A DNA stretch of 64,000 nucleotides from assembly GCA_020747065.1 (NCBI GenBank), contig JAGMVK010000014.1:620001-684000 (forward strand), written 5' to 3'. Below are positions 1 through 64,000 of the stretch, piece by piece. How positions within the stretch are numbered: position 1 is the stretch's first letter; each line of letters starts with the position of its first letter. The position numbers and the translations under genes are program-made. The notes beneath the pieces are model-generated. The model was not told where the DNA came from, searched no databases, and saw only the letters and a program-made list of their open reading frames with translations. This stretch comes from Cadophora sp. MPI-SDFR-AT-0126 (lineage: Eukaryota; Ascomycota; Leotiomycetes; Helotiales; Ploettnerulaceae).

Positions 1-1099
1 CTCTTCGGCTAAAGATGCAACCAACAGCAACCAGATAAAGTCTGATCACTGGCAGAAGTATCTCCACTTCCCTCGGCAAGAAGATATTCTGCTTCGGACC
101 TTCCTGTTCCTCTCGACTGCTTGTCCGAAGTTCTGCATACTGATAGTGCTCCTGCATTGAAAGAGGAGAGTCTGATTACGAATCGCACAGAGCCCACTCA
201 AAAAATACAACAAGCAACAGTGAGCAATATTTGCCACCAACAGAGTCGAGGTTGACTGCTTTTGACATTCGATTGAGTCCATTTGACAGGCTTGCCTCCT
301 CAAATATGGAAGCAAGTCGGAGTTCATCTCCATTTCAGGACTGATCAGAGCCTTGCAAGCTCGGAGATATTGGAGGGTGCCGCCATCATGAATCGTTTCC
401 CGACAACTCCCATAAAAGCGAGACAGGCTGCCTAACTCGAATATCGGATGCCGTTGAATCGGCTGCGCACATGGTATGGTCATTGAAAATCCCCTTGATT
501 TCGCCCTATCACTGGCCCTTTTCAATGAGAAAATTGTAAGTTCCGGAAACACCCCACCGATGCGACTGGCTCATGCGCGTTATCACTACGGGTCATACAG
601 AGACCGCATACAATTCGAGGCTGTAATCTAGCCAGGTGCACAAAGCCTCCCCGTTACAATGGGGCCACGGACCACTTTGGGACGAAGATAACAATGATTT
701 CGCCTCATTGAGCCTGGACGCTCCAATCCTGGACGCGCAAGATCCGAAGTGGCTTCTTCAGGATTCTGTTGGTCAGTTGCTGGGTCTTGGAGAGCCTACC
801 GAGAGAACCCACAAGCGCTCGGGGCCGCGATTTTGTGATGGGCCCACCAATCCATTGAAGGCATAAATGCTCCATATCCCCACCAATCATGAAACGTGAA
901 AAACCTCGCTGCAACTGCGGATTCTTCCCGCAGATTTCAGACATCTCGAAGTACTGAGCACTTTTAGGTATATCTTGAGTCTTCGTTCGGTTTCGGTATT
1001 AGTGTTATTGGAATGTTTCGTCTCGCTCTTGGTTGAATATGCTTGGAATTGTTTTCGCTTGGGTTACTGACGTCGCTCACTTCTCCGAAAGTCCCTGAG
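1..1099. other. Left edge, no supported gene
   Basis: Two short open frames occur, one on the minus strand at 46-552 and one on the plus strand at 636-866. Neither shows a recognisable domain, and neither could be linked to further exons with good splice sites. The minus-strand frame could be an exon of a gene that extends beyond the window. The last ~100 bases are the likely 5' leader of the membrane-protein gene that begins at 1100. Confidence 0.4.
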
Positions 1100-2592
1100 A
1101 TGGCTGCAAATCGGGCTCCGGAAGTCTATACTGTTGTGGCTGTTTTCCTGACTTTGACATGGCTCACAGCGCTTTTGAGGTGTTATGTGCGAGGCGTTGC
1201 CGCGAAGAAGTTTGGCCTTGAAGATTGGCTTGCTATTTTATCTCTGGTAAGTCAAAACGAATTCAGTTGAAAGTAGCGCATGCTAAGAGAATCTAGATTC
1301 TATTCACCATGATAGCTGTGTTTGCATTGCAAGGCATATCCAATTCCATGGGGATGCATCTTGTCGACATCATGATGGTCAGCCCACAGAACCTCACTCC
1401 TGCGATGATGGTGAGTCATGCGAGATCCTCGAATTCCCTCAGACTCTTACAATTGGCAGTACTGGTTCTCTACTGAGTTGGCATACGTTCTCACAACTTG
1501 CACTATCAAGATGAGCATCGCGGTATTCCTCTTGCGTATCGCGATGAAGAAATCACACAGGATTATCCTCTATGTGACAACCGCGGCAATGATGATCTTC
1601 AGCATTGGATACTTTCTCTTTCTAATTTTCCAGTGCTCGCCAGTGGACTATTTTTGGAATCAATTCAGTGCAAAGTCAGGCTCATGTCTTGCACCAGAGT
1701 TGGTTGGGGCTTTGACATATGCACACTCAGGCTTGAATGCCTTCGCAGACATCATTATGGCGGTGCTTCCCGTTGTCATTGTTTCTCAGCTACAGATGAA
1801 CCCCCGGACGAAGCTTACAGTGTCAATCATTCTGTCAATGGGAATTATGTAAGCTCAAGATATTGCCAATGTAAGATGTTGAACTGACGGATCAAAAGCG
1901 CCTGTGTAGCTGTCATCATCCGGATTCCATACATCAGAATACTCGTCGATAACGCCGACGACTTTCTCTTTTCCTCCACGGACGTTGTGATCTGGTCAAC
2001 TATCGAGCCGGGTCTCGCAATCACAGCAGCAAACCTGGCGACTCTTCGGCCACTATTCAGCGCTTGTCTGTCTCGCAACAAGCTCTGGGGTACGACTACT
2101 GCTGGCGATGCATATGGACACTCGAAGAACATTTCGGGATTTTCTGGTCGCAAAGGCTACATCCGGAGCGGAAGCAGAGGCAACATTACAGATATTCATA
2201 TGAGAAATTTGAGCAAAAGCGGACACGAAGTCACCATTGAAGCTACCAATGGAACGCATGGGGGTGGAAATACCAGGTCAAAACTGGAAACAAGCATCAG
2301 CGAGGAGAGACTGAAACAGATACCAAGCTGGGACATCGAACGACAGTCTGAATTTCCTGTGGAAGAGTGGCCGGGCTCGCCGAAGGAGATTCGCAAGACA
2401 GTACGAATGGAAGTTTACAGTGAAGTGCGCCCGGAATTTCCCGAGTCACAACAGGTACCATACCAAAGTCATCCTGGCCCGAAGACTGACGGAAGGCGAG
2501 ATGTGTGGCCCGGTATTCGACCAGGATCGGGCCATGGTAGAAGAAAGTCTCACCAGTCCCTGAAAGGAGTTGCCACTCACCACTGGGTATAA
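1100..2592 (+). CDS. SAT4-type fungal rhodopsin-domain integral membrane protein
   Basis: Four exons join in frame: 1100-1246, 1297-1410, 1460-1848 and 1899-2592, giving about 447 residues. The introns begin GTAAGT, GTGAGT and GTAAGC. The first ~280 residues hold several hydrophobic helices, including stretches starting VYTVVAVFLTLTWL, YVLTTCTIKMSIAVFLL and IILYVTTAAMMIFSIGYFLF. The pattern, with a conserved FQCSPVDYFW segment and the motif SMGIIACVAVIIRIPYI, is that of the fungal SAT4/rhodopsin-like seven-helix family found only in fungi. The last ~170 residues form a polar, Ser/Gly-rich cytosolic tail. No CFEM cysteine domain precedes the helices, so a Pth11-type receptor is less likely. 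Family function is mostly unknown. I chose the ATG at 1100 because the frame upstream has no in-frame ATG. Confidence 0.85.
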
Positions 2593-3418
2593 ATCATGGT
2601 TGTATGACTTGACGTGTATGATAAGAGAGCAGAGACTCTACTTAATAATGCCATTATGTATATATTCTGGGATGGATTACGATATCTAGATATGCTCGAT
2701 GTTTCTTTTGTTACGGATGTAAATACATTCTATTTCTTCACTGTCTTGGCGAGCGAGCTAGGGACTTCTGAAAAAGTGGTGGCCTTGCTACACCACAAGA
2801 TACCAATTATTTTGCTCTTCGTTCCATCTCAAATCTTTGTTTAACTTTATGCTCATGCAAGTTAAGTCTCATAACACAAACTTTACTACTACCTCTCCCC
2901 TTCAAGCCATTATCAAGTAAACCTCGAAATCCTCCTCATCGCAAACATCTAAAACGCCATGTGTGGAATCCAGATTTTCCGCTTTGCAGCATTCCAAGCC
3001 TGTTCCAGGAGGTCTTAATTTGCATCTCCTATCCGCAGGGCATGCCTCAAGGTCTCCACAAGTGGACTCCTCATCGAACCCCTGGCTTGTCAAAATCGGC
3101 CTTGTGGGTACCCTATCCTTGTCTTCCGCGGAGAGCTCCCGTTATGCAAGGTGGTGGCATGCGTGTTTTGCCTGACTGCACGCACGTTGACGGAATTGTA
3201 GGCCTCTTTTGGAAGACGGTGCCATTGAGTTCGTGTCAGGTTGAGGTTCGAGCTCGATGATTGCGAGTTGTATCATTTCCATGTATCATTTGCATGTGAC
3301 GATAGGTGATTGTCATTCCACATTAGCATTATCCTATGTTCTATCGTAACTTCGTCATGAAACAAATCTCATATTTACAGCCACATTATCATCGTTCCCT
3401 CATTGAGTCCGGCAAGAC
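2593..3418. other. Intergenic, no gene seen
   Basis: This stretch holds the 3' ends of the flanking convergent genes. Small overlapping frames at 2961-3260 have no start context, introns or domains that support a protein. Confidence 0.5.
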
Positions 3419-5232
3419 TTAGTTCGACAAAACGTTGTTGACATACAGTCCCTCCATCAACCATGCACACCTCTCGTTGGCAGTCGTATCCACCGTCACA
3501 TCTCCAATCCCCTCAAGTCCAATGACCATCGTCGTGGAGTTACTCTGATATTGTGGGAAGTACGGAACTCCCCTTCCATTTGGGTTGCCTGTGGGGCTCA
3601 TAGCGAAGTTCGTGATGTACTTTTGCATTGCAATTGCTATGGCAGGCTGTACCGCGAGGCCATTATTTAAAGTCGTCGTGTCGCCATTGAAGAAAGTGTA
3701 GGCGATATCTCCACCGTGAAGTCCAGGAGGGACGGTGAAGTAGTAAGCGTAAGTTTCATTTTGGAATGCGACGTCAAGAAAGCGAGTGTTACATGTGAAT
3801 GAGATCTCGGCTGTGATGAGCGATGCGCGACCGAAGAGAGAGGTGTAAGGGTACGTTCCGTCATAGACAGTTGGGTATAGGGTGTCAAGTATGTAGCTGA
3901 TTGTCTCGTTGTTGGCTGTCGGGAAAACTTCCTTCAAATTCGAAGCTACTGCTGCCTCGGTGGTCAAGAATGGTGAAGTGAACTGCAGACCTTCATCTGA
4001 ATTGTGAGACACCATCACATTGATCTCGGTATCAAACTTCCCCTCTGAGAGAAGAACACCTGGTAGCTTGGGGACGAATGTTCCGTCGACAGCAGGACCA
4101 AATGTAAACGTGCCGTAAGGAGCTGAGCGTGCAACAACGATGCTGTTCAAGCCAGCCAGAGTCTCGAAATCAAGCGCACGGAGAGACGCAACATCCGTAA
4201 CATCAGCAGAGATCAGAGATTGAGCTTGGCTGATGACGGATTTGTAAGTGGCGACTTGCTGAGCATCTCCCGGAACAGGAGAGAAACCAGGACTTTGCAT
4301 GATAGCTTGAGAGAAAGGAGCCGAGCCATTGGAACCACCATATGCGGTAATCTGGTGCATGATTGATCCGGCACCAGCTGATTCGCCCATAACAGTGACT
4401 CGAGTTGGATCCCCACCGAAGAGATGGATGTTCTGTTGAACCCATTCGAAAGCTAGGCGTTGGTCGTACAAAGCAGCGTTGGGAACGCCATCCTGCTCAG
4501 AAAAGGTCGAGCCAGACAGCCATCCGAAGAGACCAAGCCTGTAGTTCATCGCAACATAGACGATGCCTTCGCCCTCATCAACCTGACTTTGAGCAATTAA
4601 AGTTGCCGGACTACCGGTCGAGGTCTTATCTCCATAAACATAGCCCCCGCCGTAGACCCAGACAAGTACGGGCGCGGACTTGTTGCTGGTGTATATGGAT
4701 TCTGGTACGATAACATCAAGGAACAAACAGTCCTCGGATTGTCTTGGATCTGGCGCTGCAAGCGAATCGATAGTCAATGCTGAGGTGACAGCGTCAACTT
4801 GAGAGTTGACGTATGCGAGAGTTGCTGCGTCAGCACCACCAAGGAAGTATGAAGCAACTTGCGGCCAGTATGGAGCTGCTTGAGCACATACGGATCCTTG
4901 CTGGCCATCATTGAGGGTGCGATTGATGGTCGTGGGAGGTATCGAGGCCTTGAAACGAAGGTCACCAACTGGAGCCGCACCGTATCGGATGTTGGAGAAA
5001 TTATAGTAATTGCCGGTGTCCTGTGAATTCCTTAGTGTGAATTCGCGTCATCAGTATAGAAGAAACTAACGTTGATCGTAGCTTGGTGAATCGCATATCC
5101 CAAATCAACTATTGGCAATGCAGAAGAAGAGGAGTTTGTTGAAGAAGAGTTGCAGTTCCGAGCTGTCAGAGTCGGAGCTGCAGAAACCACTGCACCAGTG
5201 AAGGCGAGGGCAGAGAATAATTGGCCAATCAT
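3419..5232 (-). CDS. Secreted type-B carboxylesterase (alpha/beta hydrolase)
   Basis: Two exons, 5071-5232 and 3419-5020, are separated by a 50-nt intron (GTTAGT...CAG) in phase 0 and give 587 residues. The N-terminus MIGQLFSALAFTGAVVSAAP is a signal peptide, so the enzyme is probably secreted. Family hallmarks are in order: YNFSNIRYGAAPVGDLRF, SEDCLFLDVIVP, the oxyanion loop WVYGGGYVYGD, and the nucleophile elbow GESAGAGS with Ser at about residue 268. NSDEGLQF follows, and the likely catalytic His lies in GLHGGDIAYTF. This matches type-B carboxylesterases/lipases (PF00135), which hydrolyse carboxylic esters; the substrate cannot be read from sequence. Several N-x-S/T sites fit a secreted glycoprotein. 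Length is normal and no lesion is seen. Confidence 0.93.
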
Positions 5233-6531
5233 TATCGAACTTTGCGATGTTTAAGTCAGAAGAATGAATGAGACGTCGACCGTAGCTGGCGGAACAGTGG
5301 AAAGGGTTTCCTTATAAACTTTATATCCTCGATTTTGTCTAGATAAGATTCGGTCTGCAATATTAGCCATGCCCCGAAGTAGTTCCTTGCTAGCTCAAAG
5401 TCTCGGCCAAAGTACCATGGCCCGGAGTTTCCAAGAACCCTCTTTCTTGAATATCTATCAGTGCGGATGTATGTCGAGTCCTTGGCTTCCAATTCGGACG
5501 AACTTAAGATCACGGAAAGACCCATGGAAACAATTCTTTGGGCGTCAACCCTCGATAGCGGCCAAAGTCATCGTGTCAACCCCTCTGTTTCGGCGCAATG
5601 AGACATCTGCACGCGATGTTACAATGCTGCCGGGTCTGCCGAAAGCAAAGAAGCTTTGTGGAGTCTTCAGGCAATAGAAACAGTCGATATTGCCGTTGGC
5701 GTGTGATTGGGACGTACGTGTGTTATGCATCAAGGTGGACTTCTCGGAAATTAACTCTAGGGAAGCCCTTGAAAGTCAATGCGTCGCGCCATTCGCCGCA
5801 TAGCCGGGATGCGAAATGACACGTGATGTAAATAAAGGGGTACTACCAGGTCAGTTCTTGCTCTCCCACTCGAACTGCAGCTTTGTCGCATTTTGAGATT
5901 ACAGCATGGTACTTACAAACTGGAATATGAATATTTCTTGTCGTCGGTGTACCATCTTCCTCTCTCACCACTAGAAGATCTCGAAGCCAATGCAGGCCTG
6001 ACGGGTTGGACACAATACACATGGTACTAGTGGCATTATCGAAGACACGATACATAGAGTAGAGCACAATGGACCTTCAGATACTGCCTTGAAAGATAAT
6101 CATGACCTTTTCCATGATCGCGAAGCGAGCGGCTTACCTGGAGATCAAAACAGCGTAAGCGAATTTCAGAAAGGGGGCGGGATGGAAAATCACGTGGTTA
6201 TCTTCCAAAAAGACTGAAGATATCATTGCCAGCTGCTTAATGGCTTCTGTACCTATTGAAATCAGCAGGATGGACGGTCTAAACTCACTATATATGGATG
6301 CTTTAAGTCCAGTCCTCTGCGAGTAAATATCAGACGAAACTTCGCTTGTGGTAGTTGCTCCCGAGCTGGCGCCACTACGTCATCGTCTTTACCATCTCGC
6401 TTCAAGAATCGACATCGACCTCGATTCAAATCCGAATCAAACTTCCTCTGGAATATATCATAACGAGCAAATTTTGCTCGCCAATATTTTCGCTTCATAT
6501 ATTTTCATATTTCTCCTCCAGACATATCATC
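5233..6531. other. Intergenic, one doubtful small ORF
   Basis: This is the divergent promoter region between the esterase (minus) and the small membrane protein (plus). A minus-strand frame at 5843-6054 could code a protein of about 70 residues and contains a GTAAGT that might be a splice site. It has no recognisable domain and I do not call it a gene. Confidence 0.4.
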
Positions 6532-7055
6532 ATGAAGTCCGCAATTCTCCCACTCGTCCATGTCTCACAGGCTGCATTCGGCATCTACAACCTCCATCTT
6601 GCATCGATCTCCATCAACAATCTGCAAGGATACGAGGACATGAGCAAGAAAGCAGCAAAGTACTCAAACACTGCTGAACAGCAGTTACATAAGACTAGGA
6701 CAACTCAAGCAAGCGGGACAATCGCTGTAAGACACCTTCCTCATGGCCCCTACGTTGCTCAGCAGCCAAACTGATCCAAAAACCGCAGCTATTTGTCTCG
6801 GTGCTTAGTTCCATCTACCTGTTATTTGGCAGCCCTCGAACCGCAATTCTGCATGGTATTTTGGGGCTTAATCTGGTTGTCCTGGTCGCAGCTCGAAATC
6901 ACGTGGGTCAATTCTGGAAGCAGAAGGCACGAGTGCCATTACCCGGCGTTGGGGATTACAACGAGGCGACGAAGAATACTCAGGAAGTGAGACTGAACAT
7001 GGCATATCTTCTCGGCAGTTGGGTTGTGGTTGGGGCATTGAACGTTCTGTTCTAG
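6532..7055 (+). CDS. Small four-helix membrane protein, hypothetical
   Basis: Two exons, 6532-6726 and 6789-7055, are joined across a 62-nt GTAAGA...CAG intron in phase 0, giving 153 residues. Four hydrophobic stretches are visible: residues ~3-25 (AILPLVHVSQAAFGIYNLHL), one starting LFVSVLSSIYLLFG, HGILGLNLVVLVA, and a C-terminal one MAYLLGSWVVVGALNVLF. Polar connecting loops carry Lys/Arg. I do not recognise a named family. The splice sites, the clean frame and the regular helix spacing support a real gene. A second small multi-helix protein lies at 49769-50262, but clear homology between the two is not visible. Confidence 0.7.
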
Positions 7056-7745
7056 TCTGTTTTTGCCTCGGTTTCCATCGAGCATCTTAAGTGTCGAAAT
7101 TCCTGATGGTCAATCGAAACCTTGTCATTTTGTCCTCATGCCGGTCTGAACAGTGCATGTTTTGAATTCCTTCTGTAAGATATGCTTCAATTCTGAGTCC
7201 CCTTCGAGCAGTGCGGGATCCACCAAGTCTCTGTGATGCAAAATCAGTTTCACATATACCCTTCACAAACATCAAACTCTTTTGGGACAACATCCAAGAT
7301 ACGATGATCGAGAGTTTAGTAAAATGCAACACTAAATCTATGTAGGGACTCGGCAAGGTTTGGGACTATCATCCAGGATATGGTAAGGCGCGGTTCGGAG
7401 CGTGCCAACGAGTGTTATAGAGTCGCTTTTAAAGTATACGAGGGCTTGTTGACGATAATTGCAACTTCCCCTCAAGCTTACCTCACAAATGTTCGCAAAC
7501 TTTCCATCCTCATCTTATAGAACATCCAGCGCCGCAACCATAGCAATGAAACTCCCAGATTCCGCTGGTAGAGACATGTCGGTCGATAGAATCTCTCCGA
7601 ACTCGCGGGCAGTAACCTGGCTTGTTCATGTAAAGAAGTGTCTCATCTGCCTACATATACTGGACGTTGAGTAGCTCATTTAGTAGGACATTACCTCTCA
7701 TTTCCCACAAACTCCGATTCATCAAGATATTCGCAGACACTCAAC
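7056..7745. other. Intergenic, no gene seen
   Basis: Short frames on both strands lack conserved residues. The last ~60 bases are the probable leader of the frameshifted locus starting at 7746. Confidence 0.5.
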
Positions 7746-9798
7746 ATGGTGTCGCGGGACGCTATCTACAAAGCCTTCGAGGCAGAAGCGAAGCCCAAAA
7801 GGATATTCTCCATTACAGAAAAAGAAGAAAAAGTTGTTCTAGTCAGACATCCAGCAATGACACAAGCCGAGAGGAAGTTGAGATCGACACGCATCCCTAC
7901 CATTTTACAGGAGACTCATTTAACCACTTCCCGACAACTCATGAAAGACGCAGCAGTGGAGCTAATTCCGAATAGACTTTACGAGGTAGAGTTTCCTTCC
8001 AATTTCGGAGGCTCAGGAGAGGTCGGTTCCGTGATCAAGTTGAGCATGGAGAAACTTCAAGAGCTGGGACTTCTTGATGAGTTTCTCGAAGTCCGCGCAG
8101 AGCTCCTTCACAAGGACAAGTTACACTTCTTGCAAGGATATCAAATGAAAAAGAAAGCGGGTATGAGAAGAAGAGAGGGACGGTCTTTCAAACAGGTCTA
8201 ACTCGAAATCCAACGTCCGACCCAGGTTCTATTCTTTTTTCGAATCTTCAGCGGCGCCAAGATGAATGGAATGGGAAGAGCATCAACGATCGCCTCATGA
8301 AGCTCGTGTCAAAGGCAACGAAGATGGTAATTCCGAGCATCAGCGGTGGTGGCCGGGAAGAGAGATGGCATGCTGTAGCTTCCATGACACCATACTGGGA
8401 GGACAATCAGGAAGTCACAAGCATCCAACTCAACTACACTCCCCAGGCTTCAAGCGTCAAAGAATCCATCAAGAAATTTGCTGTCAGCCATACGGATACT
8501 GGCGATGATCCCACAGGATACTCTGGCTTATGCATGATGGGGCACCTTGATGACGACCAATTCGCGGGTCGTTTCAATCTCACTCCTCTCGGATTGACAA
8601 CCCTGATCGGAAAATGCGAGATGCTTCTATTCCCAGCTAAGCTGTGGATACATTGCTCCTCCGGCTCAGGTACCTACGCTGACCCTCCAAACGATCCCCG
8701 TCGTCTATCCCCCTCACCACTCGACCATTTTACAAGACTCCCCAAAGAAACCCCCTTCATGCGCCTCAACGCAATTATGTTCCCCAACAAGCGATGTCTC
8801 AACCCCACCTGGCGCCAAATTCACCCCGAGCTATTTAGCGACAAAGGTCGCGACATTTTTCCTTCGACTCGAGCACACCAAGAATGGTTGATGCGACTCT
8901 GGATTGCAAACGAATCGGGGATCATGCACTGGATTGAAAAAAATGCTCGCTGACGAAGACTATCCCGAGTATGCTCGACCGGGCGAAAGCTACACGGCGA
9001 GGGGTCGACCCTGCTCAGAAGAACTACGAGGACATTAATGCGAAGATGGAGGAGAATGACGATAAGGTGGAGAGAGCTGCCCGCGCTGCTGGGCTACTCT
9101 GCGAGGACCCGAAAGTGAAAGCTGCGCGTGGCAGGAAGGAGAATACGGCAAATGACAAGCTTCGGGACGAACATAACGCTGAAGAGCGTAAAGTCCCTGC
9201 AATCGAGTGAGTATCCCCAGAGGAGTGCTGTCAATTATTTTCTTGGGTCGATGAAGAAATAGGAGATCTAGAACTCCCCTCCCAAGAATGTGCTCGCAAG
9301 ACAGTCGAGTGGTCTGGCAAGCCCAACAAGAAATTCCCCAATCTCCTGGACAAGGACAAATATCTGGACTGCGGAACTCGAGTCTCCAATGTTCCGAGAG
9401 GATCCGTTATCCCCAAAGTCACATGGACGAATCCTGGTTTCGATCGTAAGTTCAATCGCGTCACTGACACAAGTCCGGGATATCCCACTTGGCAGCCTGT
9501 GGCTGTTCGCCATGAAGCCCTGAGAAAGTGGAGAATGGAACGGTCAGTAATGCTCACCGCACAAAAGCGAGTTTATGGCCAGGCTTTCCTGGAGGAGGGT
9601 TATATGGATGAGGCCAATGCCAAAATTGATGATGAGAATAAAGATAACAGTGATCCCGTGTCACCTTCTCCGCTCGTTCTCCCGCGAAAAAAAGCGCTTG
9701 ACATCGGTTGGGTACTTTGGAAGGGCGAATGTGGGAAGAAAAACGTGGTACTGGCGAAGTCAATAATGTTTCAGGTTCGGGAAAGAGAAGGAAGCTGA
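7746..9798 (+). pseudogene. Unknown fungal protein gene broken by frameshifts and a stop
   Basis: One protein-like sequence of roughly 680 codons runs through all three plus frames. It starts at ATG 7746 (MVSRDAIYKAFEAEAKPKRI). The frame changes near 8147-8165, where the text becomes GYEKKRGTVFQTGLT. It changes again in a run of seven A at 8937-8943, continuing MLADEDYPEYARPGES, and again in GGGG at 9001-9004, continuing VDPAQKNYEDINAKMEEN. An in-frame TGA follows at 9208, then coding-like sequence to TAA/TGA at 9798. No GT-AG intron pair explains these joints. The breaks lie in or near homopolymers, so either gene decay or base-calling errors could produce them. The product family is not recognised; it is polar, charged and has no membrane segment. 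Confidence 0.6.
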
Positions 9799-11033
9799 AT
9801 CTGCAACAAGTGTTTGACTGAGACAACAGGGGGTGATTGGGGGTATTCTCATCAAAGAAATGGAGGTGACATATAGCTAAATGAAGTTATATGTCTTTGA
9901 GAGTGATTCAAGATCAACTTTTGAGGTGAAAACCATGGGTGCCTAGAGAAATTATGCTTAGTACCATGAAATCGATGATCTAGAGTGAGCTGAGACGGAA
10001 TCAGGTGCAAGCCAAAGCGGACTTGCTGGCTCAGACTTTCGATCAGCTCGAGAATTAATGAACCTGACATGGGATTATTGCGTCGACTCTGTTTTCGACC
10101 AAACTTTTTTGATCAAAATACTCAAGTCGCGTCAAGTTGTATCGAAAGATTCCAGGCGGAGCCTCATGACCCGATTCGGGCTCGGCGTCACCTAACGTTG
10201 ATTCCCTCCTCATTCTTTAATGTACGGATAAATTCACTGGAACAAAGAATGTTATTGAGGGAAGCAATGTTCGGCAATGAGCAAATGGCTTATTGCCACC
10301 TGACTTTCTCACTCTTCAGAGCAAAGAGATGAGCCACGTGAGCTTTTGACAAGGAATTAGGCCTATTCAGATCAAATTCAAACTGGTTCATCAATGCCAG
10401 AAGGCGCCAGCTTCCAGCCATGATCAACAATGCTCGCGCTGAATCGACAGCTCAATCTGCTCGTGCCGCAGATGGTATTATGCAATCTCAGGCCAATGGT
10501 TGTTCAGAACAATTCCTGGAGACATCTCAGGTATCTGTTATGTTAAATACTCTGACTGTTGATCACATCCATTGAGCAAGATATGAGCCAGTTCTCGGTT
10601 TCAGCATCAAAATAGCAAACATGCACAGCCGTTCCCCTGCGTATACCCCAGCATTTTGACTTCTATGGTTGTTTCACGGCTCCGATGAACGTTTGATCTG
10701 GTGACAGCTCATAATTAGCTCGATAATTTGTTGCATGATGACAATTGTTGCACGCAAACCGCGCAATCGGTGTTTATCCAGGCGCTAATGGGATCGGCTA
10801 AGGCTTGGCAGGAACAGGCATTGTAAATATGCTCAAAAATGCTCATGCAGCTAGTGCAAGCGGTGGTAGAAAACATACCAAATTAGGGCTAGACCGATTA
10901 TCTCTAGAATTAGTTAGTGAATCGGTATCGTGGTGCTTTCGATATCGAATTCTGTACAATTATATTTGAGAGTAGTACTTCTCAGCGACACGCCGAAAAA
11001 AATCGATTTCACGGCCAACGGAAGACAGTCAAT
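9799..11033. other. Intergenic, no gene seen
   Basis: About 1.2 kb holds only short frames. Composition resembles neighbouring unique DNA rather than the AT-rich repeats. The last ~150 bases are the leader of the methyltransferase. Confidence 0.5.
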
Positions 11034-11819
11034 ATGGCCGTAAAGGACACCAAAGAATTAGCAAAAGGCTACACAGCAGTCAACAACACTCAATTCAACG
11101 CAGGCTTATTCCTCCTCGAAAGACTCGGAAGCGTCTCAAGCAACAAAATCCTCGATGTAGGATGTGGCACCGGCAACCTCACAGCACACCTTGCCCAGCT
11201 CGTCGGAGATTTTGGGAGCGTGGTTGGTGTTGATCCATCTACAGAGCGAATTACCATCGCCAAGGAGTTCAAAAGCTCGAACTTGTCGTTCGATGTAGGA
11301 CGTGCTGAGGATTTGTCACGTTTCCCTTCGGAGAGCTTCGACGTGGTGTTTGTGAATTCGACATTTCACTGGGTGCAAGATCAACCGAAAGCTGTCAGAG
11401 AATTCGCTCGAGTTTTGAAGTCAGGTGGTCGTCTTGGGATATCGGGTGGATCTGGGGACTTTGTCGCTATACATGAGAAGATCAAGGAGGATGTTCTGTC
11501 GAGGGAACCGTATCGGCAGTATCCGGAGCAGGCAGGACCAACTTTCATCAAGCAACGAGATCTTGAGAATCTCCTGGATCAAGCTGGTTTTGGAGAGAGG
11601 AAGATCGTGGTGAATACAATTGTCAAAAGGGCCAAGGATGGAGCGGAGATGGTTGAGTGGCTGGATACCAGTTCTTCGGGTGCGACGTATGGCGGGATAC
11701 CGCTGGAGTTGAGACCGAAGGCGAGGGAAGAGATGAAGATTGAGTGGGCGAAGGTCACTACGGAAGAAGGAATCAAGATGGATATGGAATTATTGGTTAC
11801 TGTGGCTGTCAAAGCTTGA
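11034..11819 (+). CDS. Class I SAM-dependent methyltransferase
   Basis: A single exon codes 261 residues from ATG 11034. The frame is open upstream of that ATG but only from a GTG, so 11034 is the first credible start. Motif I, ILDVGCGTGNLTAHL (about residues 37-51), is the glycine-rich SAM loop. VVGVDPSTERI supplies the acidic residue for the ribose, and SFDVVFVNSTFHWVQD is the post-II/motif IV region, followed by FARVLKSGGRLGIS. This is the UbiE/COQ5-like or trans-aconitate-type fold (Methyltransf_11/25). The methyl acceptor is unknown. It lies about 480 bp upstream of a transporter on the same strand and may work with the opine-dehydrogenase-like gene beyond it; that link is inference. It is not a nicotianamine synthase. 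Confidence 0.9.
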   Translation: MAVKDTKELAKGYTAVNNTQFNAGLFLLERLGSVSSNKILDVGCGTGNLTAHLAQLVGDFGSVVGVDPSTERITIAKEFKSSNLSFDVGRAEDLSRFPSESFDVVFVNSTFHWVQDQPKAVREFARVLKSGGRLGISGGSGDFVAIHEKIKEDVLSREPYRQYPEQAGPTFIKQRDLENLLDQAGFGERKIVVNTIVKRAKDGAEMVEWLDTSSSGATYGGIPLELRPKAREEMKIEWAKVTTEEGIKMDMELLVTVAVKA

Positions 11820-12302
11820 TACCCCTCCTAGAAAATCCAAATACCCGAAAAAGTCAATGGATTTATGACAGTTCTATCATCGAAATATGACATCAGATCA
11901 TCCAAGAAAATGTGATGCGTTATATAGACAATAGAGGGACTGAAAATTTTCGTCGAAATATCCTATTGGTGGTTTGAAGAATATGCTCACCTGCAGGCGA
12001 GCCTTTTCCCGAACCTCGGGACTCACCCGCGATTCATGCCCCAAGGCAAGAAAATTCAGGCACAATTCTTGTCTACACACTAGCCCAACCTATATACTTC
12101 CCTGTAATTACGTAATAGACTGATTCAAGCTCAAGCACCCGTCATATGTTTTTCTAAACTTCGTCTTCTGGAAGGCGGTCAGCTTTCTTCAGCCACCGTC
12201 GTACCTGCCACTCTCACTCAGGGGAGGCAGATTGTCACTTCTTGTTGGTCCAAGCTACCTTGAATACAATTACTCGGAATATCTGAAGTAACCTTTGGGA
12301 AC
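11820..12302. other. Intergenic spacer
   Basis: This lies between methyltransferase and transporter in tandem orientation, and no gene was seen. It probably holds the terminator of the first gene and the promoter of the second. Confidence 0.5.
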
Positions 12303-13977
12303 ATGGGAAACTCAGAAATATGTGGTAGTACGTGCGTGGGAACAGCCGCACGAGATATCTCCAGCGAAAAGAAGGGACTTCAAACACGTCTTGTTCTGAG
12401 AACTCGTCAACACCTAACCCTCGAGCTCATGAATAGTATCTCATCCGATGATGGCGCCGAGTTTATCGTGTGGTGGGACGAACCAGAAGAGCAAGACACA
12501 GCAAATCCTATGAACTGGTCTGCAACCAAGAAATGGGGAAACATATGCACCATTTCCATCATCAGTTTCATCGTGTAAGTACAACATGCGGCTCAACACA
12601 TCGTTTCCAAGTTTTAATTTTGCTAGACCGCTAGTCTCTTCAATGGTAGCTCCCGGCGTCGAACTCATCATGACAGACTTCAACACCTCATCCAAAACCT
12701 TCGCCACCTTCGTCGTCTCAATATTCGTTCTGGGTTTCGCAGTCGGCTCACTCATCCTGCCTCCCTTGAGTGAGCTCTACGGGCGAACAATCGTCTATCA
12801 TGTATCGAACATTTTGTTCCTGGCATTCACTATCATGTGTGCACTCTCACAGAATCCAGGAATGCTTCTGGTCGCTCGTTTCCTGTCGGGCTTTGTTGGA
12901 GTGGCTACTATCACGATAGGCTCGGGGACGATTGCAGATATTATGCCGAGACAGAAGAGGGGGAAAGCTGTGTCTATCTGGTCTGTTGGCACGATTCTGG
13001 GGCCGATGGTTGGGCCTGTAATCGGTGGGTATATTGCCCAGAGGCTTGGGTGGAGATGGATATTCTGGAGTATTTCGATCGTGGTGAGTCATGAAAACAA
13101 CACTGATTTCTACGCATGAGAATCCTTTGCTGACAGTCGCTAGATTGGTGCAGTAATAATTCTCGCCTTTGTAGTCCTGCGAGAGACATATCCACCCGTC
13201 TTGCTCGAACGGAAAGCCGCCAAGCTCAGAAAAGCAACAGGAAATCCCAACTACAAGTCCAAGCTGGCTTCGAAACTGACAGCAAAGGAGCATTTCAGAA
13301 TCAGTATCTTCCGACCTCTGAAGCTACTCACATGCTACCCAATCGTCTCCATCATGTGTACTTACGTGGCCGTTCTCTACGGAACTCTCTACCTCCTCTT
13401 CTCAACATACTCTTTCGTCTTCAGAGAAGCATACCGGTTTTCGACCTCAGCCACTGGTCTTGTGTTCTTAGCTGGTGGTGTTGGTACCATTGTGGGACTT
13501 GGGTATGTCGGCCGATTGAGCGACAGGACACTCAAGATGCGGACGTCGGTTGGGAAGACCAATACACCAGAAGACCGCCTTCCTCTGATCATCACAATCC
13601 CTGGAGCTCTCACGTTTCCCATAGGCTTGTTTATGTATGGATGGAGTGCAGAGAAACATCTGCATTGGATTATTCCGCAGATTGGGACGGCTATTACTGG
13701 TTTTGGATCGATTTTGATCTTCATAAGCATTCAAACTTACCTGATTGATGCATTTGAGGAATATGCTGCGAGTGTTATTGGTGCCAATGCGGTGCTGAGA
13801 GGGACTGCTGGTGCATTGATTCCACTTGCTGGGCTGACGATGTATGAGGGACTTGGATGGGGATGGGGAAACAGTCTCTTGGGTTTTGTTACACTTGCGC
13901 TTGCTCCGTTACCCTGGCTTTTAGGATTCTATGGGGCTAGAGTCCGGTCTTTGAGAATCATTAGGGTCCATTTGTGA
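12303..13977 (+). CDS. MFS transporter, DHA1 drug:H+ antiporter type
   Basis: Three exons, 12303-12574, 12627-13083 and 13144-13977, give about 520 residues. The introns begin GTAAGT and GTGAGT and end in TAG. The cytosolic N-terminus leads into the DHA1 signature NPMNWSATKKWG. Helix 1 spans the first splice joint, with PLVSSMVAPGVELIMTDF after it. LPPLSELYGRTIV corresponds to motif A, RFLSGF is the helix-4 element, and GTILGPMVGPVIGGYIAQRLGWRWIFW is antiporter motif C. Twelve helices are expected, with a central loop around residues 245-300. Members export drugs, polyamines or secondary metabolites from the plasma membrane. It converges on the opine-dehydrogenase-like gene, with 227 bp between stop codons, so it could export that enzyme's product. 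The final cytosolic tail is short. Confidence 0.92.
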
Positions 13978-14204
13978 CCACTGGACTATACATCTGCCCG
14001 AAAATAATACTCGATACCATGATCTGACGAAATGATCTCACATCAGAATCAAATAAAAATAAACTACGAACAGAACCATGCTGCCATCCGTTGACAGTAC
14101 CGGCTTTCAAATGTAGTGGTTCAATTCATGAATATTTGAAAAACAACAAATCTGGAGGACTCTGTACCAAAATCCAATCATTTATGACCGCTACCCATAA
14201 TTCC

Positions 14205-15290
14205 CTACACAGCCCTACTCTGCCTCACACGACCAATACTGAACCTCTCAAGCAACTCACCTCTCGACAACCCCTCCAAATTCAAATTCCTCAAGTTCCT
14301 CCCCGTCCGCATATAATCCACCCCCGTCGCCATCCTCGCCAACCCCACAACCGCCTCAACCGGCCCCGACTCAATCCCCAGCTTTTCCGCCAACCCATGC
14401 CAACAAACCAATAGATCCGGTACATCCTCCGACACATTCCTGTTCTCGATATCCTGCGGCGCCAACAATTTCTTATGCGGCTCGGAATTCTGCGCCAGAT
14501 CAACTAGGTCTGTGAACGTGGCGCCGTAACATCTATTTGAAGTGTCGAGAACGCTGTCTAAATGGAATCCAAATGCGGTGCCGATTTCTAGACGGACTTT
14601 ATCGACTGCTAAGATGGCGTTTGAGACGGAACGGGTGAGACCGTCCCTGTAGAGTAGGAAGGATCCGTTGCTTTCGATACGGCCGGCGTTCATGAGGATC
14701 ATGAGGGGGTGGAACACGCCATTGATGTTGGAGAGTGAGACCTCGACGACATTGTAACACCATCGGAGACGTTGAGGGAAGATCCGTTGGATTTTGGACT
14801 TGAATGAGGCGCTGACGTTGGGCTGAAGAGAGGCGATGGAGATGGAACCTTTTTTGCCGAAGACTGTTAACTCCCCTTCGTGCATTCGACATGAGTATGG
14901 TGATATGTTCGTTTCGAGGATATGTCCGATTTTCATCTCTGCTGAGGCGATGAGGGAGAAGAGGTTGCCTGGTACGGCGATGATGGTATGTTGAAATAGG
15001 TCGAAGTTCTTCAACTCTCCGAGAATGGTCATTTGTCCTGTGGAAGGGACCGTGAAAATCATGATTCTAGAGAACTCCACGACTTCTCGCATGTCGAATG
15101 TGATGCGAAGCTTGGTGATACCTTTGATAGCACCATGAGATTTGAGGTGGCCTCTGGAAAGGACATGTCTGGCGTGTCGTGGGTGTGTTGGATGTGAGTA
15201 TATTAGGACACTGATTCCTCGACTCTCGAGGTCTGCTGCGAGAGCGAATCCAGCAGGTCCTGCTCCCACGATACACACTTTCAGCTGCAT
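14205..15290 (-). CDS. Opine (octopine/nopaline-type) dehydrogenase-like oxidoreductase
   Basis: A single exon codes 361 residues from ATG 15290; the frame extends further upstream only from a TTG. The N-terminus is a Rossmann dinucleotide fold, KVCIVGAGPAGFALAADL, with a GxGxxG-like loop at about residues 8-13. The C-terminal half carries the octopine/nopaline dehydrogenase domain (PF02317): NGVFHPLMILMNAGRIES followed by LLYRDGLT, where the His is the expected catalytic residue. Family members reductively condense an amino acid with a 2-oxoacid using NAD(P)H to give opines. Bacterial staphylopine and pseudopaline dehydrogenases are relatives that make metallophores. The substrate here is unknown. 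Flanking genes are two transporters and a methyltransferase, which would fit making, modifying and moving a small molecule. Confidence 0.82.
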   Translation of the reverse strand: MQLKVCIVGAGPAGFALAADLESRGISVLIYSHPTHPRHARHVLSRGHLKSHGAIKGITKLRITFDMREVVEFSRIMIFTVPSTGQMTILGELKNFDLFQHTIIAVPGNLFSLIASAEMKIGHILETNISPYSCRMHEGELTVFGKKGSISIASLQPNVSASFKSKIQRIFPQRLRWCYNVVEVSLSNINGVFHPLMILMNAGRIESNGSFLLYRDGLTRSVSNAILAVDKVRLEIGTAFGFHLDSVLDTSNRCYGATFTDLVDLAQNSEPHKKLLAPQDIENRNVSEDVPDLLVCWHGLAEKLGIESGPVEAVVGLARMATGVDYMRTGRNLRNLNLEGLSRGELLERFSIGRVRQSRAV

Positions 15291-16820
15291 GTTGACTGGG
15301 TGAAACCTTTTCAGTAACAACTAAGAATAGTTATCTGGATTGTTGATCTTGATGTCCAAAATTGAAAATTCGTTGTATGATTCATGAGAAAAGAGGATCC
15401 ACAATACGGTAAAGCTCGCACCCGTATTTAACTCGAAGCAGTGCCTGGAGTAGAGTGACTATCTTGGTAAATCAAGCATGTTTGCATTCACGGAAAATGC
15501 CCACCTATCTGCACACCGTGAATGCTCGCATCTGCACCACCTCGGACCCGAAACCCAGGTCAAAAACATCAACACATCCACCAGAATAATCTCAAACAAG
15601 CTCACGCAATCTAGGGCCCCCAACTACCAAGACAGTCAAAGATTCACATAATCCATCATTCTGAGCAAGTTTTCAAGTCATATGACAAGATCAACATCGA
15701 CGCTTGGACGAAACGTCAAGCATCGCGCATCTGCCAAGACCATCCTTGTACTACTTGAGCAAGTTTGCTCCCATTTCCACGATCGCTAGACAGCATGTTG
15801 CCATAACAAGCTAAGTTGCTCCAGATGCATGTCTGCGTGTCGACGGACCGACAATGCACTCGAAATGGCTCGTCTCCTCATAATATGCTTTGAATAGTGG
15901 AGAGGTGATGCGGGTTGCGGGCTAAGTGGTGGGTCGGAACGGCAGAGGGTCGGCACGCAAGTGGCCAAGTGAGTTAATGTCTCTTCCTTCTCTAGCCCAG
16001 GTTGATTTGTAATAGGTGCCATAAATACTGTTGATTTAGTTCCAAATTGTGCTAGACGAAAGAGCGTGAGCCTGGTAAATAGTCAACAAGTGAGCAGTCA
16101 CAGGTTCTCCATCTCAGTGCAAAGATGTCTGTTTAGCTCTGCTTTATTATACTGTATATGAATAGGAGTAAATGAGCATGGTCATATAGAAGGGAATAAG
16201 CATCATTCAATTTCCATGATTTTGAAGTTAGACCGCTGCCATTTCTCGCTGTTCGCTTCGATTGCCTCAAACGAGTCCCCACGAATACTTCATGACCCCA
16301 GAAACGATTCTTCTTGCTCCCTCTTCAAGATCTATTTAATAATGGAAACACAGCCAATAATTTTGGTGCTTATTCACCATCGCAGCATATTACTCAGGGC
16401 AAAGTTCCACCTCTAACCCTCCCCGGTCCGCACTGTCGCCAGTTGCGAGAGAATCGGAGAAATGAAGTAGTGCCCACTTCCACAACTGATCTCGTGGAAA
16501 CCTACAGTATCTAAAACTAAGTCCTTGGGCTCCTAAAAGACACATAGACGAGATGGTAGATCCTCTCATCCTCTTTGAGTCACATGCTTTGCTGACATTC
16601 AACCCTCGCTTGCACCTTCTCTTTGGGACCAGAATAAAGGATGAGGGGTTACTACCCACAGGATGAGCAAGCACAGGCATGTGGCAAATGACGAGCATGG
16701 CTGATATCTGAGATTAAATGAAATACCAAAGTTTTTGCAGTATTCAGCAGAAGTAACACCCATTGAAGATATCGTACTTGAACTAACTCCCAAAACGCCA
16801 CACAAAACGAAGCTCAGATC
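15291..16820. other. Intergenic, no gene seen
   Basis: About 1.5 kb lies between two minus-strand genes. Frames at 15786-16022 and 16390-16698 show no domain or splice structure. It contains the promoter of the opine-dehydrogenase-like gene and the 3' region of the transporter. Confidence 0.5.
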
Positions 16821-19480
16821 TTATACATAAGCCTTAGCAAGCTTCTCCATAATCCCAACCCTCATGATGAGCCGACGAATAATCTTCCCGAAAACATCTA
16901 TATCACCTTGTCAGTCTCATTCTCAACGCGCCTCCCTCTCTTCTCCCCTTCATCAACAAGCCCAAAAATCACACCAAAATCGAGATTCAAACTCACAAAT
17001 TGGGATACTAGTCACCATAATACATAACGTCACAATCCCATAGGTCTTCAACACCTCACTAGGCCCCTCTTCCGCAGCCCAATCATTTATGAAGTTCGAG
17101 AAGCCGTAGAAGAGGAGGTTCTTGGTTGTCATGGAGACGATGAATACTTCGGTTGCGGAGGTGCGAAAGGAGTCCCTGGGTATCACCGTCGTCAGTCAGA
17201 CCTAAGACATAGAAACCCCCCCGAATTGTAGACACAATCATGATCGATATATAGAATAAATGAAATGGAGGCGTGTTGCAAAGAGAGAGAATAGGGAAGG
17301 AGATGACTCACAAAATATACAAACTCGTCGCCGTACTCCCAATCGTCACAGCCGCACACAGACACCCATGACAAAACGCAGCAAGATAATACCCATGCGG
17401 CGTCGGATGGTCAAGTCTCCACATGAACACGAACCATCCTATCCCATACAAGAGAGCGGAAAAGATAAGGACCGGGATGCGGAATTCCGGCTCGTAGATC
17501 CCGTTGTTCCATTTTGTTAGTTTGGTGGTGATGAGGTCGCCGAGCATGGAGCCGAGGATGCCGCTGATGAGTCCGCCTATGAGGGCTGGGGTTATGAGTT
17601 AGGGATGCTTGGGTGATTGAGTGAATTGAAGTTTGGGTTTCTGTAGGGAACGAGGGGGAAGGGAAGGAAGGGCAAGCTCACCGCCGACGTAGAAATACCC
17701 GTTTTGTGCAGCATTGAGGTTATAAGGGGGAACAGAGAATATTTGTGCCAGGATATACGAGAGAGACACGTAGAACGCCTAGGTCGCCATAGATCAGTTC
17801 TCAAACTCCCTCTCTCATTATAGCGATCATCAAATTCTCGTAAGACTTACAATGCAAACACCGCCAACAAAGATCGACTACATACTAAAATCAGCGCTGA
17901 TTCGCTTAATCAATTGGAGAGATACCGAGGGTGATTATATGTTGACTTACCCAAACAACCGACGGATTCAACAACGTCGCGAACGGCGCAAGAAGCAACT
18001 TGAAGAGTCCTGTCTCCGTATACACACCAGAAAACAACGCAAGTTCCTGCACAAACGTCTTCTTCTTCTCAGTTGATGATGATGACACCGTTATGGCCGC
18101 CCCCTCACCCATTTTCTCTCCTTTTGATTCCACATGTGTATGTTCCAGCTTGGTAGATCCATTCCCCGACCTCGACTCTCTCTTCAAGTTCGCAGTCGTA
18201 TCCACATCATCCTGCCCAGCCTGTTGACCATTCCGCACAGATACTGATCTCTCTTCAGGCACGATATCAATCTTGTCACTCTCTCGTCTATACTGCGTCT
18301 CCGGGAGAAAAAAGAACGCCGCCACAGCACCCACGACAGAGAATGGGAGGTAGATGATGAATAGGTATCTCCAGCCGAGGTTCTCGGTGATAGGGCCGCC
18401 TATGATGGCGACGAGGGAGACGAGGCAGGTGAGTGTTAGGACTGTGAGGCCGGTGCGGAGGGAGCGTTGGTGGACGAAGAACCTGGACACGAATTACCAT
18501 TAGCTTATTTTGGTCAAGTTCAAATGCGGAATCAAGTCTATGCTCAAGTTCAAGAACCGATGCTCAAGAATCAAGCGGGGTTCCAGAGTAGAAAGGCTGA
18601 GGACTCGACTCACAAATCCCCAATAACAGCAATCGACAAACTCTCATACGCCGTAGATCCAAACCCCTGAATTATTCTCCCCGCCAACAACACATTATAA
18701 TTCTCACCACTCGCTATGCAAATCACTGTTCCAATGACGCCCATCAGGGATGCAAGGAGGAATTGCGGTCGTTTCCCGTATTTGTGAGCTAGTGCTGAGA
18801 CAATCGGCCTTATATCATGTAATCATTGTCAGCATTCCCTGCCTGCTTCCTCTCAAAACATACCTCTTTGCGCGGTATTCCCACAAGCAGGGTAAAATGG
18901 GAGAGGTTAAGGTGGATAAGAGAACTCACCCAAAACACCCACAAAGCAACAACTGATACCCGGACAACTTGGCAATATCCTCCAACGGCCGTCCCAACTT
19001 ATTAGCTAGCAAAAACGTAGCTGGCGCAATGGAGGGGGCGGGGATGGAGGCCAGGAGGATGGAGTTTAGGAAGACGGTGAAGTAGGTTAGGTTTTTCTTG
19101 TATAGTGGCCAGTTCTGTTTTATTCTAGGTAAGTAATCTGTGCTTTGCTGAAGGAAATGGGAAAGAAGGGGAAAAGAGGGAAGGGTGGGAAGGGAAGGGA
19201 TGGGAGGGAAGGAGAAGGACGTACGAGCGGATCATTAGGACTATTTGATGGTTGGGGTGATAGCACGATATTGGAATCCTGTCTCCGTGCTCTAACATCA
19301 GCTTTCCTCTCCTCTTCTATTCAAAATATTCAGGACTTCCTCTCCCAGCCCACCCAAATGTGAACGAACCTTCCCATGTCCATGTTTGAAAGCCGAGAAC
19401 GCGGTGTTCAAGTCCTGCTCATAGAGCACCACGGTCCCTGGTGGCGATTCACCTGCTCCGTTCAGAACTCCAAGGGCCAT
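16821..19480 (-). CDS. MFS transporter, DHA1/Hol1-like, multi-exon
   Basis: About ten exons can be joined: 19370-19480 (3' limit uncertain), 19225-19289, 18930-19115, 18614-18808, 17951-18482, a 27-nt exon at 17851-17877, 17682-17778, 17312-17585, 16997-17175 and 16821-16897. The protein is about 580 residues. DPLNWPLYKKNLTYFTVFLN opens helix 1. Later come GYQLLLCGCFG, LAHKYGKRPQFLLASLMG (motif A region) and AGRIIQGFGSTAYESLSIAV. AIIGGPITENLGWRYLFIIY is motif C, followed by FFFLPETQYRRESD and a ~90-residue charged loop. The last half has helices such as SSIFVGG...YVSLSYILAQ. The layout resembles yeast Hol1-like transporters for polyamines and cations. The first 5' splice site (GTTCAC or GTGGGC) is weak. 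The intron at 19116-19224 carries a ~60-nt pyrimidine tract on the coding strand. Confidence 0.88.
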
Positions 19481-20440
19481 TGTGATGATATGGGTAGCTT
19501 GAAATGTATTTTATAGAAGGAAAATGTTATGGAGTGATAAAGAGAGAGGGAGAGGATGGAGAAAGATCCGGTGGAGCGAGTGCTTTGTGGGAAAGATGGG
19601 ACGCCACGATCTACAAGTGAACAGGGGAGCTTTGCGGAGGTGTAGATAGTTTGTATATCTTCCCCATACCCCAGGAAGTATCATAAGCGAAGCCCTACAG
19701 TACCCCAGATTGTCAAGCCGGCAGTTGAAGTTGATATCAGACAAAGCATAGGTGAGGTTACCCGACATGTTCAATCCTGAAACATGAAGCGGGATTGGCT
19801 GCTTATTTCAAGGGTGTCGGATTTATCATGCCGTTCCTGTGGTATGCACGTATGCACATCATTTTCAGTCTGGGGCTCTGTTTGGCGGGTTCGGAATTAT
19901 TGTGCCGTATTGATCGAGCTGCAAATACCAAGGTACTCGATACATGTACTTGGCGATGGGTAGTAAACAACCATCGTACGAAGACTTTTAGGCGGCGAAT
20001 AGCTGGAGGTATCTGTTCATCATGCTGTATCATGTCATTTGGCCACAAGCAAAAGAAAGCAAGTCCCTCGCGATCATAGTCGTATGGACTGTCTCAACTT
20101 TTCTTGTTCCCATCGGTTTCTCGTCTTCATTTCTCCATTCCTCTCTCCCCCGCTCTATATACTCCTCTCGTATGCCATATTTGCAAAGAAGAAAGTCGAA
20201 ATCGAAAATCAAAAACGCCATTTCAAATGCTACAAGACCGTTTCTAACACGCTCGCCCGCACGCTTGCACCATCATTCGTAAGATCGTCTCTGTTCTGCC
20301 CTCCACCGCTAGCACTGGTCGCTTCATTCTTATTCGCCGCGAAATGTATACCTCCCCGCTTATATGCACAAGCCCCAAAGCTTGGGCGCTGCTCATCTTC
20401 CTGCCCTCCTTCGATGACTATCTATCTCTAGATTGCTTGT
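19481..20440. other. Intergenic, no gene seen
   Basis: This lies between the BEACH gene's 3' end and the transporter's start, both on the minus strand. A 130-codon plus-strand frame at 20039-20431 is pyrimidine-rich and looks like 3'-UTR shadow, not protein. Confidence 0.5.
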
Positions 20441-23400
20441 TTATCGTTCTCGTTGGACGAGGTCCCACTCATACTGCAAGTTTTGTCAGCTCTGATTTTG
20501 ATATCCAAAAGAAATATTGAGGCAACATCAGGTGTAGACCACGTCCCCTCCCCCCAATTGAAGAAAAAGAAAGGAAATACTCACAACTCTCCCCTCCTCA
20601 TCCCCCGTATACACACACTGTGCCATCGGCTTCACACACGTAATAGCCACATCCGCATTCCCACTGACCGAACTCCTGGACCTACTCCTCGCACTGCCCT
20701 TCCCCCCGCCCGGCACACTCAGACTCCCCACCGCCGTCTCCCCCCTAGTACCACGCTTGTCACCATGCTCCAATCTTTTAACGAGCTCCAACCGCCATTT
20801 TCCTCCACGACTGATGCCTTTACGCCAGATGTTAACAATACCGCCTCGTTGCCCCGTAAAGCAGAGAGAGTGCTCGACCCATTCGTTACCTGTGCCTTCG
20901 TACCAAGCGCAGGAAGCGATGTAGTCGTCGTGGGCTTCGCAGACGTTTTGCTCGAGGAGCAAGTCCCCGTTAAGAGTGTAGAGCGTGACTTTTTGACCGC
21001 GGCAGAGCATGATGTCGCCGGTGACGTCGTTGATGCGCGCGCATTCTACAGGGCCACGGCTGCTTGTGTTTGACAGCTTGCGGACGAATTCGAGACGGTT
21101 GAGATCCCAGAGGATGACAGTGCCGTCGTGGGAGGCGGAGAGAAGGGTGGAGAAGGATTTGGAGACTGCGAGGACGTTGACGGGGGTTTTGTGGCCGAAG
21201 AGAGAGCAGCGGGGTGTAAGATCAACGGGTTTGGAGGGCGAGGTTATAACGGTGTGCGCGGAGATTACGCAGTCCTCGCCCGCGGTGATGAGGAGTTGCG
21301 AGGAGGCAAAGATGCAGGCTGATATTTGTCCCACGTGGAGGTTTTCGAATAGGCCGGCAGGTTTGCGGCTACTATCGTTGAATTGGAAGCGGATGCTGTT
21401 GTCTGCGAAGCCCCATTCTAGGAATTTGTCGTAGTGAGGAGCGAGGTTGAGGCGAAATGCCGTGGCGCAGAGTAGCCGGTCGAGCTTGGCTGAGTACATG
21501 AGATTGGCGACTCGCTCTTGTGATTCCAGAAGCGGGAACGGAAGACGAGTGAGTGCTTCCGCTGATGTGTCTAGACGCCTAGCTTTATTCCGGGTGTCCT
21601 CGCGGCCTTGATGAGGTTTGGAGAAGACTTGATGTGGGGTCTGCCCGAAGTTGTGGATGATGCCAATCGTAGCAACCCGTTCGATAGGGTCAACAATATT
21701 GTCAAGATCCTTGGCGCCATGGTAGGACAGATGATGGAACACGTTGACACTCTCAATCGCAGCCTCTCCACGCTGTTTGCAGCCGAAAACAAGATCGATC
21801 CATTGATGCAAGTATTTGCTCACGTAAGGACTCTCCAGAGCTTCTCGGTGCTTGGCGATGAATATCTTAGGATCGCCTTTGGCCCAAGGTGGCAGCTGAA
21901 CTGTGTCGATACCTCCGCCATTGCCCTGTCTCATCCCGAAATTGTAACCATTGTTATTGGTCAGGAATTCCGGAAGGTAGAAGAATTCCGGGATCAGCTC
22001 TCGAACATCGGTCATGTTGTCCTTGGATGCAGACTGCCATGCCTTCTCGATAGAGTAGAACAGCCGATCAGGATGATCAAAGCTGCCTCCTTGAAGAAGC
22101 AAGTATGATTGGACGAATGGCTGCAGTCTGATGAGATATGAGGTCACAATCATGGCGGATGAGTAATGGGTACCATAATGGAAAGCCGGTGTGTTCGCAT
22201 CACCCATCTCGGCGAAGGTCTTGTACCGCTCAATGAACTCCGCAGCACGAGAATTATGCTGAGCACCCATTGGCTTTGACAGATCTCTGAAAGTGGCCGG
22301 GTTGTCAAGGTCCAGCTCCTCGCTAGTATAGTCTGCAAGAACCCAAGGGAATACAGGATATTGAGTAAGATCGTTGAAAGTCCGACCAGCCATAGTATTG
22401 ACAAGCATCAGGTAATGAAAGTTAGAAATTTCTCCCTTGGCCCATCTTCTCATAGCTGGGTTCCATGCTGAGGAGTTGAATATGCTCCCAAACTTCGATC
22501 CGAAACTTGCTGGAGCTTCTTCAGAGACTTTCAGAGCTTCGAGCCGCCACCCATCTTCCGGATTCGGTAGCGAGGAACTCCCAGATGTATGCGGAGCTTT
22601 TGATGTGAGTTTGGAGTGTAAGTCATCTCTGAATGTTGGCGATATGGCAGTCAGCAGGTAGCTTCGGCCATCTGTAAAGAAAACCTCTATCGCAACATCT
22701 CGGAATAGGAAGCGACGCTTCGAGATACTGAGAACATCGCTCCACTTCCAGCTTCTTGCTTCTTGATCAGCTCTGGGAGTTTGGTCTGCTTTGACAGGCT
22801 GGGCTCGCTTGTCTGTCGTATTCTTGCCAGCAATCATTTGAAGGTATGGATCTCGCTCTTCTTTAGGTGCCTGGGAGACGTTGACAATCTCTCCGTCAGA
22901 TCTCTGGAAGACGTTGTCAATGAGGTACAGAAAATTCTTGCCGATGATCAGCAAACCCTCACATGCTTCAAGTCCAATGATTCGAGATATGTTGAAGACT
23001 TGTTGCACCTGGTCGCCTTGCTGTAGGCTGCGCATAACTTTTCGGTTTTTATCCTCATATTGATCGTCCTCGCCCGGATCGTTAGGATCGTCTACGAGCT
23101 CAAAGTCTTCTTCAGGCATGACGCTTTCTTGTGATCCATTGGGTGCTTCTTCTTGGGCATTTTCAATCGCCTCACTGGATAGATCACTCGGCCCATTCAT
23201 GCTACCCTCAATTGGTAGAGCTGAAACCGGTGTTTGGAAACCAGATGCGGGTGAAATTTTGGTGTTCAATCTCAGTGTATTGGCTGCATCTGTGACTCTA
23301 CGTTTGGGTTGGTAATCGTAGGCCGGTGCTTCTCTGTCAGGTAGCATGCGTAATCGCATTCGATTTCGTCCTTCTGTTCGATCGAGCTTCCACTTCGCTG

Positions 23401-26400
23401 GAGCTTCATGCTCGAAGACTGCACATGGTCGATGTAACTCATGATCCATCTTTGAGAATGTCGAGGCCAAGAATGTGAAGTTGTCCTGCTGGTCTTGCTG
23501 AGCTCTTTGATGCTTCAGATGTTCGGAGGCATAGATATTCTTCATCCAAAGGGTAGATGCGAGTTCATGTCTCAGCCTGATGTCTTCGTCATTAAGATCT
23601 TCAGCATGCCACTGCTTGAGCTTCTCTCGACGTTTTGCAACACGATTTTTCGCCGCATCCTCGGTCTTCTCATTCTCGGTGTTCACAAAGTCTTCCCAAG
23701 TCTTAGACATTGCACCAAGAAACAGAGAATCCAATTCCACACGCTGATCATCCACCCAGCTGAAAAAAGTCTCGTTGTCTTGTTCCATGAGCTTCTTGAA
23801 CCCGGAAGTCAATGTTCTGTGGTCGCTGGTCATGGTATTATGAAACATCGTTGATGTCTCTTCTGGTTTCTGAACCAGAATGATTCGCCAAAGATTTGCC
23901 GCAGCAAGACGAATTCGGTCTCTTGAATCAACAAGCTTCAGATATAGTTGATAGCAAATGAGCCTTAAGAAATTCTCCTCCCCGACATCAGAAGACAGGA
24001 GGACCGTCTGCCAGTAGAGCAGTTTGTCCATAAATGCCACAGCTTCATCTTCAGGAACCTGAGCATTATCCAATTCTGAAAGTCGCAATAGCACAACTCT
24101 CAAGAAGACACTTTTTATGGAAGAGATGGCTTGGCTACAGAGGCGCACACTCTTTATCTTGGAGATCTCTGGACGTTGAAGATAATCAAGCTGGGTACCT
24201 GCAAAATCAAGTAGAGGCTCTGCCCCGCTCAGAAACCATCCCTCGAAGACTGCCTCGCCAATATGCGAGACGAAACGAGCCATATTTTGGATAAGCTTAG
24301 GTTCTCGCAATGACTTCTGGTCAAGCTGGATAGTGTTGCTCAATTGAGAGACTGTGTTCCGAAGCAAGTAAGACTCGAAGTATGCTTGGTGTTCTTGGAA
24401 TCCAGGTGGAACTTTCAGATACAGACCAAATCCAGGAAACTCCTTCCTAACCATCACTTGATCTATGAAAACATTGATGATCAGCTCAAGCAATTCTTCC
24501 ACAAGCGAATTGCTGAGTTTCTGTGCAGTGAGTTTCTTCTTTGGTGACATAATGACATTGAGTCTTGCAGAAGACGGGCTAAACTCCGATGGTCGGGATG
24601 TCAACAGAATAAACGAAGAGCCCCGACGTAAAGGTTTTGCTCTTGGCGCAGTTGGACTTGGCGGTAGCATGGTCTCGACAGACGAGGTCCGAACTATGGG
24701 CGTTGGCGTTGTTGATACACGTGAAATCGGTCGAATGATGACATCGTCGCCCTCAAAAGTCAATGCCGAGTCGCGAGAATTCAGTTCGGTCTCGGGACTG
24801 ACAGCATCGGTACTAACAACTACCGGGAACAACACTGCAAGCAAATATCGAATGTAGTCGGAGGAGATCGCAAAGTCTCTAAAGTCAGATGACTTGGAGT
24901 GCAGGTCTGCAAAGAAGCGGATGACAGTGTGCAACACAGTGGCCTGCCCACCTAACCGTTCTTTCTTATGCTGGTGGGTTTCTGAAACTTGTAAGCAGGT
25001 TACCATAACAATTAGGACATGGGAACGTACGGCGTGCTTCAAGCTCCTTCGTCAAAGACATTGATCTCCGGCGATTGGCACCTGCGGGTACGCTCAAAGT
25101 TGACTTTGGTGGATCTTGTCCATTGCCTCTATCCGTCAACGGCGAATCAGGATCATCTTGATGATGCATAACTTCCTTTAGGCCATGCTGGAGCATAGAC
25201 ATGATAACCGGCAGCACCCCGGGATACACGATTTTGCAATTGCTGAACGGTTCCAGAAGACTGAACAGTTCGAAGGATCTTTCCATGTCAATGTCCGCAA
25301 CATCGCGGCCAAAAAGTATACAGAAGCAAATTGGCCACAATGTCGGAAGGTCCCACCATCTACGTAGACGGAACCGCATGATTGAAAATCCACCAGTCTT
25401 GCTCGCGAATTTCGTTACGTAGCCCGACCCGTGAACAACGAGGAGTCGGGCCAATATCTTCGTACCATGTACGACCACTTCGGGATCATCCTCTGTCAGG
25501 AGATGTAGGAGCCACTGATTATCGTCAGAAATTGGTTCGCGTTTTCCAGCTGCAGGAGAACGTACCTTGTTGGTCACAGTCTTAGCAAACTTCCGAATAT
25601 TCGCGGTATTACCTTTCTCGCACAAAAGATCCGAATACATTTCCAGAACCTTGTTTCCGATTTGCCGCTTGGTCATGGTGGTTGGTGACACAATATCTTT
25701 TACGTCGAGAATGGTGTTGATCGAAGGTCTCTTCGTACCTTGAGAATTGGTCGCCGATCTACCTGGAAGTGTCCCAGTGGTGACTTTGGGGGTGCGAGAC
25801 GCTGCGCTTGTTGGCTTGTGATATGCGTATGTGATGAAGAGAGCAAGGAATCGAAATATTTCTGATGTGAGGTTGCAAATGACCAAACTTTTGAACGCTT
25901 CCATGAAAGAGGGAAACACTTCTTGAGAAAAAGTCTCAGCCTTCAGTGCATCCAAGAACTTTTTAACGATTCCTATTTCGTGTTAGTTGACTCCGAGGGA
26001 GCAGATGAAGAAACCTACGCATTCGGAAAAGTCTTCGAGAATTGAACTGATGGAATTTGCTGTTCACACCAAAGACAACAAATTGTTTATAGTACAGCTT
26101 CTGAGTAATCGTAGCAGACCTCCGCCACATGTCAAAGTCGACGAGGAGGATCCGGTACGCCAAAGGATTGATTATGAATGAATCCTCGGGTTTCTGATGG
26201 TTATATCCCACGAAATCCAAAACCAGACTGAGAAGCTGGAAGCCAAGCTTCTCACGATCATCGCTGTCCATAAGCGAAGGCTCGGGGCCAAGCTTGGAAG
26301 AAACCACGATTCCAGCTCCAACTTTGCCGCGTATGAGGGCACCGAGAATGGCGTACCCATTCTCTCGTTCCATGGCCTCGCTGTTTCGCCAACTGCCCTT

Positions 26401-28602
26401 GATGCTCTCGAACAAGGTTTCAACGGCGCGGACGATATCATCCTTGGTGTTTGCATTCTCGACCAGTTTCAGAGCGATTCCTGTGAACCCACCTAGCCGC
26501 CACATAGCATCGTCCAGAGACTGCGGGACAACGACGACAGGGTCACCAGTTAGCACAGTGGTTCCATGTGCTCGAATGAGAGCTTCGTTGACAGAAGGTA
26601 CTGCGGCGTTGATAGCTATTGAGGTCCCATTGTTGTGGGTCAATTGAAAGAGATTGCTCGACGCAGCTTGACTCAGTCCTCTGAGAAGCTGTGATTCATG
26701 AGACTTCTGTCGGTCGTCGTCCCGAAGCACTGCATTAGGCAGGATACTGAGTATGATATGACTTTCTGGTACCATGCTGCCAGCTTTATCTCGGATCGCT
26801 CGAAGAATATCAGAGTTCTCTTCCTTTGCTGGATGCATGAGATCTTGGCGCATTCCAAGAGCCGCGGATGCTTCGTATGTCGAGAAGGAGCCGAGACAGT
26901 CTTGGAAGTTGCCCTTGTATCGTGGTCCTAGCCGGTAGTACACCGCAATCAGATCGTCGCTCAGAACATCCTCAAATAGGTGAAATGAAGCCAATGACCA
27001 GCGAGAGAAGACAACTCCAGGTCCAAGCTTCGAGCTCAGATCTCTGGGTGTGCCCAGGAAGCCTTGGACGGGGTTCGGCTTGCTGGTCGATGAAGTGAAT
27101 GAGGTGAAGCTGTCAGTGCTAGAGTTTGAGGGAGGAGGCGCAGGATATTGGCACTTGACTTCCTCTGCAAATTCTCCATCCACATAAAGCGAAGCCTTGC
27201 TTGCTGTCAGAGTTCTCGCGCGGCGGTGTATAATAGCAATGTGATACCAGCGCCGCTCCTTGAAAACCGTGGACTTGAATCTCACACTAGGTCTCGAGCC
27301 AACCACCGAGGTCTGCAGGATAAAGTTGCGTGCCTCATCAAAGTACGCAAGAAGGAAGCAGGTTTGCGAAACATCAAAGGCTCCGAAAATTGTGGTGAAA
27401 GATTTAGCATCAAATTGATCAATACAAATCCATGCTGTGAACGTATATCCTGCCGATGTTGAAGGTGGTGGGAATGAGCGTCCAAGCGTTGGGAGTTCTA
27501 TGGAAGCGAAACCATATAAGGAGAGATCGAACTGGATGTATGAGGGTCCATGAGACTCTTTCATACTTTGAAGCAGAAAGTCTGCCGCTCTGGGCGATTT
27601 GCTACAGACCAGATATTGAGCATCATTCAAAGTATTAACACCCAGAGACATCAGGGATCCACAAAGAGACTCCACGGCTGCTCTTTCGGTAGCTCCCAGT
27701 GTATCAGAATCAAAGGCCAGTGGTAGAAGTGTTGAAAGTATCCCAGTTCCATGCAGACACATGAGATTATGGTTGGAAACAGACCCGACTTTCTTTAAGA
27801 CCTGAATAACCACTAGTGCAGCAGGATTTACTGATGTATTCGGCTGTCGTGGAACAGTGGCCCAGAAATCGATGATTGTCGGTACAATGTCTGAGTTGTA
27901 CAGCAACGCATGATCCCCCAGAATCTCGTCGAGCTTGGTAACCACATATTCTAGTATCTTTTCATCTTTGCTGGAGACATCCACAGGGTTTTTTGTAGCT
28001 TTCTGATCTTGGGACTCCGAGGAGTATAGCTCTGTGGCCGTCTGACACAGAGTCTCGAGTCGTTTGTCGTCCAATGCAAACGAAAGTAGTCGTCCCAAAA
28101 GCTGTGCTTCGCTCCAGGGATCTGACTCGCTTCCACCTATTCCAATGCTAGCAATTGCTTGTTCGAGGGCTGCCCAGCCGCCTCCCTCCACTCTCCGCTT
28201 GAAGTACCGCTGGTTGCCATAGTGCTCTCGAAAGGTTTGTGCCAGTATTCCCAATAGGGTCTCTAAAAGTCCAAATAACTGTGTCTTGTCCTTTGGAGTT
28301 CGCCTGGTAGGATGGTAGAAGCCAGAGAAGGCTCGAAGGGTATCAAGCAGGATCTGGAAGCCATGGAGATGTCGGAAGTCATCACAAGCTCTGCCAGATT
28401 CGGGTGAAGCAATAAGGTATTGGCGGATGGACTGAGACTGGTCTATGAGGGTAGACACATCTGGATATGTGCTGTCGGAGCGGGCTCGAAGAGTTTGGGA
28501 GAGGTTGTCGAGCAGCAGCTGTATCTCCGCAGAAGCTTTCGAGCTCTCTGGTGGGGTCGATGCCGCGGTGGACGAACGCGGTCTGCTGGATCTTGCAGAC
28601 AT
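20441..28602 (-). CDS. BEACH-domain WD40 protein (neurobeachin/LYST/Bph1-like)
   Basis: Four exons, 26019-28602, 25031-25972, 20585-24981 and a 33-nt last exon 20441-20473, give 2,651 residues. All junction phases agree. The start is ATG 28602 (MSARSSRPRSST). A concanavalin-A-like region lies at ~380-560 (FTAWICIDQFDAKSFTTIFG, RRWYHIAIIHRR). Armadillo-like helical sequence fills the middle. A PH-BEACH domain begins near 1830 (QQVFNISRIIGLEACEGLLI). The BEACH domain is at ~2010-2310 (GEISNFHYLMLVNTMAGRTF, FFYLPEFLTNNNGYNFG). WD40 repeats follow from ~2390 to the end (LFGHKTPVNVLAVS, DGTVILWDLN). Such proteins scaffold vesicle fusion, fission and lysosome/vacuole traffic. The last intron, GTGAGT...CAG, interrupts the final WD40 strand; reading through it would end the protein with unrelated residues instead of YEWDLVQRER. 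Confidence 0.95.
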
Positions 28603-30708
28603 TCTATGACACTGCCCCAATCTCCTAGCTGGTTCAAAAACCCCAAAGCTCCTTCATTTGCCTTCCTTTCAGGCCCGTGGACAGTCCAGGCACCCAGATC
28701 TGCTGGTGGGCATTGAGATTGAAGCTCGTGGAGGATCCAAAGCAGTGGAAGCTGCGGGGAGATGCGTGAGAAGTTGTCTGATGTCAGGAAGCGTGAATGA
28801 AGCTGTCAGCACAAGATTTCGAGTTTGGTGCATTAATGGGTCTCGAGTAGATTGGCCTGTTGGAGGGCCATACAATACAGTGAGGCTGAGCGAGTGGGTA
28901 AAAGAGTCCCCGAGTGGATTGGACGACCTTGCGGGTTTCGAATGCGAGGTCTCGCGTAAGGCAGACGACTGAACAAGAAGGCTTGGCAAGGCAGGGTCGC
29001 GTGCACAACTCTTGGAAGCAAAGAAGTATAATCGAGAACAAGTTTATATGAAGGCTATCTCAAAATTGCATAACGGCATTCAGAGGTATTGTCTGCATGG
29101 ATTCTGTTAGTGTTACTATTACTAGAAAGCATGTCTCTAAACTGCGAGCTATTGGGCTGTAGACATCTAGGCCTTACTTCAACTGGAGGCTGACTGAGTC
29201 AGGTATCACAAGTCAGCAGCAGCCTTCCTACCATCACGAGGCGAAATGCATGTGTCTCAAAGAAGTTGAGACAATGACTATGGACTTTTGGAGTAGGTAG
29301 TTCAGAAGCCTATGAGCTTCTATGCCGTTGCTATTCGACTGGACAAGATCTCCCCGTATGATAGACGTAAGCTGTTGAAGGTCCATGTGAAGGTTAAGTG
29401 CAAGCCAAGGCGACAGCCTCAACAGGAAGGCGGATGAAACACAGTTCACGTAATTATAGGATCGTGGTGTTTATGTCATAAAGACGAGAGAGGTCAACTG
29501 TCAAATTTCCAACATGTTGTACAATATTCTAATAGACTCGCAAACTTCTGTTTGGTGATGTTCCTGGATTCTCAAGCATTCTGGGTCCTCTTGTTGTGCG
29601 TCACACATAGCAACGTAGTGAAGACAGAACCAGATAAAGTCTCCGAGTCGTACAGTACATCCTTTGCTCCAATGCGATGAAGTTGCACGGCACCCTTCTC
29701 GAATTGGACCTTTACCATTCTCGAGTAACCGGGGAGTGCACAAGCAACCAACTTGCATGACGAGCTATGAAGCTTCAAGCTCGTGATTCCATCCCATCCT
29801 TCGCTGCATAACATGAATAGCCTCGCCTTGGCAAGATAGCAGGCAGCTATTTCGGAGCCTGTCACTATCCGACTTTTTTTCATGAGGCTATGAAGCTTTC
29901 ATGTCAAGCCAAGTGCAATGTTGACGGGCTGAATTCATTATTCCAAGCTTCTGTTCCTGACCAAGATTCGTTTCCTGTTATTTTGGTCTGTACCGTACCT
30001 GAATCCTCATGGTGCTGTGCCTGTTTTGGTCCACCGGGCTTTCAGTTCCTCAGTCCGCCTGGAGCCATGTGATCATTGTGGGGTTGGTTGGTCTGGACGA
30101 GGAATGGAGCTGACAGGGGCAAAGGGCAGCCAGTGGCGGGCGATGATTCAGCGGCCAGCTCCCGAAACATCGTCAGAATATTTCAAGATTCAAGATTCAA
30201 GATCGGGTGCTGAAATTGATAAATTCAGCTGTGATAAAAGTTAGCATAAACCCTTATCATTGTCGACATAGCATACTGTACATACCTCTCCTCGTACAGA
30301 TATCAGTCTTGTTCTCTGACTGACTGCTGCAGCTCAGCTCTGGATGCATTCCCTTTCCCTATCAGTGATGTCGAGACGGAGTCATGCTCACGATAAGCCA
30401 GGGTATACATGGCGCTATGGCCGTGTTTGGCTTAGTAGTCGCTTGACGCCGGCTTCGCCCCAGTGATCCAGTGACGGTGCGCGCATTTAGGCGGCTGGGG
30501 AGCTTCGTTGACCTTCCTTCTTCAACTCGAACTCTCCCCCCATCAACATCCTTCTTCTCCTCCCATCATCAACAACAACATCAATCATCTCCATCAACAA
30601 CAGAAGACAGTATCTCCATCTGTCTTCGCAACATAGCGCAGGTCTCTTTATTACCTCTATCGTCCGCAGGCAGACTCGCAATCCTTCCTTCCTTTCTTTC
30701 TATTCATC
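28603..30708. other. Divergent intergenic region with long CT/CA-rich leader
   Basis: About 2.1 kb lies between BEACH (minus) and subtilisin (plus), with no supported gene. Frames near 28784-29041 and 29501-29883 lack domains. Bases ~30520-30700 are rich in TCAACA/CATC repeats and pyrimidines just before the subtilisin ATG. This is typical of 5' leaders of highly expressed fungal genes. Confidence 0.5.
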
Positions 30709-32514
30709 ATGCGTGGGCTTATCGGCTTCTCGCTGTTGCCGCTGCTGGCGTCATCGGCACCCACGACCTCTTCCTTCAGCACAGAGACCATCCACGAGGG
30801 CGTCGCTCCTCTGATTTCTTCCTCCAATTCAGTCGAAGTCCCCGATTCATACATCGTTGTCTTCAAGAAGCATGTCACTGAGGCTGCGGCCTCGAGTCAT
30901 CACAGCTGGGTGAAGGGCACCCACGCAGCCAGCGAGAGCACCCGAACAGAACTTCGCAAGCGCTCGCAGTTCCCCCTCACAACCGATATATTCGAGGGCC
31001 TTAAGCACACATATAACATCGCCGGAAGCTTCTTGGGGTACTCGGGACACTTCGATGACGAGGTCATTGAGCAGGTCCGAAGACATCCTGATGTAAGTAT
31101 TACACTGTCATTCGTTTCAGCCTTCATCGCAAAACCTCTGAAAAGCCGTCAATCACGATGGCAACTCTTCCCCATCTTATCTTGGGCCCATTCTTGAAGA
31201 GTCAGAAGTACCGACTCTCATCAAAGAGTGGCAACGCTCCACGTGATGTTTGTCCAGCTCCCTGCACCATCCTCGTCATCCATTGATGCAGCTTACTGAC
31301 TCGAGTTCAAACAGGTCGAGTACGTTGAGAAAGATTCTGTTGTTCATACACTAGGGGACACCGAGGGAGAGACCGAGAAGAACGCCCCTTGGGGTCTTGC
31401 CCGTATCTCTCACCGACAGAGTTTGGGATTCAGTGACTTCAACAAGTATTTGTATGCCGCTGATGCTGGTGAGGGTGTCGATGTCTATGTCATTGACACC
31501 GGAACCAACACTGAGCACGTTGACTTTGAGGGTCGCGCCCACTGGGGTAAGACTATCCCAGCCAACGATGCCGATGAGGATGGAAACGGACACGGAACTC
31601 ACTGCTCGGGCACTGTTGCCGGCACCAAGTACGGTGTTGCCAAGAAGGCCAACGTTTACGCCGTGAAGGTCCTCAGATCTAACGGATCAGGAACCATGGC
31701 CGATGTCGTAAAGGGTGTTGAGTGGGCCGCCAATGCTCACACTGAGAAGGTCAAGAAGGGAAAGAAGGGTTTCAAGGGATCTGCTGCCAACATGTCTCTC
31801 GGTGGTGGCAAATCTCCCGCCCTTGACCGCGCCGTTAACGGAGCTGTTGATGCTGGTATCCACTTCGCTGTCGCTGCCGGAAATGACAATGCCGACTCTT
31901 GCAACTACTCCCCAGCAGCTGCTGAGCAAGCTATCACCGTTGGTGCCTCTGCTCTTGATGACTCCCGCGCATACTTCTCCAACTACGGAAAGTGCAACGA
32001 CATCTTTGCCCCAGGTCTCAGCATTCTTTCCACCTGGATTGGCAGCAAGTACGCCACCAACACCATCTCCGGTACTTCTATGGCTTCCCCACATATCGCT
32101 GGTCTCTTGGCCTACTACTTGTCTCTTCAACCTGCTTCCGACTCTGAGTACGCCGTTGCTGAGATCACCCCAAAGAAGCTGAAGGAGAGCATCATCAGCA
32201 TTGCCACTGAGGGCGCTTTGTCCGATGTTCCATCTGATACCAAGAATGTCCTCGCATGGAACGGTGGTGGATCTTCCAACTACTCCTCCATCATCAAGGC
32301 TGGCGGTTACTCTGTCAAGAACACGAAGTCTGCCAAGCTCCCAACCACTGTTGAGCTCTTGGAGGAGGCCATTGAGAACGACTTCGAGGTCATCTCTGGT
32401 GAAGTTGTTAAGGATACCAAGGCAGCCATCTCCAAGACCGAGAAGATCTCCAAGAAGATCCAGAAGATGATTGATGCTGAGCTTCATGAGTTTTTGGAGG
32501 AGTTGAGCTCTTAA
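30709..32514 (+). CDS. Subtilisin-like serine protease, proteinase K family (vacuolar/secreted)
   Basis: Two exons, 30709-31092 and 31315-32514, give 527 residues. The 222-nt intron is longer than others here. A signal peptide (MRGLIGFSLLPLLASSAP) and an inhibitor I9 propeptide (PDSYIVVFKKHVTEAAASSH to about residue 140) precede the S8 catalytic domain that starts near NAPWGLARISHR. The triad is Asp189 (VYVIDTG), His221 (GHGTHCSG) and Ser383 (GTSMASPH); the oxyanion Asn is near 318 (AAGNDN). The C-terminal ~100 residues form a Lys/Glu-rich tail, as in vacuolar protease B homologues (S. cerevisiae Prb1, Aspergillus PepC, Penicillium allergen Pen c 18-type). A role in vacuolar proteolysis and autophagy is likely. 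Codon choice is strongly C-ending, which suggests high expression. Confidence 0.96.
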
Positions 32515-33019
32515 TTGAGTTCATTATATGATATAGGAGCCATATATGATGATAAATCATTGCGCTAGGACACAGGTCGTCGTCGGGTTTTCATTGCAGT
32601 CTTGAGCATGGATTGGAGCTGGATGGCGGTTCCCTATTGTACGCATTTTTGATTATGGTTTCCTTGCGTCACGGTCAGTCATTATGGGTCTCTGTTGTAA
32701 TACACAATAGACATTACTTCCATTGTATCCTGCTCTCTATATTGTTGAAATGTGATTGTCTGAAGTCTGAATTGACTTGAAATCGCGTGTTGGGCCTCCA
32801 AGGTCCTGTTGTTCCTTCCGTCTGCCCCTTTCCCAAGCGGGCTAAGTTCTGCACTTTCCTTCCATACTGGATCACATGCAGTTGTATTTTCGACCAACGA
32901 GCTTCTTCCCTCTCTATAGGTTCGTCTCACTTTTGGTTAATACATGTATGCGACAGCGCAAGCACCTGTATCGCATTCTGCAAGTATTTGAATACATTCA
33001 TGCCGGACAGCATTGCACC
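32515..33019. other. Intergenic spacer
   Basis: It holds the 3'-UTR of the subtilisin and the promoter or leader of the next gene. The next frame is open back to an ATG at 32876, but the residues it would add look like leader sequence. Confidence 0.5.
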
Positions 33020-36000
33020 ATGAGGATGCACCGACGACATAGTACAAGGGGCCTCGATAGGCGCAAATCAACATCATCAGTCCAGAGCAAGCATGAATCC
33101 ATCGATCCCGACCTTGCTCGTCACCAAGCACATACAGCAGCAACGTTAGCATTTGCACGAGCCGAAGAGAGGAAGAGCGCTGATATGGGCCACAGCGGCG
33201 GTGGTCTTTCCAGAAGCAATACTAGCAATTCCAAGCAGCCCGAGCGGTATGCATCAGCTCAGCAGACGAATACGACAGACAATGGTGAGCGGCCGCCCAT
33301 CAGGCGACAACACAGTGTTCGCTTCGTAGGTCCGACAGGAATTCAGAGAAGCCAATCACTTGGGACGAGAGCTACGCATAATCCTATTCAGAAGAAACTG
33401 AGCAATGCTACACTTCGTCCGATGGCCATCACAACCAATGCTCCGGTTCCCGCTGCATATCGTCCTCCAAGTCGCTCGTCTTCTATCGGGAAAGCTTCAG
33501 TGCGTGGAGGAACTGTGGATCAATATGTCACTGGGGATGCTTTCGATGAATATTATACCCGCGAAGACGACGTTGCTTCCACTCCATCGTCATATCGTCG
33601 AATTCGAAGGTCAAAGTCAATGTTCAGCCCCCTCAAAGCCCCCAATGTCTTCTACACAAATGGAACGCCAGATAGACCAGAGAGTCCCAATATTGGAAGC
33701 CGCACCGCTGCTCCATACTCGCAGACCCCTTCAACGCAGCCGAAACATAATATTCTTAGAGCACCCAAATCGATGAGTTTCCTTCGAGGTCGGCGAGATC
33801 AAACACAATCGGACAGAAACGACACTGCTGTTCAACTTGCCCGTGATCGATTCTTTCGTGACGCAGAGCAGCAACGGCTCCGAGAACAGCCTTCATTTCT
33901 CTTCAGAGCAAAAGCACAGAAGCAAGAGAAGCCTTTTCGTAAATCCGTGCGTACTAGCAGCTCAAACAGCTATGGCCTCCCTATCGCTTCAACCAACCAA
34001 GCCGTTGCCCCAAAAGAACACGGATTGAAGGACGTTGCTCGCAAAGCTTCCAAAACAATCAGAAACAAGCTGAAAAGAGTCTTTTGGCGCAGTAGCAAAG
34101 ATGATGTGGCCGTCACGATTCCGAACCAGCAAGTCGATGCTCGAGAAACGCATGTTCGCCAATACAATGGTGATTCTAAGACTGCTGAAGAGGCGTTCAC
34201 CGACATTCCTCATCCGGACGAAGGTTCCCTGTCGCGCGTGGCATCGAGGGTTCCGGTAATTCACACTGCGACTTCAAATAATATGCTGAGATCCAACGCT
34301 GGGAGTATCAAAAGCTTTGACAGTGATGACAAATCGAGAGTCACAAGTTGGACCAGTGTTGGTGTCAATACCGTGGCTGGTCCACCAACGAAGACACAAA
34401 TTGAAAGAGAACAGCATCAACGACTTTCAATCATTAATGAGGTTGGCTCTCATGTGCCCTCGTCGTCTTTCAATCGCTCAAGACTGGCCAATCAATTCTC
34501 CGCATACCCAGTTGTTCATCGACCAAGCAAGAGTGCAGGGTATATTCCCGCTCCCACAGTCGACAGTGCCAGAGTTTATTCGGCACTAATGAAGCGTCTC
34601 GATGAGAACAGTCCAAAAGCAAAACTTGAAGCCAGCCAGAAGCCCAGTGTGGAGAGCTTCGCTATGCCAAGCCAATACAATGAACATTCCCCAGCAACAA
34701 TTCGCCAGGTCGCTCCAAGCTCTCGCAATACCAGCAGCAGCGACAGTAATGTTCCATCTGATCAACAACCGCAGTTCGATAATTTCCGCTTCGCAGACCC
34801 GTACACCCAACAGTGGGTAGCAGCTGAACCTTCTCGAGATACACAAGGCCTTGTAGACGACGTTTTCTCGCCAAAGTCTAGCTCGAGTAATAAAGAGAAC
34901 ATTCCGATGGCTCAGCCAGGTCGTAATGGGAAGCATTCTTCACCTGCTGGTCTGTCACAGCAAGGCAGCTCAGGAGCCTCATATCGTACAGTTCCAAAAG
35001 TTCCTGCTCTCACGCCACAGGAACTTGCCAAGCGCAATGAACCTATCTTTCAGGGGCCCAAGATTTTGCGAGAGGCTAGGTCTACCTTCTTTGGTGGTGG
35101 TAGTAGCTACACAATGCCGAGAACTGCAAGTCCATTTCGACGAGCAATGACCGAGAGTGACTACAACCCCATTGTACTGTCTACCAATGTCCCTCTTCCA
35201 AATCAAACTGCCCCCATCAAGAACCCACTATACCAGGCATCAGAAAGTTCGACCTCAAGAGAGACGATCCATAATCAGCAGGGACCAGAAAGGGCGTACT
35301 CGGAGAGTGCCTACTCGCGTACTACCAGCGGGCAGACTCCTGTCGCGGCGAACAGCTCCATCTCACTTGTTCCGGAAAGGGACGTTCCAGATATGCCCTT
35401 CTACAATGCATTCGGCCCCGGCGATGTTGTGATCATCGATCGAACTACCTATCGACCAACGCTGCCCAGTGGAATTGGCCATCGTGTAACAAGCTCAGCA
35501 AGTTCGGTTGAGTGGAAGAAGTGGATGTCCTCAGAAGTCGCGAAGCTCGAAAGAGTCAAGGAGAATACCAACACCTCCTATGTCAACTATGCGCTTCCAA
35601 CCATGCCAAAATCATTCCAAAGTGGGCATGTTCGAGAGGCTGCTCAAATTAACGATGACGACATGGATGTTATTCAAACCAAGGCTGTTCCTGTCAAACA
35701 GCCGCTCGGCATCGTTCAGCAAAACCCAAACATCCAAACTATACCCACACTCAAGCCTATTCTCAAGAACAGGTCTACGGTCTCACTTGTTGAAAATTCC
35801 GAGCTGGTGAATACGAGCGTTCCAGCTATTCCGATCCCACCTCCGCCACCTCCTCCAGTTCTGACTCGGCCTCCACTTCGCCAGATGCAGTCCAAGTCGT
35901 CACTTCGCTCTGCCGGTACAATCAACACCATTCGCACAATTAGTGCTCCCAACTCTGCAACCAAGGTATCTAGCATGAGTGGGAGGAACCTCCTACGCAA

Positions 36001-36406
36001 GCGTAATTCGTCTCAAACAACGCTTGGTAGCACAAAAGCCAGCATCAAAAGTGTAGAGACTCCAGCAAAGCTGGTCAAACGCAACGGTCGTCCATCTACA
36101 GGAAATAGTGCTAGTCCAGGGAGTGGATTGAACGGAGCCGGTGAGCGACAATTCGGAAGTACATCAACGAACTCTCGCTACCGCACTCCAGGCTCAACAG
36201 GTCCAGGAACTGCTGGAACAGAGAGATTCAAAGATGCTGAAGAGGACATCTACGATGTTGATGGTGCGGGTCTGCTTGGTCCAAGAGTCAGTGTCACGGA
36301 GACTGAGGCACAGGCAATTGGGAGTAAGAAAATGGTTGATCTGTTTTTGTCGAGCAGGAGGAAGAGAATGGTCAGTGAGAGTGAGCAGAGTGGGGTTTTC
36401 ATATAA
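33020..36406 (+). CDS. Large disordered fungal protein, function unknown
   Basis: A single long exon codes about 1,129 residues from ATG 33020 (MRMHRRHSTRGLDRRKS); ATG 33026 is also possible, and ATG 32876 is less likely. The N-terminus includes DPDLARHQAHTAATLAFARA, a helix-like stretch of the type that persists in otherwise variable fungal proteins. The bulk is Ser, Asn, Gln, Pro and Arg rich and is expected to be disordered. A basic patch RKASKTIRNKLKRVFW lies near 345-360, SVEWKKWMSSEVAKLERVKE near 830, a poly-proline run PIPPPPPPPVL near 935, and DGAGLLGPRVSVTETEAQA near the end. The poly-proline run could bind SH3 or profilin partners, suggesting a polarity or cytoskeleton link; that is inference. 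No named domain was recognised. Confidence 0.8.
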   Translation: MRMHRRHSTRGLDRRKSTSSVQSKHESIDPDLARHQAHTAATLAFARAEERKSADMGHSGGGLSRSNTSNSKQPERYASAQQTNTTDNGERPPIRRQHSVRFVGPTGIQRSQSLGTRATHNPIQKKLSNATLRPMAITTNAPVPAAYRPPSRSSSIGKASVRGGTVDQYVTGDAFDEYYTREDDVASTPSSYRRIRRSKSMFSPLKAPNVFYTNGTPDRPESPNIGSRTAAPYSQTPSTQPKHNILRAPKSMSFLRGRRDQTQSDRNDTAVQLARDRFFRDAEQQRLREQPSFLFRAKAQKQEKPFRKSVRTSSSNSYGLPIASTNQAVAPKEHGLKDVARKASKTIRNKLKRVFWRSSKDDVAVTIPNQQVDARETHVRQYNGDSKTAEEAFTDIPHPDEGSLSRVASRVPVIHTATSNNMLRSNAGSIKSFDSDDKSRVTSWTSVGVNTVAGPPTKTQIEREQHQRLSIINEVGSHVPSSSFNRSRLANQFSAYPVVHRPSKSAGYIPAPTVDSARVYSALMKRLDENSPKAKLEASQKPSVESFAMPSQYNEHSPATIRQVAPSSRNTSSSDSNVPSDQQPQFDNFRFADPYTQQWVAAEPSRDTQGLVDDVFSPKSSSSNKENIPMAQPGRNGKHSSPAGLSQQGSSGASYRTVPKVPALTPQELAKRNEPIFQGPKILREARSTFFGGGSSYTMPRTASPFRRAMTESDYNPIVLSTNVPLPNQTAPIKNPLYQASESSTSRETIHNQQGPERAYSESAYSRTTSGQTPVAANSSISLVPERDVPDMPFYNAFGPGDVVIIDRTTYRPTLPSGIGHRVTSSASSVEWKKWMSSEVAKLERVKENTNTSYVNYALPTMPKSFQSGHVREAAQINDDDMDVIQTKAVPVKQPLGIVQQNPNIQTIPTLKPILKNRSTVSLVENSELVNTSVPAIPIPPPPPPPVLTRPPLRQMQSKSSLRSAGTINTIRTISAPNSATKVSSMSGRNLLRKRNSSQTTLGSTKASIKSVETPAKLVKRNGRPSTGNSASPGSGLNGAGERQFGSTSTNSRYRTPGSTGPGTAGTERFKDAEEDIYDVDGAGLLGPRVSVTETEAQAIGSKKMVDLFLSSRRKRMVSESEQSGVFI

Positions 36407-37388
36407 TCTGAGGGAAGGAGCCGTTATAGAGCGTTAAGGAGGTGGTAAGAGGTTGACCAGTTGGTTGGGCTGCATTGGATGTGGTCTTGGGACAGCATTA
36501 TTTCTGACGTTGGATCGCCATTGGGTGGATATTGGGTAATGGGTTCAGTGACCTGATTTGGTTCGACATGAAGTATCGAGATTATGCTCGATACAACTAC
36601 AACAATTAAAGGCGCAAGGGCTTGGTAGAACTGTAGGATGGTAGTGTTCAAGCATTCTTAGAGAAGGTTGGAATTGGCATGAACCTAGACGATAGATCAT
36701 CGTGAAAATCGATAGAAATGAAAGAAGTCTTCTCTTTACTTTGGTTCTACTATGATGAATGGTTTATTTAAATGATGAATGGTTTGTTTAAAGCCCTGCG
36801 GGTACAGGAACGGCCTGTCGGGACGGACGTCGGAACGGAAGCCCGGAAGCCAGAACCAGTGTGCTAAGGCTACTCTCAGAAATTGGATCAAACCCCACTG
36901 TTATTCTCGAGTCGCTAAAACGCTGAGGATGTCTTAGCGTAGACGGCAGAGAATCTCGTACGTGAATTAATAGAGAGGTACCTAGCAACAGACGTATCAC
37001 ATAGCGACAGTTCACACACTTTTCTTGATAGTAGTGGGAACTCAAGATCTATCATTTGGTCAAGGGTGCGGTAACTTCGTAAGCGAACAAAAGTCAATAA
37101 AGGCTCGGGTGTACAGCTGTGAGGGGGCACCAGGGGGCGGCGGGCAAGCTGGTTACGTAAAGTGGAGAAATCTTGAGCTTACGTTATAATGGATATCGTG
37201 ACTCTTTCGACGGCGATACAACTTATTGATCTATAAAAGTATGTAGCAGTCCTTGAAGTATCTGATTTGTTTCAGTGCAGTGCGTTCATTTCTCCGTTTA
37301 CTCATTTTCCAAGAGTCAACCAGCTCATTCATATGAGCGGGGGAGCCTGAACAAAAGGAAATTCGATCAATCGTCCCCTCCCACCAAA
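36407..37388. other. Intergenic, promoter of the M20 gene
   Basis: No gene seen. The M20 reading frame is open back to 37275, but only from a GTG, so this sequence is leader. It includes a short tandem duplication listed separately. Confidence 0.5.
36750..36791. repeat. Tandem duplication of a ~20-bp unit
   Basis: Two adjacent copies of atgatgaatggtttRtttaa differ at one base (A/G). No larger array or inverted repeat is visible around it. Confidence 0.7.
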
Positions 37389-38690
37389 ATGTCCCGACCC
37401 TCTGACACCATCAACCTCCTTCCCTACGAGGACCTATACAAGCACTTGCACGCACACCCAGAACTCTCCAACTGCGAGAAAGCCACCTCGGAAACATGCG
37501 CGTCGCGCCTCGCCTCCCTCAGCCCCGACTTCAAGATCCACACGCACATCGGCGGCTACGGCCTCGTTGGCATCCTGGCCAATGGCCCTGGCAAGACGAT
37601 CATGCTGCGAGCTGACATGGACGCTCTTCCTATTCTTGAGAGCACGGGTTTGGAGTATGCTAGCGCGGTTCGAGCACTGGGGGCGGATGGCGTGGAGACG
37701 AGCGTGATGCATGCGTGTGGCCATGATATGCACATGACATGCTTACTTGCCGCTGCGGAGGTGTTGGTCAAGACGAGGGAACGCTGGAGCGGGACGCTGC
37801 TGGTGCTGTTCCAGCCTGCTGAGGAGAGGGGGAGCGGGGCGAGGGCGATGGTGCAGGGTGGCTTGTATGAGCCGTCGCGCTTTGGCGTCCCGGTCCCGGA
37901 TTTCATCCTGGGTCAGCATGTCATGGCGATGCGTGCTGGGAGTGTCGGTCTACGAAGCGGCACGATCATGGCTGGGGCGGATAGTTTGAAGATTACTTTG
38001 TATGGCAAGGGAGGGCATGGGAGTCAGCCGCATAGGACGGTCGATCCGGCGGTGCTGGCGGCGCATGTGGTGGTTAGGCTGCAGAGCGTGGTCAGTCGCG
38101 AGGTGGGGTATAATGATGTTGCGGTCCTCACGGTAGGGAGTGTGTCTGTGGGGAAGAGCGAGAATGTCATTGCCGATGAGGCGGTTCTGGGTGTGGATTT
38201 CAGGAGTACCGGGGAAGGGGTGAGAGGACAGCTTATGGAGGCTGTAGAGCGGGTTGTGAGGGCTGAGTGTAGGGCTAGTGGGTGTACTAGGGAACCAAAG
38301 ATCGAAAGGACGAGGGAGTTGCCTACGACTGTGAATCATGAGGCGATGACATGCCGTCTTGGGAGGAGGTTCAAGGAGTTCTTTGGCGAGGAGAATTTTG
38401 ATGGCGAAATTCCGGTCACGACTATTGCGGAGGACTTTTCGGTTTTGGCGAGAGTGAAGGGGCAGGATGGGAGGGAAAGGGAGGTGCCGTATGTGTTTTG
38501 GCATTGGGGCGGGGTGGAGGAGGAGTTGTGGGATAGAATGGTGGGGGAGGGGAAGGTGGGTGAGATTCCGATGAATCATTCGAGTGGATTTAGGCCAGTG
38601 ATTCAGCCGACTTTGAGGACGGGGGTGGATGCGCTTGTTGTTGGGGCGTTAGAGTTTTGGGGGGAGTGTAGGGAGGGTGCGAAGTTATGA
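37389..38690 (+). CDS. M20-family metal-dependent amidohydrolase
   Basis: A single exon codes 433 residues from ATG 37389 (MSRPSDTINLL). Motifs follow in order: LHAHPELSNCEKATSE, TIMLRADMDALPILES, SVMHACGHDMHMTCLLAAAE and LLVLFQPAEERGSGARAMVQ. Then come GSVGLRSGTIMAGADSLKIT, KGGHGSQPHRTVDPAVLAAH in the dimerisation lid, and ETTIAEDF-like VTTIAEDFSVLAR. The Cys/His of HACGHDMH and the Glu-Glu of PAEE are the expected di-metal ligands. This is the N-acyl-amino-acid amidohydrolase group (hippurate and IAA-amino-acid hydrolases), which cleaves acyl or aryl amide bonds; the substrate is unknown. There is no signal peptide, so it is probably cytosolic. The gene is GC-richer than its neighbours, with strongly G-ending codons in its second half. 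Confidence 0.93.
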   Translation: MSRPSDTINLLPYEDLYKHLHAHPELSNCEKATSETCASRLASLSPDFKIHTHIGGYGLVGILANGPGKTIMLRADMDALPILESTGLEYASAVRALGADGVETSVMHACGHDMHMTCLLAAAEVLVKTRERWSGTLLVLFQPAEERGSGARAMVQGGLYEPSRFGVPVPDFILGQHVMAMRAGSVGLRSGTIMAGADSLKITLYGKGGHGSQPHRTVDPAVLAAHVVVRLQSVVSREVGYNDVAVLTVGSVSVGKSENVIADEAVLGVDFRSTGEGVRGQLMEAVERVVRAECRASGCTREPKIERTRELPTTVNHEAMTCRLGRRFKEFFGEENFDGEIPVTTIAEDFSVLARVKGQDGREREVPYVFWHWGGVEEELWDRMVGEGKVGEIPMNHSSGFRPVIQPTLRTGVDALVVGALEFWGECREGAKL

Positions 38691-38788
38691 GGAACGATGA
38701 GACTGAATCATGCAATGAAATTCAATGAAGGGGAATGAACTTCATTCTTCCTAACTTTCGAAGAAACTGACGTTACGGCATTGCCGTT

Positions 38789-39232
38789 CTAGTGATTTGG
38801 GTGAACGATAAGAGGCACGACAGAGCTGCCATCACAATATGAATCGAGCGCCGCCTCAATTGCCACAAGATCAAGTCCATCCACGGTACGATATTTTGGT
38901 ATCCAGAGCTGTTTCTGCTCGTCCCACTTCGGGAGGATCTTCCAAAACCCCGTCGACAATGGCTCCAGGAACTCGATGATCCCTGTGATGAATTGCACCC
39001 TGGCTGGGACACCTTTCTCCTTGGCCTGCTCAGCGCACTTCTCAGCGACTATTTTCGCCGAACGGCAGATCACTATTTAAATCAATACTCCACAAGATAA
39101 CAAGAAATGTTTCAAGGTGTAGCTAACTGTGGGGAGCTAGATGTAAAGGCTGTAGATACAAATACGAGCTCTTTGACTCCTACGGCGCGGGCCAGCGACA
39201 TCTCGCAACTCACGATTTTGTTGAAACCATAT
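38789..39232 (-). pseudogene. Remnant of a short-chain/thioester-reductase-like gene
   Basis: Two coding-like pieces lie on the minus strand. The upstream one (about 39150-39232) reads ARAVGVKELVFVSTAFTSSS, typical of the NAD-binding epimerase/'male sterility' reductase fold just before the active site. A possible intron (GTTAGC...AAATAG) leads to a piece at 38789-39072 containing AEKCAEQAKEKGVPARVQFI and ending VVPLIVHPNH. These resemble the end of carboxyl/thioester-reductase domains, where a YxxSK-type helix and a VYHLVNP-type strand occur. The canonical Tyr-x3-Lys is not visible, and the Rossmann GxxGxxG start is absent. A 3' relic of a reductase or NRPS-like enzyme is likely, but the family assignment is tentative. 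Confidence 0.4.
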
Positions 39233-39264
39233 GACAGCACAGTTACTCTGACACGAAATCCACC

Positions 39265-40351
39265 ATGCCTACAAATTACCCTGCCTACCTTGTGGAAGCT
39301 AAGAGTTTTCCACTGGAGATTAGAGAAGCACCATATCCCTCGCCCGAGCCCAACACCGTTGTCATCAGAAGTCATGCTGTCGCCATCAACCCCGTGGACT
39401 GGAAGTTGCAGACCTATGCCTTTTCCCCTTAACTACAAGTTCATCCTTGGTTCAGATGCTGCGGGTGAGGTCGTTGAAGCTGGCAGTGGTGTTACCAATG
39501 TGGCCAAGGGTCAGCGCGTCATCGGATTCGTTCAAACTTGGAGTTGTGCAATGATGTTGGGATCGTACTGATTGCAGCCACAGATATTGCACAGGGGCCG
39601 GCACTGGAGACTCGAGGTACTCTGCTTTCCAAGAATACACAATCATTCCGGCAAACGCTCTGGCTCTTCTCCCAGCTTCAATTTCATTCGAGCAAGGAGC
39701 CGTCCTTCCTCTGGCAGTCTGCACAGTCGCTGCTGGCCTCTACTAGGAAGACCACCTTAACATTCCACTCCCATCCGAGTCAGCCAAACAATCTGGGGAC
39801 ACAATATTGATATGGGGCGGTAGCTCCAGCGTTGGCACCGCCAGCATTCAGCTAGCTAAAGCCTCAGGGTTCGAAGTGATCAGCACCGCCAGCGCCCACA
39901 ACCACCAGCTAGTCAAGAGCCTCGGAGCGTCTGAGATCTTTGATCATGGTGGCAAGAGTGTAGTTGACGATATCGTTATTGCTCTCAGAGGTAAGCGGGT
40001 CGTGGGTGCTTTTGACTGCATCTCTGATGTAGGGACGCAAAAGGCGTGCGCCGATATTCTCCTCAAAACCAAGGCGGCGAACAAGTCCTTTCACTTGTCC
40101 TTCCAGCTGTCGGCTGCTTGCCGAAGGGAGTTACTGTGAACAGTGTATTCTCCACTACCATCCTTGGAAATGGGATTGCTACAGCGGTGTGGCAAGGATT
40201 TATTCCAAAGGCACTCGAAAGCGGCCGATTCAAGCCGGCTCCGCAAGCGTTAGTCGTAGGAACTGGGTTGGGGTTCATTCAAGAAGCTTTAGAGAAGAAT
40301 AAGGCCGACTTGAGTGCGGCTAAGGTGGTCGTCAAGTTGGTACCGTTGTAG
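39265..40351 (+). pseudogene. MDR enoyl-reductase/zinc-type alcohol dehydrogenase pseudogene
   Basis: From ATG 39265 the sequence reads as a medium-chain reductase: HAVAINPVDWKL, ILGSDAAGEVVEAGSGV, AFQEYTIIPANALALLPASI, GAVLPLAVCTVAAGLY, the nucleotide loop IWGGSSSVGTASIQLAKASG, and a C-terminal half ending VVVKLVPL. The frame is broken at the TTTT/CCCC run near 39420, by an in-frame TAG at about 39747 after VAAGLY, and near 40062-40070 in the AAAACC run before GGEQVLSLVLPAVG. A GT-AG intron before ~39595 is plausible, as in relatives. The fold is the ToxD/trans-enoyl-reductase type that works with polyketide synthases in fungi. Three independent lesions argue for a dead gene. Confidence 0.75.
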
Positions 40352-40860
40352 GAAATGACTGTCAATGTCCAGGAGCCCTTGGGCGGGAGGTGGCGTTTCT
40401 GGGCAGCCCGGAAATGCGTCAAAAGTCAACAGAAACAATAGAACATTTAGACACCAAATTTTCATACAAGATTCCAAATACATTGTTTGTTTACTAGCTC
40501 GATCCTCCGATACGCTGGAATTGCCTAAGTGTAACCGGCCTTGGAGCGTAGAACATCGTAATTTCGTCAAATTCTCAACTGCCACAAGCCGTTTCAAGAT
40601 CAACAAGTTTAAAAGTTAGAATTGTACTTGCGTTTACCTATAGTTTAATTTGATACATGTGTGAAGTAACCTCCCTTCGACCAGGCCCAGAGAGGAATAT
40701 CCACTGTATGAGTGAATTGAAGAAGCCTTCATAGCTCTGAAACCGATCGGCTTCAATTGTCTCTATGAGAAGCGGTAACAGTGGGAACTCATTGAACATA
40801 CGTCAATTCATGGGGTCTATCTAGCTCCAGGGTAAATCCGTTTCTTTAAAACCGCTAATT
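40352..40860. other. Unique-looking spacer before the repeat island
   Basis: Base composition is still ordinary and no gene is seen. AT content climbs sharply after about 40,860. Confidence 0.4.
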
Positions 40861-41511
40861 ACATGATAATCGCTTCATCTACGACCGCTCTTCTCAGGCA
40901 TAGTTTTGAGAGACATTTTCATTCATTTGTATATTACGCCTCGACTACGCGCTGCTTAATAATCTATCCACATAAGTATGAAGTGTAAATGTAGAGATAC
41001 TTTAAGTTTATCTCTTATAATGAAGGCTAATTTCGCAATCTTCTCTAATAGAAAGCGCTTTCTTATTCTTAGTCTCTAGAACTTCGCGATATTACATCTT
41101 TTTATCGCTTAGTGTTTGTATAGCGTTCGTGATATTGTTGATACTTATAAAACTTGTGAACTATTAGGAAGACTTTGTTTTGCTTAGTAAAAGCTAATTG
41201 TAATATACGGTCGAGGTAGTATTACTCAAGAGTGCGAAGATTAGTAAGTTAGTAGATAGGGGCGCTATCACTGATCAAGATTAGTAATTGTTGTAAGTTA
41301 TTAAGTATAGTATAATAATACTTTATTTGAGTTAAGTATAAGGCTTTTATCTACTATAGGAAATACTACTTAGTTATATAAAATACTTGTACTTACTAAA
41401 GAATCCTTAACTTATAGAATCTATAAATATAAAATCTAACTCTAACTTAAGAACTCTTATTAAATAAGACTATATGACTCTATTACATAACTAATTATTC
41501 TCTTAATACTA

Positions 41512-41980
41512 TGTTACGGACGCTCCTGGGCGGCCCTGAGCCTCTAGGAGGAAATATCCTCGGAGCAGGCGTACGCCTAGGAGCCCAGCGGCTCCTGGGA
41601 GTAGAGCTCCCAGGGGCTAATAAGAGTCTAGGAAGCACGTATCACATAATATTTCATTATAATAGTATTATATAGTACAGCGAATAGGCCGCAGGTTTCT
41701 GCGGCTAGGTCACGTGACAAATAGACCCTTTTAGAGCTTTAGGATCCAGGGCTCTAGGAGCCTTAGGGCGCGAGGATTCGAGAGGGTTCTATAAGGATAA
41801 AGGTTCTATAAGAGACTAGTATATCTGCTATTAGATAGGAGCTTTGTACTTAATTTAAATAGTATTCTTGACTATACTAGTAACTGTCTTAATCGTCTAC
41901 GTGATACACCTACTTCTTAATTATCAGAGATTAACCCTAGAGCCTCTGTATTTACAACGAGTAAATACCGGACCGTTACA
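41512..41980. mobile_element. Solo LTR of a Ty3/gypsy element with TACTA duplication
   Basis: A 469-bp unit starts TGTTACGGAC and ends GGACCGTTACA. It is flanked by a perfect 5-bp direct repeat TACTA (41507-41511 and 41981-41985). It aligns along its whole length with 52570-53037, which heads a gypsy element; this copy keeps far more G+C. With no internal region, it is the product of LTR-LTR recombination. Confidence 0.9.
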
Positions 41981-42066
41981 TACTATAAGAAGTCTCTTGT
42001 CTTAGCTTCTTTATCTAGTAAGCTGTCGAGCCTTAGAGCCAAGACATGTGTAGTTCGATCGTAATC

Positions 42067-42286
42067 TGTAACGTTGAAGTGACGGAAGTGCTGGAAATAG
42101 GGGTACTCAGGTTTAGCCGGAATATTACCGGACGGAAGCCGGACCAGATTCGTGTATATAGGACCGCTCCCCCTGTGAGGGCTCCTTACCTTCTTGTTTC
42201 CTTTGTACCAGACCTATAATATTACTATTTGCCTACCCTCTTGCTCCTATACTTAATACTGCACTTAGTAATATTGCGTCGTTACA
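42067..42286. mobile_element. Second solo LTR, different family, TAATC duplication
   Basis: A 220-bp unit starts TGTAACG and ends CGTTACA, a perfect 7-bp terminal inverted repeat. It is flanked by TAATC on both sides (42062-42066 and 42287-42291). It contains a TATATAGG promoter-like box near its middle. It does not match the other LTRs in the window. Size and ends suit a copia- or gypsy-type LTR left by recombination. Confidence 0.85.
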
Positions 42287-42983
42287 TAATCGTAACACTA
42301 ATATCTCTTAGTACTATAGTATTACTTTATATTCTAAGTTAGCTAAGAAAAAGTGCTATATAGAGAATTCTTAATTCTCTTATATTAATTATAAGGGGGA
42401 AGATTAAGATACTTAGAGCTAAGAGAAAAAAGAATAGTCTCTGTGACGCCTTGCTCTAGAAAGACAGCGATCACGTGTAACTACTGCCTCACATATCGAC
42501 GGAGAGATATATGACAATAACAAGAGTCTCTTAGAATCTACAACTACGTAGTAAAGAAGGTATAGAGGGGGAGAGGTAATATACAGGGAGATTCGCTTCA
42601 TCTCGCTTAGGCTCGCTTAGGCGGGTATGCGAAAATTGCCCTGAAATCCAGTATCCACCCCAAGGCTCTGCCATGAGGCTCTGCCGTCACAGTCTCTAGT
42701 TTAATTAAGTAGATATTATAATAATAAAGTAATTGATTTTCTTACTAATAAAGATCTCTTTTTAATTCTTAGTTAAATAGAATTCTTTAGTATTATGAGT
42801 AAAAGTCTCTTTCTCTTTTAAGTTTATACTTAAGAAAACAACGACTTCGTAGTCTATCTTTACTATAAACTAAATAATAAGATAATCTAATTCACTAACA
42901 CTAATAATATCAATACAATTAATAAACTTAATATTAAATTAAGTTAAGATAGTATATATCGTAGCGCTATCGTATATTAATAG

Positions 42984-43183
42984 TTGTCGTGCAGTGGTGC
43001 GAGCAGGCTGGGTTAAAGAGACGAGATCTCCTGATCAGGGCAAAAGTGTGGTATGAAAAGATATATTCAAAAGAGCGTTACCTCCTTAAGGGAGGGCCTG
43101 AGAGCATGTTATATATACATGGTATGCTTGCTAAGCATACACTAGACCAGATGCAACTTCTGACAGAGCGCGTTCGACAATAG
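42984..43183 (+). other. Un-mutated 200-bp island with 64-codon frame
   Basis: Inside AT-rich DNA a balanced-composition stretch carries an open frame, 42989-43183, containing KVWYEKIYSKERYLLKGG and HGMLAKHTLDQMQLL. The island is bounded by ttgtcg and cgacaa, with TAG on both outer sides, so it could be a miniature element or a gene scrap. I do not recognise the peptide. Confidence 0.35.
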
Positions 43184-43892
43184 TGTAATAAAGTTTCTAA
43201 GTATTAAGAATAAAACTTTTAAGAAAGCATTAGTACACTAAATACTATATCTTACAAAGAATTCTTAATTAAAGTTGATATTGCTATACTAGCCACGAGT
43301 TTAATAACGTAAGTTATAACTAGAGAGATATTATTTATCTTACTTATAACTATAGTACATATATTTTTAACTAACATTATCCCCTTTAGTAAAATCAATT
43401 ACAATAGTTTTAAGTTTTTAAAAGATTTCAATTAATATTAATAATAAAGATGAATTAGATTTAAGAAGAAAATATATCAACTATACTAGGTCTCTTATAA
43501 TTAAGAGCTATCCTAGGGATTCGGTAATACTAGTCGATATCGTAGAGACTAGAATAGATGACTTTAACTAGAATCTCATTTAGTAAGATTTCTTAGGTAT
43601 TTTTAGCTTTAATAATCTTATTCTTAGGAATATCTTTAAAAATAGTGTATATGATTATATAGTAAAAAAAGCTAATAAGATTTATATAATTGACAGTAAC
43701 TAGCTTAAAGTCAAAGACTAAGGTAAAGGCGTTAAAAGATATATTTAAAACGATCTAACTAGATTTATTTTAAGACTAAGAAAATTTCACAGCAGGAAAG
43801 CAAGGGAAGATCGCTATTTAAAGGCAAACCCATGTGCACCTTAGTATAAAATAATAGCGAGTAAATTCCAAACGATCTCATTTTCCGATCAA

Positions 43893-44124
43893 GATGTCTA
43901 AACAGTGGCGCGGAACCCGAACGATATCCGCAAACTTCTCATTGGAGACCCCAGACGCCCTACAAGCAGGAGATAAGTTCAAAGTTTACGAGCTAGACCA
44001 GACTATGGAAGGAAAGTTCAAGTCAGACCCAAGGTGAACAATGATTTGCAGCATTTGTGGCGGTGCTGTGCGTACCATGCGTCTATCTCTGCCTGCCTTC
44101 ATCTGTCTCAGTCTGCACAGACTA
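43893..44124 (+). pseudogene. 5' gene remnant ending at a transposon boundary
   Basis: From ATG 43893 a frame reads QWRGTRTISANFSLETPDAL, then ELDQTMEGKFKSDPR before TGA at 44034. Coding-like sequence resumes in the same frame with NNDLQHLWRCCAYHASISA and stops at the transposon end at 44125. TATA-like bases (tataaaata) lie about 45 nt upstream. The TGA could be TGG changed by a G-to-A mutation, or AAG|GTGAAC could be a splice site. The family is unknown. Confidence 0.4.
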
Positions 44125-44208
44125 CTAGTCGGTCCACCTTCTGTAGCTCGGGGCTCGCTTATAGTCAGGGAAAGCAAATATCACAGGAAAGTAAAAGTAT
44201 CACAACTC
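44125..44208. repeat. Left terminal inverted repeat of the Fot1/pogo element
   Basis: This 84-bp arm differs from the right arm at six positions. All six differences are transitions with the AT-richer base in this arm, as RIP would leave. Confidence 0.85.
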
Positions 44209-44819
44209 AGATACGCGAAGCGCGTTTTCCTACTAAAAACACTACTTTTTAAATCGCGATTATGATCCACTATCGACTAATTTTTATTTCGATTTACGAT
44301 TATTTAAATACCCTTACCTGGAAATTACTTTAGTAAGTACACCACGAAGTTAGACTATAATATAGCCTTCGCAGAGGCTCGGAAATAAGCTCTTAAGTAC
44401 TCAACGGAATCGTTGAAGATTACAGCACGAATATATAGTATTTCTAAGTCTACTTTACGTTAATCTATCTGTAGGGTAAGGAGGAAGAAGGCTTAGGGAG
44501 GTATAAGGACCGCAGATTCACTAAGAAGTAATAGCTATAATAAGATATTATCGCTAGTATAAGAGACAGCGATTATTCAATATTACCACGAGTAATAGGA
44601 GTTAAGTCTTAGAGCTACGCATACAATAGTTAAATCAGTAATTACTTATCTTTTAGTAGTAAGAGCCTCTCCTTACTTCCGTGAACCTTTACTAATATTA
44701 TATAGTCTCAGAATCTTTCAAAATCAGCTCCCTTCAATCAGTAGTATATAACTTAGTTAAATAAGAACGTATAACTCCACACGCTGAAAACGAAGCCTAT
44801 AGAAGTTATACGTCTAGAA

Positions 44820-46380
44820 TCGTATACTAAAGAAGAGATTAAAGCTTAGTTCAAGGCTCTAGGGAAAGAGATGCGGAGGCTATATATTAATTCAGGAAAG
44901 AAGGTCTTAAATATGGACGAATCAGGTATACGAGTTAGTTACTCCTTCGCAGAGAAGGTCGTTATACTTATAGCTATTACGGAGCTATATACTACAACTC
45001 AGGGAAGCTGTAAAACTGTTACAGTCACGGAAACTATACGTAGAGATAGCTAGAAACCTTTACCACCTTTTATAATCTGCCTTAGAGAATATATTATATA
45101 AAATTAAGTATCTCTAAACCTCATAAGTAAAGAGATAATCGTCTATTCTTTAAGTAGCTATATTAATAACAACGTAATCATGAAATATAGCTATCACTTA
45201 ATTAAGTACTCATATACTAGTCTAAATAAGCCGTAGAAGCTCTTACTCTTAGATAGCCACGAATCTCACTTCTTTTTACCCTTTTAACTGCTCTTAAAAG
45301 AGAATCATATTCTTCCTTAGTACTTTCTAAGCTACTTAACGCATACTCTCTAACTTCTAGATATTAGTATATTTAGACCATAGAAACACTACCACTCTCT
45401 TACTATTAATTCGGCGTTACGTAGCTTAAATCTTAAATATATAATCACGTCTTTCTTTAGAGACTTATCCCGGATCAGAGAAGAAACGCTAGTTTCCTAT
45501 ACTATTTACAACGCTTTTAAAGAGTTCGGAATCTAGTCGTTAAGCTATAAAACTAGCCTCACGAGAGTACAGTCTTTTAGTAAAGGAAACCTTTCTACAG
45601 AGCCTAAGCTTCCTTTAAACACTACCTTTGAAAAGGTTTAGAAAACGAAAGCAGTAATTAAGTCGTTTATTAGTAAAGATCTAACGATATTCTTTAATAA
45701 TACTATAGAGGTCTTTAAAGAGGTAATAAAGGAGATAGTAGTATAACTCCAGAAGGCTTATTTAACGATTATAGAGCACACTCTTTTACAATAAAAGCTA
45801 CAGGAAAGTACTAGATAGAAGAAGACTTCTCGGCGCACAATTAAGAGTAATAGTAGAAGTTCTATACCTACAGTTACTGAGTTACAAGTACAGATCTTTA
45901 TAAAAGTAGAAGCTAAACGAATAGAAGAGCTTAAGAGAGCTACAAAACTACTTTCCCAAGCTATTAGAAAACACAAGGAGTCTCTAAGAGTAGCGGGAGT
46001 TGTAGTTAAGAAGATTAATAAGGTAAGAAAGCAAAGGATACAGGAATTAGTTCATATAAGAGAGGTTATTTTACCTAATTCTGAGCTTTTAATACGAGAG
46101 AGAGAACTAGATAAAAAGCCCAACGCTATAGAGGCTATACTTCTAACTGAAGAAGGTCACCCAGGCTTATTAGCGTCTAAATTACAATATTAAGTAGAGC
46201 TTAATAACAACGAAGAAGTAGAGATATATACGCAATTAAGTGGAGAGAAAGCTTATACTTAATACGCTAAGTACATCGATTCTTCGCTAATAAGCTCAGA
46301 ATACGCCGAAAGCTCTGGAGAAGAGGATAAGGAGGACTTATTTATTACAAGAACCGACTATATAAAATTAAGGATTTAAT
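44820..46380 (+). pseudogene. pogo/Fot1 transposase relic
   Basis: The open stretch at 44871-45053 holds the first catalytic Asp (NMDES). About 210 nt later, around 45240-45290, comes the second (LLDSHESH). Further on there are charged, coiled-coil-like sequences and a final acidic Ser/Glu-rich tail near 46300-46350. Numerous TAA/TAG codons interrupt it, most of them at places where CAA, CAG or TGG would be expected. Confidence 0.75.
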
Positions 46381-46464
46381 ATAGAGTTTTACATTTAAAT
46401 AATTATTACCGGCGACTTAGTTTTAGTAGGGTTTACACTAAAAATAAATCGCCGATGTTAACCC

Positions 46465-46548
46465 GAGCTGTGACACTTTTGCTTTCCTGTGACATTTGCT
46501 TTCCCCGACTATAAGCGAGCCCCGAGCCACAGAAGGTGGACCGACTAG
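46465..46548. repeat. Right terminal inverted repeat of the Fot1/pogo element
   Basis: This is the inverse of 44125-44208 with six mismatches. This arm keeps the G/C states. Confidence 0.85.
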
Positions 46549-46948
46549 TACTTCGTACCCTCCCTATCCTGCAGTAACAGGGTCCGGTATCGAAGATGTT
46601 CCGCAGACCGGCCAATCGGACAGACTTAACCGCCCTCTAGTCTCGATTCTTGACTATTGCCACTGAGCACAATGTTCACTAATCAACTCAATGCGAGCTG
46701 CCACGTTCTGGGGACTGCATACTTAAGCCATTATTTTCTCTGGGTACTTGAAACGTGGCAAAGCTAGCCAGAAGTGGACTCTCTCCGTCAACTTGCGCGA
46801 CCTACGGTGTGACCGCCCCTCAAGCCAACTCCTCTAGTTGCATACTCGATTAGAACAACCACAGACAGCCAGTCATTGACAACATCTGTTCTCAGTTTTC
46901 TCCAAAGACTTTTGGAACGGGTTCTACGTAATCTCCTATTCAGCGAAT

Positions 46949-49186
46949 ATGTTTACCGGCTCCCCACAGGGTGCCACGTCCTATACGGGTAGCCAGCAAG
47001 TCGGATCCACCACTGTGGGTGCAGGAAACTCTGCTAAGACCATATCCTGTACATCGTGTCGTCAACGGAAGACAAAGTGTGATCGAGTCAAGCCGAGATG
47101 CGGCAATTGCGTGAGAGCAGGGTATCAGTGTGAGTTTCTAGAGAGGAAGAAACCAGCAGCGACACAACGACGAACCCTGAAAATGCTCGAAGCAAGATTA
47201 GGTACGTTTGACATAATTTCCTTTGCGCCAGCTGGCTAAAAGGCCTCAGCCAACGTCGAAACACAGCTTGTTGCGGGGGCACAGTCAATGTATTTGGAAG
47301 AACCAACGGAGCAAACCATTGATATAGTGGGTCGGAATCACTTGGACGGAGGCACGAATATCGAAAGACAAGATCCTGCTCTCCTTCATTTATCTTCCAT
47401 CAGTATCGGTGGCCAATCCACCAACCCTTTAGTTCCGGCAAGCCAAGGTCCAGCAAATGAATTAACTGACACGGGCATGCAAGAATGTCTGCCTCCTGAA
47501 GATATGATCAATGAATTGTGAGTCGTTTTGATGGACGATATGCTGACATTTCATTGACCGGCCTAAAGAAATCGATTGTATTTTGAGAAGTTCCATTCCT
47601 CCCTACCAATGATACACAAATATCGATATTACGCCTCGATGGAAAAAGGACCACAGACAAGACCTCCTGTTTGTCTGAGATACGCAATTTGGGCGACAGC
47701 TGCATCATTTTCAGAGAATTACAGAAGTTTCGAAGACTTGCTGTACAAACGTGCACGACAATACATCGAGGCCGATGAAATGAAGGTAAGAGCTCCCAAT
47801 CCAGTCTTAATCCTGATACTGATAGCTTTAGAGCCGGGGGAACAGTTTGCGACGCTTTATCATGCCCAAACTTGGTGTCTACTTTCCATGTATGAAGTAA
47901 CGAAAGCATACTTCTCACGATCATGGATGAGTGTGGGGCGTGCGATCTGCTTGGTACAAAAACTTGGTTTATCGAACCTAGATATTGAAGACACAAGGAC
48001 CAAATATCTATCGTTGTCAGCACTGGATTGGATTGAGCTCGAAGAGGGGCGGAGGACGTTCTGGACAGCATTCTACGGTGACAGATGGGCGAGCACACTA
48101 ACTGGCTGGCCTATGATCCTAGATGAGAACAAAGTGAGTAGAACACTTCCTGTCTGTAGCAAATGATTAATATTGTCAGATCAACACGAATATACCGGCT
48201 TCGGAAGAGTCTTTTGAGGAAGGATTCCCACAAGAGACCGTCTCTCTCTCTGTAGCTCGATCTCGTGGAGGCGGGAGGAGCCTGTCTCCATTCGGAGGTC
48301 TCCTCTTAACAACGGCTTTATACGGATACCAACACCAGCATTCGCATCAAGCCGACTTGGATGATCATCCAAGAGATTTTGAAATTGGGCAGTTTGGGAA
48401 GCGGCATCGAATTCTGGACAACGTTGTCTCGAATACATTCATGTTCCTACCAGAACACCTGAGATTGCCAGCCGCACTTCGTAACATGACTGTCGTTTTC
48501 ACACATGTCAGCCTCCATACTCTTGTCATACTCCAACATCAAATTGTAATCCGGCATGCAATCTCAAAAGAGCTTGGTGCCGGTGTCCTTGGTCAAGGCC
48601 AGGCTCGTATTTTGACGGCGGCTGAGGAGATTGCGAACATCATGCGGCTGGTATCTAACCAAGAAGCATCTGAGGTAGGTTGCGACCTCATCAATCCCCT
48701 TCACAAATCAATGACTAACGATCGCAGATGCCTTCCTGGGTCGGCTTTTGTTTGTTTGTCGCTGCTAGAGCCTTTGTCAAGGATGACAAGTCTGCTCCGC
48801 TCCAACACTCTCGGCTGGCGAATATTCAATTTCTCATCAGCATCATGAAGACCATTGGATGTCAACATCCCATCACCAACTACTTTGCAGCTCAACTGGA
48901 ACTTGAAGCTCAGACTGCCGGATTAGTGCTAAGCTCACCAACCCAAAGAAGCGATTACATGCCAGAGCCTGATACCTTTACATCCGTCACCTTCAACGGA
49001 AGCACGTACTCTACGAACAACGACCGGTCGCTCAGATCTGGTATACCCACGTTTCCAGGAGTCGGTACAGACTTCCCAGCTTCGCATAACGAACTCACCT
49101 CCAGATCCTTCCCAAAGACGTCACCTGAGTATGGCGGAGGCTCACACATTACCACCAATGAGCGTTTTTCAGATTCCTTCTGGTGA
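46949..49186 (+). CDS. Zn2Cys6 fungal transcription factor
   Basis: Six exons, 46949-47201, 47250-47517, 47569-47785, 47834-48133, 48180-48674 and 48728-49186, join in consistent phase to about 663 residues. The zinc cluster is at ~32-62: CTSCRQRKTKCDRVKPRCGNC followed by CEF, i.e. C-x2-C-x6-C-x6-C-x2-C-x6-C. A short coiled-coil linker follows (KMLEARLANVETQLV). The fungal-specific transcription factor domain (Fungal_trans) spans ~180-400 and includes LYFEKFHSSLPMIHKYRY, YHAQTWCLLSMYE, SRSWMSVGRAICLVQKLGL and EEGRRTFWTAFYGDRWAS. It is a nuclear DNA-binding regulator with unknown targets. No biosynthetic neighbour survives intact beside it. The gene lies between repeat islands yet shows no RIP damage. 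Confidence 0.93.
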
Positions 49187-49768
49187 ACGCACTACTACGA
49201 GACTTAGTACCGATATGATGTGGTGGTTCTTGATTGTGATGACTTGCTTGTATTTCTATTTGTTTCTATGGTACGCTTTGACCTTCCCGAATCGCAGAAA
49301 GCATCATGATCCAAAATAGAGAGTTTATACTAAACAGTGATATTTTGATAATAATCCATGCCCCGGTAAGACTTGGCTCGAAACATTCTCTTACTGTATT
49401 TCGTAACTCCTCCTGCCCCTCCGCGTGTGCTTTGGAACTTGCTAGCTTTACCATGGAAGCCTGAACTTCAGAATCACAAGAGGTGTATCCTTTGATGTTA
49501 ATCCTTCATGCATCTGACAGTTTGTGGAATATCTAAATACGAGCTCAACAGTGACTTCAACATTCGTGTTTTAATTAAGCTTGAGTCAACAAGCATCATT
49601 ATACTTTGCTTGACCGGGTTCTGCGTAGCTTTGAGGTGTAACCACTTTGCTCAACAAGGCGTTCGTAGTATAAGCAGAGGTCTGTATAGTGTACCGAAAT
49701 GTACGTATCTTTTGTGATTCTGAATGTCTCCTTCCCAAAATACTTTACATTAAATATCATCGCTCATC
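49187..49768. other. Convergent intergenic region
   Basis: It contains the 3' regions of the zinc-cluster gene and the small membrane protein. The frame at 49131-49319 overlaps the gene end and has one hydrophobic run, but no independent support. Confidence 0.45.
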
Positions 49769-50262
49769 TCACAATTGGCTCAAAGCAGTGAGTGCTGGAA
49801 TAAGCCAAACAGGAACCAAAGGCACATACACGCCCTTCAAGAAGTACCCAAGTCCAGACGCGAAAGAATATGCTCCATACCACCCAAGTATTGCCCAGTC
49901 ATAACCAGTATTCAAACCAAACTTAGCCCATTTGAGCTGGAGAATTCCTATCTTCAGCTTCAGCTGCATCCCTGAATTCTATCACAAAGCCCCTGCATAA
50001 AACTTTGGATGGGGTCTCGAAACGAATTCCGACTAGAACTGGGGCGAGAAGAGAGCGACATACCAATGAGAGCCCAAGAAGCACCAACCTGGAGGAAGTT
50101 GCTTTTTGCGGAGAAGGCCGTCAGAAACTCTGAAGGGCCAAACCCGCGATCGATTTTGGGGAACATTTCGCTGAAAGCTAAAGATGTGTGCTTGTAGGCT
50201 GCGAATGCGCTGAGGCCTGCGCAGCCGTACAAAATACGTCTGGAAGTCTCAGGTGATAACAT
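49769..50262 (-). CDS. Small multi-helix membrane protein, hypothetical
   Basis: Two exons, 50064-50262 and 49769-49947, are joined through a 116-nt GTATGT...TAG intron (phase 1), giving about 125 residues. The start is ATG 50262 (MLSPETSRRILYGCAGLSAF). The splice restores the run GASWALIGILQLKWAKFGLN. Hydrophobic helices occur at ~9-22, ~55-72, ~82-100 (ILGWYGAYSFASGLGYFL) and ~104-120 (VPLVPVWLIPALTAL). No named family was recognised; it belongs to the many small fungal proteins with four predicted helices and no catalytic motif. Confidence 0.75.
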
Positions 50263-51955
50263 TGTGTGTTGTCTGATTTCGTTCGTCTTGGAACGACCTC
50301 GTGGAAGAATTTCGATGCACGAAAATAGCAGGAAGAGTTGCGGTGGTGACGTGTGGGGGATTTGAGAGGAGTTTGGGACGGGGAGAGTATTTGACGACAT
50401 GAGGGGAAATATTGAGAGCGCGATTACAAGCATCATAAGGTCCTTTGATGTTTACTGATCAAGGAAATGACTAGCTGAGCGTAGCCAGCCCCTTTGGTCG
50501 TCGACGGATGGCTGGTAGGTCCAACGCTGGAGCACACTTGACCCGCTGCCTGTTAGACGTGCAACCGGCCATGCTTAGCAATGGAGCTTCGGTAAAATAC
50601 CATGTCCGGCGGGCGAGACACTGGCCTGAGAATTTGCCATCAAGGGTGGAGAAGGAAAATCGACCCCTAGCTTCGGTTCGATCCTCAGCGGGCAGACATG
50701 GTGACAAAATCATTTCTTCGAAGTGAAACAATGTCCTTGTCCACTACTTGGAGAAGTTTTAACCCGGTTGTTGGATGCCTTACGCCAGAGCAGCTAATCC
50801 GCTGATGGTATATCTTCGTCGGACCTCCAGCACAGAAAATACAAATTGGCACTTCGACATCACATCAGATGCCCAAATTGATTCCGGGATCCGATAAACT
50901 GAATTTGATCAATGATGCTAAGTCAGATGTGATAAGTGGGCCTTTTTTTTTGGCATTCTTTTTGTTGGTGTTCGCTTGGGCTTTGTGGAAGGAATGCCCA
51001 GTTTGATCGTGACAACTAACGATACCAACTACTTCGTCGAACTTTTGCCTCCTGGAAAGGAGTTTTCATGAGCTTCGTATTTCCAATATCTAACGCTCGA
51101 CCGCGATAGATAAATCATGCCTACAAACCACCCCAGATTGTGGCATTTCCGATTGTAGCTGGGATAGGAACCAAATGGGTTTCTGGAACTCTTTCGGAGG
51201 CTTGCGGAGTGACTTTAGCCGTGATGAGGTCTTTGCAGTCGTCTTGTCCGGCTCCAAGCCTCAAGAGGCTTTGTCTAAAATATAAACATCCACTTCATCC
51301 CATTAGATTGACTTTGTCCAGTTCTCCTTGTTGAAGTTCGGAAAGAAATGCCATTCTAAAGCTAATTAATTATGGACGTCTTGTTTATAATATTGACCAG
51401 GTGCGCTCTATGCTCTCTGTAAGCTTTTGAGTACCATGAAAAACATTTTATGGAAGTCACCAGCTTAATTGATGACAATTGAGACAGTACGGGCTCCGTT
51501 CCTTCAGCAGACCAGTTCGTCTGACGCATCAGTTGTTATGGCCTTGGCGAGGCTTCAAAGCTCTGTAGCAGCTAGAATGCTTACAATTTTAGTTATTAGG
51601 GAACACAATATCCTCAGTTTAATGCATTTTCCGTTTACTTGTCTAAAAATATAGAAGGTTACGAATGGTGTATGAGGTGTCGGTAAACGTCTTTCAAGTA
51701 AGTGGGCTCTCAAATGGAAGCGACAGGACTAAAGACGGTCGTGGTGTTATTCAGGGGAACCTTGATGCACTCAGGCGACGGCTTTAATCGTGATGAGCAA
51801 TTCGGAGATATGGGTGTACCTGCATATTTCGGAAACAAAGGTGAGCCTATCATGAATTGGTTCTGAGGTCTCGGCAGAACAATTACTCCTGAGGAGGGGA
51901 AATAGTATTATAACGTCTGACCCCTGCTTTCCGCTTACCCCTACATTCCATCTAC
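50263..51955. other. Intergenic before the repeat nest, no gene seen
   Basis: Only short frames occur (50508-50726, 51140-51334, 51469-51654), none with a domain or splice pattern. Base composition is ordinary until about 51,955. Confidence 0.5.
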
Positions 51956-52569
51956 CTTGCTTAACTTTACCGCTTCTTATATTACTTAACTTTAATATTT
52001 ATTTAATATTTTATTTTTTAATTAATTTTCTTAAAATTTAAAATATAAATTAATTTTATTATAAAGCTTTAATATATTATATATAATACTATATATATTA
52101 TTAAAAAAATCGTAAATAATAAATCCTTAGAAAAGATATATTTAAAGTAAAGTATTTTAAAGTCTATTTTTTATAATTTAAATATAATAATATAATTATA
52201 TAAAAAAGTCGTTAAGTACTTTTAAAGGTTATTTATAATAGTTGAAAATTAATTAAATTTTAATTTAAAAGTCTCTTAATTATAAAGTTATTTATATATA
52301 AATATAGGTTTTTAGAAAAAGGCTTTTAGTACTTTAAAGAGACTATTAATTACTTAAAAACACTAAATAACGTAGTTTTTAATATATAATTTTATTTTCA
52401 AGACTAAGAGGTAAATATACGTTGATTTTATATATATTAATTGCGCTTACTTTAAAGTTATTAAGTTATAGTTTTAGAAATTAGAGATTTTAGTAATTAA
52501 AGTTATTTTAGCCTTTGAATAATAAAATATAAATAAAACTAATATTATAAAAAGCTATAGCTTAAATAA
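51956..52569. repeat. Extremely AT-rich RIP-type block
   Basis: Almost only A and T, with ttaatt/tataat runs and very few CpG. It abuts the gypsy LTR. The original element cannot be identified. Confidence 0.75.
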
Positions 52570-53037
52570 TGTTACGGATAGTCCTGGATAGCCCTAGGGC
52601 CCTAGGAGGAAATATCCTCGGAGTAAGCGTATACCTAGGAGCCTAGTAGCTCCTATGAATAGAGCTCTTAAGAGCTAATAAAAGTCTGGGAAATATATAT
52701 TATATAATATTTCCTTATAATAATATTATATAATATAATAAATAAGTTATAAGTTTTTATAGCTAAGTTATATAATAAATAGATCCTTTAGAGCTTCAAG
52801 ATTTAGGGCTCTAAGAACTTTAGAGCGCGAAGATCTAAGAGAGTCTTAAGAGAATAAAGGTTCTATAAAAGACTAGTATATTTACTATTAAATAAGAGCT
52901 TTATACTGAATTTAAATAGTATCCTTAATTATACTAGTAACTATTTTAATTATTTATATAATATACTTACTTCTTAATTATTAGAGATTAACTCTAAAGC
53001 TTTTATATTTATAGTAAGTAAATATCAGACTATTATA
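52570..53037 (+). repeat. 5' LTR of the gypsy element, RIP-mutated
   Basis: It is 468 bp, starts TGTTACGGAT, and its end has mutated from CCGTTACA to a TATTATA-like form. Compared with the solo LTR at 41512-41980 most differences are transitions toward A/T, although some transversions occur in the first 40 bp. Confidence 0.88.
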
Positions 53038-53305
53038 CTTTAAGCACCTTCTTATTAGAAGTACTAACTTATATAAATAATATATCCTTTACTAAAGGAT
53101 CTTCTTTATTAGATATAGTAACTAAGGGTAAGGCCCTTAAGACTATTAAGCTTTCTCTTATTAATTCTAAGCTTATCCTAAAGATAATATAGCTAACTTC
53201 TATTATAATAACTATATTAAACTTAAGGCTTATTTAACTTAAGTTAAGCTTTATATTAAGTTCTATAGCTATTAGTTTACTATAGAAATAGACTAGGTCC
53301 TATAA
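53038..53305 (+). pseudogene. gypsy gag relic, 5' part
   Basis: AT-rich sequence after the LTR shows a degraded capsid-like pattern near 53215-53305 (KAYLT, then VKLYIKFYSY). It is interrupted by the copia target site TATAA, and the same frame resumes after 60980. Stops prevent any product. Confidence 0.6.
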
Positions 53306-53522
53306 TGTTGGTCCGCAGGCCTATCCAAAGCATGTCTTAGCTAGAATAGGGGGTAGGACCACTTACGGGGGTGATTCGGTGGCGTTTCGGGAGGCAGTAT
53401 ATAGTCTAGTACCTCCCACCCCCTCTTAGAAGAAACACAGATTTTCCACACCATCAAGCTTGATATGCATATACATGATATTTACGTTTGATTCTTGGCT
53501 TATATTCGGTATTGAACCGACA
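53306..53522 (+). repeat. 5' LTR of the copia element
   Basis: Same 217-bp sequence as 60763-60979. It contains a CAGTATATAG box that may serve as TATA element, followed by a pyrimidine-rich CCTCCCACCCCCTC tract. Confidence 0.95.
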
Positions 53523-53820
53523 CTGATCAGTGGTCAATGCGAACCACAGACAGATAGGTCACGGCAGGACAAGCGGCGACTCAACGTTGAGTACTTAGCT
53601 GTACTTTTCGGGCCATCTTTGAACCTGAATCAACGATTGACGATTCAGTGGGAGGGGACCGGCATCACGTTTAGACTGCAAATCTCGTACGGCAGTACGC
53701 ATAACAACAGCGACGATTCCTCTTCGACAATCGTCAAGTCAATTGCTTGACTTCAGCTAAGGAGATTCCAAGCAAAAATCAAGTATCAGTTCCGGGACAC
53801 CACCGAATCAGGTACGAATC

Positions 53821-56800
53821 ATGGCCGAAGAAACACCAGTTACTTCGGATCAGGGTGGGAGAGAGGAAGAGACAGCTACGGGAGCAGAGGCGGAAGCGGT
53901 GGCGATGTGGTCAGGACCGCGACCAGTGGAAACGCCACCAGATGATGCTACGAAGCTCTCGCAGGAGTTTCGAAAGAACTTCTGCGATGGCCATTCTAAG
54001 GGCGAATTCCTATTCCTGGACTTTTGGGAATATTTCGGAAATTGGTCTCCAGGCCACTTCGCTCGCATCAAGAAGGTGGAACGAATGCACCTACGTGACA
54101 CGTTACGAGCAAACGGCGTGTTCGTACGGAAGGATAAGACACCAATTACGGTTGCACTCGCTCAGACAGCTCGAGCCGAAACTAACTTTTGGCCGGAAGA
54201 ACAGCTGGAGTTGCAGATTCGGAACGCTCCCGACACAGTACCGGACCATATTCAGAACCCTCGCCAAGCGACAGCTTCGACTACCCAAACACTTCATCAA
54301 GGAATGCTACCACCATCTCGACGCAACGGGCCAACTGTAGTGATCGATTCTGCTGAATCGACTCCTTCAGATGAGGAAGAGGGATTGCGCCAACATATTC
54401 CGTTGAGGAGCAATTTCCCAAGAGCCGAGGTGTCTCAGATCTCAGACCATCTCATGACCCCTGCCCATGTAAGGACCATCATTCCAGACGACGATCTGTA
54501 CGCCGCGACACCACCAGTTCGTACAAAGAGAGAGTTCTCATTTACCCCTGGGAGAGAATCCCTGAATACGGCGCCAAGGTGGAGACCGAACGAGAATCCA
54601 TTGCCAAACCCCGTACCAATTCCAGAAGTGCACCCACGGGATGGATCTTTGCCCCCATTTACGGTACCGAGAACAATCGGACCACATACGGAACAGATAC
54701 GGCCGCCTTGGTATGTCATGGAAACACTGACGCAGGATCAATCGAAATCGCTAGTGAACCTTAGCAAGATGTACACCAAAGAGCTTCAGTACAGTGGGTC
54801 CAAAGACCACTTGGACGAGAAACTACACATCTTTGCCGACTTCTGCCAGAAAGCAGGTGTTGATTATGACATTTGGCACCGGGCATTTCCGACGATGCTC
54901 CGGGACGGAGCATCTACGTACTATTACCGGTACCTTCAGAACAAAGGGTACAACTTTGACGAACTTGTCAAAGCAACACGTACCAATTTCGAGACGGAAG
55001 AGAGAGCCAACCAATTCCTCAGCCGATGGTTTAGCTTGACCTTCTTGTCATTTCAAGCTGAACCTTACCAGAAGGGCAGGCCAATTCTGGTCCAGTTGGA
55101 GAACTTTGCCAGAGAGCTGCAGAGCATCCAACTTGGTCTCAAAGACGACAATATGCGGAACGACAAAACTTTGCGCGACAAACTCGTGCAGGGAGTTTCA
55201 GGTAACCCACTCTTCAAGATGGCACTGTTTCGAGCACCACCAACTTTCCCTACATTGATGGACAGTCTTCGCACGGCTCTGAGCGTGGAAACGGCTCATG
55301 AGCCGGGATCACGAGTCGGTAAACACACCGATTCAGGGCCGAGTCGACACCGTGCCTACGTTGCGGACGGGACGGCCCACTACTCGGACCGAAGGATGAA
55401 GTTTTCCGCAGGCAACAAACGCGGAACTACATTCAAGCCCAAGCCAGGTTATACAGGGTGTATCGTCTGCAAGAAGATGGACTGCCACAGCAGCCGCCAT
55501 TCTAACGAGGAGCAGGCAGCCTCCAAAGCGCGATACTTTGCTGCACGAAAAGCTGAAGGTGTGAAACCTACAGAGGCATCATTTCAAGCCTACCTGGCAT
55601 ATGCAGAGGGAGTCGGATCGGGTTCGGGGGACATTCAGGGTCAGTCAGGAAGAGATGACCCAGATGACCCCGATAACCAAGACACTTCTTCCGGGATCGA
55701 TGAAACCTCCACAGATTCGGACAGCGGATGCAGCGATGGATCGGCCAACTTCACAACTGTGTTCAGTGCCAGTGAGGCAATGTACGATGCGCGGGAAGTG
55801 ATGGAACAACTTGAAGAGAAGAAGGCCACCCACATCCTGGAAAGCCGGATTCAGAAACCTCCAGAAAATGAGGCCTATACGACTCAATGGACGGACCGTT
55901 TCTTCCAAGGTCTTCTCATTGACACAGGCGCTTCTAACAAAAACGTTGGAGGTCTCAATCAATTACGTGCGTTGCAACGGATTCGAAATGTCAAATACGA
56001 TACCAGCGAGTCGGGTAAGAGTCGGATCAAATTCGGAGCAGGTTCACGACCTTCCCTTGGAATCGCCACAGTGGATACTCCAGTTGGAATTTTGGATTTC
56101 CATATTGTGGATACAGACGTGCCATTCCTGCTATGCTTGCAACAAATGGACAAGATGGGGGCATACTACGACAACATACAGAATGTGTTGGTTCAAGGTG
56201 ATAAGAAGTACTTGATTGTACGGAAGGATGATCATCCATGGCTGCTCTTGGACCAAAATCATCAACTTGTCGATTCTTCGAACAGTACCATCAACGAGTG
56301 CCACCTGACGGAGACAGAGATTCGCCGGCTACATAGGAGATTCGGCCATCCATCGGTACAACGGTTGCAACACCTGTTAGATCAAGCAGGCCATGATTCC
56401 GATTCCGAGATCATGTTACGAGTCAAAGAGATGTGTGAGCATTGCCAGAAACACGCAGACGCTCCACATCGCTTTCGCTTCAAATTGCAAGACGACATCG
56501 ACTTCAATCACACAGTCTATGTTGATATAGCACAATTTGGGAACCGATATGCACTTCACATGGTCGACGAGGCCACAGGGTTCGGAGCTGCGAAACTGCT
56601 CCGAAGGCGCCCCGGATCAGCTACGGCTCAGGCCACCTTCAATGCTTTCAAGTCAGCATGGATGGACACATACATTGGGCCCCCAGACTTCGTTGTCTAC
56701 GACTATGGAACCAACTTCAACTCTGAGGAGTTTCGGGGAGCACTCAGAGCAGTAGGAAGTACACCAAAGCTTGTGCCCGTGGAGGCACACCACTCAGTTG

Positions 56801-59175
56801 GCAAAGTAGAACGGTATCATCGTCCACTCAGGCGTGCCTATGAAATCGTCACAGTAGAGCATCCCGATCTGAGCGACGAGGATCGATTACAAATGGCTGT
56901 CAAAGCTGTCAACGATACAGCTGGACCGAATGGCTTGATTCCTACACTGCTCGTTTTTGGAGCTTACCCCAGAATGACAGAAATGGATCCTCCAAACCCG
57001 TCTATTCAGCAACGTGCGGAAACCATCAAAAAGGCCATGAAAGAAGTACGCAAGGTGCATGCTAAACGCCAAGCCAACGATGCGCTGGCAACCCGTAACG
57101 GCCCCGGTACGACGCACATTCATGATCTCCGGCTTCAAGATCAAGTTTTGGTATGGCGAGAAAAGAAAGGCTGGAGAGGACCATACATTTTCTTGGGAAT
57201 AGAAGGCGAGGCATGCAGGATCGATATGGACAACGGCAGAGTACGCACATTCCGATCAACATCTGTGCGCCCATTCAAAACAGATACATCTGGCGTTGAA
57301 CAAAAGAAAGAAAAAGTGCCAGATGTGACCCGTGAGCCTGGCTCACCAGTCCGAAAAGCCCACGAAACAGCACCGAAACTCCCCCGAATCACGGTTGAGA
57401 TCCCATTTATAAAACCAATCCCGGGACTACCAACAATTGATGACGACTACGATGCTAACGTGTTTCTGACTGAGAAGGAAACAAGGGATCGAGGGCTATC
57501 GATTAAGCTACGCGCAGAGGGCAAGATTACTACACCTGGCCCACCATTCCAGCAGTCCCGTCGAGTTGAGTATGAGGCTCTCATCAAGAGAGGCGTTTTT
57601 ATGCCGATTTCCAGAAATGACCCCAGAGCAAGAGGCCACCGCATCTTCAAATCAAGAATGGTGGACGAAGTAAAAGGCAAGGAATCATCAACACCATACG
57701 AGAAATCGAGGCTCGTTATCCAATGCTTCAACGACAAAGGCAAGAAAGAGATATTAACCCAATCTCCAACTATTCAACGGGTAAGTCAGCGATTGATCAT
57801 ATCACTGGCCGCTACTATGAGACATCCGAATCAGATCCGAAAGAGATCCGATATGCATCTAGCAATTCGGGACATCACCCAGGCCTATGTCCAGTCGACG
57901 ACAAAACTTCTTAGGAACATCCTTGCGTGGCCACCTGAAGAGATCGCAAATGAGTTCCCTCCTGATACGATATTTATGGTAATGCTTCCTCTTTATGGCA
58001 TACCAGAATCCGGAAATCACTGGTTTAACACCTACCATAAACATCATGTGGAAAAACTTCAAATGGAAACATCAACGTACGACCCTTGCTTGCTAATCAG
58101 CACCAAAGACAGCCACGATTTTGGGATTGTTGGAATGCAAACAGACGACACGTTAATCCTCGGAGATAATGAATTCTTAGCACGAGAGCAGGAAGGGATT
58201 ACGAAAGCCAATTTCTTGACAAAACCGATTCAGGTCCTAAACCCCTCCGAATCTATTACGTTCAACGGATGTACTATCACTTTGGCCGGGAACAACATCT
58301 ACATGTCGCAGAAAGGTCAAGGAACGAGACTAGAGTTAATTGATGTGACGGCGCCAGATTACAAGAAGGCATATGTGGAACAACGAGCTCGCGGCGCGTA
58401 TATTGCAACGATCTGTCAACCTGAAGCCACCTTTGATTTGTCGGTGGCAGCGCAACATCAGGATCCAACAGTAGAAGACGCGAAGGCCCTGAACCAACGT
58501 CTTCAATGGCAAATGGACAACACGGAGAGAGGTTTACGGTACATACCAGTGGACCTACACTCTGCCAGACTTTACGTCTTTGTCGATGGATCATTTGCCA
58601 ACAATAAGGATCTGAGCTCACAGATCGGGTTTCTGGTAACAATCGGATCAGAAACGGAGGGGGATTCGGAATTTACCCTCTCTGGCAACATCATTCATGC
58701 AAGCTCTACAAAGTGCAAGAGAGTAACGCGTGCTGTACTCGCTTCGGAGCTGTATGCTATGGTAGCAGGAATCGATATGTTGATTGCTTTGGGAACCACC
58801 GTCAATATGGTAACGGATAAGCTTGGACTCCCACGGCTTCCGACCGTGGTGTGTACAGATTCCCTATCTCTTTACGAGTGCATTATCAAACTTGGCACTA
58901 CAAAGGAGAAGCGTTTAATGATTGATATCATGGCAATTCGGCAGTCATATGAGCGCAGGGAGCTGACGGAGATTCGGTGGATCAATGGCACCAGCAATCC
59001 TGCTGATGCCATGACAAAGACAGCACCAAATAAAGCTCTCCAAGAGCTAATTGACACCAACACCTTGACTGTGAAGATAGAAGGTTGGGTTCAGAGGCCA
59101 CTTGATGTTGATTTGGAGGCTCGTTTGACTCATGATCGAGACTCACGAGTCGACAGGGTCGATTCGGGGGAGTAA
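53821..59175 (+). CDS. Copia gag-pol polyprotein (gag, protease, integrase, RT, RNase H)
   Basis: A single frame codes 1,784 residues in Ty1/copia order. Gag occupies roughly 1-530. A cysteine motif CIVCKKMDCHSSRH near 540 replaces the usual CCHC knuckle. The protease site LLIDTGAS is near 700. An integrase zinc motif (HRRFGHPS ... CEHC, ~840-880) is followed by a DDE core: YVDIAQFGN, VVYDYGTNFNS, then HHSVGKVERYHRP. The reverse transcriptase includes MHLAIRDITQAYVQS, LPLYGIPESGNHW and the active-site loop GMQTDDTLILGD, where QTDD stands in place of the common YVDD. RNase H begins LYVFVDGSFANN near 1580 and includes RAVLASELYAM. The length and absence of stops suggest activity. Integrase before RT confirms copia rather than gypsy. 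Confidence 0.96.
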   Translation: MAEETPVTSDQGGREEETATGAEAEAVAMWSGPRPVETPPDDATKLSQEFRKNFCDGHSKGEFLFLDFWEYFGNWSPGHFARIKKVERMHLRDTLRANGVFVRKDKTPITVALAQTARAETNFWPEEQLELQIRNAPDTVPDHIQNPRQATASTTQTLHQGMLPPSRRNGPTVVIDSAESTPSDEEEGLRQHIPLRSNFPRAEVSQISDHLMTPAHVRTIIPDDDLYAATPPVRTKREFSFTPGRESLNTAPRWRPNENPLPNPVPIPEVHPRDGSLPPFTVPRTIGPHTEQIRPPWYVMETLTQDQSKSLVNLSKMYTKELQYSGSKDHLDEKLHIFADFCQKAGVDYDIWHRAFPTMLRDGASTYYYRYLQNKGYNFDELVKATRTNFETEERANQFLSRWFSLTFLSFQAEPYQKGRPILVQLENFARELQSIQLGLKDDNMRNDKTLRDKLVQGVSGNPLFKMALFRAPPTFPTLMDSLRTALSVETAHEPGSRVGKHTDSGPSRHRAYVADGTAHYSDRRMKFSAGNKRGTTFKPKPGYTGCIVCKKMDCHSSRHSNEEQAASKARYFAARKAEGVKPTEASFQAYLAYAEGVGSGSGDIQGQSGRDDPDDPDNQDTSSGIDETSTDSDSGCSDGSANFTTVFSASEAMYDAREVMEQLEEKKATHILESRIQKPPENEAYTTQWTDRFFQGLLIDTGASNKNVGGLNQLRALQRIRNVKYDTSESGKSRIKFGAGSRPSLGIATVDTPVGILDFHIVDTDVPFLLCLQQMDKMGAYYDNIQNVLVQGDKKYLIVRKDDHPWLLLDQNHQLVDSSNSTINECHLTETEIRRLHRRFGHPSVQRLQHLLDQAGHDSDSEIMLRVKEMCEHCQKHADAPHRFRFKLQDDIDFNHTVYVDIAQFGNRYALHMVDEATGFGAAKLLRRRPGSATAQATFNAFKSAWMDTYIGPPDFVVYDYGTNFNSEEFRGALRAVGSTPKLVPVEAHHSVGKVERYHRPLRRAYEIVTVEHPDLSDEDRLQMAVKAVNDTAGPNGLIPTLLVFGAYPRMTEMDPPNPSIQQRAETIKKAMKEVRKVHAKRQANDALATRNGPGTTHIHDLRLQDQVLVWREKKGWRGPYIFLGIEGEACRIDMDNGRVRTFRSTSVRPFKTDTSGVEQKKEKVPDVTREPGSPVRKAHETAPKLPRITVEIPFIKPIPGLPTIDDDYDANVFLTEKETRDRGLSIKLRAEGKITTPGPPFQQSRRVEYEALIKRGVFMPISRNDPRARGHRIFKSRMVDEVKGKESSTPYEKSRLVIQCFNDKGKKEILTQSPTIQRVSQRLIISLAATMRHPNQIRKRSDMHLAIRDITQAYVQSTTKLLRNILAWPPEEIANEFPPDTIFMVMLPLYGIPESGNHWFNTYHKHHVEKLQMETSTYDPCLLISTKDSHDFGIVGMQTDDTLILGDNEFLAREQEGITKANFLTKPIQVLNPSESITFNGCTITLAGNNIYMSQKGQGTRLELIDVTAPDYKKAYVEQRARGAYIATICQPEATFDLSVAAQHQDPTVEDAKALNQRLQWQMDNTERGLRYIPVDLHSARLYVFVDGSFANNKDLSSQIGFLVTIGSETEGDSEFTLSGNIIHASSTKCKRVTRAVLASELYAMVAGIDMLIALGTTVNMVTDKLGLPRLPTVVCTDSLSLYECIIKLGTTKEKRLMIDIMAIRQSYERRELTEIRWINGTSNPADAMTKTAPNKALQELIDTNTLTVKIEGWVQRPLDVDLEARLTHDRDSRVDRVDSGE

Positions 59176-59466
59176 CGGAGGAGTTTCGGATGAGGAGCAG
59201 TTTTTCCTTTGTTATGATTTCCTTACAACTCTCATTAATCACTTGCAAGTATTTTCATTTCTGTTCAAGATACGGAGGAGAGAACGAGTTTGATTTGCAT
59301 TTAATTACCCTCTGATTCAAAGCACCAACGGGCGGCCTTGCGACGACACTCCAACAGGGACCAAATGCCGGTTTCACCACAGGGGGCTACTCCCGTACAC
59401 CGGTATGAAGAAAGTGCCGCCACGAAGAACCAGCCACGAAGCCTTTCCGAAACAGGGCCTATTCCC
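59176..59466. other. Copia internal spacer after pol
   Basis: About 290 bp lies between the convergent ends of gag-pol and the antisense gene. It has no coding evidence and presumably holds their 3' untranslated parts. Confidence 0.5.
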
Positions 59467-60271
59467 CTAATCGTAGGCGGCTCCCAAATCGACTGGCTCA
59501 GCGCCAGTTTCCTCCACCTCCGCGCCACCTGGGCGTCTTCCACCCCGAGTTCTCTTTGCCCGAGGGGCCGGGCCAGCTCCCTCATCATCTCCATCTCCAT
59601 CTCCATCCTGTCCCGCAGGACGCTTACGCTTGTCACCACCACGACGAGCAACGACCGCAGCCACGGCCTCCTCCACCCGCTTCTCCATGCGGGAGAGGAT
59701 CTGCCCGCAGTCCTATGAAAGGTTAGCCGGACGTGAACCGGAGTACATACGGTGGGGATTCGGAACGAAAAGAAAAGGGGATTACCTACGAATTGACTTT
59801 GGGCGAGATCCGCCATCCCAGCACGGAGAGCACGAGTCTCCTCCAACAACGCCAAACTCAACTCGTCGCGAGTTTTTGGCAACTCGGCGACCGCAACACG
59901 GAGCTCTGCATCGAGAGCAGCAGCAGCAGCAGAGATGTTATCGGTCTCCTCAAGAGTCCGGGCAAGCAGGAGATCTTGGTACTCGGCTTCCAAGTACCAG
60001 GGCAGCTATATACGGGTCAGTTACGGACTACATTCGGGGATCCGAGATCCCAAACAATGAAAAGAAAGGGGGAAACAAGGGGAGTACCTACGGGAGTGCA
60101 GATTTCGCTCTGGTCGGTACAGTACGAGCATTTCTTGCTCTTCCGGTTCTCGAAGGCGCAGACGTGATCGGGTTTCTTGATCATGGCTCGGACGCAGCGA
60201 ACGCAGTCCTTCCGGTGGGCAGAGGCGAGAGCTCCGAATGGTGTGGGTGCAGGCACTGTTTGTGTTAGCAT
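59467..60271 (-). CDS. Antisense spliced gene inside the copia element: Cys-rich coiled-coil protein
   Basis: Three exons, 60092-60271, 59790-60005 and 59467-59712, all phase 0, give 213 residues. Both introns start GTAGGT and end TAG (86 and 77 nt). The N-terminal 60 residues hold six cysteines at 23, 26, 38, 48, 51 and 58 (CVRC, HVC, CSYC, EIC), i.e. C-x2-C-x11-C-x9-C-x2-C-x6-C. This is like a Zn2Cys6 cluster with a lengthened first loop. Residues ~61-130 are Ala/Leu/Glu-rich (LEETDNISAAAAALDAELRV) and probably coiled coil. The C-terminal part has KRKRPAG and RAKRTRGGRRPGG, likely nuclear-localising, and an acidic end. No stops or frameshifts occur. Function is unknown; an accessory regulator or RNA/DNA-binding protein of the element is inference. 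An alternative first exon starting at 60317 cannot be excluded. Confidence 0.78.
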
Positions 60272-60762
60272 CCGTTTCACCACTGAACCACCTACGATTC
60301 TTTTGTTTTGTATACATACTTTTGCTTATTTGATTTGGTACGGGCTACAGCAAAATGTTAGCGAATATCTCTGGAGATCGACAATTCTGTGTACGTACGG
60401 AGAGTTTTTTGATGTTTGCTTAAAGAAAGAAAGCTTCAGAATGGAGGGAGATCTGGTTTTTGTAATAGTACAGCCAGCGGTGGTCTCGCTTAGCGTCTGT
60501 TTACTTGCTATTGTCTTCTGACGGGCCGCATCAACTACTTCCGTGGGAGGTTTTTCAGGCCAGAATCGGAGGTCTTTCGGACTATGGTACTTCCGTAGCT
60601 CCGTACCTGGTACGCTCATTCTATTTTTCTTTGCGAATATGGTCATTCTGTACAGCTTGTTTTCTTTACCATTGGGTTGGAGGTTCGATTCTGTATTGGA
60701 GATTCGCTTCTGTACTATGAAGATTCGCTTGGAAGTGTCCTTCCAAAAAGAAGAGTTGCTAG
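60272..60762. other. Copia 3' internal region / antisense promoter
   Basis: About 490 bp lies upstream of the antisense gene and downstream of pol. It should carry the antisense promoter. A purine run aaaaagaagag at 60745-60755 lies seven bases before the 3' LTR and may be the polypurine tract, though such tracts usually abut the LTR. Near-repeats of 'ggttcgattctgtattggagattcgcttctgta' character occur at 60680-60730. Confidence 0.4.
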
Positions 60763-60979
60763 TGTTGGTCCGCAGGCCTATCCAAAGCATGTCTTAGCTA
60801 GAATAGGGGGTAGGACCACTTACGGGGGTGATTCGGTGGCGTTTCGGGAGGCAGTATATAGTCTAGTACCTCCCACCCCCTCTTAGAAGAAACACAGATT
60901 TTCCACACCATCAAGCTTGATATGCATATACATGATATTTACGTTTGATTCTTGGCTTATATTCGGTATTGAACCGACA
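60763..60979 (+). repeat. 3' LTR of the copia element
   Basis: Identical by eye to the 5' LTR over 217 bp, and followed by the TATAA duplication. Confidence 0.95.
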
Positions 60980-60984
60980 TATAA

Positions 60985-63900
60985 GCTATGTTATTTTTTT
61001 ATAGATAAGTATTTAGTTAGATTAAGATATTTCTAAGTAATTATATAAGGAACTAAACTAAAGAGAAAAAAGTCTTTAATTTTATATCTAAAAAATTATA
61101 AAAAATCTTCTGGAACTTTAAAGGATTTAAGAACTATATTAATAAGGTCTTTAGTAATATTAATTAAGAATATATAGTAGAATGTAGTATTTAAAACCTT
61201 AAATAAATTAAGTTTACTACTTCTTATACTACTACTTTCTAATAGTTTACTAACTAAATTAGTTAGAATAATAATACACTTAAGGCCTAGTATTATAAGA
61301 AACTAAAAGATAAAGTAAAGAACGAGATTATAAGATCTAACGCTCTAAATAACTTATAAGAGCTTATTAAAATAGCTATTAAGATTAATAACTATAACTA
61401 TAAGCGTGCCTTAGAAAAAAAGAGCTAGTATCGTATAAGGGGATATATATATTAAGGGTATAGTAATAAGAAACTCTTTTACCCTTATAAAATAGAGCTA
61501 GATATAACCTTTTATAAGAGTAATAAAGAGAGACTACGTAATAGCAGGCTCTCTAAGAAGGTTATAAATAAGCGGCGAAAAAAGAAGTTATACTTTAAAT
61601 ATAAGTTACTAAGTTATATAGCTAGCTCTTATTAGTAAAAGAAGTAATAGTTAAGTAAGAAATACACTAGTATTATAAGATATAGTAGTTATAATAGTCC
61701 AGTTAGATAGCTCGCTATTATATATTAATATATAACTATTAATAAGCTTAAGGAATACTATATCTATACTTAACTTAAGAGAGCTAAAGATAATAATAAA
61801 TAGAGCTTATCTAAAAATAACTATATCTAAGAGTATATAATAGAGTCTTCCAGACTTATATAAGCCTTAGAGGAATTTGTAATAATAAACTATAAGAAAG
61901 ATAGTAAAAAGAGCTTAGAGTTAAATAGAAAAGAGGAGGTTTAGCTTCTCTTATAGATACTTAAACTAAGACTACTATAATCTCTATAGCAAGACCTTAA
62001 GATTAAAGAATAGTAAAAAGTTTCCTAATAAAAGAAAAGCTTTTATAATCTGACTTATAATACTTATTACTAGACTTAGATTAATACCGCTGAAACTATT
62101 AAAAAGCTAAGTATAATTAACTTAAGAGGACCTTAGTAAATAGATATCTATAAAGTAGTTTACTAAGACTATTAAAGGATTAACTAAAAGTAAATTAATA
62201 CGAATAGAACTTATATATAGTTTCTTCCTTAAGACTAAGCCTTAATCCTTAATACTAGTAAGTTACTATAACTAAGAGAAGTCTAGGAAGTAATAACTAA
62301 AGGTATTAGCTAAAGGATATAAGTAGAGATTAAAGATAATACTTAAGCTTATTATAAGGCTCGAAACCTAATTACTTTCTAAGAGCTTGAATAGAGATAT
62401 ATATTTAAAGTAATAATTATTACCTAAATCTTAAGAGTTTAGTAAAATATCCTAATAGAAGAATATTATATTAAGTACTTCTTAACTTAATAGCTTACTA
62501 CTACTAAGGAATAATACCTTATAGTAAATATAAAGATTAGAGAAGTAAAGCTATAAGTAATAATAAACTCTAGAGTATAAAGGAATTTTATATCTTCTAC
62601 TATTATACTTTAGTATTTCTTATTAATTGTAATTAAGGCTAACTAGTACTACTTAATACTAGCTAATAGTAAAGCTATAAATAGTAGATTAGTTAATATA
62701 GCTATAGTACTATTATATATAAGTATTATAAAGTACTCTGAGATTATCTAGTTTAATATTACTAAAATTAAGAGTATAATATTATCTTAAGACTACCTTA
62801 GATAGAGAAATATAACTCTATTATTAATTAAATAATAAGTAAAATAGAATTTAATTATTATAAGAATAAGTGCTTTCTACTAGGAACAGAAGCTATAAGT
62901 ATTCGAGAGATTAGCGCTACCTCTAAGGAAGAGCTTAGATACTAAGATATAAGTCTACTAATAAAGGATATACTATTAATATATTATAAGTTTATAGTAC
63001 TATTCAGAGAAGAACAAGGTATTAAGGCCTTACTTAAGTACTAAGATTACGATTATTAGATTAAACTAGAACCGGGTACTTAGCTAATATTTTAGCTATT
63101 AAGAGAATATTTAGTAATAGACTTAATAATAATTAAGTAATATATTAATAAAAGCCTAGTAAAAGAGTTTATTAGAGAGTTTAAATCCTTATAAGAGAGT
63201 AATGTTTTTTTTACTAAAAAAAGAATAAAAGATAATAAATATATATTAACTACTATTAATTAAATAATACTACGAAGAAGGATTATTACGTATTACTATT
63301 AGCTAAGGAGCTATAAGATAGACTTATAAGGGCTAAGATCTTTACTTAGCTTAATTTAAGAGACGTATATAACCTTATTAGGATAGCTAAAGATAAAGAA
63401 GAGAAAATAGTATTTTATATATATTTTAGATATTATAAGTATATAATTATACCTTTTAGCTTAACTAATATACTAGCTATATTTCAGTATCTAATTAATA
63501 ATATTTTATAACTATACTTAGACGTAACTTATATATATTACTTAAATAATATACTTATCTATTCTAAGAGTAAGAAGTAGTATAAGAAAGATATAGTAAC
63601 TATTCTTAAACAACTAGAAACTATATATATACTTCTTAAATTAGAGAAGTATAACTAGTATATAAGTAAGGTTATCTTCTTTAGCTATATAATTACTACT
63701 ACTAAGTTAGCTATAAATCTAAAAAAGATTGAAGTAATTAAAGAGTAGAGCGGACCTATAAGTATTAAGGAGGTATAATCCTTCCTTAGGTTTACTAACT
63801 TCTATAGGCGATTTATTAAGGACTATTCGAAAATCACTAGATCACTTATAGAACTAACTTATAAAGATAAGGAGTTCTATTAATCTAACTAAGCCTAAGC

Positions 63901-64000
63901 TGCCTTTGAAGTACTTAAAGCTGCTTTTATTAAGAAACTAGTACTAACTACCTTTACTCCTAATAAAGAAATATATATAGAGATAAATTCTTTAGATTAT
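60985..64000 (+). pseudogene. gypsy gag-pol relic with readable reverse transcriptase
   Basis: AT-rich, stop-filled sequence continues the interrupted gypsy element. Around 63330-63575 a reverse-transcriptase pattern is legible: LNLRDVYNLIRIA, then IIPFSLTNILAIFQYLI, then YLNNILIYSKS, where the active-site YLDD has become YLNN through G-to-A change. Around 63790-64000 the connection and RNase H start are visible (FYRRFIKDYSKITRSLIEL, AAFEVLKAAF). Earlier parts correspond to gag and protease but are too decayed to delimit. It continues past the window end. Confidence 0.8.

Follow-up and report, generated by a model that had tools for sequence, protein, structure and literature searches.

The window analysed here, a stretch of 64,000 nucleotides from Cadophora sp. 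MPI-SDFR-AT-0126, harbours a complete Copia LTR retrotransposon (Table 1), whose two LTRs are alike at 217 of 217 bp and which is flanked on both sides by the TSD TATAA. A gene lies on the minus strand between the end of gag-pol (59175) and the 3' LTR (60763), antisense to the element; both its location and the intactness of the element had been described in the initial annotation and stand. The whole element is letter-for-letter identical in eight copies (the window's included) among the matches listed, indicating that it moved recently. The DNA beside it, at least from 60985 to 62500, is very AT-rich by eye, which is typical of RIP-mutated repeats.

Table 1. Features of the Copia element and of its antisense gene, in window positions.
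Feature	Positions	Strand	Remarks
LTR element, complete	53306-60979		7674 bp
5' LTR	53306..53522	+	217 bp, TG...CA; match to 3' LTR; TSD TATAA 53301-53305
CTGATCAGT	53523..53531	+	abuts 5' LTR; same as a common CHSeq1 form (there are two) described for fungal GalEa (PMC5445492)
gag-pol, single open frame	53821..59175	+	ATG at 53821; 1804-aa frame from 53761
3' untranslated region, conserved	59283..59466	-	78% identity to gypsy element C, 192 aligned positions
Exon 3	59467..59712	-	KRKR basic patch, acidic/Gly-rich tail, stop TAG
Intron 2	59713..59789	-	GTAGGT...TCATAG; 77 nt (B 77, C 145)
Exon 2	59790..60005	-	216 nt in A, B and C
Intron 1	60006..60091	-	GTAGGT...TATATAG; 86 nt (B 78, C 95)
Exon 1, coding part	60092..60255	-	164 nt in A, B and C; six cysteines; its first bases, TG, complete the proposed split start codon
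Proposed intron 0	60256..60319	-	GTATGT...GCTAAC...AAACAG; holds the ATG of the initial annotation
Proposed 5'UTR exon	60320..60344	-	last base is the start-codon A; 25 nt (A, B) or 30 nt (C, D)
Proposed 5'UTR intron	60345..60398	-	GTACGT...GCTAAC...TGTAG; comparable signals in all of A-D
3' LTR	60763..60979	+	TSD TATAA at 60980-60984

Fungal GalEa elements (FunCo8) are described as marked by KSRLVI and QTDD in the RT, CQPEA at the start of RNase H, ADxxTK, DTG(C/A) and a gag C2C4C4H finger, and as having LTRs of 138-311 bp (with one outlier) that run TGT..CA, a 5-bp TSD, CHSeq1 and one large gag-pol ORF (PMC5445492). Read by eye, the window gag-pol carries C2C4C4H (CIVCKKMDCHSSRH in the translation), DTGA, KSRLVI, QTDD, CQPEA and ADAMTK. 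The layout agrees as well (217-bp LTR, TATAA, CTGATCAGT and one 1804-aa frame). Against Pfam, the same gag-pol gave gag_pre-integrs and rve, both below their cut-offs. CHSeq2, the complement of CHSeq1, was matched in part by ACAGATAGG in the leader (by eye). Named from its motifs, and with CHSeq2 partial, the element appears to be a GalEa-like Copia. Its 7674 bp lie outside the 5428-7018 bp (average 6100) given for fungal GalEa elements, a range that is descriptive and not part of the definition (PMC5445492), and the excess is about the size of the 1587-bp stretch between pol and the LTR that houses the antisense gene.

A DNA search of the fungus's own genome returned at least 41 matches, corresponding to 40 copies when the window's is counted. 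The frame and introns 1 and 2 are kept in 16 of the 40 aligned copies, 13 of them of type A (the window included) and three of type B, while the remaining 24 are decayed or partial. Base differences of the 24 decayed copies from the nearer intact type were C>T or G>A in 4395 of 4463 cases, and 2341 of these RIP-type changes stand before A. Gaps were left out of these counts, and each decayed copy was compared with A or B, whichever left fewer non-RIP differences, a procedure that favours RIP somewhat. As the changes are almost all of RIP type, the frames of the decayed copies were not broken at random, the outcome that had been named beforehand as speaking against a functional gene. One copy (L028, G000:C38:1302949-1311224) is an A/B mosaic that supplies 26 of the 68 non-RIP differences; its antisense gene is of type B at the start and of type A at the end, which suggests that the two Copia subtypes recombined or that the template was switched from one to the other.

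Three intact protein types (A, B and C) are present in this genome among the matches listed. The third, C, was found by a protein search at no fewer than seven places with equal scores, and its pol matches were 100% at all seven. One type C copy (L056) has LTRs of about 225 bp that are 99.6% identical and a 5-bp TSD, CTAGG (by eye). Its gag carries a zinc knuckle and its pol matched RVT_1 (E 1.4e-36), RT_RNaseH, Integrase_H2C2, rve and SH3_Tf2-1 in Pfam; from this gag and pol domain set, element C is a Ty3/gypsy element. The antisense gene occupies the same place in C as in Copia A, in the same orientation and with the same intron positions. All 21 listed copies of these three types with an unbroken pol frame carry it (11 of type A, three of B and seven of C, those of C being counted from stop-free exon matches, with splice sites read in one copy), in agreement with the earlier proposal that the gene belongs to the element.

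Two gypsy relatives of C (L063 and L064) share 61% RT identity with it, and one of the two has an unbroken 1514-aa frame, the one listed copy outside types A, B and C with an unbroken frame above 1000 aa. Neither showed the antisense gene in the stretches read (best tblastn E values of 0.085 and 0.35), which may miss the 3' LTR. Since the relative with the unbroken frame shows none in the stretch read, the gene does not seem to be needed by all such elements. In L063 (G000:C12:3816600-3820900) there is a long open pol frame and, nearby, a second long frame, on the minus strand, that resembles the endonuclease of a non-LTR element by eye. Two relics of the antisense gene, D and E, were also found. 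The flank of relic D resembles the 3' end of A/B, and relic E adjoins a GalEa-type RT match at C17:75213-76202. Exon 3 of relic D was not found in the stretch read (L057, G000:C3:1968000-1970400), which covers the LTR-side flank and has a host-like open frame nearby from 2057 onward.

Exons 1-3 of the antisense gene are in frame, with no stops across both introns and no lesions, and the minus-strand structure with three coding exons and the two GTAGGT...TAG introns, as first described, is real as far as the sequence can tell. The lengths of exons 1 and 2 are constant in A, B and C, and exon 3 measures 246, 234 and 213 nt respectively, so that coding changes come in threes; noncoding lengths do not change in threes (86/78/95 nt in intron 1, 77/77/145 nt in intron 2 and 25/25/30 nt in the 5'UTR exon). 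It might be suspected that open frames and GT/AG signals came together here by chance, as the GC-rich region also yields a long frame in the sense direction (259 aa in A). The longest sense frames in B and C reach 163 and 157 aa, so no long frame is kept and sense-strand coding was rejected, whereas all three types retain the antisense structure, as do the relics D and E in part, making a chance origin highly improbable. A shared motif upstream of the gene was dropped as a candidate, being present in A and C and absent in B and D.

The start of the gene probably differs from that first proposed, an ATG at 60271 opening a protein of 213 residues. Type C (L056) and the older relic D (L057) have no ATG at this place. 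In A, B, C and D, an acceptor-like AAACAG or AAGTAG stands ahead of a conserved TGCC (AG|TGCC). A sequence resembling a branch point reads GCTAAC or GTTAAC in A, B and D, and C has the weaker TTGAC. Each of the four also has a donor, GTATGT or GTAAGT, at 63-71 nt upstream of the TGCC acceptor, preceded by an exon whose last base is A. A start codon formed by splicing, A(60320)|TG(60255-60254), is thus possible in all four lineages read, and these signals make it more likely than the ATG at 60271, which would lie inside the likely intron 60319-60256, close to its end. The joining would give an N-terminus MPxPxP (MPAPTP in A, B and C) and predicted proteins of 208 (A), 204 (B) and 197 (C) aa. 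The frame-breaking difference in length between A and B (25 nt) and C and D (30 nt) argues that the 5'UTR exon is noncoding. One further 5'UTR intron (60398-60345) is likely from its signals. The initial observation was thus partly confirmed: its exons, introns and location stand, and its start codon is probably another.

The predicted protein has six cysteines, C-x2-C-x11-C-x9-C-x2-C-x6-C, with equal spacing in A, B and C (by eye), and a KRKR-type basic patch in exon 3; the ordered cysteines and the basic tail had both been recognised initially. Zn(II)2Cys6 clusters are spaced C-x2-C-x6-C-x5-12-C-x2-C-x6-8-C. The cysteine spacing differs from this, and at E <= 1 none of the A, B and C proteins gave such a Pfam match, so membership of this family, and with it the label 'zinc-cluster', is not supported. 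Pfam searches with the A, B and C proteins returned no family at its cut-off. In a collection that may hold few fungal proteins, no homologues outside this genome were found for the type A protein at E <= 1 or for the type C protein at E <= 10. A PDB search, made with type C only, gave a single chance-level match (9r2o_A, E 0.16), and the structure model of exon 1 (pLDDT 57.6) was too poor for a fold search. The middle of the protein is probably helical. From its composition, we infer a putative nuclear regulator that would bind metal and nucleic acids.

Coding constraint was analysed among the intact types, excluding RIP-decayed copies; the near-identical A copies differ by too few changes to contribute. 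The pN/pS ratio was 0.564 between A and C and 0.574 between B and C, values reached by 1 and 0 of 1000 neutral simulations respectively, and 0.648 between A and B, where 65 of 1000 simulations were as low (not significant). The frame stayed open under neutral drift in 6 of 1000 simulations for A-C and in 112 of 1000 for A-B. The simulations used a fixed transition bias of 3 and started from A or B. NG86 gave dN/dS values of 0.35 (A-C), 0.38 (B-C) and 0.58 (A-B), and YN00 values of 0.23, 0.33 and 0.63 respectively. Across methods, dN/dS was 0.23-0.40 for A-C and B-C, with dS near 1.1-1.8; A and B are close relatives and these two comparisons are not independent. A dN/dS near 1, another outcome that the initial annotation had set against its reading, was therefore not what A-C and B-C gave, while the A-B values (0.58-0.63) are not significantly below neutral.

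The constraint varied along the gene. Between A and B, dN/dS was 0.84 in the first 85 codons and 0.37 in the rest, and in the later part of the gene it was 0.52 for A-C and 0.54 for B-C. For gag-pol, the A-B comparison gave a dN/dS of 0.14 with a dS of 0.67, compared with a dS of about 0.28 for the antisense gene. With an A-B dN/dS of about 0.6 vs. 0.14, the antisense gene is less constrained than gag-pol, and these ratios point to a constraint that is loose and varies along its length. From the last part of exon 2 into the beginning of intron 2 (approximately 59790-59900), A and B show no difference, against 81-84% identity in the 250-bp windows around, a pattern that looks as after gene conversion. 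This stretch and the lower dS of the antisense gene suggest a later exchange between A and B.

The 3'UTR of A and that of C are 78% identical over 192 aligned positions (59467-59283). It is closer between the Copia and gypsy versions than two longer coding matches, which are 70% identical. The split between Copia and gypsy is far too old for the similarity seen between the A and C genes, so that an exchange between Copia and gypsy elements is the natural reading. We infer that the gene and its UTRs form a module that was moved between Copia and Ty3/gypsy in this fungus or its ancestors, and the sharing is the surprising part of the result. Inheritance of the gene by both superfamilies from their common ancestor, with no exchange, would account for the like position and orientation in both. 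With the 3'UTR identity and the dS between A or B and C much closer than so old a split would allow, and with the gene missing from the stretches read of the two gypsy relatives, we regard such inheritance as very improbable.

The main rival to a protein-coding gene is a noncoding antisense RNA, in which a spliced lncRNA would pair with the genomic RNA (acting through dsRNA, siRNA or transcriptional interference) and the protein frame would be incidental. Spliced antisense RNAs of Blumeria hordei Copia and Ty3 elements were judged noncoding by their authors, according to the text accessible to us (PMC10648671); these are likewise spliced antisense RNAs on fungal LTR elements, and here a protein frame is read from the sequence. 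The strong conservation of the 3'UTR would also suit an RNA, but no unusual fold was found in it (z -0.28; 66 of 200 shuffles fold equally well), and the 3'UTR as a structured RNA was rejected. Exon changes in threes, the constant cysteines and their spacing, and pN/pS below neutral in A-C and B-C also speak for the protein, and we consider the noncoding alternative unlikely.

A captured host gene carried as neutral or nearly neutral cargo would explain the introns and UTRs, which fit the capture of a whole gene, and the weak constraint between A and B. Against it stand at least three intact lineages in two superfamilies and the constraint between them; the search for a host homologue covered the matches listed and the surroundings of some of them. 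We give this explanation a small but appreciable chance. Our preferred explanation, which we consider probable on the sequence evidence, is a self-contained Pol II accessory gene that lies antisense in a GalEa-like Copia, is spliced, codes for a protein of about 200 aa and was exchanged with Ty3/gypsy elements. The proposal of the initial annotation is thereby supported in its core, an element-borne, spliced, antisense protein gene, with another start codon and without the zinc-cluster label.

Under the preferred explanation, the gene would be transcribed and spliced on the minus strand from a promoter in the LTR or in the interval that separates the gene from the 3' LTR. Its introns would outlast retrotransposition, as the sense genomic RNA would carry them as their non-spliceable complement. 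Splicing would assemble the A|TG start codon, and the product would be a protein of about 200 aa whose head holds the six conserved cysteines, whose middle is probably helical and whose basic tail resembles a nuclear signal. As one gene serves both Copia and gypsy, its target would be something common to both (host silencing or transcription) and not a gag/pol partner. Its role would most likely be to control how the element itself is expressed or silenced.

To our knowledge, no function has been established for the additional antisense genes that LTR elements carry. HBZ of HTLV-1 is a spliced antisense regulatory gene at the 3' end of a retroelement and codes for a bZIP protein; the arrangement is alike and no sequence relation is claimed. 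The nearest precedent, likened here by its description, appears to be brtn, the antisense extra gene of Boty-like elements in Botrytis cinerea and Sclerotinia (Zhao et al. 2011, as cited in PMC7264820, PMC8365987, PMC4227169 and PMC5987419). As far as these citing articles describe it, brtn is also an antisense extra gene of an ascomycete LTR retrotransposon, and a review groups it with the extra genes located after pol and before the 3' LTR. Boty-like elements have a chromodomain (PMC4227169, in the text accessible), whereas here one carrier is a GalEa-like Copia and the other a gypsy element in which no chromodomain was matched.

The antisense ORFs (aORF-3R) of the plant elements Retand, Grande and RIRE2, with a predicted DNA-binding domain in Retand (PMC7264820, PMC11963269), are, in the portions of the two articles consulted, similar in being antisense, in their site between pol and the 3' LTR and in the proposed role as DNA-binding or nuclear regulators, but they have plant carriers and other proteins (in Retand, one with a TRP28 domain). 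Neither article uses the word 'intron' in its main text. Bdelloid LTR and Penelope-like elements share ORF3s of GDSL, DEDDy, CC and TM types (PMC5408684), another case of an extra gene type common to very different retroelements; the text accessible does not describe them as antisense genes with splicing ('intron' is absent from it, and 'antisense' appears once, for small RNAs). Within the literature covered, often in partial text and for brtn through citing articles, the search returned no spliced antisense protein gene in Copia and none common to Copia and gypsy. With brtn and the Blumeria RNAs in print, the novelty initially claimed was too wide. Antisense extra genes in LTR elements were already known (brtn, Retand), and new here, as far as this literature goes, are a predicted spliced antisense protein gene in Copia and its sharing between Copia and gypsy.

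Genes that gain their start codon through splicing can escape annotation that relies on ORFs. A wider reading, which we offer tentatively, is that an autonomous cassette (promoter, four introns, splicing-made start, protein and 3'UTR) was exchanged between two superfamilies as a counter-silencing or copy-control factor, and that some 'noncoding' spliced antisense RNAs could be its relatives. If this were true, relatives would have been missed since their start codon arises only after splicing. The sharing between Copia and gypsy within the same genome suggests that the gene is useful to either kind of element, and the system offers a ready comparison, with one host, two unrelated carriers and many RIP-marked copies.
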